Shown: positions 1-64,000 of the stretch, piece by piece
How positions within the stretch are numbered: the stretch's first letter is position 1
How the letters are laid out: every line of letters starts with the position of its first letter
Assembly: GCA_903822185.1 (NCBI GenBank)
Contig: CAIJOA010000011.1
Coordinates: forward strand, 434,001 to 498,000
DNA: 64,000 nucleotides
Direction: 5' to 3'
DNA from: an uncultured Rhodospirillales bacterium
Lineage (GTDB): Bacteria > Pseudomonadota > Alphaproteobacteria > ATCC43930 > CGMCC-115725
The notes under the pieces: generated by a model
The model's input: only the letters and a program-made list of their open reading frames with translations
Database searches by the model: none
Told to the model about the DNA's origin: nothing
Position numbers and translations under genes: made by a program

Positions 1-3000
1 CCTTGATTGTCGCGATGCCGTCATCGGTGCCGGCGATCGAAATACCGTCCATCTTCTGCTCGCCGACGGCGAGGGTGTAATCGAGCGGATGATCCGCCGA
101 CACGGTCGCAGCGCCCTCGCTGGCGAGCTTCAGGTGATAATCGCCGGCGACGCCATCGAGATTATGCAGCAGCAACGCGAGATGTGCCGAATCACCCGGT
201 GCGAGGAAGCGCGGCAGAGCGAGATCGGCCACCACCGGATCGCGCACGATCAAGGTCGCCTCGCTTTGGCCGACCGCGTCGTGGTTATAGGCGATCGCCA
301 TCAAGCGAAGCTGACCTTCGAAGTCCGGGATATCGAGGGTGACATGCGCCGTGCCGTTACTGTCGAGCGCAACCGGCCCCGAGAACAAAGCGACCGTACG
401 CTTGCTGACGACCGGCAAGGCTTGGCCGCCAATGCCTTCGTCGCCGCCTTGATGGATCGGTCCCGCTGCGGCGCTGCCGTCGAGCAAACGGCCGTAATCG
501 TCTCGAATATCGACGCCCAGTTGGCGTTTGCCGAAGAGGAACCCGACCGGGTCCGGCGTCGCGAAGCGTGTCAGTTGCAGGATGCCTTCATCGACCGCTG
601 CCAGCGTGACGTATGTATTCGGTCCCGCACCTTTGACAGTGATCGGCACCTCGATCTTTTGCTGCGGCGTTACCTTGGACGGCGCGTTGATCGCCACCGC
701 CAGCGTGCGCGGCGCCGCGTCGATGCCGACCCAGGCGAGACCGATCGCACGAACCGGATCGCGGGCACGGCCTTCGTTCAACGGGCGATACATCGAAACT
801 AGGACATAAGCACCCGCCCCCCAATCGGCCGAGGCATTGATATCGACCGTCGCACCATCCTTGGGCACGTCGATGGACCGCGTTTCAAAAATACGGCTGC
901 CCGCGATGGCCACTTCGGCCTTGCCGGCGAAGGGGCCTTGGATGCGGACATGCAGCTTGTCGCCCGGCGCGACGACGGCTTTCTCGACACTGACATCAAC
1001 CTTGTCCGGCGTATCCGCCGCGTCGGTCGTCTGTTCCCATCCCGCCGAGAAACGGATGCTGGTCGCGGCTTGGCTTTGCGGATCGTCGAGGATAAGGCGG
1101 AAATAGCCCCATTCGACCGGCTGGCTTAGTGCCGCCGCCGCTGCGGCAGCCACGTCGATCGCGCCCGAGGCAATCGGCACATCGACGACGTGGTAATGCC
1201 ACTGCCAATTACTGCCGGTCTTGAACCAGTCATAGACATGATCTTCACGCACGAGACGCCAGCGCAAGCCGGTGCGCGCGATCCCGTGACCGTCGGCATC
1301 GAAGGCCCGGACATCGAACACAGCCGTACTCGATTCCTGGGTGCGATTATCGGCAAAGCGCGGCTTGACGCCGAGCAGCACCGGCTGGGTCCGGATCGGC
1401 AGTTCGACCGTGTCTTCGACGACCCGACCACTCGGCTCGAAGAGGCCTGCGGTCAGCACGCCCTTGAGCGGCGTCTTCGATGGCTTCGGCGCTTGGAACA
1501 CATCGGTGATCCGAACATGACCATCGGCATCGGCGACCGGCGGATCGAGAGTCTGAAGCGCGTCTTCGATCTTCTCATCGACCAGCCCGAAGCTGTAACC
1601 CTTGGCATCGGCCACCGGTGAGGGATCGCGGGTGATCTTCAGCGTCGCTTCGCTTTTGAGCTGCGCCGCCGGCGCGCCGTAAAGGAATTGACCATCGAGC
1701 GCCGCCGCAATCGGCTCACCCGGCTTCAAGGCGGGGCTCGACGATTTCAGCGTCACCTTCAATTGCTGTGGCACGAAATCCTGAACATCGAATTGGGCGC
1801 GGCCAACCGGCGTGCCCGACGCATCGACCAGCGCCTCGACGCTCCACATGCCGCGCGACGCGGTCTTGCTGAGTTCCACGCTTTGATGGAATCCGCCCGC
1901 GGTCTGCGTTTTCAGGGTAAAGCGTTTGGCCTCGACGCCATCGGGACGGCGCAGGATCAAGGTCAACGGCATATCGTCGATGCTTTTGCCGACGCGGTCG
2001 CGCAGCAGCACCATCGCCTCGACGGTTTCGCCCGGGCGGTATATCCCGCGTTCGGGATAGACGAAGGCTTCGACAGGTCCGGCCGGCGGGCGTCCGGTGA
2101 CGCCGCGATCGGAGAGATCGAAGGCAGGACGGTTGAGATCGAGGATGGTGAAATCGCCGTCAGCGGCGTAAGCGACCAAGGTGCTGGGACCGCTGGCGCC
2201 GTTGCCCAGCATCAGGCCCGATGCGAAAGCCGCACGGCCGTTCGAATCGGTCGTCGCCGTTGCCAGCACATCCTGGCCGTAAGAGATCAGCGATAGCTTG
2301 ATGCCCGAGACCGGGCCCGCCGACGCAAGCGAGCGCGCCGAGACATGCAGCCCATCGTCGCCACGCATCGTCGTCAACGCCATGTCGGTTGAGATCACCC
2401 AATGGGTCGCGAGATCGACATAGAGGTCGTCGCTGGAATCGCTATCGTCCGGCTTCGGTATCTTCGTGAAGAAAGTCTCGGGCGTCGCGCCGTCGGCTTT
2501 CTCCGCGACGATCATATAGACACCGGGCTTACCGGATTTGACGATATCTGATAGCGGAAATGCCGTCTCAACGGTGCGGTTGTGGTCCGCTTCGACATCC
2601 ATCGTGCCCGACCAAACGAGGCTCGCCGACGATTGCAGCAAGCTGCGGATCTGGTAGCGCGAGGTCGTTTCACCCGACAGCACCGAGAGACCGCCGTAAT
2701 CGTCGCGGCGTCCGACGCGGCTGGGCAGCAGCCGGTCGCTCATGCGCAAAACATGAACTTTCACATGATCGACATTGACGGTCTGGATCGCGATCCCATT
2801 GCTGGTCGCGCGCGGCAGAATGAACCCGTCGCCCGAAACGGCGACGAGCGGCGGACGGTCGCCGAGGCTGACCTGGACGGTTTCGTCTTTGTCGGTACGC
2901 GTGCCCGTCTGAGATGGCAGGCCTTTGAGCAACGTGATCGTGTAATCGGTGCCGAAGCTCAAACCGCCGACACAAAGATCATTCGCCGTGGCGCGGACGG

Positions 3001-3313
3001 CGGGTGACATTGCCGGCTCGATGCGAAGATAATCGCCGTAATGAGCTTCGGCACGCGGGTCCAACGCTTGGCTGAAACGAAAGCAGGCTTCGGGCGCGTT
3101 GCCGTTCGTCGCAATCAGCAGACGCTTGAACGAAAAGCCGTCGCTGCTGGAAACCGAAGCCGATGACGATACCGCCGATGGCTTCGCCTGATCGGGAATA
3201 TTGCGCGCTTGTTGCGCCGGTGGCGGTGAAGCGTGATGGCTGCCGTACCAAACGACACCCGCCACGGCCGCGATTGCAACCCCAGCGCCAAGCCACAGAA
3301 TGCCACGACGCAT
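1..3313 (-). CDS. Bacterial alpha-2-macroglobulin family protein (C-terminus beyond the left edge)
   Basis: The frame is open from an ATG at 3313 to the window edge, about 1,104 codons, so the 3' end is missing. It begins with Met-Arg-Arg and a hydrophobic stretch (residues 4-23) that could be a signal or membrane anchor; no lipobox cysteine is seen. Family landmarks occur in order: YRPGETV near residue 420, AVDEGIL near 905, and DFEGQLRLMAIAY near 1,000. These match the MG, bait-region and A2M domains of YfhM-type proteins, which trap proteases in the periplasm. The thioester motif would lie beyond the edge, so its presence cannot be judged. The gene lies 82 bp downstream of der on the same strand. 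I see no penicillin-binding pbpC partner, which would normally follow off the edge. Confidence 0.92.
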   Translation of the reverse strand, partial: MRRGILWLGAGVAIAAVAGVVWYGSHHASPPPAQQARNIPDQAKPSAVSSSASVSSSDGFSFKRLLIATNGNAPEACFRFSQALDPRAEAHYGDYLRIEPAMSPAVRATANDLCVGGLSFGTDYTITLLKGLPSQTGTRTDKDETVQVSLGDRPPLVAVSGDGFILPRATSNGIAIQTVNVDHVKVHVLRMSDRLLPSRVGRRDDYGGLSVLSGETTSRYQIRSLLQSSASLVWSGTMDVEADHNRTVETAFPLSDIVKSGKPGVYMIVAEKADGATPETFFTKIPKPDDSDSSDDLYVDLATHWVISTDMALTTMRGDDGLHVSARSLASAGPVSGIKLSLISYGQDVLATATTDSNGRAAFASGLMLGNGASGPSTLVAYAADGDFTILDLNRPAFDLSDRGVTGRPPAGPVEAFVYPERGIYRPGETVEAMVLLRDRVGKSIDDMPLTLILRRPDGVEAKRFTLKTQTAGGFHQSVELSKTASRGMWSVEALVDASGTPVGRAQFDVQDFVPQQLKVTLKSSSPALKPGEPIAAALDGQFLYGAPAAQLKSEATLKITRDPSPVADAKGYSFGLVDEKIEDALQTLDPPVADADGHVRITDVFQAPKPSKTPLKGVLTAGLFEPSGRVVEDTVELPIRTQPVLLGVKPRFADNRTQESSTAVFDVRAFDADGHGIARTGLRWRLVREDHVYDWFKTGSNWQWHYHVVDVPIASGAIDVAAAAAAALSQPVEWGYFRLILDDPQSQAATSIRFSAGWEQTTDAADTPDKVDVSVEKAVVAPGDKLHVRIQGPFAGKAEVAIAGSRIFETRSIDVPKDGATVDINASADWGAGAYVLVSMYRPLNEGRARDPVRAIGLAWVGIDAAPRTLAVAINAPSKVTPQQKIEVPITVKGAGPNTYVTLAAVDEGILQLTRFATPDPVGFLFGKRQLGVDIRDDYGRLLDGSAAAGPIHQGGDEGIGGQALPVVSKRTVALFSGPVALDSNGTAHVTLDIPDFEGQLRLMAIAYNHDAVGQSEATLIVRDPVVADLALPRFLAPGDSAHLALLLHNLDGVAGDYHLKLASEGAATVSADHPLDYTLAVGEQKMDGISIAGTDDGIATIK

Positions 3314-3394
3314 TTTTTTGCCCCGATGAATTTAGAGGGCAACAGTATCAAACGCGCGAATTAGTAGCCAGCCAAGCAACCGCTGGCGCGCGAT

Positions 3395-4825
3395 CTATTT
3401 CTTGTCGTAGGGATTTTTGCCTTTGCGCAGCATGACGCGAATCGGCGTGCCGGGCAGATCGAAGGTCGAGCGCAGCATATTGATGAGATAGCGCGTGTAG
3501 CTATCGGGCAAATCGCCCGGCTTCGAGGCAAAGAGCGCGAAAGTCGGTGGGCGGATATTCGACTGAGTCATGTAACGCAACCGTAACCGGCGTCCCGCCA
3601 CCAAGGGCGGCGGATTGCGCGACTGTGCTTCCTCGAGCCAGCGATTCAGCTTCGGCGTTGGGATACGTGTGTTCCAGACATCCATTGCCTTCAACACCGC
3701 GGGCATCAGCTTCTCGGTGCCGTTGCCGGTGATCGCCGACAGGGTCACGACCTCGATGCCGCTGAGTTGCGGCAGTTGCGCTTCGAGAATATCGCGCAGC
3801 TCGGCCAGCTTCGCGTTCTTGTCGGTGATCAGGTCCCACTTATTTACCGCGATGACCAACGAGCGGCCTTCCTCGGCAACTTCGCGGGCGATGGTGAGGT
3901 CCTGCTTTTCCAAAAGCTGCGTTGCATCGACGACGAGAACGCAGACTTCGGCAAACCGAATCGTGCTGAACGTATCCGAGACCGAGAGATGTTCCAGCGC
4001 GCCGCTCACGCGCGGCCTTCGGCGCACACCAGCGGTATCAACCAGCCGCACCGGCTTGTCGCGCCACATCCACGGCACTGTGATCGAATCGCGCGTGATG
4101 CCCGCCTCGGGCCCGGTCAGAACCCGCTCTTCGCCGAGCAGCCGATTGACCAAGGTCGATTTTCCGACATTCGGACGGCCGATGATCGCCATCGACAGCG
4201 GCTTGTCGGGATCGTCGTCGAGCGGCGTCCCCGCCTCTGCCGCGGCCTCGGTTGCGGCGAGCGCCGCCGCACGCGCTTCTGACCGCTTGGAGCCACGGCC
4301 GCGCTGCCCCGACAATCTGTCTTCTTCGTCGCCCGATAAGTACGGAGCCAGCGCCTCATGGAGATCGCCCATGCCCTCGCCATGCTCGGCGGAGATCGCG
4401 ACCGGCGCACCGAAGCCCAGCGCAAAGAACTCACTCACCGCGCTGGCGCCGCCCTTTTCCGCTTTGTTCGCGGCCAGGACCACGGTCTTGCCGACACGGT
4501 GGAGGAAATGTGCGAAGTCGCGATCCTGCGCCAGCATACCGGCGCGGGCATCGACCAAGAAGAGAATCACATCGGCGCTTTGTAGCGCGACCTCGGTCTG
4601 GCCGCGCATCCGCGCGGTCAGGCTGTCCTTCTCGCCGTCATCATCGATGCCGGCGGTATCGACGACGATGAATTCGAGATCGGCAAGCGTCCCCGGCGCT
4701 TCGCGGCGGTCGCGCGTGACGCCGGGCATGTCGTGGACGAGCGCAAGACGACGTCCGGCAAGGCGATTGAAGAGCGTCGATTTTCCGACATTCGGTCGGC
4801 CAATGATGGCGAGGCGTTTCGCCAT
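3395..4825 (-). CDS. der: Ribosome assembly GTPase Der (EngA)
   Basis: The 476-residue protein has the diagnostic double GTPase layout. GRPNVGKS P-loops occur at residues 9-16 and again with the lysine near 221, each followed by a DTAG switch motif, and a KH-like C-terminal domain closes the protein with a basic tail ([10 protein letters not shown]). Der is an essential GTPase for maturation of the 50S ribosomal subunit. The start is supported by GAGG eight bases upstream, and the gene lies 10 bp after bamB. The order YfgM-like, bamB, der is the same as in E. coli and many proteobacteria, which supports all three calls. Length and motifs are normal for the family. Confidence 0.98.
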
Positions 4826-4835
4826 ATCTAATCCC

Positions 4836-6170
4836 TCAACGCAACGCGATGAGGTCGGCCTCGTCGGTCAGGACGTAGAGCGTCTTGCCGGCGACGATCG
4901 GATTGATGAAGACGCCGTCTGGAAACTCGGTCCGTCCCAGCGGCTCGCCGGTATAGGGCGAGACCGAAAACGCTTCGCCTTCCGACGAGATCACAATGAG
5001 ACGATCACCGGCGAGAACCGGGCCGCTCCAGAAAATCGGATCTTTCTTCTTGTCCGGATTGCCCCATTGCGGCAACTCGCGCGCCCAGCGCACGCGGCCA
5101 TCGGCGCGTGTCAGGCAAACCAATTCGTTGTCCGAACTCAGCACATAGATGAAGTCGCCCGCGATCCAGGGCGCATGGGTGCCACCGATATCCTGTTCCC
5201 AAACGCGGTCGCCGGTGCGCAGATCGATCGACACCATAAGGCCGCTGTGGCTGATGGCGAAGACGCGGTCGCGATCGATGACCGGTGCGCCACGGATATC
5301 GGCCAGAGAGGACAAGGCACCGACGGGCTGCGCGGCAGCCAAACTGTCGTTCCACAAGGGACGGCCGTTCTCGATACGCAGGGCGTAGATTTCGCCCGAG
5401 CTATAGGGCACGACGACGAGATCGTTCGAGACCGCCGGAGACGCGCCGCCGGCGAGTCCAGCCGGTTCGGGCAATCCGTTATGGCTCCAAAGACGCGAAC
5501 CGTCCGCCGCCGACAGCACGACCAGTTCGTTTTCGACCGTGACGGCGAAGACGCGGCCCGCGGTCACGGTTGGTGGGCTGTGAATCGGCGCGTTGGTGTT
5601 GACCCGCCAGATGACCTTGGCGGTCGCGGCATCAAGCGCGAGCACCTGGCCATAGCCAGTGCCGATATAAATCCGGTTGCCGTCCGCCGCGACGCCGCCG
5701 CCATAGGTGACGGTATCGACGTCTTCGGGCTGCGGATCGAACTTCCACAGCCGGCTGCCCGTCTGGGCATCGAAGCCCATGACGATGTCTTGCGCGTCCA
5801 TCGTGAAGACGCGCTTGTTCGCCATAACCGGCTGCGCCACGACGCGGCCGTAGCGGTTGGCGCCGACACCCGCGTTCGATTTCCAGATTTTATCCAGCGT
5901 GTTGCCGAGCGCGAGATGATACATCGCGTGATCGGGAAAGCCGCCGGCGCCGGGCCAGGAATCATTGGCGAAGGGCTTCGGTACACGAATCTGCAGCGTG
6001 TTGAGTTGCGTATCGGGCTTCAGCGTCTTGGTAAGATTGAGTACCGAAACGCGTTTACCGGGCAGCTCAACCTTACTTTTATCGCTGAAGAACGGCCGCA
6101 CTTGATCGCAAGCAGTCAGCGCCAGCAAACCGGCCAGCACGATCAATCCCGACCAACGCCGCATGATCAT
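4836..6170 (-). CDS. bamB: Outer membrane assembly lipoprotein BamB-like, PQQ-type beta-propeller
   Basis: I start this gene at the ATG at 6170, which overlaps the TGA of the upstream gene as ATGA; an upstream in-frame extension lacks a signal peptide. The resulting 444-residue protein opens with a lipoprotein signal, lipobox LTAC with the cysteine at residue 21. It then shows repeated blades of the form '[15 protein letters not shown]', typical of PQQ-like beta-propellers. BamB is the scaffold lipoprotein of the BAM complex that inserts outer membrane beta-barrels, and it acts on the periplasmic face of the outer membrane. The position between a YfgM-like gene and der matches the known conserved operon. 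A second ATG two codons downstream (6164) is an alternative start. Confidence 0.93.
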
Positions 6171-6811
6171 GGCGCGATGGTCTCGGCCATTTCTGCCGCA
6201 CGCTGCCGGATGCCTTGCGACACCCCATTGTCTTTGGCGAGCGCTTCGAAATCGCTTTTCGCTTTTGCTTTGTCGCCCGCTTTGAGTTCGGCGACAGCAG
6301 TCATCTCGCCCGCCATGCCGCGCCACGAACCGCCCGCGACGGTCAAAGGCTGCAGCTTGGCGATCGCAGCTTTCGGATCGCCCGCATCGAGCCCGTAACG
6401 CGCCGACAACAATGTCGCGACATCGCGGAAAATCGAATCGGCCTTGGTGTCGGCAGAGAGCTGATCATAGATCGCGATAGCGCCGGGAACGTCGCCGGCT
6501 TTTGCTTTCGATGCGGCGGCTTCAAGCCGGGCGAGCGCGGCACGGCCGGCGCTCGATGTCTGGGCGAGGCTTGAGAAAGCATCGGCTGCATCGGCGCTCT
6601 TGCCTTGGCGCGCCATATCGAGGGCGGAGGCGTAACGCACGCCTTCGGCCTGATGGGCGCGAAGCTGATATTCACGCCACCCCATGAACCCCGCCGTGCA
6701 TAACACGACGACCACCGCCAAGGCGATGATGTGGTAGCTGTAACGGCTCCAGAGCTGCTGGAGATTATCGCGGCGCAGCTCTTCGTCTATTTCACGAAAT
6801 ATATCGCTCAA
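6167..6811 (-). CDS. YfgM-like membrane-anchored tetratricopeptide protein
   Basis: A TTG start at 6811 gives 214 residues beginning MSDIFREIDEELRRDN, the usual N-terminus of this alphaproteobacterial family. An ATG 16 codons upstream is less likely. Residues 26-44 form one transmembrane segment, preceded by a charged cytoplasmic tail, so the alpha-helical C-terminal part faces the periplasm. That part is rich in Ala/Lys helices like TPR_21 proteins. In E. coli YfgM works with the periplasmic chaperone network and the SecYEG translocon. The stop overlaps the bamB start, so the two are probably translationally coupled. Assignment rests on architecture and gene order more than on motifs. Confidence 0.85.
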   Translation of the reverse strand: MSDIFREIDEELRRDNLQQLWSRYSYHIIALAVVVVLCTAGFMGWREYQLRAHQAEGVRYASALDMARQGKSADAADAFSSLAQTSSAGRAALARLEAAASKAKAGDVPGAIAIYDQLSADTKADSIFRDVATLLSARYGLDAGDPKAAIAKLQPLTVAGGSWRGMAGEMTAVAELKAGDKAKAKSDFEALAKDNGVSQGIRQRAAEMAETIAP

Positions 6812-6817
6812 CGCTTG

Positions 6818-6821
6818 TCCT
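6818..6821 (-). promoter_or_regulatory. Ribosome binding site selecting a TTG start
   Basis: AGGA lies six bases upstream of the TTG at 6811. It favours that codon over the ATG at 6859 for the YfgM-like gene, because the longer form would add 16 residues of atypical sequence. Confidence 0.6.
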
Positions 6822-6904
6822 GACCCGGCAAAAGCGGCGCTACCATAGCCCTTTAGCAAGGGGCGCGCAAACCGCCTGCATGGTTAGCCGAGACACCCGG
6901 CGAA

Positions 6905-7204
6905 TCAGGAAAAATCCTCTGTCCGCAATAGGATAGCCCGCGCCGGCCCCTGGGCCAGATGTTTCGCACTGGCCTTTTGCTGGATCGCGTCGCGCCAGCG
7001 GTCGAAGGCCTTGAGGCAATTCTGCTTGCCGCCCCGGCCGGCACCGAAATAATCGACCAGCGCTTCCATCGAAATAGCGCACGGCGCCGGCAACCCGTCG
7101 GCTTCGCCGAGGAAATTGACCACGTTGCGCCGCATATCCCAGCCGCGGGTTTCCCCGACGAAAGTCAGCGGCGTGCCCAACACCGGCGAAACAACGCCGT
7201 CCAT
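6905..7204 (-). CDS. DUF1488 family protein
   Basis: This 99-residue protein shows the layout of DUF1488 proteins: an N-terminal strand with VVNFLGEADG, a central helix (ISMEALVDYFG), then a helix FDRWRDAIQQKA and a final LRTEDF strand. The function of the family is not known. The start ATG overlaps the TGA of the upstream small gene as TGATG, which indicates translational coupling. The family call is from memory of the pattern and is moderately secure. Confidence 0.7.
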   Translation of the reverse strand: MDGVVSPVLGTPLTFVGETRGWDMRRNVVNFLGEADGLPAPCAISMEALVDYFGAGRGGKQNCLKAFDRWRDAIQQKASAKHLAQGPARAILLRTEDFS

Positions 7205-7452
7205 CAGGAACGATGGGCCGCCGCGTAGCGGTGGCCTTCCGAGGTCGCCTGTAACCCGCCCAGCTTGTGCTCGACGTAACCAGCCTCGATCAAACGATCA
7301 CGATCGGCGTCGGGGATCTTTTTCTGCATCAACCGGCCCCGCGTCACTTCTTGGAGGGCCTGCAGTTCAGACCGCGTGAGAGGCGTTTCCGGCAGGGCAG
7401 TAAGAGCGGGCTGATCGTTCAAAGCTTCGGCTCGGACAACTGCTTGGCGCAC
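7204..7452 (-). CDS. Small conserved hypothetical protein
   Basis: The 82-residue product is predominantly helical and charged, with a possible helix-turn-helix-like stretch (residues about 25-65, LTRSELQALQEV to DRLIEAGYVEHKLGGL) and a C-terminus reading like a small winged helix: a basic helix, then 'AGYVE' and 'GGLQATSEG'. This pattern resembles helix-turn-helix proteins that end 'lTeeG'. The start is uncertain. A TTG at 7422 overlaps the upstream TGA and would remove ten residues. It sits between a membrane protein gene and a DUF1488 gene with overlaps on both sides, so the three are probably co-translated. No function is assigned. Confidence 0.65.
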   Translation of the reverse strand: MRQAVVRAEALNDQPALTALPETPLTRSELQALQEVTRGRLMQKKIPDADRDRLIEAGYVEHKLGGLQATSEGHRYAAAHRS

Positions 7453-7811
7453 AGATCGGCCGCGCCGGTGATCGGTTCCTTCATGCCCGAAATCTTGGCC
7501 CAGCCGCCTTGGGTGATGAAATCGGCGCGGCGCCAGCTATCGAGCTTGTTCAGGGCGACAAGTTGGGTCGCTGCCTGGGGATCATTGTTGAATTGGACGG
7601 CGCAGACATCGGCAGCCAGTTTGGCATTCGCCCCAGCGGCAGCCTTGGTCGCCATATCGGTCGCGGTCCCACCGGTTACCCAGCCGCCCCAGACGAAGCC
7701 GACGACGATCGTCGCCACGGCGCAGGCAGCACCGATCCAGGCAACGGCCGTTTTCGACAAGCGATAATCCTCGAAGCGTTGGGCAAAACTTGGTGTGGTC
7801 GTTGCCGCCAT
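7419..7811 (-). CDS. Single-pass membrane protein of unknown function
   Basis: The ATG at 7811 has a perfect AGGAGG eight bases upstream, so I prefer it to an ATG 21 codons further up. The 130-residue protein has a short cytoplasmic N-terminus, one transmembrane segment at about residues 21-42 rich in Ala, Val and Gly, and a periplasmic domain with two cysteines (DVCAVQF and DLCAKQL) that could form a disulfide. No family is recognised. It heads the run of overlapping small genes that leads towards the bamB-der operon. Confidence 0.72.
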   Translation of the reverse strand: MAATTTPSFAQRFEDYRLSKTAVAWIGAACAVATIVVGFVWGGWVTGGTATDMATKAAAGANAKLAADVCAVQFNNDPQAATQLVALNKLDSWRRADFITQGGWAKISGMKEPITGAADLCAKQLSEPKL

Positions 7812-7819
7812 GACGCGTT

Positions 7820-7825
7820 CCTCCT
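7820..7825 (-). promoter_or_regulatory. Consensus ribosome binding site (AGGAGG)
   Basis: AGGAGG is placed eight bases before the ATG at 7811. It fixes the start of the single-pass membrane protein and rules out the longer reading from 7874. Confidence 0.75.
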
Positions 7826-7914
7826 GACGATACTTATGGGAATTGGATGCGGGCAAATGTGGATGAGCATCCATCGCCCTCTGCGCCCGTAAAACGGCGC
7901 TTGCTTTGACTAAT

Positions 7915-8074
7915 ATAACCGTCGCAGTTTTATTTTACCAATAAAATATAATTCAGAAAATATTGGAAATACCCAAATTAAATCAGCGGTCTTCCGATAA
8001 ATTAATAAATACACGACCCTCACAATTACTATTTATTATTTGATTATTAAACCCATCGATCCCATATAGATACG
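7915..8074. other. AT-rich spacer between divergent genes
   Basis: This stretch is visibly AT-rich against a GC-rich chromosome, with runs such as TTTTATTTTACC and ATTTATTATTTG. It separates a minus-strand gene starting at 7811 from plus-strand genes starting at 8075, so promoters for both directions probably lie here. I could not pick convincing -35 and -10 boxes. Confidence 0.5.
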
Positions 8075-8365
8075 ATGGCAACAGCCTCATGGCCGCGCAA
8101 AAACATCTCGACTCAAAGCTGGCAGCACCTTTCTGGGAACACCGGCGATACCGGCGAACGCTGGTCGATTATTTGGGACACCCAAAGACGATCCGAGGAC
8201 AGCAGCCGGAATACGGCGCTCGAGAAGTTTGAAGCCGGCGCGCTTTCATTCGCCCATCACATGCTGAAGATGGGATTCATCGTCTATGAAATTCGCGGGC
8301 CTTCCGGAACGGTCTTTCTCGAAGAACAGGCTATTCGGGAAAGACTGGGGCTGCAGCCGGTATGA
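8075..8365 (+). CDS. Small protein of unknown function, first of a coupled pair
   Basis: The 96-residue protein is unrecognised. The first half is polar with many Ser, Thr and Trp residues, and the second half contains a helix (residues about 50-66) followed by strands MGFIVYEIRG and GTVFLEEQ. It has no signal peptide and no membrane segment. The stop overlaps the start of the next gene as ATGA, so the two are probably translated together. It follows the AT-rich spacer, which suggests possible acquisition, but codon use is otherwise like the chromosome. Confidence 0.62.
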   Translation: MATASWPRKNISTQSWQHLSGNTGDTGERWSIIWDTQRRSEDSSRNTALEKFEAGALSFAHHMLKMGFIVYEIRGPSGTVFLEEQAIRERLGLQPV

Positions 8366-8742
8366 GCGCCCGCCAAAGGGCTTTGCCGCCCGCATTTTCG
8401 CTGCTTGATTCGGAGTTCAACGCTTTCCTTTTCGCGCCCATCCGCGAAGAGGAAAACCATTCTTCACTGACCGTTCTTTCGGCCCTTTCCCGGCAAGGCA
8501 TCGACCCTTGGAAACAGGCGGCGGGCTTAAGTCGCCTTTCTCGGGATGCGGCCGTGCAACAGCTCGATATCATCATCCAGTCGCTGCCGGACGGGCATTA
8601 TTCGAAGACCGAATCCAACGCGATCGCGATGCGGCTCGCCGCGCTTTTACCGAGCCCGCCTTCTTCCAGCTCACGCCTCCGCACCATCCTGGGCCGAATA
8701 CTTCCGGTCCTGGCCCTTATGAAAGGCAAGTTGGCTCGATGA
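8362..8742 (+). CDS. Small protein of unknown function, second of a coupled pair
   Basis: The 126-residue product shares a 4-bp ATGA overlap with the gene before it. The N-terminal third contains LLDSEFNAFLFAPIREEENH, and the middle (LTVLSALSRQGIDPWKQA) looks helical and soluble. A basic, hydrophobic C-terminus (about residues 105-126) could bind membrane. The 'F-NAFLFAP--EE-NG--LSVLSALARLGLDPW' pattern is, to my recollection, seen in conserved hypothetical proteobacterial proteins, but I cannot name a family. No function is proposed. Confidence 0.65.
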   Translation: MSARQRALPPAFSLLDSEFNAFLFAPIREEENHSSLTVLSALSRQGIDPWKQAAGLSRLSRDAAVQQLDIIIQSLPDGHYSKTESNAIAMRLAALLPSPPSSSSRLRTILGRILPVLALMKGKLAR

Positions 8743-8773
8743 AGATTTTGACCGAGTCGACGAGGCATTTATC

Positions 8774-8875
8774 ATGAGAGCTGCACGCTTTCAGAACATC
8801 ACCGCCGGCGTTGTTTTAACCGTCATGGTGTGCGTGGTGTTTGTCGGCCTTGTTCTCGTCTGGTCGCGGATTTAG
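8774..8875 (+). CDS. Predicted 33-residue single-pass membrane peptide
   Basis: A short frame begins ATG at 8774, with GAGG eight bases upstream, and ends TAG at 8873-8875. The peptide has a basic start (MRAARFQN), a continuous hydrophobic segment over residues 13-30 and a final Trp-Ser-Arg-Ile. This is the shape of a small inner-membrane protein. It sits 31 bp after the unknown pair and could belong to the same transcript. It is too short for homology, so the call rests on the RBS and the hydrophobic segment only. Confidence 0.45.
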   Translation: MRAARFQNITAGVVLTVMVCVVFVGLVLVWSRI

Positions 8876-8968
8876 ACACGACCGATCCCGGCGCGCGAAA
8901 CGCTGGACCTCGCGGCGAAAATCGTAAAAACTAAGCGGAACGATAACAACGAGCCGCGCCTCAGCCCG

Positions 8969-9325
8969 ATGAGCGACGTCCTGCGCCTGAACGACTTTCG
9001 CCATCACAAGCGCGTCTTCTTCACGCGGCCTGAGCTCACCCAGTTATTGTCGATCTATAGCCGCCAGGTGATGAAGGGCGAATGGCGCGACTATGCCATC
9101 GACCAGCGTGACGGCGCGGTGCTGTTCTCGATGTTCCGGCGCAGCCAGGAAATGCCGCTTTTCACCGTGATGAAGTCGGCCCCCGGCACCAATCGCCAGG
9201 GCGATTACACGCTGCTGTCCGGACGGCAGAAACTGGCGGCGGGCAGCACCATGACCGACGTGCTGATCCGGCTGTATCGTCTGATCGGCGTGCGTGCCGT
9301 TTGGCTCGAAGAAGGCCGGCGTTAA
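8969..9325 (+). CDS. DUF2794 domain-containing protein
   Basis: The 118-residue protein matches the alphaproteobacterial DUF2794 family: VFFTRPELTQLLSIYSR near residues 16-32, then GEWRDYAID, then a strand-rich half with MFRRSQEMPLFTV. The family is found almost only in Alphaproteobacteria and has no known role. This supports the taxonomic reading of the window. It is followed by a cupin gene on the same strand. Confidence 0.85.
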   Translation: MSDVLRLNDFRHHKRVFFTRPELTQLLSIYSRQVMKGEWRDYAIDQRDGAVLFSMFRRSQEMPLFTVMKSAPGTNRQGDYTLLSGRQKLAAGSTMTDVLIRLYRLIGVRAVWLEEGRR

Positions 9326-9329
9326 ATCC

Positions 9330-9803
9330 ATGACGGCAAAACCGCTCGCCGTTGTGGCCTCCACCGCAACCCCGCGTCCGAAATCGTCCGGCTATCCTGA
9401 GCCTTTTCGTGCCCGCGTCGAGGGACGCGAAAAACGCACCCTCGGCGATCTATTTGGCCTCAAGAATTTCGGGGTGAACCTGACGACGCTTCGTCCCGGC
9501 GCCGAATCTGCTTTGCTGCATCGTCATACCAAGCAGGACGAATTCATCTACATCGTCGCGGGCGCACCGACGCTTGTCACGGATGAAGGCGAGATCGTCC
9601 TTTCGCCAGGCATGTGCGCCGGCTTTCCCGCCACCGGTCTCGCGCATCATCTGGTCAATCGCAGCAGCGAAGATGTCGTCTATCTCGAAATAGGGGATCG
9701 CACGCCGGGCGATTCAGGGACGTTCCCCAACGACGATATCCGCGCCGATCTCGACGCGAACGGGAAGTGGTTCTTCTCGCAAAAAGACGGAACGCGTTAT
9801 TAG
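9330..9803 (+). CDS. Cupin domain protein
   Basis: With the ATG at 9330 the protein has 157 residues. Cupin motif 1 is complete (HRHTKQDEFIYIVAG, metal ligands H64, H66, E71) and motif 2 follows (PATGLAHHLVN, H106). It therefore folds as a single small beta-barrel with a metal site. The substrate cannot be told; relatives include sugar-binding and transcription-linked cupins. An upstream ATG at 9294 would overlap the DUF2794 gene by 32 bp and has no better RBS. Convergent with the amidase, with only 3 bp between stops. Confidence 0.85.
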   Translation: MTAKPLAVVASTATPRPKSSGYPEPFRARVEGREKRTLGDLFGLKNFGVNLTTLRPGAESALLHRHTKQDEFIYIVAGAPTLVTDEGEIVLSPGMCAGFPATGLAHHLVNRSSEDVVYLEIGDRTPGDSGTFPNDDIRADLDANGKWFFSQKDGTRY

Positions 9804-9806
9804 CCT

Positions 9807-11153
9807 TTAGGCGAAAAGCTTTTCGATCCCGGCAGCCATCGAGAGAAGCCGCTTATCATCGCCATGACGGCCGATCAGCATCAGCCCCACCGGCGCTTCA
9901 CCGGCATGCGAAATCGGCAAGGTGATGGCGCAGCCGTCGAGGAAATTCACCAGGCTTGGATTGCGCAGGATGCGCCCATTGAGGCGGAAGAAATCCGCGT
10001 CTTCCTTGAACGCCGCAATCGGCGGCGCGATCACCGCAACCGTCGGCACGATCAATGCGTCGTAGCCGGCGGTGCGCGCATCGATGGCCGCGATGAAGCG
10101 CGCGCGATCTTCGAGCAAGCGGACATAGTCCGCGGCGACCATTTTATTGCCGCCGCTGATACGCAGCCGCACGCGCTGATCGTAATCGTCGCCGCGCCGC
10201 GCCAGAAGATCGGCATGCCAGGCATAAGCTTCAGGTGGCGAGAAACCACCCTTGGAATTGATCGCCGCATACTCGGCAAGTTCCGGTATTGGCAGATCAT
10301 CGACCTGAGCGCCGCCGGACTTCAGTGTGTTGCAAGCACGCTCGAAAGCCGCGGCGACCTCGGCATCGAGTTCATCGAACAAGAAGCTGCCGCGCGGAAT
10401 TGCGAGGCGTAGGCCGCGTGCGCTTGCCACCGGCGGGACCAACGCCGCTTCACCGGCCATGATCGCGTCGGTGATTGCACAGCAGGCAACGCTGTTGCCG
10501 AGCGGCCCAATGGAATCGAGCGTCGTCGAAAGCGGTAACGCGCCCTCGCGCGGAACGCGATATTGCGTCGGCTTGAAACCGACCAGGCCGCAAAGCGCCG
10601 AAGGAATACGGACCGAGCCGCCGGTATCGGTACCGATTCCGACTGTGCATTGCCCGTCAGCAACCGACACGGCTGCGCCCGAAGACGAGCCGCCGGGAAT
10701 GCGTTTGCGATCGAACGGATTGCCGGGCGTGCCGTAATGCGGATTGATGCCGACGCCCGAGAAGGCGAATTCGGTCATGTTGGTACGACCGATGATCACC
10801 GCGCCGGCGGCCTTCAGCCGGGCAATGGCCACCGCATCTTTAGCCGCAGGCTGCGCGTCGTCGAGCGCCTTCGAGCCCGCCAAGGTCCGCTCACCGGCAA
10901 CGTCGAACAGGTCCTTGATCGAGACTGGAAGCCCCGCCAGTGGCGACGGCTTGTAGCCAGTCTTGCGCAGCGCATCCTGCGCGTCGGCTGCGGCGCGCGC
11001 CGTTTCGGGATAGACACGCACAAAGCTGCGCGCGCCCTCGCCAGCCGGGTCGGCGATGCGCGCCAACGATTCCTCGATCAATTGCCGGCTGGTCAGACGT
11101 CCTTCGTCCAACGCTTCCGATAATTGCAGGATGGTCGCGCGTTGCCCGGTCAT
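9807..11153 (-). CDS. Amidase signature family hydrolase
   Basis: The 448-residue protein carries the Ser-cisSer-Lys triad of amidase signature enzymes: Lys80 in VSIKDLFDV, Ser156 in PGGSSSG and the nucleophile Ser180 in GTDTGGSVR. The spacing equals that of GatA. The enzyme hydrolyses amides, but the substrate is unknown. It is not GatA, since no gatB or gatC is near and the C-terminal half is shorter. The start is the ATG at 11153, with GAGG five bases upstream, not the ATG 18 codons earlier. It is divergent from the metallo-hydrolase gene. Confidence 0.9.
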   Translation of the reverse strand: MTGQRATILQLSEALDEGRLTSRQLIEESLARIADPAGEGARSFVRVYPETARAAADAQDALRKTGYKPSPLAGLPVSIKDLFDVAGERTLAGSKALDDAQPAAKDAVAIARLKAAGAVIIGRTNMTEFAFSGVGINPHYGTPGNPFDRKRIPGGSSSGAAVSVADGQCTVGIGTDTGGSVRIPSALCGLVGFKPTQYRVPREGALPLSTTLDSIGPLGNSVACCAITDAIMAGEAALVPPVASARGLRLAIPRGSFLFDELDAEVAAAFERACNTLKSGGAQVDDLPIPELAEYAAINSKGGFSPPEAYAWHADLLARRGDDYDQRVRLRISGGNKMVAADYVRLLEDRARFIAAIDARTAGYDALIVPTVAVIAPPIAAFKEDADFFRLNGRILRNPSLVNFLDGCAITLPISHAGEAPVGLMLIGRHGDDKRLLSMAAGIEKLFA

Positions 11154-11267
11154 GTTCGCCTCGTTTACGTTTTGTCTGACAAAATTATGCCCGACCCAGC
11201 CCTGCAAAGCCTAGCGACAAATCCCGCAAACACCGCATAATAGGTATCGATTAAAAGCGGAGGGGCG

Positions 11268-12119
11268 ATGTTACCACGGCTCGCATCCTGCCTCGTTGTG
11301 CTCTTGTTGCTGATGCCCGTCACGGCGTTCGCCGCCGGTTGCGAGCCCAATGTCGCGCGCAAATCGCCGCTGCTGGTGCCGGTCAAATGGACGCTCGCGG
11401 GCCTGAAAAACGCCAGCGTCGAAGAAGGCGGCGTTGGCCTGACGTTTATCGGCCATGCCACGGTGCTGATCGAAAGCCCGCAGGGCGTCACCGCCGCCAC
11501 CGATCTGACCGATTTCTTTCCGCCGCCGGTCGTTCCCGACATCGCGACGATGAATCATTTTCACGACACGCACTACACCAACCATCCCGATCCCGGCATC
11601 AAATACGTGCTGCGTGGTTGGGACATCGGCGAGGGGGCGGCGCATTGGGACGTGACGCTGAAAGACATGCGCGTCCGCAACGTCCCGACCAATGTCCGTA
11701 ACTGGTTCAACGGCAGCACCGAATTCAACGGCAATTCGATCTTCATTTTCGAAGCCGCCGGTCTGTGCATCGCGCATCTCAGTCACCTGCAGCATACGCT
11801 GACGCCCGAGCATCTGGCGGCGCTGGGCCAGATCGATGTCCTGTTGCCGATGGTCGATGGCGCCTACTCGTTATCGCAAAACGATATCATCGACGTGATC
11901 GACCAGATCAAGCCGCAACTGATCATCCCAATTCATTATTTCGGCCCGGGGCAGCTCGACCGGTTTCTGGCGCGGATGCACGACCGCTTTCCGATCGAAC
12001 GCCGCGACGATCCGCGCGTCGTCCTGTCGCGCATGACCCTGCCAGCGAAAACCGAAATCATGATCCTGCCCTCGGTCCAGCCTGAATCGTTCCGCTTCGC
12101 ACCGCCGACGCGAAATTGA
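11268..12119 (+). CDS. Secreted MBL-fold metallo-hydrolase
   Basis: The protein has 283 residues and a strong GGAGGGG RBS. A signal peptide covers about residues 1-22 and ends AFAA. The mature part has the MBL-fold pattern of UlaG/RomA-like proteins: TFIGHATVLIES, MNHFHDTHYTN, AHLSHLQHTL, then IPIHYFGPG. The usual HxHxDH reads HFHDTHY here, an altered spacing of histidines, so metal binding may differ. It is exported to the periplasm and stands alone, upstream of hpnN in the same direction. Substrate unknown. Confidence 0.8.
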   Translation: MLPRLASCLVVLLLLMPVTAFAAGCEPNVARKSPLLVPVKWTLAGLKNASVEEGGVGLTFIGHATVLIESPQGVTAATDLTDFFPPPVVPDIATMNHFHDTHYTNHPDPGIKYVLRGWDIGEGAAHWDVTLKDMRVRNVPTNVRNWFNGSTEFNGNSIFIFEAAGLCIAHLSHLQHTLTPEHLAALGQIDVLLPMVDGAYSLSQNDIIDVIDQIKPQLIIPIHYFGPGQLDRFLARMHDRFPIERRDDPRVVLSRMTLPAKTEIMILPSVQPESFRFAPPTRN

Positions 12120-12214
12120 GACTTGCGCGAGCCGGGTCGGTCCTCGATAAACAGATCATGGTGCAACGATCGGCGCGCCGGATTTTGGCAACAAAAAGCG
12201 GCAGTTAACCGGCA

Positions 12215-14794
12215 ATGGGTTCTTTTGCTGTCCGCATCGTCGATGCCTGCCGCCGCTATGCCTGGTTGGTCACTGCCGCTTACCTGATCCTGGCCGTCGC
12301 CTCGGGCTTTTACGCCGCCACCCATCTCAGTCTCGACACCGATCTCGACAAACTGATCTCGGCCGACGTGCCGTGGCGTCAGCAGGCGAACGCCCTCGAT
12401 CAGGCCTTCCCGCAAAATAGCGACTCGATCGCGGTCGTGATCGACGGCGTCACGCCGGATCAGGCCTCGGACGCGACGGCGGCGCTCGCCGATCGCCTGG
12501 GTCAGCGTCCCGACCTGTTCAAATCGATTAAGATCCCGGGCGGCGGCGAATTCTTCGCCCAGAACGGCCTGCTGTTCATGCCAAAGGAAGAGCTGCAGGA
12601 ATTCTCCGACCAGATGATCGCCGCGCAACCGCTGCTGGGCACGCTGGCGGTTGATCCGAGCCTGACGGGCGTCTTCACGACACTCGACCTGTTGGCGAAG
12701 GGCGCGCTGCATGGCGACGTGCCGCCGGCGACGCTCGACGGGCCGTTCAACGCGGTCGCCGAAGCGATCGAAAACGCGCTCAAGGGAAAATACGCGCCGC
12801 TGTCCTGGCAGACGCTGCTCAGCGGCCGCGAAGCCGACAGCCGCGAACTGCGCCACTTCATTATGGTCAAACCGGTTCTCGATTATAACGCGCTGGAACC
12901 CGGCCAACGTGCGATCCGCGTCATTCGCGCCCAGGCCAATGTTTTGGGCCTGACACCCGACCGGGGCGTCCGCGTCCGCGTGACCGGCGAGGTGGCCTTG
13001 TCGGATGACCAGCTCGCCTCGCTGTCGGACGGCGCGGTCTTCTCCGGTGTGCTGTCGATCAGCCTTTTATGCTTGTGGCTGTCGCTGGCCTTGCGCTCGT
13101 TCCGGCTGGTCGTCGCGATCCTAACCACCCTGGTCGTTGGTCTTGTCGTCTCCGGCGGCTTTGCAGCGCTGGCCGTCGGCGCGCTTAATCCGATCTCGGT
13201 CGCTTTCGCGGTGCTGTTCGTCGGCATCGCGGTCGATTTCGGCATTCAGTTCAGCGTTCGCTATCGCGACGAACGCTTTCACGTTGATGATTTGAGCGAA
13301 GCGTTGCGCGCCACGGCGCGCGGCATCAGCGGCCCCTTGGCGGTTGCCGCAACCGCAACAGCCGTGGGCTTCCTCGCCTTCGTGCCGACGGACTATACCG
13401 GCGTGCGTGACCTCGGCCTGATTGCGGGCGTCAGCATGCTCGTTGCGCTGATCCTCAACCTGACACTGCTGCCGGCGCTGCTCGCGCTCTTGCGCACGCA
13501 AGGCGAGGCCGAAGCGGTCGGGTTCCAGTGGGCCGCGCCGATCAACGCGTTTCTGATCCAGCGCCGCAAGGCCGTCGCCATCGTCGCCGTCCTGTTCGCG
13601 GTCGCCTCGGCAGTCGCACTGCCCTGGCTGCGCTTCGACTTCAATCCGCTCAATCTGCAAAGCCGGAACTCGGAATCGGTCTCGACTTTGTTCGACCTGA
13701 TGAGCGATCCGAATTCAACGCCTTATACGATCGAGGTTTTGAAACCCAATCTCGACCAAGCCGTCGCCTTGGCGGAAAAATTGCGGGCGGTGCCCGAAGT
13801 CGGACAAGTCGTCACCGCCGCGACTTTCGTACCCGACGATCAGGAACCCAAGCTCGCGATCATTCAGGATGCGCGCGGCCTGTTGGCGCCCTCCCTCTAT
13901 CCTGCCGGGATTCATCCGCCGTCCAACGATCAAAAAGTGATCGAAGCCATCGCCGACTTCGCCAAAGATACACGCGAGCTGGCGCCAAAGAGCAAAACCG
14001 CCGATCGGCTCGCGACCGCGCTCGAAGGCGCTTTGACGCGCGGCCGCAACGTCCTGCCGCAGATGGTCGCAAACCTGTCCGCCAACGCGGCGCGGCGGCT
14101 CGACGAGCTGCGCGGCACCTTGAACCCGCGCAAGGTTACGCTCGAGACGCTGCCGGCCGATGTGAAAGACGACTGGATCGCCAGCGACGGACGCGCGCGG
14201 GTCGAGATTTTCCCCAAGGGCGACACGCGCGACAATCTCGCCTTGAAGCAGTTCGTCGATGCCGTGCGCAAGGTCGCGCCCGACGCGACGGGAACGCCGG
14301 TCACGATCCAGGAATCCGCGGCCACCGTGACGCATGCCTTCATGACCGCCGGTGTCATCGCGCTGGTTTGCATCAGTCTCCTGCTGTTCATCGTGCTGCG
14401 GCGCGTCGGCGATGTGCTGTTGGTGCTGGCGCCGCTGCTGCTGGCCGGGCTGCTGACGCTCGCGACGGGCATCCTGCTCGATATGCCGCTGAACTACGCC
14501 AACATCATCGCCCTGCCACTGCTGCTGGGTATCGGCGTGTCGTTCGATATTTATTTCGTGATGCGTTGGCGCGCGGGAACTGCCGACTTGCTGCAATCCA
14601 GCACGGCGCGAGCGATCCTCTTCAGCGCCCTTACCACCGGCACGGCCTTCGGCAGCCTCGCCCTCGCCAATCATCCGGGCACCGCCGAGATGGGCAAGCT
14701 GCTGACGCTGTCGCTCGCCTTTACCCTCCTATGCACTTTCCTTGTGCTGCCCGCTCTTCTCGGGCCTCCCAGGACCAACAACAAACAATCCTGA
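12215..14794 (+). CDS. hpnN: Hopanoid transporter HpnN (RND superfamily)
   Basis: The 859-residue protein has the RND layout: one N-terminal membrane helix (about residues 16-34), a large periplasmic domain, five helices near 270-420, another single helix near 450, a second periplasmic domain and a final five-helix bundle near 705-850. The helix signature GIAVDFGIQFSVRYRDE in the first bundle and GIGVSFDIYFVMRWR in the second are typical of the MmpL/HpnN branch. HpnN moves hopanoids from the inner to the outer membrane. Convergent hpnI-hpnJ and nearby hpnM support the name. The start ATG has a weak RBS. Confidence 0.93.
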   Translation: MGSFAVRIVDACRRYAWLVTAAYLILAVASGFYAATHLSLDTDLDKLISADVPWRQQANALDQAFPQNSDSIAVVIDGVTPDQASDATAALADRLGQRPDLFKSIKIPGGGEFFAQNGLLFMPKEELQEFSDQMIAAQPLLGTLAVDPSLTGVFTTLDLLAKGALHGDVPPATLDGPFNAVAEAIENALKGKYAPLSWQTLLSGREADSRELRHFIMVKPVLDYNALEPGQRAIRVIRAQANVLGLTPDRGVRVRVTGEVALSDDQLASLSDGAVFSGVLSISLLCLWLSLALRSFRLVVAILTTLVVGLVVSGGFAALAVGALNPISVAFAVLFVGIAVDFGIQFSVRYRDERFHVDDLSEALRATARGISGPLAVAATATAVGFLAFVPTDYTGVRDLGLIAGVSMLVALILNLTLLPALLALLRTQGEAEAVGFQWAAPINAFLIQRRKAVAIVAVLFAVASAVALPWLRFDFNPLNLQSRNSESVSTLFDLMSDPNSTPYTIEVLKPNLDQAVALAEKLRAVPEVGQVVTAATFVPDDQEPKLAIIQDARGLLAPSLYPAGIHPPSNDQKVIEAIADFAKDTRELAPKSKTADRLATALEGALTRGRNVLPQMVANLSANAARRLDELRGTLNPRKVTLETLPADVKDDWIASDGRARVEIFPKGDTRDNLALKQFVDAVRKVAPDATGTPVTIQESAATVTHAFMTAGVIALVCISLLLFIVLRRVGDVLLVLAPLLLAGLLTLATGILLDMPLNYANIIALPLLLGIGVSFDIYFVMRWRAGTADLLQSSTARAILFSALTTGTAFGSLALANHPGTAEMGKLLTLSLAFTLLCTFLVLPALLGPPRTNNKQS

Positions 14795-14806
14795 CCGGCA
14801 AAAGAA

Positions 14807-14837
14807 AACGCCGCGAAGCGTGAAGCTTCGCGGCGTT
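14807..14837. terminator. Bidirectional intrinsic terminator between hpnN and hpnJ
   Basis: A perfect 13-bp stem (14807-14819 with 14825-14837) closes a 5-base loop in the gap between two convergent genes. The minus-strand transcript continues into TTTTCTTTT, so it fits a rho-independent terminator coming out of hpnJ-side transcription best read from the right; the hairpin would also stop hpnN transcripts without a strong U-tract. Confidence 0.75.
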
Positions 14838-14860
14838 CAATGACGTCCGGCCGAAAGAAA

Positions 14861-16306
14861 TCAGCCGGCGAGTTCGCGTTCGCGCAGGAAGTGGAAGAAC
14901 TCGACGCCTTCGCGCAGGCGGCGCTTCATCATCTGCGGGCTGCGGATCATCTCGTTGACGATCGAGGCGATCTTGCCGGTGCGGAAGTAGAACTTCTTAT
15001 AGAAGACCTCGACTGAGGCGAAGATTTCTTCGTGCGACAGATGCGGATAATGCAGCGGCGCGATCTGGATGCCGTTCTCGTCGATCAGCTCGGCATGTTT
15101 GATATCCAGCCAGCCATTCTCGACCGCCTGCTTGTAGAGGAACGTGCCCGGATAGGGCGCAGCCAGCGATACTTGGATGGTATGCGGATTGATCTCGGTC
15201 GCGAACTTGATCGTCTCTTGGATCGTCTCGGTCGATTCGCCGGGAAGACCCAGGATGAAGGTCCCGTGAATCTTGATGCCGAGTTCGTGGCAATCCTTGG
15301 TGAAGCGCTTGGCGACGTCGATCAGCATGCCCTTCTTGATGTTGTGAAGGATCTGCTGATTGCCGGATTCATAACCGACCAGCAGCAGACGCAGGCCATT
15401 GGCCTTCAGCACTTCGAGCGTCTTACGCGGCACGTTGGCCTTGGCGTTGCACGACCAAACGACGCCGAGCTTGCCGAGTTCCTTCGCGATCGCTTCCGCG
15501 CGCGGCAGGTTGTCGGTGAAGGTGTCGTCATCGAAAAAGAATTCGCGCACATGCGGCCAGCGTTCTTTGGCGGCTTTGATCTCGGCGACGACATGCTCGA
15601 CGCTGCGGACGCGATATTTGTGACCGCCGACGGTCTGGGGCCAGAGGCAGAACGTGCAATGCGATTTGCAGCCGCGTCCCGTGTAGATCGAGATGTAAGG
15701 GTGCATCAGATAGCCGATGAAATAATCCTCGATCTTTAGATCGCGTGCATAGACGTCGGTGACGAAGGGCAGCAGATCCATGTCCTCGAGCGTCGCCCGC
15801 TCGCGGTTATGGACGATCTTGGCGTCGGCATCGCGATAGCTCATGCCGTCGATCGTCGCCCAGTCTTTGCCCTCGGCGATTTCTTTGATCGTGAAATCGA
15901 ATTCGTTACGCGCGACGAAATCGAGGACCGGCGCGGCGGCGAGGCTTTGCTCAGGCTCGACCGCGACCTTGGCGCCGACGAAGCCGATCTTCAGCTTCGG
16001 GTTCTTGTCCTTCATCGCCTGCGCGACTTTGACGTCGTTGGCAAAGGACGGCGTCGAGGTGTGCATCACCACGAGCTCGTAATCCTTCGCCAGCGGCAAC
16101 ACGTCGTCGAGCGTCAGCTCGGCCGGCGGCGCGTCGATCAGCCTGCTGCCCTCGACCAGCGCCGCGGGTTGGGCGAGCCAGGTCGGGAACCAGAAGGAGC
16201 GGATTTCGCGACGCGCCTGATAGCGCGAACCGGCGCCGCCATCGAAGCCTTCGAACGAGGGCGGCTGCAGAAACAAGGTCTTCATCATGGCCGGCTGTCC
16301 TGTCAT
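14861..16306 (-). CDS. hpnJ: Hopanoid biosynthesis radical SAM protein HpnJ
   Basis: The 481-residue protein has an N-terminal B12-binding-like domain and then a radical SAM domain. The iron-sulfur motif CKSHCTFC has its cysteines at 213, 217 and 220. In bacteria that make bacteriohopanetetrol cyclitol ether, HpnJ performs the last step, the ring contraction of a glucosamine-bearing hopanoid. The start ATG overlaps the hpnI stop (TGATG at 16304-16308), and two further Met codons shortly downstream (16288, 16285) are alternatives. Very good match over the full length to what I know of HpnJ. The usual middle gene hpnK, a deacetylase, is not between hpnI and hpnJ. Confidence 0.95.
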   Translation of the reverse strand: MTGQPAMMKTLFLQPPSFEGFDGGAGSRYQARREIRSFWFPTWLAQPAALVEGSRLIDAPPAELTLDDVLPLAKDYELVVMHTSTPSFANDVKVAQAMKDKNPKLKIGFVGAKVAVEPEQSLAAAPVLDFVARNEFDFTIKEIAEGKDWATIDGMSYRDADAKIVHNRERATLEDMDLLPFVTDVYARDLKIEDYFIGYLMHPYISIYTGRGCKSHCTFCLWPQTVGGHKYRVRSVEHVVAEIKAAKERWPHVREFFFDDDTFTDNLPRAEAIAKELGKLGVVWSCNAKANVPRKTLEVLKANGLRLLLVGYESGNQQILHNIKKGMLIDVAKRFTKDCHELGIKIHGTFILGLPGESTETIQETIKFATEINPHTIQVSLAAPYPGTFLYKQAVENGWLDIKHAELIDENGIQIAPLHYPHLSHEEIFASVEVFYKKFYFRTGKIASIVNEMIRSPQMMKRRLREGVEFFHFLRERELAG

Positions 16307-17457
16307 CACGATTTCTTTGCGTCCAAGACGAGTTGGCCATTGGGGCCAATCCGAAAATAGTGGTCTCGCCACGCGACGCCTCGACCGAAGAAGCTAGCGA
16401 TAAACACCCCAAAGGACAACATATCCCGGACCGGTAAAATCCATACGGGCGCGCGATTTAGTCGCAGCGCGCGGTCGATTCGGGCCGCCGTCAGGGCGCG
16501 GCAAAGCAGGGCCAGAAGCAGCATCACGAGCGGCGGGACCGCGAACGCCCCGAGGAGCACCGCCAGCGCCGCCAAAGGCACCGGAAAAGTCACGACCGAG
16601 CCGATGAAGCCCCCCGGCGCCACCAGCCGGATCGTGCGTGCCCAGCGCAGCTCATGCCGGAACAAAGCCCCGAAATCCGCCTCTGCGACGATGTCATCGA
16701 CGATGTAGGGCGACAGCACGACCTCGAGTCCCAAGCGCCCGACCGCCTGACCCAGTTCGTGATCATCGGCCAGGACGTCCGCCAGCGCATCGAACCCGCC
16801 CGTGCGGGCCAGAGTTTCCCGGCCGAACGCCATGGTTGCGCCAAAGCACCCGGCCCCAAGCCCCAGCGAATCGGCCACGACCGCCTGTGGCAGGAAGCCG
16901 TGATTGATGTGCAGCGAGGCGATATCGGAACAAAATCCGCCGGCCGAAAGCCCGCGATACAGGCAGGTCACGAGTCCCGCGCCGTACTCGATCGGCGCGA
17001 CCACCGCGGTCAGATAATCCGGCCCGACTCGCATGTCGCTATCGGCCAAAACAAATACGTCGTGGCGTGCGGCGGGCAGCATATTGCGCAGGTTGGCGAT
17101 CTTGAGATTGGCACCGCCGTGGCTGGGCTCGACGACGAGCGTAATATCCGATTCGGGGAATTCTTCCTCCAACCGCCGGATCACCGGTACCGCCGGATCA
17201 TCCGCATCGGCGACACCGAAGACGATCTGATAACGCCCGTAAGCCTGACGGCAGAACGACCGCAGATTGTCCATCAGCGCCGGGTCTTCCCCCCGCAAGG
17301 GCTTTAGAATCGAAACCGCAGGCTGCGCCGGATCGCTGGGGATCACGCGCCGCGCAAATCGCACGACGGCGTGGCTCGCATACCACAGATAGGCGCAACC
17401 GAATGCGCTCGCGGCGATCAGAAGCCACGCCAAATAGACAAGGAATTGCAAAAGCAT
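16306..17457 (-). CDS. hpnI: Hopanoid biosynthesis glycosyltransferase HpnI
   Basis: This 383-residue GT2 enzyme has an N-terminal membrane helix (about 2-26), a GT-A domain with LADSDMRVGPDYL (DxD at D139-D141), the HELRWARTIR motif in place of QxxRW, and C-terminal membrane helices. It resembles ceramide glucosyltransferases. HpnI adds N-acetylglucosamine to bacteriohopanetetrol at the inner membrane. It is translationally coupled to hpnJ downstream. No RBS of note. The assignment is supported by the pair with hpnJ. Confidence 0.94.
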   Translation of the reverse strand: MLLQFLVYLAWLLIAASAFGCAYLWYASHAVVRFARRVIPSDPAQPAVSILKPLRGEDPALMDNLRSFCRQAYGRYQIVFGVADADDPAVPVIRRLEEEFPESDITLVVEPSHGGANLKIANLRNMLPAARHDVFVLADSDMRVGPDYLTAVVAPIEYGAGLVTCLYRGLSAGGFCSDIASLHINHGFLPQAVVADSLGLGAGCFGATMAFGRETLARTGGFDALADVLADDHELGQAVGRLGLEVVLSPYIVDDIVAEADFGALFRHELRWARTIRLVAPGGFIGSVVTFPVPLAALAVLLGAFAVPPLVMLLLALLCRALTAARIDRALRLNRAPVWILPVRDMLSFGVFIASFFGRGVAWRDHYFRIGPNGQLVLDAKKS

Positions 17458-17618
17458 GCCCGAGATTACTCATTCACGAATACAACTGCGATGATCATCG
17501 CGGCCTCATGGCACGCACCGAAAATTGCTATTGCATTCAAGCCTTAACCACGTAAACCATAGCACGTATTCAACGTGGCCCGTGAACGCCACGACAACAG
17601 AAAGCATCTGGCAGCCTC

Positions 17619-18437
17619 GTGGACAATTTCAAATTTTCGTCGAAGCTTTTCGCCCTGGCCCTGCCGCTCTTGGCGCTGACCGCTTGCGCCACGCCGCCCA
17701 GCGATCCGGCAGCCCGGGCGCAGTTCGAAGCGAACAACGATCCGTTCGAGCCGCTCAACCGGCAAGTCTTCGCTTTCGACATGCTGATGGACAAATATTT
17801 CCTCAAGCCGCTGGCACAGACCTATCGCGCGACGGTTCCGGATGTCGGCCGCGAAGCGATCCGCAATTTCCTCGGCAACCTGCATGAGCCGGTGGTTTTC
17901 GCGAACAATCTCGTTCAGACCGAATTCAACCGCGCCGGCCTGACAGCAGGACGCTTCGTCCTCAACAGCACTGTCGGCGTCGGCGGCATCCTCGATGTCG
18001 CCAGCAACTGGGGCATGGAGAGGCAGTCGGGCGACTTCGGCCAGACGCTTTATCATTACGGCATCGGCGAAGGGTTCTATCTCGTCTTGCCGTTTCTTGG
18101 TCCGTCCAATCCGCGCGACGTCGTCGGCATGATCGGCGACGGCATGGCCGACCCCTTCTCGTATCTCGCCTATGATTACGGCGCCGATGTCGCCACCTCC
18201 GCCCGTTGGGGCGCGGAAGGGTTGGATCAACGCGCCGAAAATATCGAGGCGTTGGACCAACTTCAGAAGAATGCGATCGATCTCTATGCGGAGATTCGCA
18301 GCCTCTTCCGCCAGCATCGCGCCAGCGAACTGCGTCACGCAGTCGCTGCGCCGACGCCGGTCGATATGGATAGCCTTTACAAGGATCCGGAACCGGGTCC
18401 GGGTGGCAACGCCGCGCCTGTCGGCGGCGCGCGATGA
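17619..18437 (+). CDS. mlaA: Outer membrane lipid asymmetry lipoprotein MlaA (VacJ)
   Basis: The protein has 272 residues from a GTG start. It opens with a lipoprotein signal, lipobox LTAC, cysteine at 23. The MlaA core follows: NDPFEPLNRQVFAFD, LKPLAQTYRATVPD, RFVLNSTVGVGGILDVAS and GPSNPRDVVG. MlaA sits in the outer membrane with porins and removes misplaced phospholipid, passing it to a periplasmic MlaC. A convergent MlaC-like gene, hpnM, lies only 14 bp beyond its end, so the two may serve the same lipid traffic. The C-terminus is Pro/Gly-rich and probably disordered. Confidence 0.95.
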   Translation: MDNFKFSSKLFALALPLLALTACATPPSDPAARAQFEANNDPFEPLNRQVFAFDMLMDKYFLKPLAQTYRATVPDVGREAIRNFLGNLHEPVVFANNLVQTEFNRAGLTAGRFVLNSTVGVGGILDVASNWGMERQSGDFGQTLYHYGIGEGFYLVLPFLGPSNPRDVVGMIGDGMADPFSYLAYDYGADVATSARWGAEGLDQRAENIEALDQLQKNAIDLYAEIRSLFRQHRASELRHAVAAPTPVDMDSLYKDPEPGPGGNAAPVGGAR

Positions 18438-18444
18438 TTAACGC

Positions 18445-18472
18445 GCGGCGCTCAGCCTCCGGCGAGCGCCGC
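18445..18472. terminator. Possible hairpin between convergent mlaA and hpnM
   Basis: GCGGCGCTC (18445-18453) pairs perfectly with GAGCGCCGC (18464-18472) around a 10-base loop. No U-tract follows on either strand, and the hairpin overlaps the last codons of hpnM, so it is only a weak terminator candidate. Confidence 0.35.
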
Positions 18473-19069
18473 CGTCTTCTGCTTCAACACAGCAACAAGC
18501 CCTTGCGGGCCTTCCTGACGAAGCACCGCTGAAAATTCCGAACGCCGTGCCGCCAGCTGGCCGATCGTGCCGCTCAGGAACACGTCGATCACCTTCCAAC
18601 CGTTCTGCGTCTGACGCATCAGATAATCCAGCTGCACTGGCTTGTCTTTGGGCTGGATCAACTTGGTATGAACGACCTGATCGTTGCCCGGTGCCGCATC
18701 AGCCTTCGGATCAACCTCGAAACGCTCGCCGCCGTAATCATCGAACTGGCTGGCGTAATTGGCGATGCTGAAATCGCTAAACGCCGTGACCAGCTGCTGC
18801 TGTTCCGTCGGCGACAGATTGGCCCATTGCAGCCCGACCGTCAGACGGGTCATCAGCGCCAGATCGAACGCCTGACGAATCGCCGGTGCGAGTTTATCGT
18901 GACGGCCGGCAAAGCCCAATTTCGCGCTGTCTTTCATCACGCCCAACAACACGCCGTAGAACGTGTCGATGGTCGCCGCCGGTTCGGCGGACGCCGCCCA
19001 AGCAGGTGTCACTGTCGCCACGGCGGCAAGACATGCCGTCGCCGTGAGAAACAAACGGCGAGAAATCAT
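18452..19069 (-). CDS. hpnM: Hopanoid-associated MlaC/Ttg2D-family protein HpnM
   Basis: The 205-residue protein has a signal peptide (about residues 1-25, cleavage after AWA) and the Ttg2D/MlaC fold: RQAFDLALMTRLTVG, a central LSPTEQQQLVTAFSDF, IANYASQFDDYGGERF, and VDYLMRQTQNGWKVIDVFLSG-like strands. MlaC proteins carry lipid across the periplasm. HpnM is the variant that travels with hopanoid genes. It overlaps ispA upstream by 4 bp (ATGA). Whether it carries hopanoid or phospholipid is not shown by sequence; nearby hpnN, hpnI and hpnJ favour the first. Confidence 0.88.
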   Translation of the reverse strand: MISRRLFLTATACLAAVATVTPAWAASAEPAATIDTFYGVLLGVMKDSAKLGFAGRHDKLAPAIRQAFDLALMTRLTVGLQWANLSPTEQQQLVTAFSDFSIANYASQFDDYGGERFEVDPKADAAPGNDQVVHTKLIQPKDKPVQLDYLMRQTQNGWKVIDVFLSGTIGQLAARRSEFSAVLRQEGPQGLVAVLKQKTAALAGG

Positions 19070-19980
19070 GTACGGCGCTCCACCACAAACGACGCCGCTT
19101 GGCGCAACAGATCAGCCCGTTCCTCGAAAGGTTCGAGATGGGCGATCGCCTGCCCGACAAGAAGATTCGCTTGAGCGCGCGCGCGCTCGGCACCCAGGAT
19201 CGAAACGAACGTCACCTTACCGGCAGCGGCATCAGCCCCGACCGGCTTGCCCGTCGCATCCGTTGTACCCTCGACATCGAGAAGGTCGTCGGCAATCTGG
19301 AAGGCAAGACCGAGATCATGCGCATAGCCGCGCAATGCGAGACGCGCCTCCTGCGGCGCTTTGCCGAGGATCGCCCCGGCTTCGCAGGCGAACGCGATCA
19401 GCGCGCCGGTCTTCAGACGCTGCAACCGGGTGATGGCGCCGATATCGAGATCGGTTTGATGTTCGGCGAGAAGGTCGATCATCTGACCGCCGACCATGCC
19501 GTTACTGCCGGCTGCTTGCGCCAGCGCCGCTACGAGTTCGCAGCGAACGGCCGGATCGCCGTGCGTATCAGGCTGCGCCAGAACCTCGAACGCCATCGTC
19601 AGAAGTCCGTCGCCGGCCAGAACCGCGGTCGCATCGTCGAACGCCTTGTGGCAAGTCGGACGGCCACGGCGCAGGTCGCTGTTGTCCATCGCGGGCAGGT
19701 CGTCATGCACCAGCGAATAGGCGTGAACCATCTCGATAGCGCAGGCGGCTTGCAGCGCACTGCGCCGTGCCACTGAGAAGAGCTGTGCGCTGGCGAGGAC
19801 CAAGAACGGCCTCAGGCGTTTGCCTGGCGCGAGCGCGGCATAGCGCATCGCATCGAAAACGCGGGCTTCGAGACCCTGGGGCGCGCCAATAAGTTTTTCG
19901 AGCGACGAATCGGTGAGCTGCACCGTCTCCGAAAGCGCGAGGGAAAGGTCCGTGCCGTGCGGCCAAAGTAATTCAGTCAA
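19066..19980 (-). CDS. ispA: Farnesyl diphosphate synthase (polyprenyl synthetase family)
   Basis: The 304-residue enzyme has both aspartate-rich motifs of prenyl synthases: DDLPAMDNSDLRRG (D93, D94, D99) and DDLLD (231-235), plus GKRLRPFL near residue 53 for isopentenyl diphosphate binding. The product is probably farnesyl diphosphate, the precursor of squalene, hopanoids and quinones. The context fits: xseB overlaps at the 5' side (8 bp) and hpnM at the 3' side. In many alphaproteobacteria dxs follows ispA; here hpnM takes that place. Confidence 0.95.
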   Translation of the reverse strand: MTELLWPHGTDLSLALSETVQLTDSSLEKLIGAPQGLEARVFDAMRYAALAPGKRLRPFLVLASAQLFSVARRSALQAACAIEMVHAYSLVHDDLPAMDNSDLRRGRPTCHKAFDDATAVLAGDGLLTMAFEVLAQPDTHGDPAVRCELVAALAQAAGSNGMVGGQMIDLLAEHQTDLDIGAITRLQRLKTGALIAFACEAGAILGKAPQEARLALRGYAHDLGLAFQIADDLLDVEGTTDATGKPVGADAAAGKVTFVSILGAERARAQANLLVGQAIAHLEPFEERADLLRQAASFVVERRT

Positions 19981-20245
19981 TTGTCAGCTTCTCGAGGTTC
20001 GGGGTCCCGTCGGAGCCCATGACGATCTTATCCACACGCGACTGCGCTTCGCGAAGCTTCGCCTCGCAATGACGCTTTAGGAGCGCCCCCCGCTCGTAAG
20101 CGGAAATCGCATCATCGAGCTTGGCATTGCCGGTTTCGAGCCGCTTAACGATTGCCTCGAGTTCGGCCAGGGCCGTTTCGAAACTCATCGCCGCGACGTC
20201 TGGCGGCAGCACAGACTCGGCTATTGGCCCTTGATCCTTACTCAC
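19973..20245 (-). CDS. xseB: Exodeoxyribonuclease VII small subunit
   Basis: The 90-residue protein contains the family core SFETALAELEAIVKRLETGN, then LDDAISAYERG and LKRHCEAKL. It is the small helical subunit of exonuclease VII, a single-strand nuclease; the large subunit XseA is not in the window. The run of histone-deacetylase-like gene, xseB, ispA is common in alphaproteobacteria. Normal length. Confidence 0.96.
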   Translation of the reverse strand: MSKDQGPIAESVLPPDVAAMSFETALAELEAIVKRLETGNAKLDDAISAYERGALLKRHCEAKLREAQSRVDKIVMGSDGTPNLEKLTID

Positions 20246-20309
20246 TGGCTCAATTTAAGGACCGGATACCGGCAGGGCAAGCGCCCGGCGCGGGGACGCG
20301 ACAATCAGT

Positions 20310-21236
20310 TCAGGCCGTCAACAATGATGCAACATGTGCTGCCGCCGATGATCCCAGCGCACCGAGGTCGTATCCGCCTTCCAAGGTCGATACCACGCGT
20401 CCCTGCCCATACCGGGCCGCGATATCCAGCAATTGCGCCGTACACCAGCCATAATCCGCCTCGACCAACATCAATTGCGCCAGCGGATCGCTGCGATGGG
20501 CGTCGAAACCGGCCGAGATCAGCATAAATTCGGGCCGAAAGTCCTCCAAAGCCGGCAAAATGCGCGCGGTGAAAGCGTGTCGGAACTCATTCGATCCGCT
20601 TCTTGGGGCCAAAGGTACGTTCACGATATTGCCGACGCCGCGCTCGCTGGCCGATCCGGTGCCGGGATAAAGCGGCATCTGATGGGTCGAGCCGTAGAAC
20701 AGGCTGGCATCGTCCTCGAACGCGGCTTGGGTGCCGTTGCCGTGGTGTACGTCGAAATCGATCACGGCGACACGTTCAATGCCTTTGGCCTGGCGCGCAT
20801 GTTGGGCGCCGATGGTGACATTATTGAACAGGCAAAAGCCCATCGCGTGACCCGGCTCGGCATGATGGCCGGGCGGCCGCACCGCGCAAAAGGCGTTCCG
20901 GGCCTCGCCCGCCATTACCGCATCCACCGCAGCAACGACCGCCCCGGCAGCGCGCAGCGCCGCCTCGCCCGATCCCGGCGATAAGATCGTATCCGCGTCG
21001 AGTGCCGCATAGTCTTCGGTCGGCACCGCCGCCAGCAGCCGCTCGACGAACGCACGGGGATGGACGCGGGTAATCTCTTCGAGCGTCGCACGCGGCGCTT
21101 CGCGCCGTTCGAGCGCCGCAAAGGATGGCGTGGAAAGAGCATCGAGGACGGCCTTAAGGCGCGCCGGTGATTCCGGATGGTGCGGCCCCGGATCATGGGT
21201 CAGGCAGGCTTCATGCGTATAAAGCAAGGTGGTCAT
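20310..21236 (-). CDS. Histone deacetylase family (AcuC/AphA-type) deacetylase
   Basis: The 308-residue enzyme has all catalytic landmarks of the HDAC superfamily: RPPGHHAEPGHAMGFCLFNN with H124 and H125, the zinc ligands D162 and H164 in DFDVHHGNGTQ, D245 in SAGFDAHRSDP, and EGGYD with Y289. Bacterial members remove acyl groups from lysine, acetoin-related compounds or polyamines; the substrate here is unknown. It is first in the run towards xseB and ispA on the minus strand, 64 bp before xseB. Confidence 0.95.
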   Translation of the reverse strand: MTTLLYTHEACLTHDPGPHHPESPARLKAVLDALSTPSFAALERREAPRATLEEITRVHPRAFVERLLAAVPTEDYAALDADTILSPGSGEAALRAAGAVVAAVDAVMAGEARNAFCAVRPPGHHAEPGHAMGFCLFNNVTIGAQHARQAKGIERVAVIDFDVHHGNGTQAAFEDDASLFYGSTHQMPLYPGTGSASERGVGNIVNVPLAPRSGSNEFRHAFTARILPALEDFRPEFMLISAGFDAHRSDPLAQLMLVEADYGWCTAQLLDIAARYGQGRVVSTLEGGYDLGALGSSAAAHVASLLTA

Positions 21237-21415
21237 GATGCCTCGTTAACGTCGCGTCTCACCGAAGGATAGCGCCGGCCGCCGCGACCTCACAACTCCG
21301 CGAAACCGGGATCATCCAGCTTGCCCGGCGCGTAAAGCGGCGGTATAGCGGGACACTTTTCGCGGCGCGCCGAGATCAACACGGCAACGGCGGACAGACA
21401 ATTGGGTGACGAGGC

Positions 21416-22411
21416 GTGACGCGAAGACGGGTACTGACGGCGGCCGGTTGGATCGCCCTGTTCTTCGTGACGGGTCCCCTTTCTGCTTTCCGCAGCGAAG
21501 CGGCCGATGCCACCACCTCGATTACCGTTCGGGCCGGCAAGTCCGATAGCGCCAATTACCTCCTCGCCCGTCAATTCGCCGAAGCGCTCGTCCTCGCCGG
21601 CAACGGGAAATTCGCGCTCGACGTCAAAGAGAGCCAGGGCAGCGTTCGGAACGTCATCGACGCCCCGAAAGACAGCGCCAATACCATCTTCACGGCATCG
21701 CGCAGCGTCATTCAATTGGCACGCCATGGGGCAAAACCCTTCGCCCCCAATCCCGGCTATGCCGACATCCGCAGCCTCTTTCCAATCCCGTTTCAAACCC
21801 TTCATTGGGTCGTCCGCCAAGACAGCAACATCACCTCGATCGAGGCCTTGGCCGGTCACGGCTTCGTTCCCGGCAGCAAGGGCAGCGTCAGCGAACGCGT
21901 GACCGGCAGCGCGCTCCAGTTTCTGGGGCTCGAGCGTAAAGTGCAGTTGATGGATCTCGACGTTGCAGCAGCGCCCGGCGCGGTGATGAGCAACAAGGTC
22001 AGCGGCCTTGCCGTCGCCGGCAGCTATCCCATCCCGGTCGTCACCGACATCGCGAAAGCGACGCCGATCCGGTTATTGGGATTGGACAAAGCGACCATCG
22101 ATAAAATGGTCGCCGCCGATGACAGCATCGCCCCCCAGATCATTCCGAAAGGCACCTATGCCGGGGTCGATCAGGATATCGCAACGGTGGCGGTATCGGC
22201 GGGGGCCTATACGACCCGGCGCATGAGCAACGAAACAGCCTACGCAATCACCAAAGCCTTCTGGACGCAGATCGGCGCCTTGGTCAATCGCAATGCCGCG
22301 TGGAGCGCGATCACAGCGTCGGCCTTACCGACGCTCGGCATCAAGCTGCATCCTGGCGCGCTGCGATATTACGAAGAGGCCAACATGGCCGTGCCGGAGA
22401 CGATCCGCTAG
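21416..22411 (+). CDS. TAXI-family TRAP transporter solute-binding protein
   Basis: The GTG-start protein has 331 residues with an N-terminal signal peptide (about 1-29). It follows the TAXI plan: ITVRAGKSDSANY at the start of the mature protein, 'FTASRSVIQLARHG', 'VPGSKGSVSERVTGSALQFLGL', and a C-terminal HPGALRYYEEAN, which is the classical TAXI ending 'HPGA.ryy.e'. It should bind a carboxylate-like solute in the periplasm. No TRAP membrane subunit is nearby, so it is an orphan. It is convergent with and overlaps the DUF423 gene by 4 bp. Confidence 0.85.
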   Translation: MTRRRVLTAAGWIALFFVTGPLSAFRSEAADATTSITVRAGKSDSANYLLARQFAEALVLAGNGKFALDVKESQGSVRNVIDAPKDSANTIFTASRSVIQLARHGAKPFAPNPGYADIRSLFPIPFQTLHWVVRQDSNITSIEALAGHGFVPGSKGSVSERVTGSALQFLGLERKVQLMDLDVAAAPGAVMSNKVSGLAVAGSYPIPVVTDIAKATPIRLLGLDKATIDKMVAADDSIAPQIIPKGTYAGVDQDIATVAVSAGAYTTRRMSNETAYAITKAFWTQIGALVNRNAAWSAITASALPTLGIKLHPGALRYYEEANMAVPETIR

Positions 22412-22791
22412 CGCCGAACCGCCATCGGCAACAGCGCGATCCAGCCCAGGATGAACGCGGTGCCGCCCCACGGCGCGAATATCGCCAAGCCATGCGGCGC
22501 ACCGGCGGCGATAAGACCGAGACTGCCGCAGAACAAAATCAATCCTGCAACGAACAGCCAGGACGCGATCCGCGGCCATCGACTTGTTCCCACCATCCGC
22601 GCCAGCACGATGAGCCCGAGCAAAGCAAGGGCGTGAATGAGGCCGTATCGGGTCGCTGTAGCCGCAAGATCGAGCCGGTACGCATCGGCGGCGAGGAGAT
22701 GTTTTCCGGCGGCATCGCCCGCGACCGACAGCGCGCCACTAAGGGCGGCAAAGCCCAAAAAGATTCGCTCCTGCCCGGAAATCTCAGTCAT
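22408..22791 (-). CDS. DUF423 family membrane protein
   Basis: With the ATG at 22791 the protein has 127 residues and four membrane helices. It has the DUF423 pattern: FLGFAALSGALSVAGDAAGKH, TRYGLIHALALLGLIVLA, WLFVAGLILFCGSLGLIA, and PWGGTAFILGWIALL. The family (YgdD-like) has no known function. The start overlaps the end of the flippase-like gene by 8 bp, so the two are coupled. An earlier in-frame ATG at 22845 lies inside that gene. Confidence 0.87.
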   Translation of the reverse strand: MTEISGQERIFLGFAALSGALSVAGDAAGKHLLAADAYRLDLAATATRYGLIHALALLGLIVLARMVGTSRWPRIASWLFVAGLILFCGSLGLIAAGAPHGLAIFAPWGGTAFILGWIALLPMAVRR

Positions 22792-23758
22792 TCGGCTGCG
22801 GCTGCGCGAGCAATTGCGCACGTTGCGGATAGACCAGATAGACAATCAAACCGGGCAAGGTCGAGATGACTGCGACGCAGCGGAAAACAAGAAACACGGT
22901 GCCGTAGGGAATGCCGCTGGTCGATGGTTCCAAAGCAACACAGGCAGAGGCAAAGGCACCTTCGCCGATGCCGAGCCCACCGGGCGTAAAGGGGAGGCTG
23001 TTCGCGATCATCGCATAGACGCCGGCGATGCCGTATTCGGTGGCGGATAGACCGCCGAACTGCATCGCCCGGGCGATGATGACGATACTAATGGCGATGG
23101 CGAACACCAAGAGAAACGACATCGCGAGACACAGCAGCACACGGCGCCAGTCTTTTGAATATTGATGCATGGCTTCGCCGGCATCGTCGATGATACCGGC
23201 GATACGTTTCGAGCGGCCTTCGAAAAGGCGGTTCATCAGCCGCGCAACCGGATGGCCGAATTGAAACAGGATTATCAATCCGGCAATGAAGACGGCGGCA
23301 AAAGCGAAGATGCCGTATTCGAACGCGCCATAACTTTCCCAGGGCCGCGTCAGCGTCGCGAAGACGCCGAACAGCACGAAGGCGGCAAGGCCAATCAGCC
23401 GATCGATGAAGATCGACAGAAGGGCGCTAGTCCGCCGGCCATGCGACGCCTTGAAAATATAAAAGCCGCGAACAAGATCGCCACCGGCCGAGCCCGGCAG
23501 AAAGGTCGCGAAGAATGCGCCCATCGCGACGATCCGGATCGTCTCAAACAAATGCAGCGACAGACCCTGCGTCCGCAGCAGGATATGCCAGCGCCATCCT
23601 GCCACCGGAATGGTCAAAAAGCAGATGATGACCGCGAGCGCCAACAGCCACGGATGATCCAGTGACTTGGCGAGAGCGTTGACGTCGATCAAACGGAAAT
23701 AGAAGAGAGCGGCCAAGAGAAGAAGACCGGCGGCGAACCGCGCCACTTTCATCAACAA
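22784..23758 (-). CDS. Flippase-like membrane protein (LPG synthase TM-domain family, UPF0104)
   Basis: The 324-residue protein has eight or so membrane helices and matches the lysylphosphatidylglycerol synthase TM domain without the C-terminal transferase. Typical pieces are WRWHILLRTQGL, GAFFATFLPGSAGGDLVRGFY and NSLPFTPGGLGIGEGAF. Members act as lipid or glycolipid flippase-like proteins, often near glycosyltransferase and hopanoid genes. It lies 4 bp after the metallophosphoesterase gene and overlaps the DUF423 gene, so the three form one operon. Confidence 0.88.
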   Translation of the reverse strand: MLMKVARFAAGLLLLAALFYFRLIDVNALAKSLDHPWLLALAVIICFLTIPVAGWRWHILLRTQGLSLHLFETIRIVAMGAFFATFLPGSAGGDLVRGFYIFKASHGRRTSALLSIFIDRLIGLAAFVLFGVFATLTRPWESYGAFEYGIFAFAAVFIAGLIILFQFGHPVARLMNRLFEGRSKRIAGIIDDAGEAMHQYSKDWRRVLLCLAMSFLLVFAIAISIVIIARAMQFGGLSATEYGIAGVYAMIANSLPFTPGGLGIGEGAFASACVALEPSTSGIPYGTVFLVFRCVAVISTLPGLIVYLVYPQRAQLLAQPQPND

Positions 23759-23762
23759 GCGC

Positions 23763-24737
23763 CTAAACCTCCGCTTTACCCCGGCGTAAGGTCATGACAG
23801 TGACCTCACCTTGGCAATTGAAACGCAGCGGCACTTCGCCGACCCCGAGACCATTGCTGGTATAGCCGATCATCTTGCCGGCGCGCCACTCTCCCCGCGC
23901 ACCGAAATGGCAGCGGCGTAGGCGTGTGAAGATCGAGCGCCCGCCGGGGAGACAAATCTGGCCGCCATGGGTGTGGCCGCACAGATAAAGAGAGAAGCCG
24001 GCTTCGGCGGCATAGTCGGCCATCTCGGCAGAATGCACCAAGGCGAGGCCAAACCCTTCGGGCTTCTCGGCAAGAGCCCGCTTCGCTGCCGCGGTATAAA
24101 AGCGATGAACGTCATCGAGCCCGGTCAAGATGATCTTCGAGCCGTCGCGTTCGATCGCGGTCGATTCGTTGACGAGAACCATCATACCGGCATGCTCAAG
24201 CGCCTCGGCCATACCGACCGGGTCGTGATTGCCGAGAATCGCGACGACGCCGTCGCGGCTGTGAATGTCTTGCAGCAGGGCCTTCAGCGGCGTCACCGAT
24301 GACGCCAGAGGGGCGTGAAACGCGCCATGAATATCGCCGGTCACCGCAATCAGATCGACCGCGACATTCGCCAACAATCCGCGCGCCACATCCACGAGTT
24401 CGGGGAGGCAATCGAGATGCGTGTCACTGAGATGAAGAATGCGATAGCCGTCAAACGCACGCGGCAGGTCGGCGAAGAAGAAATCGCGCTCGACGAACTG
24501 AACCGCCAGCGCGTTGCGAAGGCCGCGCGCATGCAGACCCAGCAGCCGGGCAAACCAGCAAAAGACAGTGATGCCGGCGGTGAAAATCCGGCCTTCCAGC
24601 GGCTTACGAATCTGGTCGGGGCTGACGTGATTGTTCGACCGTTCGATCGCGCGGCGGCGTTCGCGCCAAAGACCGCGGGCGTCCGCATCACCCGGCGGCG
24701 CGGCGGACAGCTGCCGAATCGGGACCATAATGTTCAT
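23763..24737 (-). CDS. Membrane-associated calcineurin-like metallophosphoesterase
   Basis: The 324-residue protein has the five metallophosphoesterase blocks: HLSDTHLD with D105 and H107, GDIHG with D135, GNHD with N170 and H171, and later VHSAEM and GHTHGGQ. A hydrophobic segment near residues 52-68 could anchor it, as in YkuE-like enzymes that act on UDP-diacylglucosamine or other lipid phosphates. Its operon with a flippase-like protein hints at a lipid substrate, which is inference. No other oddities. Confidence 0.92.
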   Translation of the reverse strand: MNIMVPIRQLSAAPPGDADARGLWRERRRAIERSNNHVSPDQIRKPLEGRIFTAGITVFCWFARLLGLHARGLRNALAVQFVERDFFFADLPRAFDGYRILHLSDTHLDCLPELVDVARGLLANVAVDLIAVTGDIHGAFHAPLASSVTPLKALLQDIHSRDGVVAILGNHDPVGMAEALEHAGMMVLVNESTAIERDGSKIILTGLDDVHRFYTAAAKRALAEKPEGFGLALVHSAEMADYAAEAGFSLYLCGHTHGGQICLPGGRSIFTRLRRCHFGARGEWRAGKMIGYTSNGLGVGEVPLRFNCQGEVTVMTLRRGKAEV

Positions 24738-24887
24738 AAGAGGGGGCCTTCGCGGTGCGGGACGTACGCGTTGTCCTATCCTGCGGGAGCAGGGTTAAGG
24801 GGAAATGAAGATCGACGCCGCGACGCTGGCCGCCGGCGGGCCACAGGGCTATAAATTGCTGATCCTCGAACATAGGCGACGTGGGCC

Positions 24888-25373
24888 ATGCCAAGTTTCG
24901 ACATCGTTTCCAAATTAGAACTCTCCGAAGTCGATAATGCCTTGGCCGCGATGACGCGCGAAATTTCCACGCGCTTCGACTTTAAGGGCAGCAAATCGAC
25001 GGTCACGCGTAAGGACATGGTCCTGACCATTAACGCCGACGACGATCTGAAGTTGAAACAAATCCACGAGCTGCTGAAAATGCACATGGTTCGGCGCAAG
25101 GTCGAAGCCGGCGTGCTGGATTTCAAAGAGGTCGAAAAAGCGGCCGGCCAAAGCGTCCGCCAGAACGTCAATCTTCGCCAAGGTCTCGATCAGGAATTGG
25201 CCAAGCGCATCGGCCGCGAGATCAAAGACGCAAAGCTCAAGGTTCAGACCTCGATTCAGGGCGACGAATTGCGCGTTACCGGCAAAAAGCGTGACGACCT
25301 GCAAGAAGCTATCGCGCATGTCCGCGGGATGAAGGTCGAGCAGCCGCTGCAATATGTAAATTTCCGCGACTGA
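24888..25373 (+). CDS. YajQ family nucleotide-binding protein
   Basis: The 161-residue protein matches YajQ over its entire length: MPSFDIVSKLELSEVDNA, EISTRFDFKGSKSTV, KQIHELLKMHMVRRKV, and a C-terminal DLQEAIAHVRGMKVEQPLQYVNFRD. It has two ferredoxin-like halves. Family members bind cyclic di-GMP or RNA and affect gene expression. The next gene, an acetyltransferase, starts 7 bp after its stop. Confidence 0.96.
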   Translation: MPSFDIVSKLELSEVDNALAAMTREISTRFDFKGSKSTVTRKDMVLTINADDDLKLKQIHELLKMHMVRRKVEAGVLDFKEVEKAAGQSVRQNVNLRQGLDQELAKRIGREIKDAKLKVQTSIQGDELRVTGKKRDDLQEAIAHVRGMKVEQPLQYVNFRD

Positions 25374-25380
25374 CGATGCG

Positions 25381-25809
25381 ATGACGATCGCCCTGCGCCG
25401 CGCCGAGGAAACCGATGCAGCGCAGCTTCTCGCCTGGCGCAACGATCCGGAGACACGGGCAAATTCGCGCCGCCAGCATATCCTTACTTGGGCAGAGCTG
25501 ATCGAAGCGCCACCGGGCACACGGCGCGAAACTTATATCGGTGACATCGATGGACGTCCGGTCGGCACGGTTCGACTGGATTATTCAGACGACCTATGCG
25601 AATTGAGTTGGACCGTCGCGCCTGCGTCGCGCGGCCAAAGCATCGGCCGTGCGCTCGTCGAAGCCGCGATAGCAACGGCAACGACCAAAAGACTGACCGC
25701 CGAGATCAAACCAGGCAACCGCGCCTCGCGCCGGATTGCTGAAGCATTAGGCTTCAAGCAAATGGGCAAGGAACGCGGTCTCGAAATCTGGCAGCTCGAG
25801 CGGCCTTAA
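25381..25809 (+). CDS. GNAT family acetyltransferase
   Basis: The 142-residue protein is a single GNAT domain: ALRRAEETDAAQLLAWRNDP at the start, VDGRPVGTVRLD-like strand (VGTVRLDYS), and acetyl-CoA motif A as VAPASRGQSIGRALVEAAI. RimJ/PseH-like sequences share the 'W.ND' start. The acceptor is unknown; some relatives in this position acetylate amino sugars. It follows yajQ at 7 bp. Convergent with the next gene by 3 bp. Confidence 0.88.
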   Translation: MTIALRRAEETDAAQLLAWRNDPETRANSRRQHILTWAELIEAPPGTRRETYIGDIDGRPVGTVRLDYSDDLCELSWTVAPASRGQSIGRALVEAAIATATTKRLTAEIKPGNRASRRIAEALGFKQMGKERGLEIWQLERP

Positions 25810-25812
25810 TCC

Positions 25813-26778
25813 CTATTTCGGCAAATAGGCTTCGGTATAGAGCGTCGCCATGTCGGGCTCTTTTTCGAGCGTGCCCATCTCGACATAAGAACGCTGCAAC
25901 ACCGCCAGCGCCTTCGGCATGAAATGTCCGTCGCGCGAGAAGGTCCGCATCATCACGTCGTAGGTTTCGCCGGCGATGTCGGGATCGACATGCTGCACGT
26001 CGGCAGCGACGGCGACGGACTTGTCCTTATTCGCTTCCATGAAAGCGATGGTTTCAAACCATCCTTTGAGGAAGGCGCGAACATCGTTCGGCCGTTCGGC
26101 GATCATCTTGTTCGTCGCCGAGATGACATATTGATGGAAGTCGGTGACGTAGTCACCGTACTTCACGATCATATGGCCTTTGCCCTGACGTTCCATATTG
26201 AAGGCCGTGCCGATATCGATCGACAGCCCATCGACCTGATGCGTCGCAAGCGCCGCCATCGACGATGTGATCTGCCCCATCTCGACTGGGATAATGCCGC
26301 CGGCGCCCCAGCCCTTTTGCCGCCCCAGTTCCTGCATCAGCCAGCCGGTCAGCGAGCGCACCGACGACACGGTGACGCGCTTGCCCCTGAAATCATCGAC
26401 CGTCTTGATCGGCGTTCCGGCACCGGCGAAGAGCGTGATCTCAAGCGGCGCTCCGGCCATCGCGGCCACGGCTTTGCTGGGCATGCCCTTGGCGGCGAGC
26501 CCCATGTCGGCGCCGCTGTGCAAACCGATATCGATGCTGTTCGAGGTCAGAGCTTCGTTCAAACGCGGTGCGCCGCCGAAATTCAAGATTTCGACTTCGA
26601 CGCCGTTCTTTTGAAAGATGCCGTTGCGAACGCCGATATCCAGCGGGACGAAACCGAAGGCCTGCGGCACCGACTTACCGACTTTAAGTGGTTCGGCGGC
26701 ATGACCCGTCACCGCAATGCCCAGCGTCACGACGGCGACGCCCAGCGATAAATTCCGAATGAAATGCGTCAGGTGCAT
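25813..26778 (-). CDS. ABC transporter substrate-binding protein (SsuA/NMT1-like)
   Basis: The 321-residue protein has a signal peptide (about 1-28, ending GHAAE) and then the NMT1/SsuA pattern: LKVGKSVPQAFGFVPLDIG, 'NGVEVEILNFGGAPRLNEALTS'-like text and 'SNSIDIGLHSGADMG'. Such proteins deliver sulfonates, nitriles, thiamine precursors or similar small molecules to an ABC importer. No permease or ATPase gene is adjacent. It ends 3 bp from the convergent GNAT gene and starts 147 bp from the tRNA on the opposite strand. Confidence 0.85.
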   Translation of the reverse strand: MHLTHFIRNLSLGVAVVTLGIAVTGHAAEPLKVGKSVPQAFGFVPLDIGVRNGIFQKNGVEVEILNFGGAPRLNEALTSNSIDIGLHSGADMGLAAKGMPSKAVAAMAGAPLEITLFAGAGTPIKTVDDFRGKRVTVSSVRSLTGWLMQELGRQKGWGAGGIIPVEMGQITSSMAALATHQVDGLSIDIGTAFNMERQGKGHMIVKYGDYVTDFHQYVISATNKMIAERPNDVRAFLKGWFETIAFMEANKDKSVAVAADVQHVDPDIAGETYDVMMRTFSRDGHFMPKALAVLQRSYVEMGTLEKEPDMATLYTEAYLPK

Positions 26779-26925
26779 AAGTCCAATCCCCCCGGTTCGG
26801 CTCGCATATTTTCAGCCGCGCCGACCATAACCGGCGCTCACCCGAAGCGCCATGCCGGATCGGGGCCGGGCGGCGCTACTTGCCAGGCCGGAGACGAGTC
26901 GGTAGAACCACCCCCTGCCCTCGAC

Positions 26926-27001
26926 GTCCCCTTCGTCTAGAGGCCCAGGACACCGCCCTCTCACGGCGGTAACGGGGGTTCGAATCCCCCAGGGGACGCC
27001 A
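26926..27001 (+). tRNA. tRNA-Glu (anticodon CUC)
   Basis: A full cloverleaf can be drawn. The acceptor stem GTCCCCT (26926-26932) pairs with AGGGGAC (26991-26997), the anticodon stem CCGCC/GGCGG encloses the loop with CTC at 26960-26962, and the T-arm is GGGGG-TTCGAAT-CCCCC. CCA is encoded at 26999-27001. It stands alone, and its 3' end is the left border of the decayed island. Confidence 0.97.
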
Positions 27002-27241
27002 GCAAAATCAACTACTTACGAGATTTGCGCGCGAAGTTGTCAAACAGTTGTCTAATATATATTCCTAGACGCTGTTAGACACGATCTGCCGCCGTCGAGT
27101 CGGCAAAGCACAGAGATCGCGCTACAAGCAAAACCCTTCCGGCAGCTAGGCAGACGCGTTTCCCGCAGGATTTGCGCTGATTCGCGCTGCCACCGCGAGC
27201 GGCTTAAGATCGTCAACGCATATTCATGCTCGGGGGAACGC

Positions 27242-27506
27242 ATGAAATGGCTTAGAGCAATTCTGATCGTATTAGCGCTCGTCTCGCCCGTAGCGGCACA
27301 GGCGCGCAGCGCCATCACGCTATTTCAAACTGAACAAGCAGCGGCGCAGCACTGCCCGAGCGATCAAGTCGTTTGGGTGAACCTGCCGAGCGGCCTCTAT
27401 CATCTTCGCGGTGAGCGCTGGTACGCGCGCACTTAAGAACGGCGCGTTCGTCTGCCGCAAAGAGGCTGATCAGCATGGGTTCAGAGAGACGAGGAACGGG
27501 CAATGA
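27242..27506 (+). pseudogene. Frameshifted gene for a small secreted protein
   Basis: From the ATG at 27242 the frame gives a signal peptide (about residues 1-21) and a body ending GERWYART before a stop at 27434-27436. If one T in the string ACTTAAGAACGG is skipped, the frame continues as TKNGAFVCRKEADQHGFR and ends RETRNGQ at a TGA (27504-27506). This whole order (HCPSDQVVWVN, SGLYHLRG, RWY-RT-K-G-, VC, TRNGQ) is that of a widespread small proteobacterial secreted protein, to my recollection. A one-base insertion near 27433 is therefore likely. It could be a true mutation or a sequencing error. Confidence 0.7.
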
Positions 27507-27581
27507 AGCTCGCCGAATAGCACTGACTCTTTCGCGGCCACCTAAGCGGCACGTCCAGGTGCATGTTTAGTGGCACGTTTG

Positions 27582-27627
27582 GTGGCGTGCTGGTGGTCAC
27601 TAGTGGCGTGCTGGTGGTCACTAGTGG
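27582..27627 (+). repeat. 21-bp tandem direct repeat, two full copies plus four bases
   Basis: GTGGCGTGCTGGTGGTCACT(A) occurs at 27582-27602 and again without change at 27603-27623, followed by a further GTGG. Related shorter GTGGC and GTGCA pieces precede it from about 27550. It lies in the gap between the frameshifted gene and the first lipoprotein gene. Function unknown; possibly replication slippage. Confidence 0.85.
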
Positions 27628-27666
27628 TAAGCTTTGTCTAATGGATCATTCGGGGAGTGACGTTCC

Positions 27667-28137
27667 ATGATGATGAGGGTGCTAGTAGTTCTCGCAGTAG
27701 TGTCGCTCTGCGGATGTGCATCAAGCACGATGCAAGTTGGCACTCCCATCGATCCTGGCAAAGTCAGTCAGATTGAGAAGGGCGTGACGACGAGAGCGCA
27801 GGTCGAGGCGATGTTCGGCCAGGCCAGCGGGACCAGTCTCTTGGGAAGCGGCCGTCGTATCGCGACCTATTCGAGCATCAACAGCACAGGCGAAGCACAC
27901 GTGACCGCAGCGAACTTCATCCCCATTGCTGGCGCATTTGTACCTGTGCATGGGACCGGAACCTCGCGGGTTCAGCAACTTCAGATCATCTACACGGCAC
28001 AGGATGTCGTCGAGGACTACTCGTACTCCGACAATGCTTCGCAGACCACGACGACCGCAGGCGCGTTTACGGGCTTCGACCTTCAAACTCGATCGTCGCC
28101 AACTTCAACGACGCCCGCGCCTGCTGCGAGCCAATGA
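27667..28137 (+). CDS. Lipoprotein with SmpA/OmlA (BamE-like) domain
   Basis: The 156-residue protein has a lipoprotein signal, lipobox LCGC with the cysteine at residue 17. It then has the BamE-like core IDPGKVSQIEKGVTTRAQVEAMFGQA and SGRRIATYSS. In BamE this fold binds BamD and phosphatidylglycerol; here the tail (Thr, Ser and Pro-rich from about residue 125) is different, so a BAM role is not implied. Similar small lipoproteins are frequent on mobile elements. Two possible starts: ATG at 27667 or 27670. It is inside the tRNA-Glu island. Confidence 0.8.
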   Translation: MMMRVLVVLAVVSLCGCASSTMQVGTPIDPGKVSQIEKGVTTRAQVEAMFGQASGTSLLGSGRRIATYSSINSTGEAHVTAANFIPIAGAFVPVHGTGTSRVQQLQIIYTAQDVVEDYSYSDNASQTTTTAGAFTGFDLQTRSSPTSTTPAPAASQ

Positions 28138-28156
28138 ACAGCGCGGGGTACCCGTT

Positions 28157-28846
28157 GTGAGCAATCGACCGCTCATATTGTTGGGGGCGCTGCTCCTTGC
28201 ATCTTGTGGACCGCCTCTAGCGATCACGCCCACGCCGCCGACCTACTCAGATGTCAGCAATCCAAAAGTCGGGGAGATTGCTAGCGCCCAGGTCGGTGAT
28301 CCGATCATCAGCGCATCACACACCATCGCGGCGCAAGCAATCAGGTTCTTAGGCGACTGCACATTTTCCGAGAAGCATGACGCGCCGGGAACGGGCACCG
28401 TAAATTACAGCGTCCGGGCCGGGACGGTGTTTGTGCAGCGGAACGTCTCAAATGGCGTGCCTGGATATTGTGGCCGCGCGCTGCAATCAACGGGACCGTT
28501 GGGAGATGTGCCGGTAGATAAATGTATTGCGGCCGGCGACGAGGCAGTCGTGACCTTCCCCAATTCCGAGATGATTGTGCAATCTGATTGTCGCCTTCAG
28601 CATACAAGGATCGAAGCAGATGCTCCAGATAGCATGAAGAAAGAGCTTCTCTATAACGGGCGCTCTGGCACTACGCTGCGTCTCTCATACAGAGAATTCG
28701 TGAAAGATATGGCGCGACCAGCATTCACCCAAGAACTGACCTACGATCTTCGGGATGATCGCGTAATCGGTTTCAGAGGCGCCCGGATCGAAGTCATGGA
28801 TGCGAACAACACCACTGTTCGATACCGGGTCTTAAGCGGCTTCTAG
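28157..28846 (+). CDS. Predicted lipoprotein of unknown function
   Basis: A GTG start at 28157, preceded by GCGGGG, gives 229 residues starting with a clear lipoprotein signal (LLGALLLASC, cysteine at residue 17). An in-frame ATG far upstream lies inside the preceding gene and would hide the signal, so I reject it. The mature part has four or more cysteines (FLGDCTF, GYCGRAL, VDKCIAA, SDCRLQH) that could form disulfides, and a C-terminal half rich in strands. No family recognised. It follows the BamE-like lipoprotein by 19 bp and is probably co-transcribed. Confidence 0.7.
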   Translation: MSNRPLILLGALLLASCGPPLAITPTPPTYSDVSNPKVGEIASAQVGDPIISASHTIAAQAIRFLGDCTFSEKHDAPGTGTVNYSVRAGTVFVQRNVSNGVPGYCGRALQSTGPLGDVPVDKCIAAGDEAVVTFPNSEMIVQSDCRLQHTRIEADAPDSMKKELLYNGRSGTTLRLSYREFVKDMARPAFTQELTYDLRDDRVIGFRGARIEVMDANNTTVRYRVLSGF

Positions 28847-29536
28847 CGAGCACACGTTTGGTCAGGGGGGATTAGGTGATGCGCTATGCCCGCGTGCATC
28901 TCGACGCTATAATTTGGTCAGACCGAAATTCGTAATGAATAACAGAGAAGCCCCGTCTCAGCGGGGCTTCTCACAAAGCGTTTCGAATATCTCGACGAGG
29001 GTCGCGATGCGATTGCCATCTTGCATTATCCCGCAGACGGCCCCGACGATACCGCGCTAACCCTGCCAGTGCCGAGCCACGCAATACCGAGCTACGCCCT
29101 ACCTTGCCAGCATACCGCCAACAGTGGCGGGTGAACGCGGCTCGCATTTTGCTGGGCGCTGGCTTTGGACTTGGCCTCAGTGGCCCTTGTCCCGATGCGT
29201 TGCCCGTATGACGGTTGCGAGAAACCCGACGCGCGATCCGTGCGTAAGATATGGCGTTCAGGTTCGGATTGGCAAGCCTATTCTGACGAAGATTTTGCGA
29301 TGGCCTAATACAGAAACACGAACGTTTTTGTTTATTTGGCTAATCGCAGCATTACGAAAGGCCGCCGCGCTTGAAGCAGGCAGCGACGGGTTAATCGGCA
29401 GCACCTCCGCACGACAAAAGATAAATAGGAGCGGAATGAAGGGCCGGATATCAATAGCGGCAGATGGTACGAGCCGCTCGTCCCGCTGCCCTTACATTAT
29501 TAGGGCGCTTCTCTGCTGAAGCCATCCGTACTTCCA
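28847..29536. other. About 0.7 kb without a convincing gene inside the island
   Basis: Besides a hairpin at 28945-28972 I see no coding signal. Open frames occur (for example 29124-29519 on the plus strand), but they have no RBS, recognisable motif or normal codon use. Degenerate short blocks such as CCGAGC-ACGC occur near 29070-29110. This is most simply eroded phage DNA. Confidence 0.55.
28945..28972. terminator. Strong hairpin after the second lipoprotein gene
   Basis: GAGAAGCCCCG (28945-28955) pairs perfectly with CGGGGCTTCTC (28962-28972) around a 6-base loop, 100 bp downstream of the lipoprotein stop. The plus strand lacks a U-tract (ACAAAG follows), but the minus strand continues TGTTATT. 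It is a plausible terminator for the lipoprotein pair. Confidence 0.6.
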
Positions 29537-30022
29537 TCAGCCGACATTCTCGCCTTCCGCGACCAAACATCCTGCGCGTTTCAGTCCCTCTATATGCACG
29601 ACAGCGACATTATGAATCAACGCGTCACCATCGGCGGTGTACTGCTGCGATCTGCCATTAGGGCCTGATACGTACCCGGACCAATTGGCACTCGGCGCAC
29701 GCATCGTGATCGCGCCCGACATGTCTATAGTGTTGACGCGCTCGATCTTGTCATGCTGCTTGCGCTGCTGCTCCCAAGCACGTTGACCCGGCAAATAATA
29801 CTCCTGCGAAGCACGCAAACCCTGTTTCGCGATCTCCGGAGGCAATGGGCGAGCCTCTTCCTCGCCGGTCGCGATGGCAGCTTGCCGCCGATAGAACTCC
29901 ACCCAGCCGCTAGCGCTGTCGCCGAGCACCAATTCGGTCAGCGCGAAGACAAGCGAATCAAGGCGGTCGGGCGAATAGCCTGCTGAGCGTCGATCAAAGT
30001 CGGATGTGAAGTTGCAGCATTT
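29537..30022 (-). pseudogene. C-terminal remnant of a phage terminase large subunit, fused to a small phage domain
   Basis: The open frame follows a stop at 30023-30025 and has no credible start until a TTG at 29932. Its first part reads FTSDFDRRSAGYSPDRLDSL, then VFALTELVLGDSASG. The pattern 'SPDRxDALVWALTEL' is the typical C-terminus of terminase large subunits. The rest ends MRAPSANWSGYVSG, then a stretch with YTADGDALI and LKRAGC, which resembles short phage proteins of the form 'y..D.dG.i...DV..L..aGc'. The N-terminal ATPase part, which would carry Walker motifs, is absent upstream. This is the best evidence that the island came from a phage. Confidence 0.6.
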
Positions 30023-30181
30023 TCATAAATTACCCCCGAATTCCAAGGCCCACGCCCCTGTAAGACTTGTAACACTAATGAACCTTCGCAGGCGCAGAAA
30101 TGTTTGACGCCTAGCGATCAATCACCCCGGACGATAATGGCTGCGTAGTCGTGACTAACTATCCCCGCTCGACCTTTCCAC
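30023..30181. other. Gap between terminase remnant and the T-arm copy
   Basis: No gene or repeat is seen between the stop that cuts off the terminase fragment and the T-arm copy. The sequence directly upstream of the copy (CCCCGCTCGACC at about 30163) does not fold with it into a whole tRNA, because no matching 5' acceptor strand GTCCCC is present. Confidence 0.5.
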
Positions 30182-30208
30182 GCGGGTTCGACTCCCGCAG
30201 GGGACCCC
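30182..30208 (+). repeat. tRNA 3'-end copy, candidate right attachment site
   Basis: GCGGG-TTCGACT-CCCGC forms a proper T-arm followed by AGGGGAC, the same acceptor 3' strand as tRNA-Glu. Aligned with 26974-27000 it matches at 23 of 27 positions. Two of the four differences are compensatory, keeping the T-stem paired (GCGGG/CCCGC against GGGGG/CCCCC), which suggests the copy came from another tRNA allele carried by the element. Confidence 0.6.
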
Positions 30209-30313
30209 GAAAATTCAAATATTACGGAATTTCGATTTCAAAAATGTCCCGGAGACTTTTCCGAACGTGGACGACACGTGACTCACACTATGAGTCCGGC
30301 GAAATACGATCTC

Positions 30314-31228
30314 TCAGACGATTTGTAGGACGATCTTGCCGCGAGTCCGGCCTTCCTCCGAAAGCGCGAGCGCCTGCTTAACCTCGGGAAGAGGTAGGAC
30401 CGTCGCAACATTGATATTGAGCTTGCCGGCTTCCACCAGTTGACTGATGGACGCGAGTTGGGCTGCGTTGGATTTGCACAGCACCCGCGCCGCGCCGACG
30501 CCGTATTGCTGCGCTTCGTCTTTGGGGAACGACACAGCGGTCACGAGGAAACCACCCTTCTTGAGAACGCGGAATGCTCGCTGGAATGTGTCCCCACCCA
30601 CCGTATCGAAAACAACATCCATATCCCGCGCGACGTTTTCGAAGTGCTGGTTGGTATAGTCGATAAACGCGTCGGCGCCCAAGCTGCGGACGTACTGTTC
30701 GTTGCGGCTCGATGCCATGGCGGTGACATGCGCCCCTTTGGCTTTGGCGATTTGCACCGCGAGAGAACCGACACCGCCCGAACTGTTGGTGATCAGGAGG
30801 CGTTGGCCGCCGGCGAGCTTGGCTAGATCGAACATCGCCTGCCATGCCGTCAAAGCACCAAGAGGCACCCCGGCTGCGTGAATGAAGTCGATGTTGGCAG
30901 GTTTGCCAACCAAATCGGTTGCTTTGGCGATCGCGTACTCGGCAAAGCCGCCGGCATTGATGATACCATAGACTGCCTCCCCTTCCGCGAATCCCTCGAC
31001 GCCGTCGCCGAGCTTTTCAACAGCGCCGGCGATTTCGCCGCCAAGGTGAATAGGCAGCGTCATACCCATGCGCTGACCCGCGCCGCTGCGAATTTTCCAA
31101 TCCACCGGGTTAACGCCGGCCGCATGAACCTTCACCAGCACTTCGGAGGCGTTCGGCTCTGGACGATCAACGTCGGTGTAGCGGACGACGGCGTTGTCGC
31201 CATATTCGTTGATGATCACTGCTTTCAT
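30314..31228 (-). CDS. Quinone-oxidoreductase-like NADP-dependent MDR protein
   Basis: With the ATG at 31228, supported by GGAG, the enzyme has 304 residues. It is a zinc-free medium-chain dehydrogenase/reductase: [31 protein letters not shown], then the cofactor site [21 protein letters not shown] and [20 protein letters not shown]. Such enzymes reduce quinones or enals. No zinc-binding cysteine cluster is seen. It is just outside the right end of the island and may be a native gene. Function is general; no substrate clue. Confidence 0.9.
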
Positions 31229-31426
31229 TTTAAGCTCCACCTTCGATGGCCGGTCAGGCATTAGAGGAAACAACGACAATCGGGTAGTCACCCCTCTTAG
31301 AAACTCGCCTCTTCAAGCCCACCACCTCTATCGATCGTCGCCCTCATCGTGGTCTTATCGAGAGCCAGTTACAGGCGCGAGACATCGATTACAAAGCATT
31401 GGATAGACGCCCGCCCAAGCCGGCCG

Positions 31427-33778
31427 CTATCGCGTCGTGGCGCGGATCGCGTTCCATATCTTCAGCGGTGTCGCCGGCATGTCGATTTCGACCGGGCCGA
31501 ATTCGGCAAGCGCATCTTCAACAGCGCTCATGACCACCGCGGGCGCCGGCGTCGTACCGCCTTCGCCGCCGGCCTTTACCCCGAACGGGTTCGTCGGCGA
31601 CAGCACCTCGACGATTTGCGTGACGAAGGACGGCAAGGTATCGGCGCGCGGCATGCCGTAATCCATGAAGGAGCCGGCGAGCGGTTGCCCGCTTGTTGGA
31701 TCGATGACGCAACTTTCCCACAACGCCTGACCGACACCCTGCGCGATGCCGCCGTGGGTCTGGCCATGAACGATGAGCGGATTGATGCAGCGGCCGACAT
31801 CATCAACCGTCGCATATCGTTTGACGTCGAGAGCCCCGGTGTCGGGATCAATCTCGATCTCGCACATGCAGGCGCCATTGGGGAAGACCGGCGTGTGCAT
31901 CTCGTTGTCACGGCGCACGCGTAGTCCTTTCTCGAAACCATCGGGAAGACTTGGCTCGCCCAATCGCACCGCCAATTCAAACCAGGTGAGAGAGCGATTG
32001 GTGCCGGGCAGCGAGAAAGCCCCGTCGCGAAAGGCCACGGTATCGGCCTCGACGTCGAAGAAATGTGCCGCCAGAGATTTTCCCTTTTGCACAAGATCGT
32101 CGCTCGCCAAGGCGATGACGGCGCTGGCGTGACGCATCGAGCGGCCCGAATGGGTGCCGCCGCCGGCGCTGACGATGTCGGTGTCGCCGGTCGTGACGGT
32201 GATGCAATCGAATGGCACGCCCAACAGATCGGCCGTCACCTGGGCAAAGCTGGTTTCGTGCCCCTGCCCCGCCGGTTGGGTGCCGATGACGAGGTCGATG
32301 CCCTTGGGCGTGACGATTAAGTCGGCGCGTTCCTTCGGCGTCCCGATGGAAGATTCGACGTAATTGGCGAAACCGATGCCGAGCAGTTTGCCGCGGCCGC
32401 GCGCTTCGGCACGGCGGCTGGCCATACCCGCTGCATTCGCGAGACGCAGCAGCCGTTCCATATTGAGGCTGTATTCGCCGCTGTCGTAAGTCATGCCGAC
32501 AGCGTTGCGATAGGGCATCCGCGCCGCCGGAATGAGATTGCGCCGCCGCAATTCAAAGCGATCGAAGCCGAGATCGCGCGCAGCCTTATCGACAAGCCGT
32601 TCGATCGCAAAAGTCACTTCGGGACGGCCGGAACTGCGATAGGCCTGAGTCGGCATGGTGTTGGAAAAAACCGCCCGCGACCGCAACGTCGCATAGGGAA
32701 TATCGTACGATCCGGTAATGAGGCCCGAACCCTTGCTGAGCGGCGACAGCGAAACACAACGCGCGCCGACATTGCTGAGATTGGAAGCGCGCAAGGCAAG
32801 AAACTTTCCGGTTTCGTCAATCGCCAGGGATACCTCGCTAACAAGGTCGCGGCCCTGATAGTCGGTCAGGAAGGCTTCACTGCGATCGGCGCGGAATTTC
32901 ACCGGTCGCCCCACTTTACGCGAAGCCCACAGCACCAATCCGAATTCGACATACATCCGGTTACGCGTGCCGAAATTTCCGCCGACGTCGAAAGTCATCA
33001 CGCGCACGTCATCGAGGCTTTCGCCCAGCACCTCGGCGAGTTCGCGCTTCAATCGGACCGAACCGCCGATCCCGGCATAAAGCGTATAACGCCCCGTCGC
33101 CGGATCGAACGATCCCAACGCCGCGCGCGGTTCCAGCGGAACGCCGGTGACACGGCCGATGCGAAATTTCTGGGTAACGATGTGCCGCGCCTGCGCGAAG
33201 GCGGCATCCGCCGCGGCCACATCGCCGAATGTCGCATCGACCAAAAGGTTATCCGGCAGATCATCCCAGATCGGAAATGAATCGGGCTGCGCTGCCTTTT
33301 CGCTGTCGGCGACCCAAGGGAGTTCTTCGTAATCGACGACAACCTGCTCCGCCGCGCTCTGTGCCGCCTCGCGCGTTTCCGCCACGACCATGGCGATCGC
33401 TTCACCGACATGCCGGGCCCGATCGACCGGCAGCAGCAGATGGGGGCCGATAAAAACCTTGGTGCCGCCGGGACCGGTCAGCTTCACGTCGAACTGTGTT
33501 GAAGGAACGGGATCGTGCGGGATCGGACCGAGGCCATCGCGCAGGCAATCCGCCCCCGTATAGACGCCCAGCACATCCGGCATCGCCAAGGCAGCGGCGT
33601 TATCGATCTTGAGAATACGCGCGTGGGGATAGGGCGACCGTACCATGACGGCCCAGGTCTGATCGTCCAAACTGAAGTCGTCGGTGAAACGGCCCTGCCC
33701 GGTGATCAGTCTTTGATCTTCCTTGCGGCGCAGCGGTTGACCGACAGATTTGAAGACGGACGGCAGCTCCGATGCCAT
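31427..33778 (-). CDS. Xanthine dehydrogenase family molybdopterin-binding subunit, solo
   Basis: The ATG at 33778 has GGGAGAG a few bases upstream and gives 783 residues starting SVFKSVGQPLRRKEDQRLITG after a short leader, the usual start of CoxL-type subunits. The body includes GGNFGTRNRMYVEFGLVLW, AYRSSGRPE (compare AYRGAGR of form II CoxL) and GGEGGTTPAP carrying the catalytic glutamate. It should bind the molybdenum cofactor and oxidise an aldehyde or heterocycle. The FAD (CoxM) and iron-sulfur (CoxS) genes are not adjacent, so it must rely on subunits elsewhere. An earlier ATG at 33853 is less likely. Confidence 0.92.
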   Translation of the reverse strand: MASELPSVFKSVGQPLRRKEDQRLITGQGRFTDDFSLDDQTWAVMVRSPYPHARILKIDNAAALAMPDVLGVYTGADCLRDGLGPIPHDPVPSTQFDVKLTGPGGTKVFIGPHLLLPVDRARHVGEAIAMVVAETREAAQSAAEQVVVDYEELPWVADSEKAAQPDSFPIWDDLPDNLLVDATFGDVAAADAAFAQARHIVTQKFRIGRVTGVPLEPRAALGSFDPATGRYTLYAGIGGSVRLKRELAEVLGESLDDVRVMTFDVGGNFGTRNRMYVEFGLVLWASRKVGRPVKFRADRSEAFLTDYQGRDLVSEVSLAIDETGKFLALRASNLSNVGARCVSLSPLSKGSGLITGSYDIPYATLRSRAVFSNTMPTQAYRSSGRPEVTFAIERLVDKAARDLGFDRFELRRRNLIPAARMPYRNAVGMTYDSGEYSLNMERLLRLANAAGMASRRAEARGRGKLLGIGFANYVESSIGTPKERADLIVTPKGIDLVIGTQPAGQGHETSFAQVTADLLGVPFDCITVTTGDTDIVSAGGGTHSGRSMRHASAVIALASDDLVQKGKSLAAHFFDVEADTVAFRDGAFSLPGTNRSLTWFELAVRLGEPSLPDGFEKGLRVRRDNEMHTPVFPNGACMCEIEIDPDTGALDVKRYATVDDVGRCINPLIVHGQTHGGIAQGVGQALWESCVIDPTSGQPLAGSFMDYGMPRADTLPSFVTQIVEVLSPTNPFGVKAGGEGGTTPAPAVVMSAVEDALAEFGPVEIDMPATPLKIWNAIRATTR

Positions 33779-33920
33779 GTCTCTCCCAACACCATCCGGT
33801 TCACAAAGGATTGTCTCACTCACTTTAGGAAAGCGCGCCGGTTTTCGCGACATCTAGATGGTGCCCTCATACCAATGCCGCTACCATCTGACACAACGCC
33901 CTCAAGAGGCGGTCACGGTC

Positions 33921-33925
33921 GAGGA
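33921..33925 (+). promoter_or_regulatory. Ribosome binding site (GAGGA)
   Basis: GAGGA six bases before the ATG at 33932 fixes the start of the first orphan binding protein. A frame open from 33515 would run through the beginning of the divergent gene. Confidence 0.6.
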
Positions 33926-33931
33926 AATGTT

Positions 33932-34876
33932 ATGCAGCGTTTTCAGTCGCTATTATTGGCCACGGTCCTGGTGTCGGGGTTCGTTCCCACCGGACTCAGT
34001 CATGCGGCAACAAAGATCGCCCTGACCTACAACACGACAAGCGCCTACATCGCCAGCTATGTCGCAAAGGATCAGGGCTATTTCGAAAAGCGCGGCCTCG
34101 ATGTCGAACTGTCGCTGGCCGAAAATGGAACACTGACGCCGGCGGCGCTGGTATCCGGATCGCGGCAAGTCGGCGTGCTGACCCCACCGATGATCTTGCA
34201 AGCCGACGAGCAAGGGCTCGATCTCGTCATCATCGCTGGCGGAACCGCGGCCCCCGACCCGAGTGGTGAGAGCGGCCTCGTGGCACGAGCCGACAGCGGC
34301 ATCAAATCGGCCAAGGACCTCATCGGCCGCAAGGTCGGCGTTCCCGGACTCGGCGGCACCTTCGACCTGCTGACCAAGAAATGGGTGCAATCCAATGGCG
34401 TCGATTATCACGACATCCATTGGGCCGAGGTGCCATTCATTCGCATGGGCGACAGCCTCAAAGCCGGTGTCGTCGATGCAGTCGCGCTGATCAATCCTTT
34501 CTATACGCGCGCGATCGAGAACAAGATCGGCTACACGATCGGCGATTTCTATCTGGCTGTTCCGGCCGGGTCGCTGTTTACGCTCTACGCCTCGACGCGC
34601 GGCTGGGCGAAGGATAATCCGGTCGCGGTAAATGCCTTTCGTGACGCGCTCGATGACGCAAAGAACTTCATCACCGATCCGGCGCATCATGACGCAGTAC
34701 TCGAAAGCCTTGGCAAATACACCAAGCTGCCGCCGCAAGCGGTCGCGACGGTGCAGATACCCGTCAATCTCGAAACGCGGGCGACGCGGGCGGCTATGAC
34801 GTTTTGGGCGGACATCGCGCGCGAGCAAGGACTGATCAAAGAGAAAATCGATCCGGCCAGTCTGTTCGCGCCGTAA
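33932..34876 (+). CDS. ABC transporter substrate-binding protein (SsuA/TauA-like), orphan
   Basis: The 314-residue protein has a signal peptide (about 1-24, cleaved after SHA). The mature part begins TKIALTYNTTSAYIASYVAKDQ, then GYFEKRGLDVELS, DSGIKSAKDLIGRKVGVPG and ADVVAL-like ALINPFY. This is the nitrate/sulfonate/taurine-type binding protein fold. It is divergent from the molybdopterin gene and convergent with another binding protein; no permease or ATPase gene is present. Confidence 0.88.
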   Translation: MQRFQSLLLATVLVSGFVPTGLSHAATKIALTYNTTSAYIASYVAKDQGYFEKRGLDVELSLAENGTLTPAALVSGSRQVGVLTPPMILQADEQGLDLVIIAGGTAAPDPSGESGLVARADSGIKSAKDLIGRKVGVPGLGGTFDLLTKKWVQSNGVDYHDIHWAEVPFIRMGDSLKAGVVDAVALINPFYTRAIENKIGYTIGDFYLAVPAGSLFTLYASTRGWAKDNPVAVNAFRDALDDAKNFITDPAHHDAVLESLGKYTKLPPQAVATVQIPVNLETRATRAAMTFWADIAREQGLIKEKIDPASLFAP

Positions 34877-34882
34877 CTTCTT

Positions 34883-35890
34883 TTACTTTTCCGGCAATGC
34901 GACGACGTAGCGCCGATCGATTGCCGCGTTACCGTCGATGTCGCCTTTAATCATGCCTTGCGCCTTGTACCAAGCGACCTGACGCAAAACGTCCTTCACA
35001 TCGAGCCGTGCGCCGGGATCGTCATAAGAGGCGGTGCGTTTCACGTCTTCGATGGATTGGCCGGTATTCTTCCCGATGATCGCTGCGATCTCGGCCGCGG
35101 TCGGCCCGTCCTGTCGGGTTTCGTCGGGACCGGCGAAGGCATCGTGGTAATCCTGCGAGCCCTTGCGGAACGCGCGCAAAAAAGCCTCGATGGTTTGCGG
35201 TTTCGTATCCGCCGTCTTCGCTGCGACATAGAGGCCGCCCGCCTGATAGCTGACTTCACTGCCGGTCCAGCCGAGCAGTTTCATGTCGCCACGCGCGACC
35301 GCGGGCACCGCCAAAAATCCGGTGATGACGGCGACGTCCGCCTGCCCGCCGGTGACAGCGGTGACGACATTCGGCAGCGATTGCAGCGCGAGAAACCGCA
35401 GTGAATCGATCGCAACATCGTACTTCGCGGCGATCAGACTAAGGCTGTATTGCAGCACCGAACCTGCCTGGGTGTTGCCGACGATGCGGCCGCCCAGTTG
35501 CTTGAAAGACTTCAGACCGGCGGCATAGGCCTTGTTGGATTCGACGACAGCAAAAATCTTGAAGCTGGGAACATCGCGCGCCTGGCCGCCGACGATCTTC
35601 AACGCACCCTGACCGGCCAGATTGAAGAAGGCTGCGCTGAAAGCCGAATCGCCGATATCGATATCGCCGGCGACCACCGCGACCGCGATGTTCGGCGCCA
35701 CCTCGAGATAGTTCACCTCGACCGTCAATCCTTCGGCGGCGAAATAGCCTTTTTCCTGCGCGATATAAATCGGTCCGGTCGCGGCGATTTTCGCCGTCCC
35801 GATCTTGAGCGTTTCCGCATGCAGCGGCGAATACACCGACACGATAGCGAGCATCAACGCCGCGAGAAAACCACGCCCGTGACCGATCAA
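34883..35890 (-). CDS. ABC transporter substrate-binding protein (NitT/TauT-like), orphan
   Basis: The 335-residue protein starts at a TTG with AGGGAGG five bases upstream. A signal peptide (about 1-25, after LHA) precedes LKIGTAKIAATGPIYIAQEKG, YFAAEGLTVEVNYLEVAP and VAGDIDIGDSAFSAAFF, the NitT/TauT pattern. The C-terminal part contains GKNTGQSIEDVKRTASYDDPG. It ends 6 bp from a convergent protein of the same superfamily. The two are not close paralogues by eye. No transporter partner is visible. Confidence 0.88.
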   Translation of the reverse strand: MIGHGRGFLAALMLAIVSVYSPLHAETLKIGTAKIAATGPIYIAQEKGYFAAEGLTVEVNYLEVAPNIAVAVVAGDIDIGDSAFSAAFFNLAGQGALKIVGGQARDVPSFKIFAVVESNKAYAAGLKSFKQLGGRIVGNTQAGSVLQYSLSLIAAKYDVAIDSLRFLALQSLPNVVTAVTGGQADVAVITGFLAVPAVARGDMKLLGWTGSEVSYQAGGLYVAAKTADTKPQTIEAFLRAFRKGSQDYHDAFAGPDETRQDGPTAAEIAAIIGKNTGQSIEDVKRTASYDDPGARLDVKDVLRQVAWYKAQGMIKGDIDGNAAIDRRYVVALPEK

Positions 35891-35895
35891 TCCAA

Positions 35896-35902
35896 CCTCC
35901 CT
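35896..35902 (-). promoter_or_regulatory. Ribosome binding site selecting a TTG start
   Basis: AGGGAGG lies five bases before the TTG at 35890, which is the only codon giving a normal signal peptide length. Confidence 0.65.
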
Positions 35903-36089
35903 CTGGCGCTCTTAGGCATGGCGCCGATATTTATCGCGTCGGACACTGTTCTCGACGCCTGCTTAGCATAAGCCGGTCTTCGCAAAACCGCACCGGGAAG
36001 AATCCTGATTCTGCGACCTTGCCTTGGGCAAAAGAGGCCGGTAGGTAGAGCCGCATTCTAGCAACGATTCAGTTTCATCGGGGGACGAG

Positions 36090-36611
36090 ATGTCGGTATT
36101 GGACGAACGCAACGTCGCGCTTCGCCGCGAAGCCGGAGACGTCGTCGCAAGCGTCCCGGGCCTCGGCCTAGAAGCCAGGGCCAAAACTGCCGATGAGGCG
36201 TTGAGCCTGCTCGACAAGCTCTATAAGACGAAACCGGCCGAGGCGACAACGTCTCGCGGCGCGAACGCCACGGCGGCACCGCGAAGCGACATCCGCCGCT
36301 TCGCCATCAAATGCGGAATCGTTACCGCCATGATCGTCTTTGGCGGCTTCCTGCTGACATTCCAACTTGCAGCCGTCCTCGACGGGGCGGTCCATTCGTT
36401 TCAGCGCAGTTTTACCCATGTCGGCGGCAGCCAATTCTGGAGCCGACTCGACAAGGAACTGGCCAACGCCGCGGACCCTAAAAATGACATGCCTGCCGAA
36501 CGTAAACAAAAGCTGTTGGCGAACATTCACATCCTCGTCGATCGCTGGCAGCCTTTCATCGCCGAAGCAGAACGTGCTTTCTCGACACCCGCACCCTCTC
36601 CGACACCCTGA
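36090..36611 (+). CDS. Membrane protein with an N-terminal HicB-like segment
   Basis: The start ATG has GGGGGA upstream. The 173-residue protein opens with VALRREAGDVVASVPGLGLEA and a following TADEALSLLDKLYK, which is like the strand-strand-helix of HicB-type domains ('vvasvPglgv.a.g.T.eEAl'). A membrane helix follows at about residues 74-96, then a helical periplasmic part ending in a Pro/Ser tail. Function unknown. It lies 27 bp upstream of a polytopic membrane protein and may share its transcript. The HicB similarity is by eye and is tentative. Confidence 0.7.
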   Translation: MSVLDERNVALRREAGDVVASVPGLGLEARAKTADEALSLLDKLYKTKPAEATTSRGANATAAPRSDIRRFAIKCGIVTAMIVFGGFLLTFQLAAVLDGAVHSFQRSFTHVGGSQFWSRLDKELANAADPKNDMPAERKQKLLANIHILVDRWQPFIAEAERAFSTPAPSPTP

Positions 36612-36638
36612 TCGACGCGTTCGTTGGACACCCGTGTG

Positions 36639-38129
36639 ATGAGTCTCGCCGAACCGATGCGTAAGGACGAACCGACGAAGCCATCGCGCGCTACACGGAT
36701 CGAGCAATGGTGCGCGGCCGGCCTTCTGGCGCTGTGCCTTGCCATCGGCGTTTATACCCTGTCCGATTACAGCGCCAATTGGATGCATCCCGAAATTTAT
36801 CTCGCGGAACAGCGTCACGCGCCCGACATCGAAAGCATGGGGCTCAGCAGCAAGGCATTCCATATCGCGCGTTTCGCGGATTGCCACACGCTGAGCGACA
36901 ACTGCAATCGCACGCGGCTCATGTCGTATTATGTCGGCTATCTCAATCCATTCTTCCGACTGTGGCTGGAAAAATATATCGCCCCGCATCCCAGCGTCTC
37001 ACTAACCTGGCTTTTTTCGATCGCGACTCTGTTCTTTCTTTATCGCCTGGTTCGGAATCTGACCGGCGACCGATCCGCCGCGCTTTTGACCACCGCGCTT
37101 TACAGCCTGTCCGCGGGCTTTCTGTCCGTCATGGTGATGCTGTTCAATCCAGCGAAGCCTTTGGCCAGTTTCTTCGTCTGTTGCGGGCTCTATGTCGCGG
37201 GGCTCGTCGTACGCGGCAATCTGCCTTGGCAAGCGCCGCTTTCGTGGCTGCTCTACGTCATCATCACGCTCGGTCTTTTTTCCGACGAAACCGCTTGGCT
37301 GTTGCCGCTCTATATCGTGATCCTCTTTCCGGCCTTCCTTCAGCGCGTGCGCTGGCCCAACACGCTTTGCATGTTTCTGACGATTCCTTTCTTCCTCGGT
37401 TTCGTCACCTGGGAACTGCCGATCCTGGCGCGCTTCATCTGGCGCTACGATTTCGTGAATTTATGGGGCATGGCGCCGATGCAGGAGGGCCTTTATGTCG
37501 CCCAAGATAAAGCGGCGCTGATCCTCAAGCTGCTCTCCGGCATGAGCAGCATTGCCTATAATATGTTCAACAGTGAATTCGCCTGGTGGCAGTCGGGCAC
37601 GCTGATCGCCGTCGTCAGCTTTCTTCTTCTTGCAATTGGGATTGCGGTCTCGGCGCAGTACGGGCGACGCGACGCGCGCTATCTGCTCGCGCGGACGGTG
37701 CTGCTATTGATCGTCGTCAGTGGTTTTCAGTGCGCAGTGATGGCCCAGACCGATACCGCCGCCGGTACCTATTATTACGACAATCTTTTTCCGCTCTTCG
37801 GCGTGCTCGTCATCGGCGCCTCGTTCGCGTGCTTGCGCGGCTACAATATCGCCCGCGGCTTCGCGGTCGCTGTCTGCATCTATCTCGGCTATGTCTCGTT
37901 CACTTGGTTCTTGTCGGCCAATCGCGAATGGATTGCCGGACACGAGCTATGGTACGGCCGGCTGGTCGGCGAACAGTTCGGCCCTCAGCACACACCGCTG
38001 TCCGAAGCCAAGGTTGCTGCCTTATGGCGGCAAGCGTCGGCAGGCGCCGATGTCAGCAGCGAAGCGCCGAAATTCGCACCGAAGGACTTATGGCTGTTCC
38101 AGGAAATGGACATCCTGCGTCATCGGTAA
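36639..38129 (+). CDS. Polytopic membrane protein, GT-C-like
   Basis: I choose the ATG at 36639; a TTG 15 bases upstream is possible. The product has about 496 residues and roughly ten membrane helices. A first helix (about 30-48) is followed by a long loop containing HPEIYLAEQRHAPDIE and FADCHTLSDNCNRTRLM, then clustered helices. Membrane sugar transferases of the GT-C fold have this plan, but no canonical DD/ED motif could be fixed, so a transferase role is inferred from the neighbouring glycosyltransferase. It is convergent with another such protein. Confidence 0.72.
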   Translation: MSLAEPMRKDEPTKPSRATRIEQWCAAGLLALCLAIGVYTLSDYSANWMHPEIYLAEQRHAPDIESMGLSSKAFHIARFADCHTLSDNCNRTRLMSYYVGYLNPFFRLWLEKYIAPHPSVSLTWLFSIATLFFLYRLVRNLTGDRSAALLTTALYSLSAGFLSVMVMLFNPAKPLASFFVCCGLYVAGLVVRGNLPWQAPLSWLLYVIITLGLFSDETAWLLPLYIVILFPAFLQRVRWPNTLCMFLTIPFFLGFVTWELPILARFIWRYDFVNLWGMAPMQEGLYVAQDKAALILKLLSGMSSIAYNMFNSEFAWWQSGTLIAVVSFLLLAIGIAVSAQYGRRDARYLLARTVLLLIVVSGFQCAVMAQTDTAAGTYYYDNLFPLFGVLVIGASFACLRGYNIARGFAVAVCIYLGYVSFTWFLSANREWIAGHELWYGRLVGEQFGPQHTPLSEAKVAALWRQASAGADVSSEAPKFAPKDLWLFQEMDILRHR

Positions 38130-38144
38130 AACCGGCGTGCAACC

Positions 38145-39620
38145 TCAAACGCGCGCCGGCCAGCGAACGCCGAACTTGCCTTGTCTTAGCTGCATCACCG
38201 CAAAAACGATTCCGGCCTGCGCCGCTGGAAACACCGGCAAGGCGTGACGCGCCTCGTAATGCACGAGGGAAAACGCGAATGAAACCAACATAAAACTAAA
38301 CCAGCAAAATCCTGCGACGGCCAACGCAGCATCCGGCTGACGGCGGCGCCACGCCTTGAAAACAAGGACGGGGATGCCGAAGAGGAACAGCGCAAAGACG
38401 AGCCCCGCGATGGTTGCCGATACCGTCGCCGCGATCATCAGCAAAAGATCCGACAGCGAAAAATGCGCCCTCAGCGCCATGATATTCCGGATCGAAGGAC
38501 CGGGGATGACCCGCTTACCGATCGTCGTGCCCAGTTGAACGAATTGATTAAAGGTCGTGAGCGGGTCCGCAACATCGGTTGCAAGACCCATAAAATTGAA
38601 ATTACGGTAGATCACGCCGACATAAGCCACCGGGTGGTGGATGATCCCGGATACATATTGCGCAAAGACCATCGATTGAAGCTGTGTCGGGGTGCAGGCA
38701 CAGCGATCGAACAGCAGGTCGATCAATTTCATCTGCGCGCCGAAATCGTAATCGGTCATCGTTTCGCGTGCGAGCGTCGAGATGAGATCGCTGCCGCCGA
38801 ACGGATGGGCATAGCCATAACGCTGCATATCGAACAGCGGGCGCAGCCAGTTCGCTGCGCCGGTGATGCTGAAAAACATCTCGCCGGTACGATGAAGGTT
38901 GAGCAAAGCGTAGGCGAAAACCATTGCCGCCACGACGACAGAGAATGCAACGAGAGGCGCCATGCGTCGCGTCCAGGCCCCACTTTGCTGCACGCCCATC
39001 ACGGCCAAGAGCAGCATGGGCAGTACGGTAAAGACCATGCCGCTGTCGCGGGTCCAGGTCGAATAACCCCACAAAAATCCAAGCCCAACGACGGCGCCGA
39101 GATTAAGCCGCCAGCAACCGACCAGATGCCCCAAGAGGACAAACAGGACGATATTGAACAGCGAGCTATAGACGCTGTCCGACAAGATCGAATTGTCCAA
39201 AAGAAGAGACGTCGAGAATCCATAGAGCGCCACGACGACAAGCGCCGCCGCGGCTGAATGGAAAGCCCGCTCCAGAACGCGGAAGATCAGCCACAACGTC
39301 AGCAGGGTCAGCAGCGACTGGAAAATCACCGTGGCACCGGCCCAAGCCGACGGCACGGCCAGCTTTGCGGCGGCCAGGATCAGCGGATAGCCGGCGAGAC
39401 GGAATAGCTCCGGCAGAAATCGCGCCCGAGCGAAATTGAGCGGCGAAAAGGCCAACCCGCCGTTAAGAATCTTATCGGCGAAATCGATATACATCGGCGC
39501 GTCGAAGGCCGGCGAAGGGCCGATGAAACCGAGAATGCAGAGTTTGATCAATAAGAGGCCGAGCAGCAACAAACCCAGCGATAACGGAAAAATGGCGGAA
39601 CGATTCAAGGCTTCTCTCAC
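38145..39620 (-). CDS. Polytopic membrane protein, ArnT/GT-C-like
   Basis: The 491-residue protein has ten or more membrane helices. After the first helix (about 11-33) comes SPAFDAPMYIDFADKIL, with an acidic 'FDAPMYIDFA' that fits the catalytic loop of GT-C enzymes acting on polyprenyl-phosphate sugars. A later loop is rich in cysteine (DRCACTPTQ). Similar membrane proteins flank it. It begins 69 bp away from, and divergent to, the GT4 gene. Acceptor and donor are unknown. Confidence 0.75.
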   Translation of the reverse strand: MREALNRSAIFPLSLGLLLLGLLLIKLCILGFIGPSPAFDAPMYIDFADKILNGGLAFSPLNFARARFLPELFRLAGYPLILAAAKLAVPSAWAGATVIFQSLLTLLTLWLIFRVLERAFHSAAAALVVVALYGFSTSLLLDNSILSDSVYSSLFNIVLFVLLGHLVGCWRLNLGAVVGLGFLWGYSTWTRDSGMVFTVLPMLLLAVMGVQQSGAWTRRMAPLVAFSVVVAAMVFAYALLNLHRTGEMFFSITGAANWLRPLFDMQRYGYAHPFGGSDLISTLARETMTDYDFGAQMKLIDLLFDRCACTPTQLQSMVFAQYVSGIIHHPVAYVGVIYRNFNFMGLATDVADPLTTFNQFVQLGTTIGKRVIPGPSIRNIMALRAHFSLSDLLLMIAATVSATIAGLVFALFLFGIPVLVFKAWRRRQPDAALAVAGFCWFSFMLVSFAFSLVHYEARHALPVFPAAQAGIVFAVMQLRQGKFGVRWPARV

Positions 39621-39688
39621 CGGTCAAAAGCGTTCGGCGAAGCTAAAAGATGCTTCCTTGAGGCACAAGCTGCGTCTTTGTCCCATCC

Positions 39689-40672
39689 ATGGTAGGTTTG
39701 GCTGTAACAATGACCAGCGTATTTCCCCTTCGCCCCTATCGCGTAAAGACCTTTGGTTTCCGCGGCATGTGGGGGCAGATATATCGAGTCGAAGAAGGCT
39801 TTCGCCGGATCGGCTGCATGATCGCCGAAGACGGCGAGGATTTCGATTTCATCTACAGCAACGAGTTGCCTCAGGATCGCGATGCCGTAATGTGCAAGGC
39901 GGCAACGGGTAAGCCGTTGATCCGGCATGTGCACGATCTTTCCGCCTATGAGGGCACACCGTTCGAAAAAGAGCCTGCCGCGCTTCACACCTATCGCGAT
40001 GCGGTTATCTCCACCGCCGACCGGATTACGGTCAATACCGCGTTCGTGGCCGGGCAGTTGGCGCGTTATTGGGATTTCCACGACTCGATCATCACGGAGC
40101 AACCGATGCAGGTCGATCCCGATCTCGACGGCTATCGGACGCGGCGGCGACGCAATCTGGCGGTCGTGGTCGGCCGGCTCAACGATCCGCTGAAGAATAC
40201 CAAACTCGTCCTGCGGGCTTTGTCGCTGATGAAGGCGCCGCCTGATCTGGCGATGGTCTGGGTTGGCAAATCGAAGAAAGTGCCGCGATCGACCTTCCGT
40301 TGTTTCAAGATCGAGCATCACCGCGAAATCCCAGCGCCCGATCTGGCTGCGTTGATGAAGGAAGCGCGCATGGTGATCGCTCCTTCTTTGTTCGAAGGGT
40401 TGGGGCTGCCGCCGATCGAGGGGTTGGCCCTGGGCACGCCCTGCATCGTCAGCGACATTCCGGTCAAACGCGAAGTTTTCGCCGGCGTGCCTGTATCATT
40501 TCACGCGCCGAACGACGCGGCAGATCTGGCGCGGGCGATCAAATCGCTGCTCGATAACGAAGACGAAGGTTGGCACATGGTCGATGGCTTTGCGCCGAAG
40601 ATCACGCTCTATCAACCCGAGACGATCGCCGCAAAGATATGCGCGGTGTATGAAGGTCTGAAGACCGGTTAG
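39689..40672 (+). CDS. Glycosyltransferase, GT4/GT1 type
   Basis: The 327-residue enzyme has the GT-B fold. The C-terminal domain shows LAVVVGRLNDPLKNTKLVL, then PDLAALMKEARMVIAPSLFEG and LGLPPIEGLALGTPCIVSD, which is the E-x7-E donor-binding element. The N-terminal half holds LIRHVHDLSAYEG. It should transfer a nucleotide-activated sugar in the cytoplasm. A start at the internal ATG at 39710 is possible. The end overlaps the convergent nuclease gene by 4 bp. Confidence 0.88.
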   Translation: MVGLAVTMTSVFPLRPYRVKTFGFRGMWGQIYRVEEGFRRIGCMIAEDGEDFDFIYSNELPQDRDAVMCKAATGKPLIRHVHDLSAYEGTPFEKEPAALHTYRDAVISTADRITVNTAFVAGQLARYWDFHDSIITEQPMQVDPDLDGYRTRRRRNLAVVVGRLNDPLKNTKLVLRALSLMKAPPDLAMVWVGKSKKVPRSTFRCFKIEHHREIPAPDLAALMKEARMVIAPSLFEGLGLPPIEGLALGTPCIVSDIPVKREVFAGVPVSFHAPNDAADLARAIKSLLDNEDEGWHMVDGFAPKITLYQPETIAAKICAVYEGLKTG

Positions 40673-41235
40673 CTGGTCGCGCCCTGCCGGAAATATTGTG
40701 GCCGGACGAAGTGCCCGGCCCAGGCGCCACGGTGGTCCGCCTTCGCCTCGTTTTCCAACGGCAGATATTGCGTATCCCGCCCATAAGCGAAGGCGAGCCC
40801 TTCCCGCACCAGCGTCGCGCCGACATCGCGGCCATCGGCAAAGCAGACCGAGAACTCACGGGCATGCCGGTCGATGAATTCCGGATCGATCCGGCAGGCG
40901 AAATCAGGCCGGGCGACGACTTGGCGCAGCCGATCCGTCGCCGTCTGACCGCAAGCCCAGACTTGATCGAGGGCATCGAGGCACGTCTGCTTACGCTCGA
41001 AAGCATCAACCCCTTCGAGCCGCAGCAATTGCCGCGGACAGCCGAGTTTCAGCGCCGTAAAAAAACAAGTCTTGGGAAAATAAAGAAACGTGTCGCCGTC
41101 GATGACGGTGTAGCGATTGACGGTCGAGGGTTTGCTCAACACCGCGCGGCCGGTTCCCCAGACGGTAACGACCCCCAGGATGCCTAACAGCACACAGATT
41201 CGCGTTCGTATCGACCGATGGCCTAGCGTCCCCAT
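40669..41235 (-). CDS. Thermonuclease (SNase-like) family protein
   Basis: With the ATG at 41235 the protein has 188 residues, starting with a membrane or signal segment (about 12-30). The staphylococcal nuclease core follows: TVIDGDTFLYF, LLRLEGVDAFE, and VGATLVREGLAFAYGRD. Relatives are secreted Ca-dependent nucleases, and several cysteines (CFFTALKLGC, WACGQT) may form disulfides. An ATG 12 codons upstream is an alternative start. It stands between a GT gene and the operon, with no clear partner. Confidence 0.85.
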   Translation of the reverse strand: MGTLGHRSIRTRICVLLGILGVVTVWGTGRAVLSKPSTVNRYTVIDGDTFLYFPKTCFFTALKLGCPRQLLRLEGVDAFERKQTCLDALDQVWACGQTATDRLRQVVARPDFACRIDPEFIDRHAREFSVCFADGRDVGATLVREGLAFAYGRDTQYLPLENEAKADHRGAWAGHFVRPQYFRQGATS

Positions 41236-41311
41236 GGCCCCATCATGGACATTCCCTGTACCGGATCGCAACTGTCAGAACAGTAGAAAAACGCTGCCCT
41301 ATGCCCGTCGA

Positions 41312-42175
41312 TCAGCCGCCGAGATACCCCTTGATCCAGCCGCGGTAGTCGGCGTCGTGGGTCACTTTTTTCATCAAGTCCGCCGAGGCGAGCCCGGCGA
41401 CATCCTTCGGCGCGGTACCGTTCCGCAGCGCCTTCATCGTCTCATAAATCGCCTGGGTCGCCGCGACGATCGGCAGATGCGGTTGAATACAGACCCTGAC
41501 CCGTTGCTGGCCCAGATAAGCCATGTCGCTGAGTTCCGCCGGCGGGACACCGACCACCAACGGAATACGGATCGCCGCCGTAAGCGCTTCGAGATCGGCC
41601 CGTGTTTTGACGCCCGCGCCGAAAAACACATCAACGCCGGCGGCTTCATAGGCTTTCGCGCGCGCGATCGTGTCTTCGATTCCGGTGATGCCGATCGACG
41701 AGCTGCGCCCGACGATGATCAAAGATTTATCCTGGCGCGCGGCAATCGCCGCTTTCATTTTGCCGACGCCTTCTTCGATCGAGAGCAATTGAGGTTTGTC
41801 CGGAGAACCGAACGCGACCGGCAAAACGGTATCTTCGATCGAAAGCCCGCTGACACCGGCGGCTTCGAGTTCTTCGACGGTACGCATCACATTGAGCGCG
41901 TTGCCGTAGCCGTGATCGGCGTCGGCCATGACCGGAAGATTGCCAGCGCGCGCTGTGCGCCTTGTCTGCTCGGCAAATTCCGACAGCGTCATCACGACGA
42001 TATCCGGCGCACCAAGGATGGTCAGCGACGCGACTGATCCCCCCAACATGCCGAACTCGTAACCGATCTCTTCGGCGATGCGCAGCGAGATCGGGTCATA
42101 GACCGACGCCGGAACGAGGCACTCCGTCCCACCCAAAAGACCCCGAAGCTTTTCCCGTTTCGCCGTCGCATTCAT
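41312..42175 (-). CDS. Isocitrate lyase/PEP mutase family enzyme, oxaloacetate decarboxylase-like
   Basis: The 287-residue enzyme follows the PA4872-type oxaloacetate decarboxylase plan: VYDPISLRIAEEIGYEFGMLGGSVAS, VMADADHGYGNALNVMRTV and SIEDTVLPVAFG. DADHGYG and the EDT pair carry the magnesium ligands. The conserved 'RTNAE' after the next strand reads RSSSI here, so substrate choice may differ. True PEP mutases and lyases have a 'KKCGH'-like loop, which is absent. It is 15 bp after the NUDIX gene and so could be the last gene of the eight-gene operon, but its link to sugar chemistry is unclear. Confidence 0.85.
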   Translation of the reverse strand: MNATAKREKLRGLLGGTECLVPASVYDPISLRIAEEIGYEFGMLGGSVASLTILGAPDIVVMTLSEFAEQTRRTARAGNLPVMADADHGYGNALNVMRTVEELEAAGVSGLSIEDTVLPVAFGSPDKPQLLSIEEGVGKMKAAIAARQDKSLIIVGRSSSIGITGIEDTIARAKAYEAAGVDVFFGAGVKTRADLEALTAAIRIPLVVGVPPAELSDMAYLGQQRVRVCIQPHLPIVAATQAIYETMKALRNGTAPKDVAGLASADLMKKVTHDADYRGWIKGYLGG

Positions 42176-42190
42176 GAGATCAATCCTCGC

Positions 42191-42667
42191 CTAAAGTGCA
42201 AAAAGATCCGGCCCGCGCGTGTGCATCAGTATAACCCCGAGATCCCAAGGCGACACGCGCGGCAGTGAGAGAATCTCTTCCAGGGTAAAAAGGCGCATGT
42301 CGGCGCCTTCGTGCTGCACCATGCTTGCGATATCGGCGGGCACCACCGGCACCGTAAAATAGTGGCGCCGCACGATCCGGCGCTGCGCACGCGGCAAGAT
42401 GAAGGCGGACTCCATGTACCAGCAGCATTCCCGCGTCAGGTAGTCGAGTTCTTCGGTGAGTTCGCGGCGAAGCGCCGCTTCGGGTGCTTCTCCGATCTCG
42501 ATCTGGCCGCCAAAGACGACCCAATGATCGCGTAACGGGAGGCCCGGCTTGTCGTCGCGGAGCTGCAACAGATATCGCCCGTCGGGCACAAAGATCAGCG
42601 CACCGACACTATCGACTTCAAACGCCGTCCGAACATCCAGGGAGATCGGCGGGAAAATTTCGCTCAG
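42191..42667 (-). CDS. NUDIX hydrolase, start probably a CTG
   Basis: The NUDIX box is present as GGQIEIGEAPEAALRRELTEE, with the usual final Gly replaced by Asp. The first canonical start is a GTG at 42589, but this cuts off the first beta strand (VGALIFVPDGRYLLQLRD), which NUDIX folds need. Upstream the frame is open to 42698 and contains no ATG, GTG or TTG. A CTG at 42667 overlaps the stop of the aminotransferase as CTGA, giving about 158 residues starting SEIFPPISLDV after Met. NUDIX enzymes hydrolyse nucleotide-sugars or nucleotides; the operon suggests the first. Confidence 0.75.
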   Translation of the reverse strand: MSEIFPPISLDVRTAFEVDSVGALIFVPDGRYLLQLRDDKPGLPLRDHWVVFGGQIEIGEAPEAALRRELTEELDYLTRECCWYMESAFILPRAQRRIVRRHYFTVPVVPADIASMVQHEGADMRLFTLEEILSLPRVSPWDLGVILMHTRGPDLFAL

Positions 42668-43791
42668 TGGGTATTCTTGCGTCGCGAAGCAAGAAAGTCA
42701 TTTGTCGCAACCGCAACCGCCTCGACATCCCCTTCGTTCAGCCAGGGATGGATAGGCAAGGTCAGGATGCGTTCAGCCTGGCGCTCGCAAATCGGGAAAT
42801 CGCCCCGCTTGTAGCCCAGCGGCGCAGCCGCCGGCTGCAGATGGATCGGGATCGGATAATGGATCGCCGTACCGATGCCCTTTTCCGCCAGATGTGCTTG
42901 CAAGGCGTCACGATGATCGACCTGCACGACGAAGGTGTGATAGGCGATGAATTCGTTCGGCTGTTCGGGCGGGCAGAAAACCAATTCCGGATCGAGCAGC
43001 TTCGTATAGAGCGCGGCGTTCTTGCGTCGCCGTTCGACGATGCCATCGAGCCGTGCAAAACGATATTGAAGGATCGCAGCCTGCAGCGTGTCCATCCGCG
43101 ACACCGTACCGAACCGGACCACCGTATTGCGGTCGGCGAGGCCATGATTGCGCAGCAGACGAATCGTTTGCGCCATAGCGTCGTCATTGGTGAGGACAAA
43201 GCCGCCGTCGCCGGAGGCATTGAGATTCTTCAAGGGATGCGCGGAGAAGCAGCCGATCTCGCCGAACGTACCCGCGAACTGTCCCTGATATTTCGCGCCG
43301 ATTGCCTGAGCGGCGTCTTCGATCACCATCAGATCATGACGCTTGGCGATCGCCATGATCGCCCCCATGTCCGCCGTGCGCCCGGTCAGATGGACCGGCA
43401 TAATCGCCTTCGTGCGCGGTGTGATCACAGCTTCGACTTTGGCCGGATCGATATTTTGGTCGGGGAGAACATCGGCAAAAACCGGCCGCGCCCCGACATC
43501 GACAATCACCGCCGTCGAGGCAACGAACGAGTTGGGCGGCGTGATCACTTCGTCGCCCGGGCCGATGCCCATCGCGATCAGACCAAGGCGAAGCGCATCC
43601 GTCCCGGAGTTAAGCGTCACAGCGTGCTTCATGCCGTGATGCTTGGCCAATGAATGTTCGAGTTCTTCGATGTCGCGGCCACCGACAGCCTGCGCTTCTG
43701 TCATCACCCGATCGAAGATGGCGCGCAGATCATCCTGTTCTTCACGATACTGCGCACTGAGATCGACATAGGCGACGCGCCGTTCAGCCAC
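42664..43791 (-). CDS. DegT/DnrJ/EryC1/StrS family sugar aminotransferase (A)
   Basis: This 375-residue PLP enzyme has the DegT fold: YVDLSAQYREEQDDL at the start, HAVTLNSGTDALRLGLIA, VIEDAAQAIGA and FSAHPLKNLNASGDGG with the PLP lysine K188. Such enzymes transaminate keto-sugar nucleotides. It overlaps the second aminotransferase gene by 8 bp, so both are coupled. Sequence differs clearly from that neighbour, so the two may act at different positions of a sugar. Confidence 0.95.
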   Translation of the reverse strand: MAERRVAYVDLSAQYREEQDDLRAIFDRVMTEAQAVGGRDIEELEHSLAKHHGMKHAVTLNSGTDALRLGLIAMGIGPGDEVITPPNSFVASTAVIVDVGARPVFADVLPDQNIDPAKVEAVITPRTKAIMPVHLTGRTADMGAIMAIAKRHDLMVIEDAAQAIGAKYQGQFAGTFGEIGCFSAHPLKNLNASGDGGFVLTNDDAMAQTIRLLRNHGLADRNTVVRFGTVSRMDTLQAAILQYRFARLDGIVERRRKNAALYTKLLDPELVFCPPEQPNEFIAYHTFVVQVDHRDALQAHLAEKGIGTAIHYPIPIHLQPAAAPLGYKRGDFPICERQAERILTLPIHPWLNEGDVEAVAVATNDFLASRRKNTH

Positions 43792-44884
43792 GGTAGAACT
43801 CCGCGACCGTATCGACGACGTACTGCATTTCTTCCGGCGATAGATGCTGATCGCAGGGGAAGGTGATGATGTTGGTTGTATGCGCGTCGCTGACCGGGAA
43901 GTCGCCTTCCCTCAGTCCCAGATGCGCCAACGCCGGCTGGCGATAGATCGGCACCGGATAATGCACCTTCGCCTCGATGCCGCGATCGACGCAGAATTTC
44001 AGCAATTCGTCACGCCGTTCGGCAAAAACGATATAGAGATGATAGACGCAGCGCATATCGGACGGACGCGGCGGAATCCGGATCTGCTGCAGCTTGCTCA
44101 GATGATCGTCATAGAATTTCGCATTGGCGATGCGTTGATCGGAAATCTGTTTCGTCTTCGGGATGATCCAGTTACCGACGACGGCCTGGATCGTATCGAG
44201 ACGCGAATTATGGCCCATCAGCACGACGGTATCGCGATCGGCAAGACCGTGATTGCGCAGCAGGCGAAGCTTGTCCGCCAGGGCATCGTCGTCGGTGACA
44301 ATGACGCCACCGTCGGACCAGACATTGAGATTCTTCAGCGGATGCAGCGAAAAGCCGCCCGCATTGCCCCAAGTGCCGGCATTACGCCCGTCGAGCGCGC
44401 CAAGAATCGATTGGCACGCATCCTCGACCACGACAAGGTTGTGCTTCTTGGCGATCGGCATCAGCTTACGCATGTCGGTCATGTAGCCGGTGAAATGAAC
44501 CGGCATCAGCGCCTTGGTCTTCGGCGTAATCGCAGCTTCGAGCTTCGATACATCCATGCAGAAAGTATCGTCGCAATCGACGAAGACCGGCTTCGCACCG
44601 ACCGCGCAAATCGCACCGACCGTCGCGACAAACGTATTCGCCGCGGTAATGACCTCATCGCCTGGGCCGACGCCCAGCGCTTCGAGCGACAGCTTCAGTG
44701 AATCCGTTCCCGAATTCACACCGATGGCATGTTTCGTCCCGATAAGTTCGGCAAAGCGTCCTTCGAATTCCGTCAGCGGTTTGCCGAGGGTGAAGTCGCC
44801 CGTCGGGACGAACTCGCGCAGCTTTTGCCAGAGATCTTCGCAATCGTCGAATTGCTGCTTCAGGTAGGAATAACGAACCTTCAT
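43784..44884 (-). CDS. DegT/DnrJ/EryC1/StrS family sugar aminotransferase (B)
   Basis: The 366-residue paralogue has YLKQQFDDCEDLWQKL, HAIGVNSGTDSLKLSLEALG, VVVEDACQSILG and FSLHPLKNLNVWSDGG, with K184 as the PLP lysine. It is homologous to the downstream aminotransferase but far from identical. It begins 24 bp after the E1 beta gene. Two aminotransferases in one operon suggest a diamino sugar or two successive sugars, which is inference. Confidence 0.95.
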   Translation of the reverse strand: MKVRYSYLKQQFDDCEDLWQKLREFVPTGDFTLGKPLTEFEGRFAELIGTKHAIGVNSGTDSLKLSLEALGVGPGDEVITAANTFVATVGAICAVGAKPVFVDCDDTFCMDVSKLEAAITPKTKALMPVHFTGYMTDMRKLMPIAKKHNLVVVEDACQSILGALDGRNAGTWGNAGGFSLHPLKNLNVWSDGGVIVTDDDALADKLRLLRNHGLADRDTVVLMGHNSRLDTIQAVVGNWIIPKTKQISDQRIANAKFYDDHLSKLQQIRIPPRPSDMRCVYHLYIVFAERRDELLKFCVDRGIEAKVHYPVPIYRQPALAHLGLREGDFPVSDAHTTNIITFPCDQHLSPEEMQYVVDTVAEFYRG

Positions 44885-44908
44885 AGAATGACCTTTCGCA
44901 CCGCGATC

Positions 44909-45991
44909 TTAGAACGGCCCTTTGAAGGCCGGATCGGGCTTATCGATGGGAACGCCCTGACGCACAGCGAGCACTTCCGTACAGGCCTTGTCCACCGCAT
45001 CAGGAGAGAGGCCGCAAAGGCGGCCGATATGCTTCACGATATCCGTCGAATCCGGATAATAGACTTCGGCAAGCGGCAGGCTGGACGGCGTCGGATGATC
45101 CGGCAACCCGACCCGCGCCGGGGGCAATTTCAAAGCATCGAACGCCTGCTCGACGACGTTGGCGACGATTTCGGCTCCGATTCCGAATTGCTTCCAGCCG
45201 GTGTCGCAGACAACGAGCCGTCCGGTCTTGCGGATTGAAGCGAGGATCGGCGTCATATCGAGCGGCCGCAGCACGCGCAGATCGATCACCTCGATCGAGC
45301 AGCCGACATGCTCCAGCGCGGTCGCCGCACGCAAGGCTTCGAGCACCATGTAGGAACTGGCGACGACAGTCGCGCGATCACCCGATTTGACGACCTTCGG
45401 GCCGTCGAGCGGCGACAGATAAGGACCTTCCGGCACATGGCCGTTGACGTAATGCAGCCAGCGATGTTCCAGCACCATCACCGGATTATCATCCGCGATG
45501 GCCGCGTGCATCATGCCTTTGAACTCGTAAGGCGTCGAAGGCATTACGACTTTGAGGCCCGGGATATAGGCGAACAGCGTCTCGAGGCTTTGCGAATGCT
45601 GCGGCCCCTGCCCCCAGCCGCGCCCGATGATCATGCGCACGGTCAAGGGAACGCGATGCTTGCCGCCGGTGACGTAATGGCTCTTGGCTGCCGTGTTGAA
45701 CAATTGCTCGAGGCAAAGCAGCGCAAAATCGACGCGTTGATGCGTCATGATCGGCCGCTGCCCCATCAAGGCCGAGCCGATGGCGATACCGGTCAGACCA
45801 TTTTCGGCAACCGGCATCTCGACCACGCGATCGGGACCGAATTCTTCGATGAGACCTTTGGTCGTGCCGAAGATTCCGCCGGGATCGGCAACGCCTTCAC
45901 CCATGAGATAGGTTTCAGGGCGATCGCGCAGTGCCTCGCCCAAAGCCTCGCGAATGGCCTGGGCCGCCGTGATGATCCGTTCAGAGGGCAT
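44909..45991 (-). CDS. Thiamine-diphosphate-dependent dehydrogenase E1, beta subunit
   Basis: With the ATG at 45991 the protein has 360 residues. It has the transketolase-like pyrimidine domain and C-terminal domain of 2-oxoacid dehydrogenase E1 beta: ITAAQAIREALGEALRD, PVAENGLTGIAIGSALMG, MIIGRGWGQGPQHSQSLE and VIDLRVLRPLDMTPILASI. It overlaps the alpha gene by 11 bp. In normal complexes E1 hands the acyl group to an E2; no E2 or E3 gene is present here, so the enzyme may do carboligation or decarboxylation on a sugar or 2-oxoacid instead. Confidence 0.93.
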   Translation of the reverse strand: MPSERIITAAQAIREALGEALRDRPETYLMGEGVADPGGIFGTTKGLIEEFGPDRVVEMPVAENGLTGIAIGSALMGQRPIMTHQRVDFALLCLEQLFNTAAKSHYVTGGKHRVPLTVRMIIGRGWGQGPQHSQSLETLFAYIPGLKVVMPSTPYEFKGMMHAAIADDNPVMVLEHRWLHYVNGHVPEGPYLSPLDGPKVVKSGDRATVVASSYMVLEALRAATALEHVGCSIEVIDLRVLRPLDMTPILASIRKTGRLVVCDTGWKQFGIGAEIVANVVEQAFDALKLPPARVGLPDHPTPSSLPLAEVYYPDSTDIVKHIGRLCGLSPDAVDKACTEVLAVRQGVPIDKPDPAFKGPF

Positions 45992-46988
45992 AGAGATTAT
46001 CGGCAGCTGTGGCGATTGAAGGGAACGGCGCGGCTTCGGCAAAGGCAAAAGCTTCCGTGATTTCTGCGGTGATCTCGTTGGCCATAGCTTGCCGCTCGGC
46101 CGCGTCGAGCGCGCCTTTGCCTTCGAGCCGCAGGATCAAACTCTCGATCGGATCGCGGCCCTTCCAGTCTTCGAATTCCGCGACCGTGCGATAGCCGAGC
46201 GTATTATCGAAGTTAGGGCCGCAATGCTCGCGCCAGCGATACGTGTCCGCCAGCATGAAGCACGCGCCGGCGCCGCTGCGGGCATGCGCGACCAATTCCG
46301 TCGCGGCACGATAGACGCCGAGCGCATCGTTGCCATCGACCTCGACCGTATGCAAGCCGTGCGCCCGTCCCAGTTCGCTGATCGGCCGATCCGGCTGACG
46401 ATCGCGAAGCGGGGTATAGACCGAATAAAGATTATTCTCGCAGACGAAGATCGCCGGCAGCTTGCGCACCGCCGCGAAATTCGCGCTTTCGTGAAAGACG
46501 CCTTCCTCGACAGAGGCATCGCCGAGATAAATCACCGCGACATTGTCTTCGCCGCGCTGCTTCATTGCCATCGCCGCGCCGACCCCGACCGGAATTGAAG
46601 CCGCGACAATAGGAAGGCTCAGCAGCATGCCGGCGTCGCGATCGAACAGGTGCATCGAGCCGCCGCGCCCGGCGCAGCAACCCGCCTCGCGCCCCATCAT
46701 CTCGGCCAGCATGGCTTTCAGGTCGCCGCCCTTCGCCAGATAATGTGCGTGGCAACGATGGGTCGAGACCACCTGATCGGTCTTGCGCAAGGCCGCGGAA
46801 ATGCCGGCAGGAACGGCTTCCTGGCCAATCGACAGATGCACAGGGCAGCGCATCTTTTCTTCGCCATAGCGCGCAGCGATCTCTTCCTCGATCATGCGGA
46901 TACGCACCATCTCGCGATAGAGACTGACGCCGAGAACCGGATCGAAGGCTGCTTCGTCGCGGCTATGTGTCGTGGTTGTGTTCATCAA
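45981..46988 (-). CDS. Thiamine-diphosphate-dependent dehydrogenase E1, alpha subunit
   Basis: The 335-residue protein has HLSIGQEAVPAGISAALR, STHRCHAHYLAKGGDL and GRGGSMHLFDRD, followed by the cofactor motif GDASVEEG (G156, D157) ending in ENN (N185, N186). The usual GDG is GDA. Together with the beta subunit it would make an alpha2-beta2 E1 enzyme. It starts 10 bp after the SIS gene. The operon partners (sugar isomerase, kinase/nucleotidyltransferase, aminotransferases) suggest sugar chemistry, not central metabolism. Confidence 0.93.
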   Translation of the reverse strand: MMNTTTTHSRDEAAFDPVLGVSLYREMVRIRMIEEEIAARYGEEKMRCPVHLSIGQEAVPAGISAALRKTDQVVSTHRCHAHYLAKGGDLKAMLAEMMGREAGCCAGRGGSMHLFDRDAGMLLSLPIVAASIPVGVGAAMAMKQRGEDNVAVIYLGDASVEEGVFHESANFAAVRKLPAIFVCENNLYSVYTPLRDRQPDRPISELGRAHGLHTVEVDGNDALGVYRAATELVAHARSGAGACFMLADTYRWREHCGPNFDNTLGYRTVAEFEDWKGRDPIESLILRLEGKGALDAAERQAMANEITAEITEAFAFAEAAPFPSIATAADNLYAL

Positions 46989-46998
46989 AGACCGCCGA

Positions 46999-47610
46999 TC
47001 ACGAGGGCATCATCGCGGCGACCGGAAGATCGCCGGCGCGGCGCCATCCCATCGACATGTCGAGAACCGCGTGGCAAATCGCCAGATGCCCGATTTCGAC
47101 AAAACCGTAATGGCCATCCGGCAGCCAGAAATTGAGATCGCCCGTCTTGCGCAGCGGGTTCTCGGGTTTGAACCCCGACAAGGTAATCACATCGACGCCG
47201 ACACGACGCGCCACCGTAACGGCATTGAGGATGCTCGCCGAATTACCCGAACTCGATATCGCAAAAAGCAGATCGCCGGCACGCGCATGACGCTCAAGCT
47301 GCGCCGAGAAGACCTGATCGTAACCGAGATCGTTCGCGAGGCAGGTCAGAGTCGCGCCGTCATTGAAGCAGGTGGCAGAGAACCCGCCATTCTTGAGCCA
47401 ATCCGTCGCCATATGACTGGCAATGCCCGCGGAGCCGCCATTGCCAATGAACATGACGCGCGTACCGCGGGTTTTCGTCGCCAGAGCAAGCGTTACCGCG
47501 CGGGCGATACCGTCCTGGAGGTCGATTTCCTTGCCCGCGGCATCGCTAGCTTGCGTTGCCGCGCCAACCTTGCCGAGATGCTGGAAATATTCGCTGATAC
47601 TGGCGTCCAC
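46999..47610 (-). CDS. SIS-domain sugar-phosphate isomerase, GmhA-like
   Basis: The 203-residue protein begins at a GTG. It has the SIS core: TRVMFIGNGGSAGIASHMATDWLKN (first loop), AISSSGNSASILNAVTVARRVGVDVITLSG, and a C-terminal HLAICHAVLDM. This is close to phosphoheptose isomerase but not identical to the second SIS protein in the window (58562-59134). It may isomerise a ketose phosphate to feed the HldE-like protein encoded just upstream (21 bp). Substrate not proven. Confidence 0.88.
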   Translation of the reverse strand: MDASISEYFQHLGKVGAATQASDAAGKEIDLQDGIARAVTLALATKTRGTRVMFIGNGGSAGIASHMATDWLKNGGFSATCFNDGATLTCLANDLGYDQVFSAQLERHARAGDLLFAISSSGNSASILNAVTVARRVGVDVITLSGFKPENPLRKTGDLNFWLPDGHYGFVEIGHLAICHAVLDMSMGWRRAGDLPVAAMMPS

Positions 47611-47631
47611 TCTATGCCTCTCGCGACGGCC

Positions 47632-49191
47632 CTATTTTAACAAGGTCTGGATGTATTTGAGGACGCTGACTTTGTCCACAGCTTGACGATGGCCAACGAT
47701 ACCGATCTTGATCGAGCCGACCACGTTACCGATGAACCCAACCATCTCCATATCCTCGGCAACGGCGGCGAGCGGCGCCGTCACCGCCAGGAACGCATCG
47801 CCCGCACCCATCGTATCGACGATTCGGGTCGAGAACGCCGGAACACGATTCGTCCCCTGCTGCTTGTCGTAGGTAACGCACCCGTTACGGCCATGCGTCA
47901 AGATAAGACGATTGATATCCATCTTCGCATGCAGCAACTGACTCGCGACATCGGCCAGATCAGCATCCTTGTCCGCAACCGCCAGACGTGCCTCGGGCGC
48001 GTCGATGCAGATGTAATCGGCGCGCGGGTACTTATTGATCAGGTTGTAACCTTGATTGGCCGAATTGCTCTGCGCGTTGACGGCGACGAAGGGGCTATGT
48101 TCCAGCAGCGCGTGCCGGATACGGCGGGACAGCAGCCCATGCCCGAAATCGGTGACAATGACGACATCGAAATCCTTGGCGCGTTGGGCGATCTCTTCTT
48201 CGAACCGCTCCTCGAGCGCGAGCGGCAGCGGCGAATCGTCCATGACATAGACTTCGAACAGCTTGCGCATGAAATCCGATTCGACATAACGAACCTTGCG
48301 CAAGGTCGGCGCGTCGGGGCGATGTACGGCCCAAAGTTTCACGTTCGGGCGCAATGAATCGCGCACGAGCTGCTCGTGGCTATCGTGCTCGCCAAAGGAG
48401 GTAAAGATTTCGACTTCTTTGCAGAAGTTGGCGACATGATTGGCCGCCGCCACGACGCCGCCGGCAAAGACTTCACGGCCGCGATAATGTGTCGCCAGGA
48501 CGAATTCCTTCGGCGGCTTGCCCAACGGCGACACGTAATTGTACTCGTCGATGATCGTCTCACCGACCAGCAGCACGCGCAGATCGCCGATACGTTCGAG
48601 CAGTTCCGGCAGCTTCGTGAAAAACGAACGCTGACGCGCGCTATCGAGATAAGCGCGCAGCTTCGGATCGCCGACATCGATATGCTGGTTGATCAGCGAG
48701 GACGAGCTGAAGGTGATGTCGTCGGTAAAATGAATCCGGCCGCCATAGGATTCGACGGCGTCCTGTTCTTCGAGAATCTTGCCGGTGACGTCCTGCGCCG
48801 CGTCCTTGTACTCGATACCTTTTACATAGACATCCGGCTTCACCGCCTCGATCACGTTGACCGCGGTCGGTGCATTATTGACGGCGACCCCGGCAACGCA
48901 TCCAAGCGCCCCAAGCATCTCCGCCCGAAGAAGATCGGTGAAGACGGGACGCGACGGCCCTTTATTCACGAACCGGTCTGCCGTCACGGTCACAAAAAGC
49001 GTATCGCCCTGAAGCTTGGCCTCTTCGAGGTAACGCACATGCCCCAAATGCAGCAAATCGAACGCACCGTGCGCCAGCACGACGCGGCGACCAGCCGCAC
49101 GCTCGTCTTCCGCAAATGCCGCCAACTCGCTCAAAGTCTTTATCTTCGCGCGCGCGTGCGGATTTCCTGCGGCAACACCTTCTTCGACCAT
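47632..49191 (-). CDS. HldE-like bifunctional protein with swapped domains (nucleotidyltransferase then PfkB kinase)
   Basis: The start is uncertain; I use the ATG at 49191 (519 residues), though frames open from 49251 and 49290. Residues about 35-170 are a cytidylyltransferase-type domain, with AHGAFDLLHLGHVRYLEEA (HxGH at H48-H51) and FVNKGPSRPVFTDLLRAEM. Residues about 205-519 are a PfkB-family kinase with VFAGGVVAAANHVANF and IVDTMGAGDAF (GAGD at 462-465). E. coli HldE has the kinase first. It is the first gene of the minus-strand operon and should make a nucleotide-activated sugar from a sugar phosphate. Confidence 0.9.
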   Translation of the reverse strand: MVEEGVAAGNPHARAKIKTLSELAAFAEDERAAGRRVVLAHGAFDLLHLGHVRYLEEAKLQGDTLFVTVTADRFVNKGPSRPVFTDLLRAEMLGALGCVAGVAVNNAPTAVNVIEAVKPDVYVKGIEYKDAAQDVTGKILEEQDAVESYGGRIHFTDDITFSSSSLINQHIDVGDPKLRAYLDSARQRSFFTKLPELLERIGDLRVLLVGETIIDEYNYVSPLGKPPKEFVLATHYRGREVFAGGVVAAANHVANFCKEVEIFTSFGEHDSHEQLVRDSLRPNVKLWAVHRPDAPTLRKVRYVESDFMRKLFEVYVMDDSPLPLALEERFEEEIAQRAKDFDVVIVTDFGHGLLSRRIRHALLEHSPFVAVNAQSNSANQGYNLINKYPRADYICIDAPEARLAVADKDADLADVASQLLHAKMDINRLILTHGRNGCVTYDKQQGTNRVPAFSTRIVDTMGAGDAFLAVTAPLAAVAEDMEMVGFIGNVVGSIKIGIVGHRQAVDKVSVLKYIQTLLK

Positions 49192-49393
49192 CGACCGTCC
49201 ATCATCGTAGCGGGCATCCGGAGAGCGCCTCTTTCGGTCGCGCCCGTCCATATCGGATAATGGGACCAATCTACCTGCCTTGCCGATCACATGCCAACCC
49301 GGTAAGGCTGATCACAATGATGACGCGTACGGACGCCGCTCTTCCTGGGCAAATTCTGATCGACATTGCTCCGATCCCGCGTCGCCGCTTCCG

Positions 49394-49915
49394 ATGAGCA
49401 GCGTCTTCCTCGCCGCCGGCCTTTTCTTCTTCGCGTTCGCCTTCCACGTCGCGCTTTGGCGAGTCGCGCGGCCACGGGCCACCGGCCAGGTCCTGATTCT
49501 CCTACTGGTGGCATGCATCTGCGGTGGCGCGTGTCTGCTCGCCGCATGCGAGGCGTTCTTGCCCGAATTGACGACCTTACTGCCGCCGAGATTGAGCGAT
49601 TGGGTACAGGCCGTCGTCACGGCGCTCGCCGTTGCTTGCGTCTATGTGATGAATTATCCCGCCGTCGAGGTCGAGAGTCCGACGTTGGTGATGATCGATC
49701 TGGTCGCAAAAGCGGAACCCAACGGGTTGACGCGCGACGATCTCTATCAAGCCATTGGTGATGATTTTCTCGTGATGCCCCGCATCGTGGATCTCTTGGA
49801 CGAGCGCCTTGCGATCGAGGCGGAAGGCCAATGCCGGCTGACCGCCAAAGGCATTCGCCTCGCACGGATATTCACCGGTTGGCGGCACCTGCTGCGCGCC
49901 GGCATTGGGGGATGA
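49394..49915 (+). CDS. Three-helix membrane protein with C-terminal winged-helix-like domain (copy 1)
   Basis: The 173-residue protein has membrane helices at about residues 3-20, 31-52 and 70-88. The soluble part (about 95-165) reads LTRDDLYQAIGDDFLVMPRI, then VDLLDERLAIEAEGQCRLTAKG, which has the helix-helix-wing shape of wHTH proteins. The next gene encodes a smaller protein with the same plan. Neither is recognised as a named family. It starts just after the divergent HldE-like gene and near the gmd-fcl genes, so a regulatory or polymer-export role could be imagined, but nothing in sequence proves it. Confidence 0.75.
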   Translation: MSSVFLAAGLFFFAFAFHVALWRVARPRATGQVLILLLVACICGGACLLAACEAFLPELTTLLPPRLSDWVQAVVTALAVACVYVMNYPAVEVESPTLVMIDLVAKAEPNGLTRDDLYQAIGDDFLVMPRIVDLLDERLAIEAEGQCRLTAKGIRLARIFTGWRHLLRAGIGG

Positions 49916-49919
49916 AATC

Positions 49920-50408
49920 ATGAACGGTTTTGCCTGGCTGCTGGTAACAGCCGGCGCGTCCGCCGCCAACATGATCTGCCACGTCTTGTGGTTTCGCGCT
50001 TTCCCGGCCGGCGGGATGTTTCGGGCGATGCTGGCTGGACTGATCGGCGGATCGATCGCCCTCGTCATCCTATCCGCGGTTTTTATCGACCAATCGGCTT
50101 GGTGGCATTTGCTCAACCTCGTCATCTATGGCTGCTTCAGCAATGCCTATTTCCACTGGAACAACATGGGGGAAACCGCACGGCGCGTTAGGCTGATGAT
50201 CGAACTGCTGGCCGCGCCCACGGGGCTCACCCGGGCCGAACTTATTAACCGTTACGGTAGCCGTGAAATCATCGATCGCCGGATCGGCCGCATGCTGGAA
50301 TCCCGTCAAATTCGGGAAGTCGGCTCTCGTCTTCGACTCGGCAATGCCTCATTTTTGGCCATGGCCCGGATCGTCGGATTGTTTAAGCGTTTGCTGGGCA
50401 CCGCTTAA
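49920..50408 (+). CDS. Three-helix membrane protein with C-terminal winged-helix-like domain (copy 2)
   Basis: The 162-residue protein starts 4 bp after its neighbour at the ATG at 49920. Its helices are at about 4-22, 32-52 and 60-78, and its C-terminal part has LTRAELINRYGSREIIDRRI and GRMLESRQIREVG, matching the neighbour in order and spacing. The first helices share 'HV-W-R' text. The pair is therefore a diverged tandem duplication. No known function. Both have short cytoplasmic wHTH-like parts without signal-receiver domains. Confidence 0.75.
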   Translation: MNGFAWLLVTAGASAANMICHVLWFRAFPAGGMFRAMLAGLIGGSIALVILSAVFIDQSAWWHLLNLVIYGCFSNAYFHWNNMGETARRVRLMIELLAAPTGLTRAELINRYGSREIIDRRIGRMLESRQIREVGSRLRLGNASFLAMARIVGLFKRLLGTA

Positions 50409-50514
50409 GCCGCAAATCCTCAATATCGCTGGCAAAATCCCGGAATTTTCGTTACTTCCTGAGATAGATTTTCGCCGTCGCGATCTGTCGGCAAACGTGC
50501 ATTAGGAAACTCTT

Positions 50515-51573
50515 ATGACGAAGACGGCACTGATCACCGGGGTGACGGGACAGGACGGGTCGTATCTGTCGGAGTTTTTACTGGCGAAGGGCTACGCGGT
50601 GCACGGGATGGTGCGGCGGGCGAGCCTCTTCAACACGGACCGGATCGATCACCTGTACCATGACCCGCATGTGACCGGCGCGAACCTGTCGCTGCATTAC
50701 GGCGACCTGACCGACGGCACGGGCCTGCGGCGGGTGATCGAGGCGGTGCAGCCGGACGAGGTCTATAACCTCGGCGCGCAGAGCCATGTGAAGGTCTCGT
50801 TCGACGCCCCGGAATACACCGGCGACGTCGTCGGGCTGGGCACGCTGCGGCTTCTCGAAACCCTGCGCGACCATGTCGCCCATGGCGGCAAAAAGGTGCG
50901 CTTCTACCAGGCCGGCTCGTCCGAGATGTACGGCGCCGCCCCGGCGCCGCAGAGCGAGAAGACGCCGTTTTATCCGCGCAGCCCCTACGCCGTCAGCAAG
51001 GTCGCGGCGCATTGGTACGCGATCAACTATCGCGAGGCCTATGGCCTCTTCATCTGCAACGGCATCCTCTTCAATCATGAGAGTCCGCGCCGTGGCGAGA
51101 CCTTCGTCACCCGCAAGGTGACCCGCGCCGTCGGCCGCATCAAAGAGGGGCTGCAGGAGAAACTGTTTCTCGGCAACCTCGATTCCAAGCGCGACTGGGG
51201 CTTTGCCGGCGATTATGTCGAGGCGATGTGGGCGATGCTGCAGCAGGATCAGCCGGACGATTACGTCATCGCCACCGGTAAATCCTATTCCGTGCGCGAG
51301 ATGGTCGAGGTTGCCTTCGCCGAGGTCGGGCTCGACTGGCAAAAATACGTCGCCTTCGACGAGCGCTATCTGCGCCCGACCGAGGTCGATGTCCTGCAGG
51401 GCGATTCGACCAAGGCGCAGCAGCGGCTGAACTGGAAGCCCCGGATGGGCTTCAAGGAACTGGTCGCCAAGATGGTTGCGCACGACCTCGACCTTGCCCG
51501 CCAGGAGAAGACCCTGCAGCAAGCCGGGTTCAAGACACCCGCCCGCGGCGCTGCCGCCTCCAACCAGGCCTAA
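50515..51573 (+). CDS. gmd: GDP-mannose 4,6-dehydratase
   Basis: The 352-residue enzyme is a textbook Gmd: [23 protein letters not shown] (NADP motif), [27 protein letters not shown], and the catalytic YAVSK (Y158, K162). It converts GDP-mannose to GDP-4-keto-6-deoxymannose. AGGAA seven bases upstream is a good RBS. The gmd-fcl pair uses GC-ending codons more heavily than its flanks, as judged by eye, which suggests separate origin. The next gene fcl follows at 4 bp. Confidence 0.98.
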
Positions 51574-51577
51574 ATCG

Positions 51578-52534
51578 GTGCTTCCCGTCGTCTTCCCGCT
51601 CGCCGGGCAACGCGTCTATGTCGCGGGCCATCGCGGCATGGTCGGCGGGGCGCTGGTGCGGCGGCTGGAACAGACCGGCTGCACCATCCTGACCTCGACC
51701 CATGCCGAGCTCGACCTGACCCGTCAGGCCGAGACCGAGGCCTGGATGGCGGCGAAGAAGCCCGACGCGGTGTTCGTCGCCGCCGCGACGGTCGGCGGCA
51801 TCCTCGCCAACGACACCCGCCCGGGCGAGTTCCTCTACGACAACATGATGATCGAGGCGAACCTGATCGAGGCCGCCCGCCGGGTCGGGGTGAAGAAGCT
51901 TTTGTTCCTCGGCTCGTCCTGCATCTATCCGCGGCTCGCACCGCAGCCGATGACCGAGGAGGCACTGCTCACCGGCGCGCTCGAGCCGACCAACCAATGG
52001 TACGCCATCGCCAAGATCGCCGGCCTCAAGCTCTGCGCCGCCTACCGGCGACAATATGGCTGTGACTTCATCTCGGCGCAGCCGACCAATCTCTACGGCC
52101 CCGGCGACACCTACGACCTTCAGGCCAGCCACGTCATCCCGGCGCTGATCGCCAAGATGGACCGGGCAAAAACCACCAACGCCGCCGAGGTCGAGATCTG
52201 GGGCACCGGCACGCCCAAGCGCGAGTTCCTCCATGTCGATGACCTGGCCGACGCGCTGGTCTTCCTGATGGAGCGCTATTCCGAGGAATCCCACGTCAAT
52301 GTGGGCTGGGGCGAGGATCTGACCATCGCCGAGGTCGCGGCCACCATCGCCGACGTCGTCGGCTTCAAGGGCGCCCTACGCTACGCCACCGAAAAGCCCG
52401 ACGGCGCCCCGCAAAAGCTTCTCGATACCGCCAAGCTTCAAGGCCTAGGGTGGAAACCGAACATCCGACTCCGCCAAGGACTCGCCGACGCTTACCGCTG
52501 GTTCAAAGAGAATCAAGCAGAACCAAATACTTAG
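51578..52534 (+). CDS. fcl: GDP-L-fucose synthase
   Basis: A GTG start at 51578 gives 318 residues. The NADP motif VYVAGHRGMVGGALVRRLE, PDAVFVAAATVGGI, FLGSSCIYP and the catalytic YAIAKIAGLKLC are complete. The enzyme epimerises and reduces GDP-4-keto-6-deoxymannose to GDP-L-fucose in the cytoplasm. A much earlier ATG lies inside gmd. Same base composition as gmd, so they probably moved together. Confidence 0.97.
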   Translation: MLPVVFPLAGQRVYVAGHRGMVGGALVRRLEQTGCTILTSTHAELDLTRQAETEAWMAAKKPDAVFVAAATVGGILANDTRPGEFLYDNMMIEANLIEAARRVGVKKLLFLGSSCIYPRLAPQPMTEEALLTGALEPTNQWYAIAKIAGLKLCAAYRRQYGCDFISAQPTNLYGPGDTYDLQASHVIPALIAKMDRAKTTNAAEVEIWGTGTPKREFLHVDDLADALVFLMERYSEESHVNVGWGEDLTIAEVAATIADVVGFKGALRYATEKPDGAPQKLLDTAKLQGLGWKPNIRLRQGLADAYRWFKENQAEPNT

Positions 52535-52595
52535 CTGCCACGGCGCGACGTATTGCGCCTTGACGTGGGCCACGCCTGGGAGGCAAGTTAGGGGT

Positions 52596-53360
52596 TTGGA
52601 AATACTCACGAATCCCGTGCCCAGTTCAACGACCGATCGACCGCATATCAGCTTCGTCGTGCCTTGTTACAACGAGGCCGAGAACATCGCCGAAACCGTC
52701 GCAGAGGTCGAAAGCGCGATGCGCGATGCCTCCATCGCCCGGTTCGAGATCATCGTCGTCGATGACTGCAGTAAAGATCAAAGCGCGGCGGTCGTCACAG
52801 CCCTGATCCGCGACAAGAGCCATCTTAAGCTCATCCGCAACACCAATAATCTCGGCTTTGGCGGGGCCTATAAGGAAGGCGTGCGGATCGCCACCGGCAC
52901 CTATGTCATCATGGTACCCGGCGACAATGCCCATCCCAAAGGTTCGATCCTGCCGATCATCGCCAAGGCGGGCGAAGCCGATATCATCATCCCGTACGTC
53001 ACCAATCCCGCCACACGTTCGCGGCGGCGGCAGGCCTTGTCGCGCTGCTTCACCGGCATTCTTAACCTGCTGTTCGGGATGCGCATTCCGTATTTCAACG
53101 GCACGGTGCTGCATAAGACCGATCTACTACGCTCGATCGACATCAACACCAATGGTTTCGCCTATCAGGCCGAAGCCCTGGTCAAACTGATCAAGCACGG
53201 CGCAAGTTTCGCGGCGGTCGGCGTTCAGATCGACGAAAGCCGCAAGAAGCGCACCACCGCCTTCAAACCGAAAAACGTCTATCGCGTCGTGAACACGATC
53301 TTCACGCTGTGGCGCGACGTTCGCCATACGCCTTCAACGCATACCGCCTCTCAAGCCTAA
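52596..53360 (+). CDS. Glycosyltransferase family 2
   Basis: The start is uncertain. A TTG at 52596 is used here; a TTG 36 bases upstream or a GTG at 52617 is possible. The enzyme (about 254 residues) is a soluble GT-A transferase: HISFVVPCYNEAENIAETV, IIVVDDCSKDQSA, NNLGFGGAYKEGVRIATGTY, and VMVPGDNAHP-type text (MVPGDNA) replacing DxD. DPM1- or ArnC-like enzymes, which put a sugar on polyprenyl phosphate, share this plan but usually have C-terminal helices; none are seen here. It heads a run that includes the SDR and radical SAM genes. Confidence 0.88.
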   Translation: MEILTNPVPSSTTDRPHISFVVPCYNEAENIAETVAEVESAMRDASIARFEIIVVDDCSKDQSAAVVTALIRDKSHLKLIRNTNNLGFGGAYKEGVRIATGTYVIMVPGDNAHPKGSILPIIAKAGEADIIIPYVTNPATRSRRRQALSRCFTGILNLLFGMRIPYFNGTVLHKTDLLRSIDINTNGFAYQAEALVKLIKHGASFAAVGVQIDESRKKRTTAFKPKNVYRVVNTIFTLWRDVRHTPSTHTASQA

Positions 53361-53384
53361 TCTCGCCTGCAAGGATTCTATTCA

Positions 53385-54389
53385 ATGTCTTCATTCAAGC
53401 ACGTTCTCGTAACGGGCGGCGCCGGTTATGTTGGTCATGTTTTGGTCCCGCAGCTTTTGGCGAACGACTACGCCGTCACCGTCTATGACACGCTGTGGTT
53501 CGGCACGAACTTCGCGCCGCATCCGCGTCTGAAGATCGTTAAAGGCGACATTCGCGACACGAAGACGCTGGCCGAAGCCGTCAAAGGCTGCGATGCGGTC
53601 ATCCATCTCGCCTGCATCTCGAACGACACGTCCTTCGCGCTCGATGAAAAGCTCAGCACCTCGATCAATCGCGATGCTTTCACGCCGATGCTGAAAGTAT
53701 TCCGTGACGCGGGCATCAAACGGCTGATCAATGCCTCGACCAGCTCGGTCTATGGCGTTTCCGATTCGCCCGAAGTTTATGAAGATAATCCGAAGGTCCC
53801 GCTGACGCTCTACAACCGCTTCAAGTGGGAATGCGAAGAGCAGTTGATGGCTTTCAACGATCCGGGCTTCGTCTGGGTCACGATCCGACCGGCGACCGTT
53901 TGCGGTTACTCGCCGCGCTGCCGGCTGGATCTGTCGGTCAACATCCTGACCAATTTCGCCGTCAACAAAGGCAAGATCACCGTCTTCGGCGGCACCCAAA
54001 AGCGCCCCAACCTCCATATCCTAGACATGGTCAACGCCTACAAGATGCTGCTGGCCCTGCCCGACGAGAAGATCGACCGCAAGACGTTCAATTGCGGCTT
54101 CCAGAATCTGTCGATCATGGAAATCGCGCAGCTTGCCAAGCGCGTCGTCGAAGAACAGATTCCGGAAAAGGGCACGATCGATATCGAAGTGACATCTTCG
54201 GACGATCTGCGCAGCTATCAGATCAATTCCGACAAAATCCGCCGCGAACTCGGCTTCGCGCCGCAATTCACGATCGAAGACGCCGTGCGCGACATGGTCA
54301 AAGCCTTCCAACAAGGCCTGCTGCCGCGTTCGTTCGATGATTCGAACTATTTCAACGTGAAGAAGCTGCAAGAACTGAAAGTGTCCTGA
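53385..54389 (+). CDS. NAD-dependent nucleotide-sugar epimerase/dehydratase (SDR A)
   Basis: The 334-residue extended SDR has VTGGAGYVGHVLVPQLLAND at its start and the catalytic YNRFK (YxxxK). NASTSSVYG carries the active-site serine. The core has IRPATVCGYSPRCRLDLSVN, found in epimerase subgroups acting on dTDP, UDP or GDP sugars. Start 24 bp after the GT2 gene, and 7 bp ahead of a second SDR gene. The substrate is unknown; the heptose epimerase HldD is one candidate but its diagnostic signature is not seen. Confidence 0.9.
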   Translation: MSSFKHVLVTGGAGYVGHVLVPQLLANDYAVTVYDTLWFGTNFAPHPRLKIVKGDIRDTKTLAEAVKGCDAVIHLACISNDTSFALDEKLSTSINRDAFTPMLKVFRDAGIKRLINASTSSVYGVSDSPEVYEDNPKVPLTLYNRFKWECEEQLMAFNDPGFVWVTIRPATVCGYSPRCRLDLSVNILTNFAVNKGKITVFGGTQKRPNLHILDMVNAYKMLLALPDEKIDRKTFNCGFQNLSIMEIAQLAKRVVEEQIPEKGTIDIEVTSSDDLRSYQINSDKIRRELGFAPQFTIEDAVRDMVKAFQQGLLPRSFDDSNYFNVKKLQELKVS

Positions 54390-54396
54390 GGCCGAT

Positions 54397-55395
54397 ATGG
54401 CGACGCCCCGCATCGCGCTTATCACCGGCGGCGCCGGCTTCATCGGCAGCCATACGGTCGATCTCTGCCTTTCCAAAGATATGCAGGTGCGAGTTATCGA
54501 CAATCTGTTCGGCGGCAGGCTCGCCAATTTGGCTCATCACGACAAAGACAGCCGCCTGACGGTCGAGCAGCGCGATATCCGTTCGTACCAGCCGGAAGAT
54601 CCGATCTTCAAAGACGTGACGCATGTCTTTCATTTCGGCGGCATCGGCGATCTTGTCCCGTCGATCGAGCAGCCGCTCGAATATATGTCGGTCAACACGC
54701 AAGGCACGATCCATATGCTGGAAGGCGCGCGTCATGCGGGCGCGTCGCTGCAAAAGTTCGTCTATGCCGCGTCATCGTCTTGCTATGGCCTCGCGGACGT
54801 GCCGACGAAGGAAGATCATCCGATCCGGCCCGAGCATCCTTACGGGCTGAGCAAAAATCTCGGCGAGCAAGCCTGCTTTCATTGGCACAAGGTTTATAAG
54901 ATGCCGGTCAATACGATCCGCATCTTCAACGCCTATGGCACGCGCTCGCGGACATCAGGTGCCTATGGCGCGGTCTTCGGCGTTTTCTTGAAGCAGAAGC
55001 TTGCCGGCAAGCCCTTTACCGTCGTCGGCGACGGCACCCAGAAGCGCGATTTCCTCTACGTGACCGATGTCGCGAAGGCATTCTTGGCCGCCGGCGAGAC
55101 CTCGATCTCGGGCCGGAGCTGGAATGTCGGCGCGGGCGATCCGCAATCGGTCAATCGGCTGGTCGAACTCCTCGGCGGCCCCGTGGTGAACATCCCGAAA
55201 CGCCCGGGCGAACCGGATTGTACCTGGGCCGATATCACCCGCATCACGACCGAGTTGGGCTGGAAGCCGGAAGTCAGTTTCGAGGAAGGCGTCGCCAAGG
55301 TCGTCGCGAATATCGACTATTGGCGCGATGCACCGCTCTGGGATCCCGCTTCGATCGCCAAATCGACCAAGACCTGGTTCGACTATCTAAGCTAG
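54397..55395 (+). CDS. NAD-dependent nucleotide-sugar epimerase/dehydratase (SDR B)
   Basis: The 332-residue enzyme has ALITGGAGFIGSHTVDLCLSK, AASSSCYGLADVP and the catalytic YGLSK (YxxxK), then VGDGTQKRDFLYVTDVAKAF. It looks like the UDP-glucose 4-epimerase or GDP-sugar epimerase class. Four distinct sugar SDRs lie between 50.5 and 55.4 kb (gmd, fcl and these two), so at least two different sugars are made here. Confidence 0.9.
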   Translation: MATPRIALITGGAGFIGSHTVDLCLSKDMQVRVIDNLFGGRLANLAHHDKDSRLTVEQRDIRSYQPEDPIFKDVTHVFHFGGIGDLVPSIEQPLEYMSVNTQGTIHMLEGARHAGASLQKFVYAASSSCYGLADVPTKEDHPIRPEHPYGLSKNLGEQACFHWHKVYKMPVNTIRIFNAYGTRSRTSGAYGAVFGVFLKQKLAGKPFTVVGDGTQKRDFLYVTDVAKAFLAAGETSISGRSWNVGAGDPQSVNRLVELLGGPVVNIPKRPGEPDCTWADITRITTELGWKPEVSFEEGVAKVVANIDYWRDAPLWDPASIAKSTKTWFDYLS

Positions 55396-55475
55396 GTCCG
55401 AGACCGCTTTTATTGACCGCTGCGGCGGGCTGCCGCTAGGTTTTTACCGATTACGCCCGATAGAAAGCCCTGCCT

Positions 55476-55793
55476 TTGACGACCGTCCTCGATTACGAAG
55501 CGCTCACGGCCGATTTCAACGACAAGCTGATGACGCAGCTTCGCGGTCATGGCGCCGACAACGAATATCTAGAAACATGGGTTCCGGACGAAGACCCGGT
55601 CAAAAGCATCCTCAACATGGTCGAGGCGGCGCAGTCTTCCGGCCTGGAAGCAATGGATATCCATTTTGCCGCCGCGACGATGACCAAGACCCAACGCGCC
55701 GCCTTGCTCGACGAAGTCTCTCAGATCGCCGAGGCGACGATGACGGCGCGTGATGAGGTCTATGTCCTGACCGTCATCGGCGTGAAGGGCTGA
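55476..55793 (+). CDS. Unknown 105-residue protein, first of a coupled unit with a radical SAM gene
   Basis: The start is a TTG at 55476 with a weak RBS. The protein has no cysteine and no membrane segment. It has a helix near the start, then LETWVPDEDPVKSILNMVEAA and a strand YVLTVIGVKG at the end. No family recognised. Four bases separate it from the next gene. It could be a partner protein or assembly factor of the radical SAM enzyme, but nothing in sequence shows this. Confidence 0.62.
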   Translation: MTTVLDYEALTADFNDKLMTQLRGHGADNEYLETWVPDEDPVKSILNMVEAAQSSGLEAMDIHFAAATMTKTQRAALLDEVSQIAEATMTARDEVYVLTVIGVKG

Positions 55794-55797
55794 CCCG

Positions 55798-56571
55798 GTG
55801 GCCGGTACATCTTCCCTACTCCACCCCGCCTTCACCGAGGCCGCAAACCAGGCCGCGGCAAAATTGCAGCGGCGGGACGCGCTTGTTGCGCCTGAGGGCG
55901 GCGACACCCACATAGCCCGAATGGATGGCGTTTCCCTGCGTGTGACGTTGGCGAAGCCGCAGAACCGCTGGATCGTGACCGAGGCGCGTCATGCCGGCGC
56001 TACGGCGCCGCTTTCCGGCGTTCTCGACGTGTTTTGCCAGGAAATCGAAAATCTGCCGCTTCAGGAAGCGGCCGACCATGGCGCCATCCATGCCCTCGAG
56101 CGGTTGCGCGGCGACGCGCTGGCCCGGCCCGTGGCGGGCATCCTGACCACCCGCAGCGCCGGTACGGCTTTCACGACCTGTGAAACCCTCATTCGCGACG
56201 TTGCCGCCCAGCACGCAACCGAGACCGGGGAGCAGGACACGGCGAATTTCTGGAATCCGTCACTGTCGGCAGCCTGGCGGGCGAAATCCGACGCGGAACG
56301 TATATCCACGCTGCAAGCCGTCGCCTCCCCTTTCGCGACGGCTCAGGGCCTCGCCGCCACCGACCTGCGGATTTCCGCCATTGAGAAGACCCGCCGTGTT
56401 ATCGTCGAGTTCGGACCGGCAGTCAGCTACGCCGACAAGCCTGTGCTTTTGATGCATCTCGAAATGGATATCCGCCGCGCCACGGGCGATCGGCTGGAAT
56501 TGTTCATGGCTGAAGCCCAGGACAACAACACCATCAGACGGCTTACGCCGGGTGAGGAAGAAGCAAAATGA
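55798..56571 (+). CDS. Unknown 257-residue protein coupled to a radical SAM gene
   Basis: A GTG start gives 257 residues. Residues about 60-110 read LAKPQNRWIVTEARHAGATAP, then LDVFCQEIENLPLQEAADHG and AIHALERLRG, while residues 120-140 (ILTTRSAGTAFTTCETLI) hold two of its few cysteines. Soluble, no signal peptide. The overlap with the radical SAM start (ATGA at 56568-56571) means they are co-translated. I do not recognise the family. A role as a scaffold or substrate-binding partner is possible. Confidence 0.65.
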   Translation: MAGTSSLLHPAFTEAANQAAAKLQRRDALVAPEGGDTHIARMDGVSLRVTLAKPQNRWIVTEARHAGATAPLSGVLDVFCQEIENLPLQEAADHGAIHALERLRGDALARPVAGILTTRSAGTAFTTCETLIRDVAAQHATETGEQDTANFWNPSLSAAWRAKSDAERISTLQAVASPFATAQGLAATDLRISAIEKTRRVIVEFGPAVSYADKPVLLMHLEMDIRRATGDRLELFMAEAQDNNTIRRLTPGEEEAK

Positions 56572-57713
56572 CCGGCATGACCGACCATACCGACCTGATC
56601 CTCGGCAAGCAGAAGCTCAATCTCGACGGCACCAAGATCGCCTGGCATCAGGAACGCATTGCCGCCTGGGAACGTGGCGAGCGCATCGCCCCGATCACCA
56701 TCGACATGGCCCTGACCCGCGCCTGCAATTACGGCTGCCACTATTGCTATGCGATGCTGCAGGAAAACGACCGCAAGACGATCAACCGTCAGGTGATTTT
56801 CGACTTCCTCGACGACTGCGCCAAGATGGGCGTCCAAGGCATCTCGTTCGTTTCGGACGGCGAAAGCACGATCTCACCCGTCTTCGTCGATGCCGTGAAG
56901 CACGGCCATTCGCTGGGCCTGTCGATGGCCGTCGGCACCAACGCTTTCGTCTTCAACCGCCGCAAGCTGGAAGAACTGCTGCCCGCCCTTACCTATCTGC
57001 GCGTCAATATTTCGGCCGGCGAGCGCGACCGCTATGCCGAGATCATGGGCGTGAAGCCGCATTGGTTCGACCGCGTCGTTCAGAACATCCGCGACATGGC
57101 CGACATCAAGAAGAAGAACAATCTCGACTGCACCATCGGCCTGCAGATGGTGCTCATGCCGGAATACGAAGACCAGATCATGCCGCTGGCGCAGCTCGGC
57201 AAGGAGTTGCGTCCCGATTACCTGGTGATCAAGCATTGCTCGGATAACGAGGATGGCGATCTGGGCGTCGATTACACGAAATATGCCGGCCTCTACGACA
57301 AGCTCCACGCCGCGGAAGCGCTGTCGGACAGCGAATACAGCGTCCAGGTCAAATGGTCGAAGATCGAAGCGAACGGCACGCGCTCATATCAGCGTTGCTA
57401 TGGCGCGCCCTTCATGATCCAGATCTCGGGCTCGGGCCTCGTCGCACCTTGCGGCATGTTGTTCAACGAGCAGTATAAGAAATTCCACATCGGCAACATC
57501 TGCGACACACGCTTCTATGACATGTGGAATTCGGATCGTTATTGGGAGGTGATGAACTACATCGCCGGGCCTCAGTTCAACGCCCAGACGATGTGCGGTT
57601 CATTGTGCCTCCAGCACAAGGTCAACGAATTCCTCGATGGCTATGTGAAGGGTCAGGTCGACCTGCCCGATCTCGGCGGGCGCGCCCCGCCGATGCATCT
57701 GAGCTTCGTCTAG
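56568..57713 (+). CDS. Radical SAM protein with a SPASM-like C-terminus
   Basis: The 381-residue enzyme has the iron-sulfur motif CNYGCHYC (C53, C57, C60) after ITIDMALTRA. The C-terminal part adds more cysteines in a SPASM-like order: RCYGAPFMIQISGSGLVAPCG near residue 285, then NICDTRFYDMWNSDRYW and MCGSLCLQHKVNEFLDG. Such enzymes carry one or two extra clusters and act in peptide or sugar modification. An ATG three codons downstream is an alternative start. The sugar-cluster location points to sugar epimerisation, dehydration or a lipid step; no precursor peptide with Cys or Ser repeats was found nearby. Confidence 0.9.
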   Translation: MTGMTDHTDLILGKQKLNLDGTKIAWHQERIAAWERGERIAPITIDMALTRACNYGCHYCYAMLQENDRKTINRQVIFDFLDDCAKMGVQGISFVSDGESTISPVFVDAVKHGHSLGLSMAVGTNAFVFNRRKLEELLPALTYLRVNISAGERDRYAEIMGVKPHWFDRVVQNIRDMADIKKKNNLDCTIGLQMVLMPEYEDQIMPLAQLGKELRPDYLVIKHCSDNEDGDLGVDYTKYAGLYDKLHAAEALSDSEYSVQVKWSKIEANGTRSYQRCYGAPFMIQISGSGLVAPCGMLFNEQYKKFHIGNICDTRFYDMWNSDRYWEVMNYIAGPQFNAQTMCGSLCLQHKVNEFLDGYVKGQVDLPDLGGRAPPMHLSFV

Positions 57714-57727
57714 GACCAGGAGCGCGT

Positions 57728-58552
57728 CTAAGACCAGAGTCCGGGCACGAATTCGCACGCCTCGATCGGCCGCCGCGCCGCGAGGCAGCGCAATGTCGCG
57801 ACCGCCGCTTCCCGTTGACGCATATGGCGCAGCCATAAGGCCGCCGTGCCGGACATTTCCTGCCGCAGCAAGACGCGTGACAAAGCGAGATGATCGCGCG
57901 CGATCCTGAGGCGTTGGCCCAGCCCCTGGCTCAACGTCAACGATCCGGCGTGGGCGTGATAGCGATAGAGGACGGCATCGCTGTTGAAGATAACCGGTGG
58001 CGTTGCCGCCAACGCCACCCGCAGCAGGAAAGCGCGATCGCCGGCCACGCGATAGCGGGTTTCGAAACGACCGAAACGCTCGAACAATGTCCGCCGAAAC
58101 GCCATCGCATTGATGGCCGGCACGCCGACCGCCAGTTCCCCTACATCGAGACGACCATGCGGCGCCGCGATATGGGTGATCGGTATCGATGCCGGAGACG
58201 CATCGCTTATGACGTCGGCATGGCCGGCGACGATATCGGCATCATGATGTTCGGCGAACGCCGCTTCGACCCGTCGGGCGGTATCGGGCATGAATTCGTC
58301 ATCGGCATTGAGAAACATCACCGCGCCGCCGCGCGCCTTCTCCAGGCCGATATTCCAAGCCTCGTAGATCGAGCAGCCCGGCCTGACGGTGAGATCGATC
58401 GACGGATGCGCCCGGCATATGTCGGCGGTCCGGTCCGTCGATCCGCCGTCGATCACAAGATGCTGGATCGACACATCCGGAGAAGCCGTGCTCGCAATCG
58501 CGCGTTCCAGAAACGCCGCCGCATTCAGGGTCGCGGTGATGAGCGTCAGCAT
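57728..58552 (-). CDS. Glycosyltransferase family 2
   Basis: The 274-residue enzyme has TLITATLNAAAFLERAIAST, LVIDGGSTDRTADICRAH, and FLNADDEFMPDTARRVEAAF, which are the GT-A and DxD-like elements (NADDE). It lies 9 bp after gmhA on the same strand, so both form one transcript. A transfer of heptose would fit but is not proven. No membrane helices. Confidence 0.92.
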   Translation of the reverse strand: MLTLITATLNAAAFLERAIASTASPDVSIQHLVIDGGSTDRTADICRAHPSIDLTVRPGCSIYEAWNIGLEKARGGAVMFLNADDEFMPDTARRVEAAFAEHHDADIVAGHADVISDASPASIPITHIAAPHGRLDVGELAVGVPAINAMAFRRTLFERFGRFETRYRVAGDRAFLLRVALAATPPVIFNSDAVLYRYHAHAGSLTLSQGLGQRLRIARDHLALSRVLLRQEMSGTAALWLRHMRQREAAVATLRCLAARRPIEACEFVPGLWS

Positions 58553-58561
58553 CGCCGCGGC

Positions 58562-59134
58562 TTAACGCTGCGCGATCCGCGCTTCCACTTCGGCGCATAG
58601 ATAATGATAGATGCAGACATGCGCCTGCTGGATCAGGGGCGTCTCGCTCGACGGCGCGGCGAGCAGCACATCGACCATCGCAGCAAGATGGCCACCGCCC
58701 TTGCCGGTCATCGCAATCGTTGCCATGCCTTTGCTTTTCGCCACTTCGACGGCGGCAATCACGTTCTTCGACCGGCCGCTGGTGCTGATCGCCAAGAGCA
58801 CGCCGCCTTTTTCGCCATAAGCATGCACTTGGCGGGCGAACACATCCTCATAGCCGAAATCGTTGCCCCAGGCCGTGAGGATCGCCGAATCCGCCGTGAG
58901 CGCAATCGCCTTGAGCGCCCGCCGATCCTTCAGGAAACGTCCCACCAGCTCGCCGGCGATGTGCATGGCGTCGCTGGCCGAGCCGCCATTGCCGCAAATC
59001 AGCAGCGGCTTGTCGGCGGCAAGCGCTTCGAAAATGACATCCGCCGCTTTTTCGACATGCGCGACGTCGGCGCCCCGTTCCATCTCCGACAGAACCGCCG
59101 CCGATGACTTCAGATAATCCCGAAAATCGCCCAT
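58562..59134 (-). CDS. gmhA: Phosphoheptose isomerase
   Basis: The 190-residue protein is a good match to GmhA: LLICGNGGSASDAMHIAGELVGRFLKDR, SAILTAWGNDFGYEDVFARQV, AISTSGRSKNVIAAVEVA, and a C-terminal HVCIYHYLCAEVE. It isomerises sedoheptulose 7-phosphate to glycero-manno-heptose 7-phosphate, the first step of heptose activation. GmhB is divergent from it across a short promoter region. The final step also needs an HldE-type protein; the swapped-domain protein at 47632-49191 is the visible candidate. Confidence 0.93.
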   Translation of the reverse strand: MGDFRDYLKSSAAVLSEMERGADVAHVEKAADVIFEALAADKPLLICGNGGSASDAMHIAGELVGRFLKDRRALKAIALTADSAILTAWGNDFGYEDVFARQVHAYGEKGGVLLAISTSGRSKNVIAAVEVAKSKGMATIAMTGKGGGHLAAMVDVLLAAPSSETPLIQQAHVCIYHYLCAEVEARIAQR

Positions 59135-59152
59135 ATTTCCTGCTTCTCTGGA

Positions 59153-59170
59153 AGCGGCAATATTGCCGCT
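59153..59170. promoter_or_regulatory. Perfect 18-bp palindrome between divergent gmhA and gmhB
   Basis: AGCGGCAATATTGCCGCT reads the same on both strands and lies 18 bp upstream of the gmhA start and 54 bp upstream of gmhB. Its place between two divergent genes of the same pathway and its perfect symmetry fit a dimeric repressor operator. No U-tract follows, so it is less like a terminator. Confidence 0.5.
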
Positions 59171-59224
59171 CCCGGCTATGATTGTCTACGTTGCGTCCTG
59201 CTTTATCCAAGATAGGTAACGACC

Positions 59225-59770
59225 ATGCCCAATCGGGCTCTTTTCATCGATCGAGACGGCGTCCTTAACGAGAATTATGTTCGCGATGGCAAACCCTACG
59301 CGCCGCGTAGCTTTGCTGAATTCAAGCTCATGCCGGGCATCGGTGAGGCCGCACGGCGTGCCAAAGCAGCGGGCTTTTTGCTGATCCTCGTCAGCAACCA
59401 ACCCGACATCGCCGACGGCTTCACCCCGCGCGCGGAGTTCGATGCGATGCAGGCGCTTTTGACAAAAACGATTCCGTTCGACGATCTGAAGATTTGCTTT
59501 CACACCAAGAACGACAACTGCGACTGCCGCAAGCCCAAACCGGGTATGTTGCTGGAAGCGGCGGCGGACCACGATATCGACTTGAAAACGAGCTACTTCG
59601 TCGGTGACCGCTGGCGCGACATTCTTGCCGGGCAAGCCGCGGGCGTCTTCACGATCCTCGTCGATACTGGTCTCGCGCAGGACGAACCGATCACGCCGGA
59701 AAAGACCGTGCATTCCCTTCCCGAAGCCGTCAATTTCATCCTGGCGCGGGAAGGTAAAAACACGGGCTGA
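59225..59770 (+). CDS. gmhB: D-glycero-manno-heptose 1,7-bisphosphate 7-phosphatase (HAD family)
   Basis: The 181-residue protein has HAD motif I as FIDRDGVLNEN (D9, D11), LVSNQPDIADG (motif II), and a zinc-loop CFHTKNDNCDCRKPKPGM, followed by YFVGDRWRDILAG. This is the GmhB/histidinol phosphatase class. With gmhA and the HldE-like gene it completes a heptose route. It is convergent with the next membrane protein, with 2 bp between stops. Confidence 0.92.
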   Translation: MPNRALFIDRDGVLNENYVRDGKPYAPRSFAEFKLMPGIGEAARRAKAAGFLLILVSNQPDIADGFTPRAEFDAMQALLTKTIPFDDLKICFHTKNDNCDCRKPKPGMLLEAAADHDIDLKTSYFVGDRWRDILAGQAAGVFTILVDTGLAQDEPITPEKTVHSLPEAVNFILAREGKNTG

Positions 59771-59772
59771 AC

Positions 59773-61680
59773 TCAGCGCCAGCCGACGGACGGAAACCGG
59801 CAGACCGGCCCTAATGAAGTCGGCTTCATCGCTGTTGAAACGCCGAAGGCGCCGGGCGTGGTGCCCGGATTACGGCCATAGAGCCTCACTGCCGGCAGGT
59901 CGCTCGAGACATGGATCGCGCCGCGATTGAGAGATCGCAGATCGAGCATGAACGAGATTCGATCATCCACGCCGGCGGCAATCTCCGAGATTGGCGTGTC
60001 GGCCAGCGTGTCGAGCCAGCGAAGATCTTCCAGCGGTCGATGCAATATGTAGGCAGCGTCGGTGGCGAGCCACTGCGAATATTCCGTGTGAACGATGAGG
60101 ATCCGATCGGCGCGCGCGATTTCAGGAGCAAGCGCAGCAACGATTTGCCGCGCACCGGCCGAGTCTCCCAGATTGCAATCGTTACGCCAATGGGAAGCCG
60201 ACGCGATCGGCACCGCTAGCACCGTCACGACACCTGCTGCCCCGGCCAGAGACCTCGGCATTCCATTGAAAAATCGTCCGAGCATGCCGTCCTTGAAGGA
60301 TTGGCGAAGGAACGGAAGCGCCGCCACCAGCAGCAAGGGACCAAGTTGGCCGGTATATCGCCAAAAGCTCATGGCGATGCCGACGTCGCGCGGGGTCATC
60401 GTGCCGATATAGGCCCAGCAGAGAAAGACAAGCCAGATCGTCGTCGTGATCCCGACGATAACCATGAGCCGCCGGTCGTTCGCGCCCGAGCGACGGATCG
60501 TCCATACCGCCATGAGCCCCAGCATCAGGGACACCACCAGCGCGCCGCCACCCAGGACAGGATGCGCCGGTAACCGATCCCGAAACGCAGCAACCACCAC
60601 GACCTGAATCGCATCCCATTGCCATTTGCCCAAAGGAAGAATGGGAATGGGCGGCGGCAACGCCGCGACGATCCGATAGAGCCGCCATAATAAAAAGCCG
60701 GTCAACGGCGGCGCGACAAGCCATATTGCCAAAGACCATCGCTTCGGTTGCCGCCAAAGCAGCGGCGCCGCCGCGACCAGAACGCCCAACCCAACACCGG
60801 CAACCAGTACGATATTGGTGTCACGAGTCATCACCAACGCCAGCGCCACATAGCCGCTGCGTTGAGACCAACACCTGCTGTCGGAGACTCTTCCGTCTGC
60901 CTCCGACACCACCGCACGCCAGGACGAAAGAACGAACAACGCCAGCAGGGCAGCCGAAGGGCTATCCATGTACGTCGTCAAAGCAATCCGCGGATCGAAG
61001 GTCGGATTGAAGATCGTGAAAACGGCAATCGCGATCGCCACGCTCCCGACGCTGACCGTCCGAGCACGCTCGCCGATCACCGCATGAAGCCAGGCGAGCG
61101 ACAAAGCGCCATACAACAGGACAGTAAAAAGCTTGCTCGGCGCCTCGAGCCACCGGCCCATGAGAACACTGGCGAATTCGTTGATGAAAGGCCCGCCGTA
61201 AGGATAGCTGGGGATGTCGGACCAGACATTCGGATCGGTTGCACTGGGCAGTGCGTTATGTTCGAAAACAAAACGCGCGTTCGGAAGCCAGTGGCCCATT
61301 TCGTCATACATGAGGGGCGGCGTCACCGCGGCCATCATCAACAACGGCAGGCATAACGCCGCCAACAGCAAGAATAGTCCAAGTTCGCGTTTGCGGTCTT
61401 TCCATCCCGACGTGGGAAACGCAAAACCACATAAGCCAATCACCACGATGACGATCGCACTTCCGCCAAGCGGTACGTGCAGCAACGCCGCCATCACCAT
61501 CAGAACAGTGGCGACGCCCCACCCGGTCGCAAGACCGAAGGCAAGGTCTTCAGGCAAAGACGCGCGTTGGCGATACACCGCGTCAGTCAGATGTGCGAGC
61601 CCCAGCAACGACAACGCGACCACGAGAGCAGCGAGAAGCGACTGTCCCTCAACGCCTATCAACGCAAAATAAGACATCAC
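59773..61680 (-). CDS. Large polytopic membrane protein, GT-C glycosyltransferase-like
   Basis: The 635-residue protein has at least ten membrane helices and a periplasmic C-terminal domain. After the third or fourth helix it has TPPLMYDEMGHWLPNARFVFE, an acidic loop (YDE) like the catalytic site of GT-C enzymes (PMT/ArnT type). A further loop has NPTFDPRIALTTYMDSPSA. It should use a lipid-linked sugar at the outer face of the inner membrane. It is the third GT-C-like protein in the window. Function is inferred from fold only. Confidence 0.78.
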   Translation of the reverse strand: MMSYFALIGVEGQSLLAALVVALSLLGLAHLTDAVYRQRASLPEDLAFGLATGWGVATVLMVMAALLHVPLGGSAIVIVVIGLCGFAFPTSGWKDRKRELGLFLLLAALCLPLLMMAAVTPPLMYDEMGHWLPNARFVFEHNALPSATDPNVWSDIPSYPYGGPFINEFASVLMGRWLEAPSKLFTVLLYGALSLAWLHAVIGERARTVSVGSVAIAIAVFTIFNPTFDPRIALTTYMDSPSAALLALFVLSSWRAVVSEADGRVSDSRCWSQRSGYVALALVMTRDTNIVLVAGVGLGVLVAAAPLLWRQPKRWSLAIWLVAPPLTGFLLWRLYRIVAALPPPIPILPLGKWQWDAIQVVVVAAFRDRLPAHPVLGGGALVVSLMLGLMAVWTIRRSGANDRRLMVIVGITTTIWLVFLCWAYIGTMTPRDVGIAMSFWRYTGQLGPLLLVAALPFLRQSFKDGMLGRFFNGMPRSLAGAAGVVTVLAVPIASASHWRNDCNLGDSAGARQIVAALAPEIARADRILIVHTEYSQWLATDAAYILHRPLEDLRWLDTLADTPISEIAAGVDDRISFMLDLRSLNRGAIHVSSDLPAVRLYGRNPGTTPGAFGVSTAMKPTSLGPVCRFPSVGWR

Positions 61681-61746
61681 GAAACGCCGTACATATTATC
61701 GAAACTGCCATTCCCGTTCTTAGAACGTGTTTTCAAACCGCAGCTC

Positions 61747-62574
61747 TTACTGAAAAATCACGGTATTATAGAGCTTGGCGATCGGTTGATAGCCGTGGCT
61801 AGCCAGGAACCGAACGATCTCGTGTCCGTCAAGATTGTGCAATCTCGTCTCGAGAACTTCGACCAACAACGTGGCAGGCCGAAAACGCGCCCAGTCGTTC
61901 GATTTCAGCACGTCGAAATCGAGCCCTTCGACATCCACGCTCATCAGATCAATGGCCTGCCCCGGCGGCACATGCTGCGTAAGAATATCGCTCAAGGAGC
62001 GCGGCGTCAGTGTCACGGTCTCGATGATCTGGAATGCCTCGCTCTCGCCGGGACGTTGCGCCGCCAGTTCGGTCGATGCCGTGTTGAGAGCAGGTTCGTT
62101 GAAGCGATGGAAAACGCGCGGCGCCGTATCCTGCGCCACCAACGTCTCGATATTGATGTCGCGCGGACGCATTCGATTGAAGATCGCCATCGAGCCTGGG
62201 GTCGCATCGATATTGATCCCGCGCCAACCGCGCCGGTACAGCAGAAACGTATTCGAGTGGCGCGAGGGATGATGCGCGCCGACATCGACGTAAAAACCCG
62301 GCCCCCGGTCCCCGATCAAACGCGCGAAGACGAGATCTTCTCCTTCTTGTCCGTATGATTCCTGTGCATGCCCCGTCTCATTGGCCTCATCGAGAACCTG
62401 GTGCAATTGCGCGGTCGCGACCGGTGAGAGGTGGCGCGCGACATCAGGGGCAACCAGCACGCGGCAAGCGAGACGCGCCGCCAGACCAGGGAAAAGGCCG
62501 GCGATGATTTTATCGACCAACCCTCGCGCGGTTGATTTGGCAAGCACGGCAAATCGATTGCGATGATGGTTCAT
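61747..62574 (-). CDS. FkbM family methyltransferase
   Basis: The 275-residue protein has the SAM site YVDVGAHHPSRHSNTFLLY (from residue 95), then GWRGINIDATPGSM and MSVDVEGLDFDVLKSNDW. This is the FkbM class of O-methyltransferases, which often modify sugars in surface polysaccharides. A helical N-terminal extension of about 75 residues precedes the domain. It lies 66 bp upstream of the GT-C gene on the same strand and 88 bp after the CgeB-like transferase gene. Confidence 0.92.
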   Translation of the reverse strand: MNHHRNRFAVLAKSTARGLVDKIIAGLFPGLAARLACRVLVAPDVARHLSPVATAQLHQVLDEANETGHAQESYGQEGEDLVFARLIGDRGPGFYVDVGAHHPSRHSNTFLLYRRGWRGINIDATPGSMAIFNRMRPRDINIETLVAQDTAPRVFHRFNEPALNTASTELAAQRPGESEAFQIIETVTLTPRSLSDILTQHVPPGQAIDLMSVDVEGLDFDVLKSNDWARFRPATLLVEVLETRLHNLDGHEIVRFLASHGYQPIAKLYNTVIFQ

Positions 62575-62662
62575 AGGCCGATATGACAGGAAGGACGGCG
62601 GGAATGGGAAGCCGCGGCAAAACTACAAATTCCCCCGGAAAAAACAACAGAACCGGCATTCG

Positions 62663-63856
62663 TCATGATCCGAACACACGCTCAAATATGGCGAGGAGTT
62701 CGCCCATACGTTTTTCGTAGTTATGGTCGTTATGGAAACGCACCCGCCCTGCCATGGCGATTTTCTCGCGTGCGCCGTCGTTGCGCGAGAAGTAGCGCAC
62801 CAGATCAATGCATTCCTCGGTCGATCGATAGGCGACGACCTCTTTGCCCGGCTCGAACAGATCGGCCAGATTTTCTTTCCAATCGGTAATGAGGCACGCG
62901 CCCATCCCCGTCGCCTCGAACAACCGCATATTGTTGGCGTAATTTTCCGAGATATCGATATGCCGGTTCAATGTCAGTTGCGAGCAACGCAGAATCTGGA
63001 ACATCGCCGGCCCCCACGCACCGCCGTGATGTCCCTTGCGTAAGAGGCTTTCGACCGGCAACCGATCAGCCCCGTCTCCCCAAATCGCCAGATCGACATT
63101 GGCGGCGACCGTTTCGAGAAAGGTCAATCGTTCGCGATGCACCGGCGAAATACTGCCGACGAACGACAACGGAATGTCGTTCCCGATGTTTGGAATACTG
63201 CGCCAGACGCCCGGCTCGAAGGCGAGTGGAAGATATTCCGCCTTCAGCCCCTCGCGGCGAAACGCCGTCACGAAATTCGGTAACGACGAGATGAGGAGGT
63301 CATAGGCCTGCCAGTTGATCGCCGGGTTTCGGGGGGCGGCGATCTGCCCGACGAGAACGCAGCCCGAAGGCATCAGATCACGCAGGAGATCGGCCGATAT
63401 TTCGCTGGGATCGTGATTGTACAGAATGGTCGGCTGAAACGCCGCAATCTGCGCTTTGAGAATTGTCGCAAACCGGGGGTGACGCGGGTCGAGCCGCACC
63501 AAGCGCGGGCGGATCCTTGGTGGTGCCCAAGGTAGCACCGCGCGCATCCACCAGCCGTTACTGCCCTGACCCGCCCCCGCCATCCAGGCTTCCTGTAGGG
63601 GCCGGTTATTGACGTGAATATCGATGGCTTCCTGTCCCAGACGGCGCATCGGCGCCGACATGAAATCGGCCGTGCCGAAGAGGCTTTCGTTGCGGCTACC
63701 CATCTGCGCCGCATCGTCGCGCAGCGCGAGGCCCGGAGATCGAGCGTAGTGCGCGGCCAGAAAGCTCGGATAATCGGTATTCAGGAAGAGGATGCGGCGC
63801 GCCAACAGCGGTTCTTTCGGGATATCCGCGGGACCGAAATTGAAAAGTTCGGCCAT
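62663..63856 (-). CDS. CgeB-like glycosyltransferase (GT-B, Glyco_trans_1_2 type)
   Basis: The 397-residue protein has a GT-B plan with an N-terminal domain starting RRILFLNTDYPSFLAAHYAR and a C-terminal part with SQLTLNRHIDISENYANNMR, then LFEATGMGACLITDWKENLADLFEPG and VVAYRSTEECIDLVRYF. This is the CgeB/YkvP-like group ('nmRlfEa.gmGacllTd'). It should transfer a sugar in the cytoplasm. The start has a poor RBS. Confidence 0.88.
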   Translation of the reverse strand: MAELFNFGPADIPKEPLLARRILFLNTDYPSFLAAHYARSPGLALRDDAAQMGSRNESLFGTADFMSAPMRRLGQEAIDIHVNNRPLQEAWMAGAGQGSNGWWMRAVLPWAPPRIRPRLVRLDPRHPRFATILKAQIAAFQPTILYNHDPSEISADLLRDLMPSGCVLVGQIAAPRNPAINWQAYDLLISSLPNFVTAFRREGLKAEYLPLAFEPGVWRSIPNIGNDIPLSFVGSISPVHRERLTFLETVAANVDLAIWGDGADRLPVESLLRKGHHGGAWGPAMFQILRCSQLTLNRHIDISENYANNMRLFEATGMGACLITDWKENLADLFEPGKEVVAYRSTEECIDLVRYFSRNDGAREKIAMAGRVRFHNDHNYEKRMGELLAIFERVFGS

Positions 63857-63886
63857 AGTCTTTATGGATCAAGACCATAGCAGAAT

Positions 63887-64000
63887 TCACCATCCGAAAA
63901 CAGGACCAGCGTCCAAATCGCGATTGACGCGCCGATAGCGGACGTGGATACCAAGCGGACAATAACGATGCTGCGTAATATGATCCGAATCGATATCGGC
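63887..64000 (-). CDS. C-terminal end of a minus-strand gene entering from the right edge
   Basis: The frame is open from the window edge to a TGA at 63887-63889 and encodes 37 residues ending VRYRRVNRDLDAGPVFGW. Codons are ordinary for the chromosome, whereas the other frames either stop or look less like protein. It would end 31 bp before the CgeB-like transferase start on the same strand, so it may belong to the same operon. Too short to identify. Confidence 0.4.
   Translation of the reverse strand, partial: ADIDSDHITQHRYCPLGIHVRYRRVNRDLDAGPVFGW

Follow-up and report, generated by a model that had tools for sequence, protein, structure and literature searches.

The radical SAM enzyme (rSAM) encoded within a sugar locus in the window, the whole stretch of 64,000 nucleotides that was analysed, is accompanied by what is probably a dedicated partner protein, P12, whose two parts (P1 and P2) are encoded directly upstream of it. 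The favoured reading, given a probability of about 0.5, is that P12 forms a complex with this enzyme, which has a single twitch-type domain, and that the enzyme's substrate is a nucleotide-activated amino sugar. Hardly any radical SAM enzyme is known to have a dedicated partner derived from an Fe-S scaffold, and the loss of the cluster ligands from such a scaffold raises the question of what an IscU fold does in the absence of a cluster. What is unusual is the cysteine-less partner of scaffold type and the breadth of the sugar cassette around it. No description of the cassette, the partner or the glycan was found in the literature searched, outside which most subscription papers lie; the one related finding was the NfuA/NFU1 precedent discussed below.

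Gene organization

P1, P2 and rSAM are real, contiguous genes, and their layout matches the initial annotation of this DNA, which had described proteins of 105 and 257 residues followed by a radical SAM enzyme. A gap of 4 bases separates P1 from P2, and P2 overlaps rSAM by ATGA.

55476..55793, forward strand: P1, TTG start, 105 aa; the N-terminal domain of P12, encoded in the window by a gene of its own
55798..56571, forward strand: P2, GTG start, 257 aa; C-terminal part of P12
56568..57713, forward strand: radical SAM enzyme (rSAM), 381 aa; one predicted BtrN-type (twitch) auxiliary-cluster domain; cysteines C53/C57/C60, C277, C295, C343 and C347

In Pfam, rSAM matches Radical_SAM (1.1e-15, 58.6 bits against a cut-off of 29.5) and SPASM (7e-6, 26.7 bits against 21.5), P1 has no match and P2 has only one, below threshold. 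A KCTD_C match of P2 (0.0046, below cut-off) and a KasA match of P1 (0.024, NCBIfam) were each seen in a single family member and were set aside as chance.

Distribution and co-occurrence

Among 99 genomes of close relatives rSAM is mostly missing, and the only clear ortholog besides that of the window is a fragment at a contig end in a member of the same family (G004). A class-wide search yielded a tight ortholog group (64-78% identity), and a scan of 84,980 species genomes yielded 77 rSAM loci at 58-82% identity. Their records are labelled Pseudomonadota, Myxococcota, Bdellovibrionota, Elusimicrobiota, Verrucomicrobiota, Acidobacteriota, Nitrospinota and others. P12 and rSAM are found together again in bacteria placed in about a dozen phyla, with the proviso that many of the 77 loci come from MAGs and that single odd phylum labels may reflect contamination. 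Isolates (Nisaea, Azospirillum, Herbaspirillum) and single-cell genomes are also represented, and a search of phages with rSAM gave no match.

P12 and rSAM co-occur exactly, in an identical set of six of the 386 class genomes; the seventh match of the P12 profile in this set is weak (6e-4) and belongs to an ordinary, cysteine-bearing scaffold of IscU type (L287). Near rSAM, P1 and P2 are both found in 64 of the 77 loci, P2 alone in 5 and neither in 8, some of these eight being short contigs. Locus L118 is coded as lacking P12 in the fusion-state tree described below, but its genome (G412) does carry P12, 27 kb from rSAM; L128-L130 may truly lack it. L128 also holds a 27% relative of rSAM beside the main type. 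In at least 46 loci P2 or P12 is the gene immediately upstream of rSAM and has the same orientation, over-long ORF calls hiding a few more. In six others it is inverted, mostly still close to rSAM; where it has moved or inverted, it mostly remains nearby. A few ORFs of the related loci (L066 for instance) were read too long or in the wrong frame, and no conclusion depends on them.

The arrangement of P1, P2 and rSAM is not a matter of chance, since relatives of P12 stand beside rSAM in most of the 77 loci and in many phyla, and since the two share the same six class genomes. By neighbourhood count the trio recurs widely. The functional complex that had been proposed from the close coupling of the genes holds as a conserved functional unit, given this recurrence, the exact co-occurrence and the fusion and fission of P1 and P2; a physical complex is likely.

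P1 and P2 as parts of one protein

P1 and P2 occupy one ORF in about 38-43 of the 77 loci (two counts) and are split in about 20. In the rSAM tree the window falls within a supported clade made up almost entirely of loci with split P1/P2 genes (SH-aLRT 97), and the state has switched between fusion and fission about 8 times. Instead of being two unrelated proteins, P1 and P2 belong together as parts of a single protein family, and that they have fused and separated so often indicates that they function jointly. Median identity to the window is 37% for P1, 30% for P2 and 72.5% for rSAM, so P12 evolves much faster than the enzyme. In P1, R23, W35 and V36 are invariant and P37 and D38 strongly conserved, and in P2 the residues H94, G114, W160, E222 and D242 are conserved, with W160 invariant and H94, E222 and D242 invariant or nearly so. 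The last of these lies in a conserved tail.

56518..56544, forward strand: C-terminal tail of P2; family consensus KDxNxIRRL with D242 invariant; QDNNTIRRL in the window

That polar and aromatic residues (R23, W35, W160, E222, D242) are invariant across all domains of an otherwise fast-evolving protein would suit a catalytic or substrate-binding subunit, which presents the sugar or an acceptor to rSAM or performs a step of its own. This role is considered unlikely for P12, which has no known catalytic motif and whose conserved residues and tail could equally form an interface with the well-conserved rSAM.

The initial annotation had also raised the possibility that P1 is a RiPP-like precursor modified by rSAM. 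In favour of this, its small ORF adjoins an enzyme of SPASM type, and the maturases SkfB and SuiB are structural neighbours of rSAM. P1, however, is predicted to fold as a domain, has an invariant R..WVPD core, is usually fused to P2, shows no pattern of leader and variable core, and lies in a setting of nucleotide-sugar biosynthesis, which together make a precursor role highly improbable. A TusA-like reading of P1, prompted by the order of its helices and strands, gained no support from profile comparison (hhalign 0.9, not above controls).

The predicted IscU-like fold of P2

The structure predicted for a fused relative (L072; pLDDT 88, pTM 0.65) divides the P2 part into two domains.

55816..56223, forward strand: IscU/NifU-N-like domain of P2; approximate limits, about residues 7-142
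About residues 158-244 of P2, forward strand: Nfu/RbfA-like alpha/beta domain by structural resemblance, following the IscU-like domain

Residues 122-257 of this model match IscU (Foldseek E 1.3e-4) and superpose on ISCU1 (5wlw_H) with a VIA Z of 12.5 and an rmsd of 3.4 over 117 residues. All six PDB profile matches of P2 are to IscU, NifU or SufU (best E 0.014), and comparison of the P2 profile with nine IscU sequences gave a Prob of 66.5 (E 5e-5), against at most 1.9 for seven unrelated control families and at most 0.6 for TusA and Nfu, the controls having E values of 0.026 or worse. One P12 member (L092) matched NifU_proper at 1.8e-6, and the P12 profile in turn picked up the genuine scaffold L287 mentioned above. 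Pfam NifU_N is matched by only 3 of 41 P12 members (best E 0.0016), and the curated cut-off is not reached (L092, 18.4 bits against 22). At the IscU ligand positions no cysteine is conserved among 58 sequences, all three ligand cysteines being gone, and the sole common cysteine (42/58) sits in a helix. By its modelled fold P2 is a degenerate Fe-S scaffold of NifU/IscU type that has lost its cluster ligands. The earlier statement that P1 and P2 belong to no recognised family stands insofar as profile searches assign neither to a housekeeping family, but P2 can be recognised as a scaffold that has degenerated.

The last domain of P2 is less clear. Residues 270-356 of the model resemble NFU1 and CnfU (Z 9.1 and 8.4), with RbfA and DciA almost as close, and this suggests a Nfu-like domain at the level of structure; a sequence comparison with the Nfu profile was negative (0.4) and the CxxC motif is not conserved. 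P2 resembles the scaffolds NifU, IscU and SufU in an IscU fold shared over its whole length and, in structure, in the putative Nfu/RbfA-like domain that follows. Unlike them, P12 lacks ligand cysteines, carries the additional P1 domain and is confined, in the sample searched, to genomes that carry rSAM.

A precedent for docking by such a protein is provided by NfuA/NFU1, which has a degenerate A-type domain, binds tightly to lipoyl synthase and rebuilds the auxiliary cluster of that enzyme (PMC9585516). In that pair, as proposed for P12 and rSAM, the binding protein is related to scaffolds and has one degenerate domain, and the radical SAM enzyme that it binds carries an auxiliary cluster. The analogy is only partial because NfuA keeps a cluster-binding domain with its CxxC site, whereas P12 has no cluster site and its degenerate domain is of IscU rather than A type. 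By extension of this precedent, P12 could be an Fe-S maturation factor that loads or repairs the auxiliary cluster of rSAM through non-cysteine ligands or a bound client cluster. The IscU-like and Nfu/RbfA-like architecture, the strict pairing with one Fe-S enzyme and the presence of invariant or nearly invariant residues that could bind metal (H94, E222, D242) are in line with this. The loss of every conserved cysteine from the ligand positions and the presence of ordinary NifU_N and Nfu proteins in the same genome argue against it, and such a function is regarded as improbable. A dedicated partner that docks on rSAM is preferred.

The radical SAM enzyme

The CxxxCxxC site and further cysteines noted initially in rSAM are confirmed by the alignment. 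In the SAM-cluster motif C53 and C57 are invariant and C60 nearly invariant, and C277, C295, C343 and C347 are invariant in 44 rSAM sequences; C224 is nearly invariant. The four later cysteines align with those of the auxiliary cluster of BtrN, and rSAM carries, on sequence grounds, a BtrN-type four-cysteine site that is predicted to bind an auxiliary cluster. The model of rSAM (pLDDT 91, pTM 0.90) is closest to DesII (Z 25.1) and BlsE (24.5), followed by SkfB (23.9), SuiB and viperin-like enzymes, with epimerases such as EpeE also among its structural relatives. DesII is the best match in sequence as well (5e-10). The peptide-acting SkfB and SuiB differ from DesII and BlsE by no more than 1-2.5 Z, and the fold by itself therefore does not establish a sugar substrate. 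Among the best 25 of 52 NCBIfam matches no named radical SAM equivalog exceeds its curated cut-off (TIGR04317, 68 bits of 380; rSAM_desII, 34.9 of 450). rSAM is a new subgroup within a known superfamily.

DesII (8hzv) is the radical deaminase of TDP-4-amino-4,6-dideoxy-glucose and thus acts on an amino nucleotide sugar. It shares only 13-16% identity with rSAM, has an N-terminal domain of six helices and lacks auxiliary-cluster cysteines, whereas rSAM has four further invariant ones. Neither DesII nor BtrN is known to have a P12-like partner. A single Fe-S cluster, with no auxiliary cluster, has been described for DesII (PMC11434129). BtrN (4m7t), a radical SAM dehydrogenase, oxidises an aminocyclitol and has one auxiliary cluster ligated by four cysteines (PMC9012708). 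Its small amino-polyol substrate is similar to that proposed for rSAM, although BtrN acts on the free aminocyclitol, is shorter, and differs from rSAM, in which the last two cysteines are spaced CxxxC. BlsE (7vob), the cytosylglucuronate decarboxylase, likewise uses a nucleoside-sugar substrate but belongs to an antibiotic pathway, performs other chemistry and is not accompanied by such a cassette.

An epimerase or dehydratase acting on the sugar, in place of an oxidase or deaminase, is a further and rather doubtful interpretation of rSAM. C224 follows directly after a predicted barrel strand, in what may be the position of a hydrogen donor, and epimerases are found among the structural relatives; against this, a low-potential four-cysteine auxiliary cluster goes with oxidation in BtrN.

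The sugar cassette

The two sugar SDR genes that had been placed upstream of the trio do lie just upstream of P1 (53385-54389 and 54397-55395). Other cassette genes of the window are mostly 7-14 kb upstream of the trio on the opposite strand. The features are given with the number of loci that hold a relative, counted in the 37 of the 77 rSAM loci with full flanks.

54397..55395, forward strand: SDRb, NAD-dependent sugar epimerase/dehydratase; 26/37 loci
53385..54389, forward strand: SDRa, NAD-dependent sugar epimerase/dehydratase; 32/37 loci
47632..49290, reverse strand: CTK, fusion of nucleotidyltransferase and PfkB kinase (cytidylyltransferase-kinase), with the HldE domains in the opposite order; 31/37 loci
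46999..47610, reverse strand: SIS-domain sugar-phosphate isomerase (GmhA-like); cassette member
45981..46988, reverse strand: E1a, TPP-dependent E1 alpha subunit; 32/37 loci
44909..46048, reverse strand: E1b, TPP-dependent E1 beta subunit of transketolase C-terminal type; 30/37 loci
43784..44884, reverse strand: DegTB, DegT/DnrJ/EryC1 aminotransferase B, HPLKNLN lysine present; 25/37 loci
42664..43791, reverse strand: DegTA, DegT/DnrJ/EryC1 aminotransferase A, HPLKNLN lysine present; 28/37 loci
42191..42646, reverse strand: NUDIX-like hydrolase at the end of the minus-strand run; approximate limits, matched solely via relatives near rSAM

In Azospirillum oryzae (NZ_CP054615.1) these genes form one unbroken run, SDR-SDR-kinase-SIS-SDR-E1a-E1b-DegT-DegT-P12-rSAM-NUDIX, with glycosyltransferases after it. 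The sugar setting is far stronger than the initial annotation could show, and the likely product of the cassette is an unusual amino sugar destined for the cell surface. The cassette is large and is kept across widely separated bacteria (SAR11, SAR116, Azospirillum and Nisaea among them), and has so far been annotated just as generic parts and "hypothetical protein" (the label of P12 in A. oryzae). This suggests that a surface sugar is widespread, and culturable strains now offer a way to look for its structure and chemistry. The CTK-SIS-SDRa core is present in 30 of the 386 class genomes, mostly without rSAM, and the radical step therefore looks like a module added to a sugar pathway.

Proposed mechanism

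In the proposed pathway, the SIS protein would isomerise a sugar phosphate, and CTK would phosphorylate and activate it; oxidation or epimerisation by the SDRs, extension or acylation by E1 alpha/beta and amination by a DegT enzyme would follow. The 5'-deoxyadenosyl radical of rSAM would then remove a ring or side-chain hydrogen from the amino sugar, and the four-cysteine auxiliary cluster would accept the leftover electron to give a keto sugar, in a BtrN-like oxidation or possibly with DesII-like loss of ammonia. This product could be converted further by the second DegT or an SDR and go into a surface glycan. Two aminotransferases occur together with a DesII-related enzyme that has a BtrN-like auxiliary-cluster site, which favours a radical oxidation or deamination with a nucleotide-linked amino sugar as substrate. 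In desosamine biosynthesis, amination, radical deamination and a second amination take place in sequence (DesI, DesV).

P12 may have descended in part from a NifU-type Fe-S scaffold, and since the cluster ligands are lost it probably works by docking and not by carrying a cluster. Once docked, P12 may shape the active site of rSAM or gate it, or help to load and protect the auxiliary cluster of the enzyme. At slightly less than even odds, the stripped scaffold, joined to a new N-terminal domain, has become an obligatory subunit of rSAM, and the pathway leads to an undescribed surface sugar made in many phyla.

Neighbouring sugar genes and other radical SAM enzymes

Genes for a GDP-mannose dehydratase-like protein and a GDP-fucose synthase surround the trio in the window (50515-52534, 58562-59770), as do a second GmhA-like gene and a GmhB-like gene; they probably represent a separate sugar pathway and are rarely near the trio elsewhere. 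Two small proteins, apparently membrane-anchored, are encoded at 49280-49915 and 49905-50408, and relatives of about 49% identity lie beside P12 in L073 and a few other loci. On the A. oryzae plasmid (L279, 23349-27585), PqqD-like, lasso-peptide B2 and asparagine-synthetase-like genes are located about 7 kb downstream of the cassette.

A search for P12 beside more distant radical SAM relatives (L059, L280 and the loci around CTK) gave none. L280, on a Solidesulfovibrio plasmid (9007-10104), is a 38% relative of rSAM; its neighbours are SAM methyltransferases and a glycosyltransferase, and P12 is absent. Another radical SAM/SPASM group, with 22-26% identity to rSAM, is present in genomes with the CTK-SIS-SDRa core (L262 on G085:C97, G146, G226 and G314), and at L262 its member lies about 6 kb from that core.
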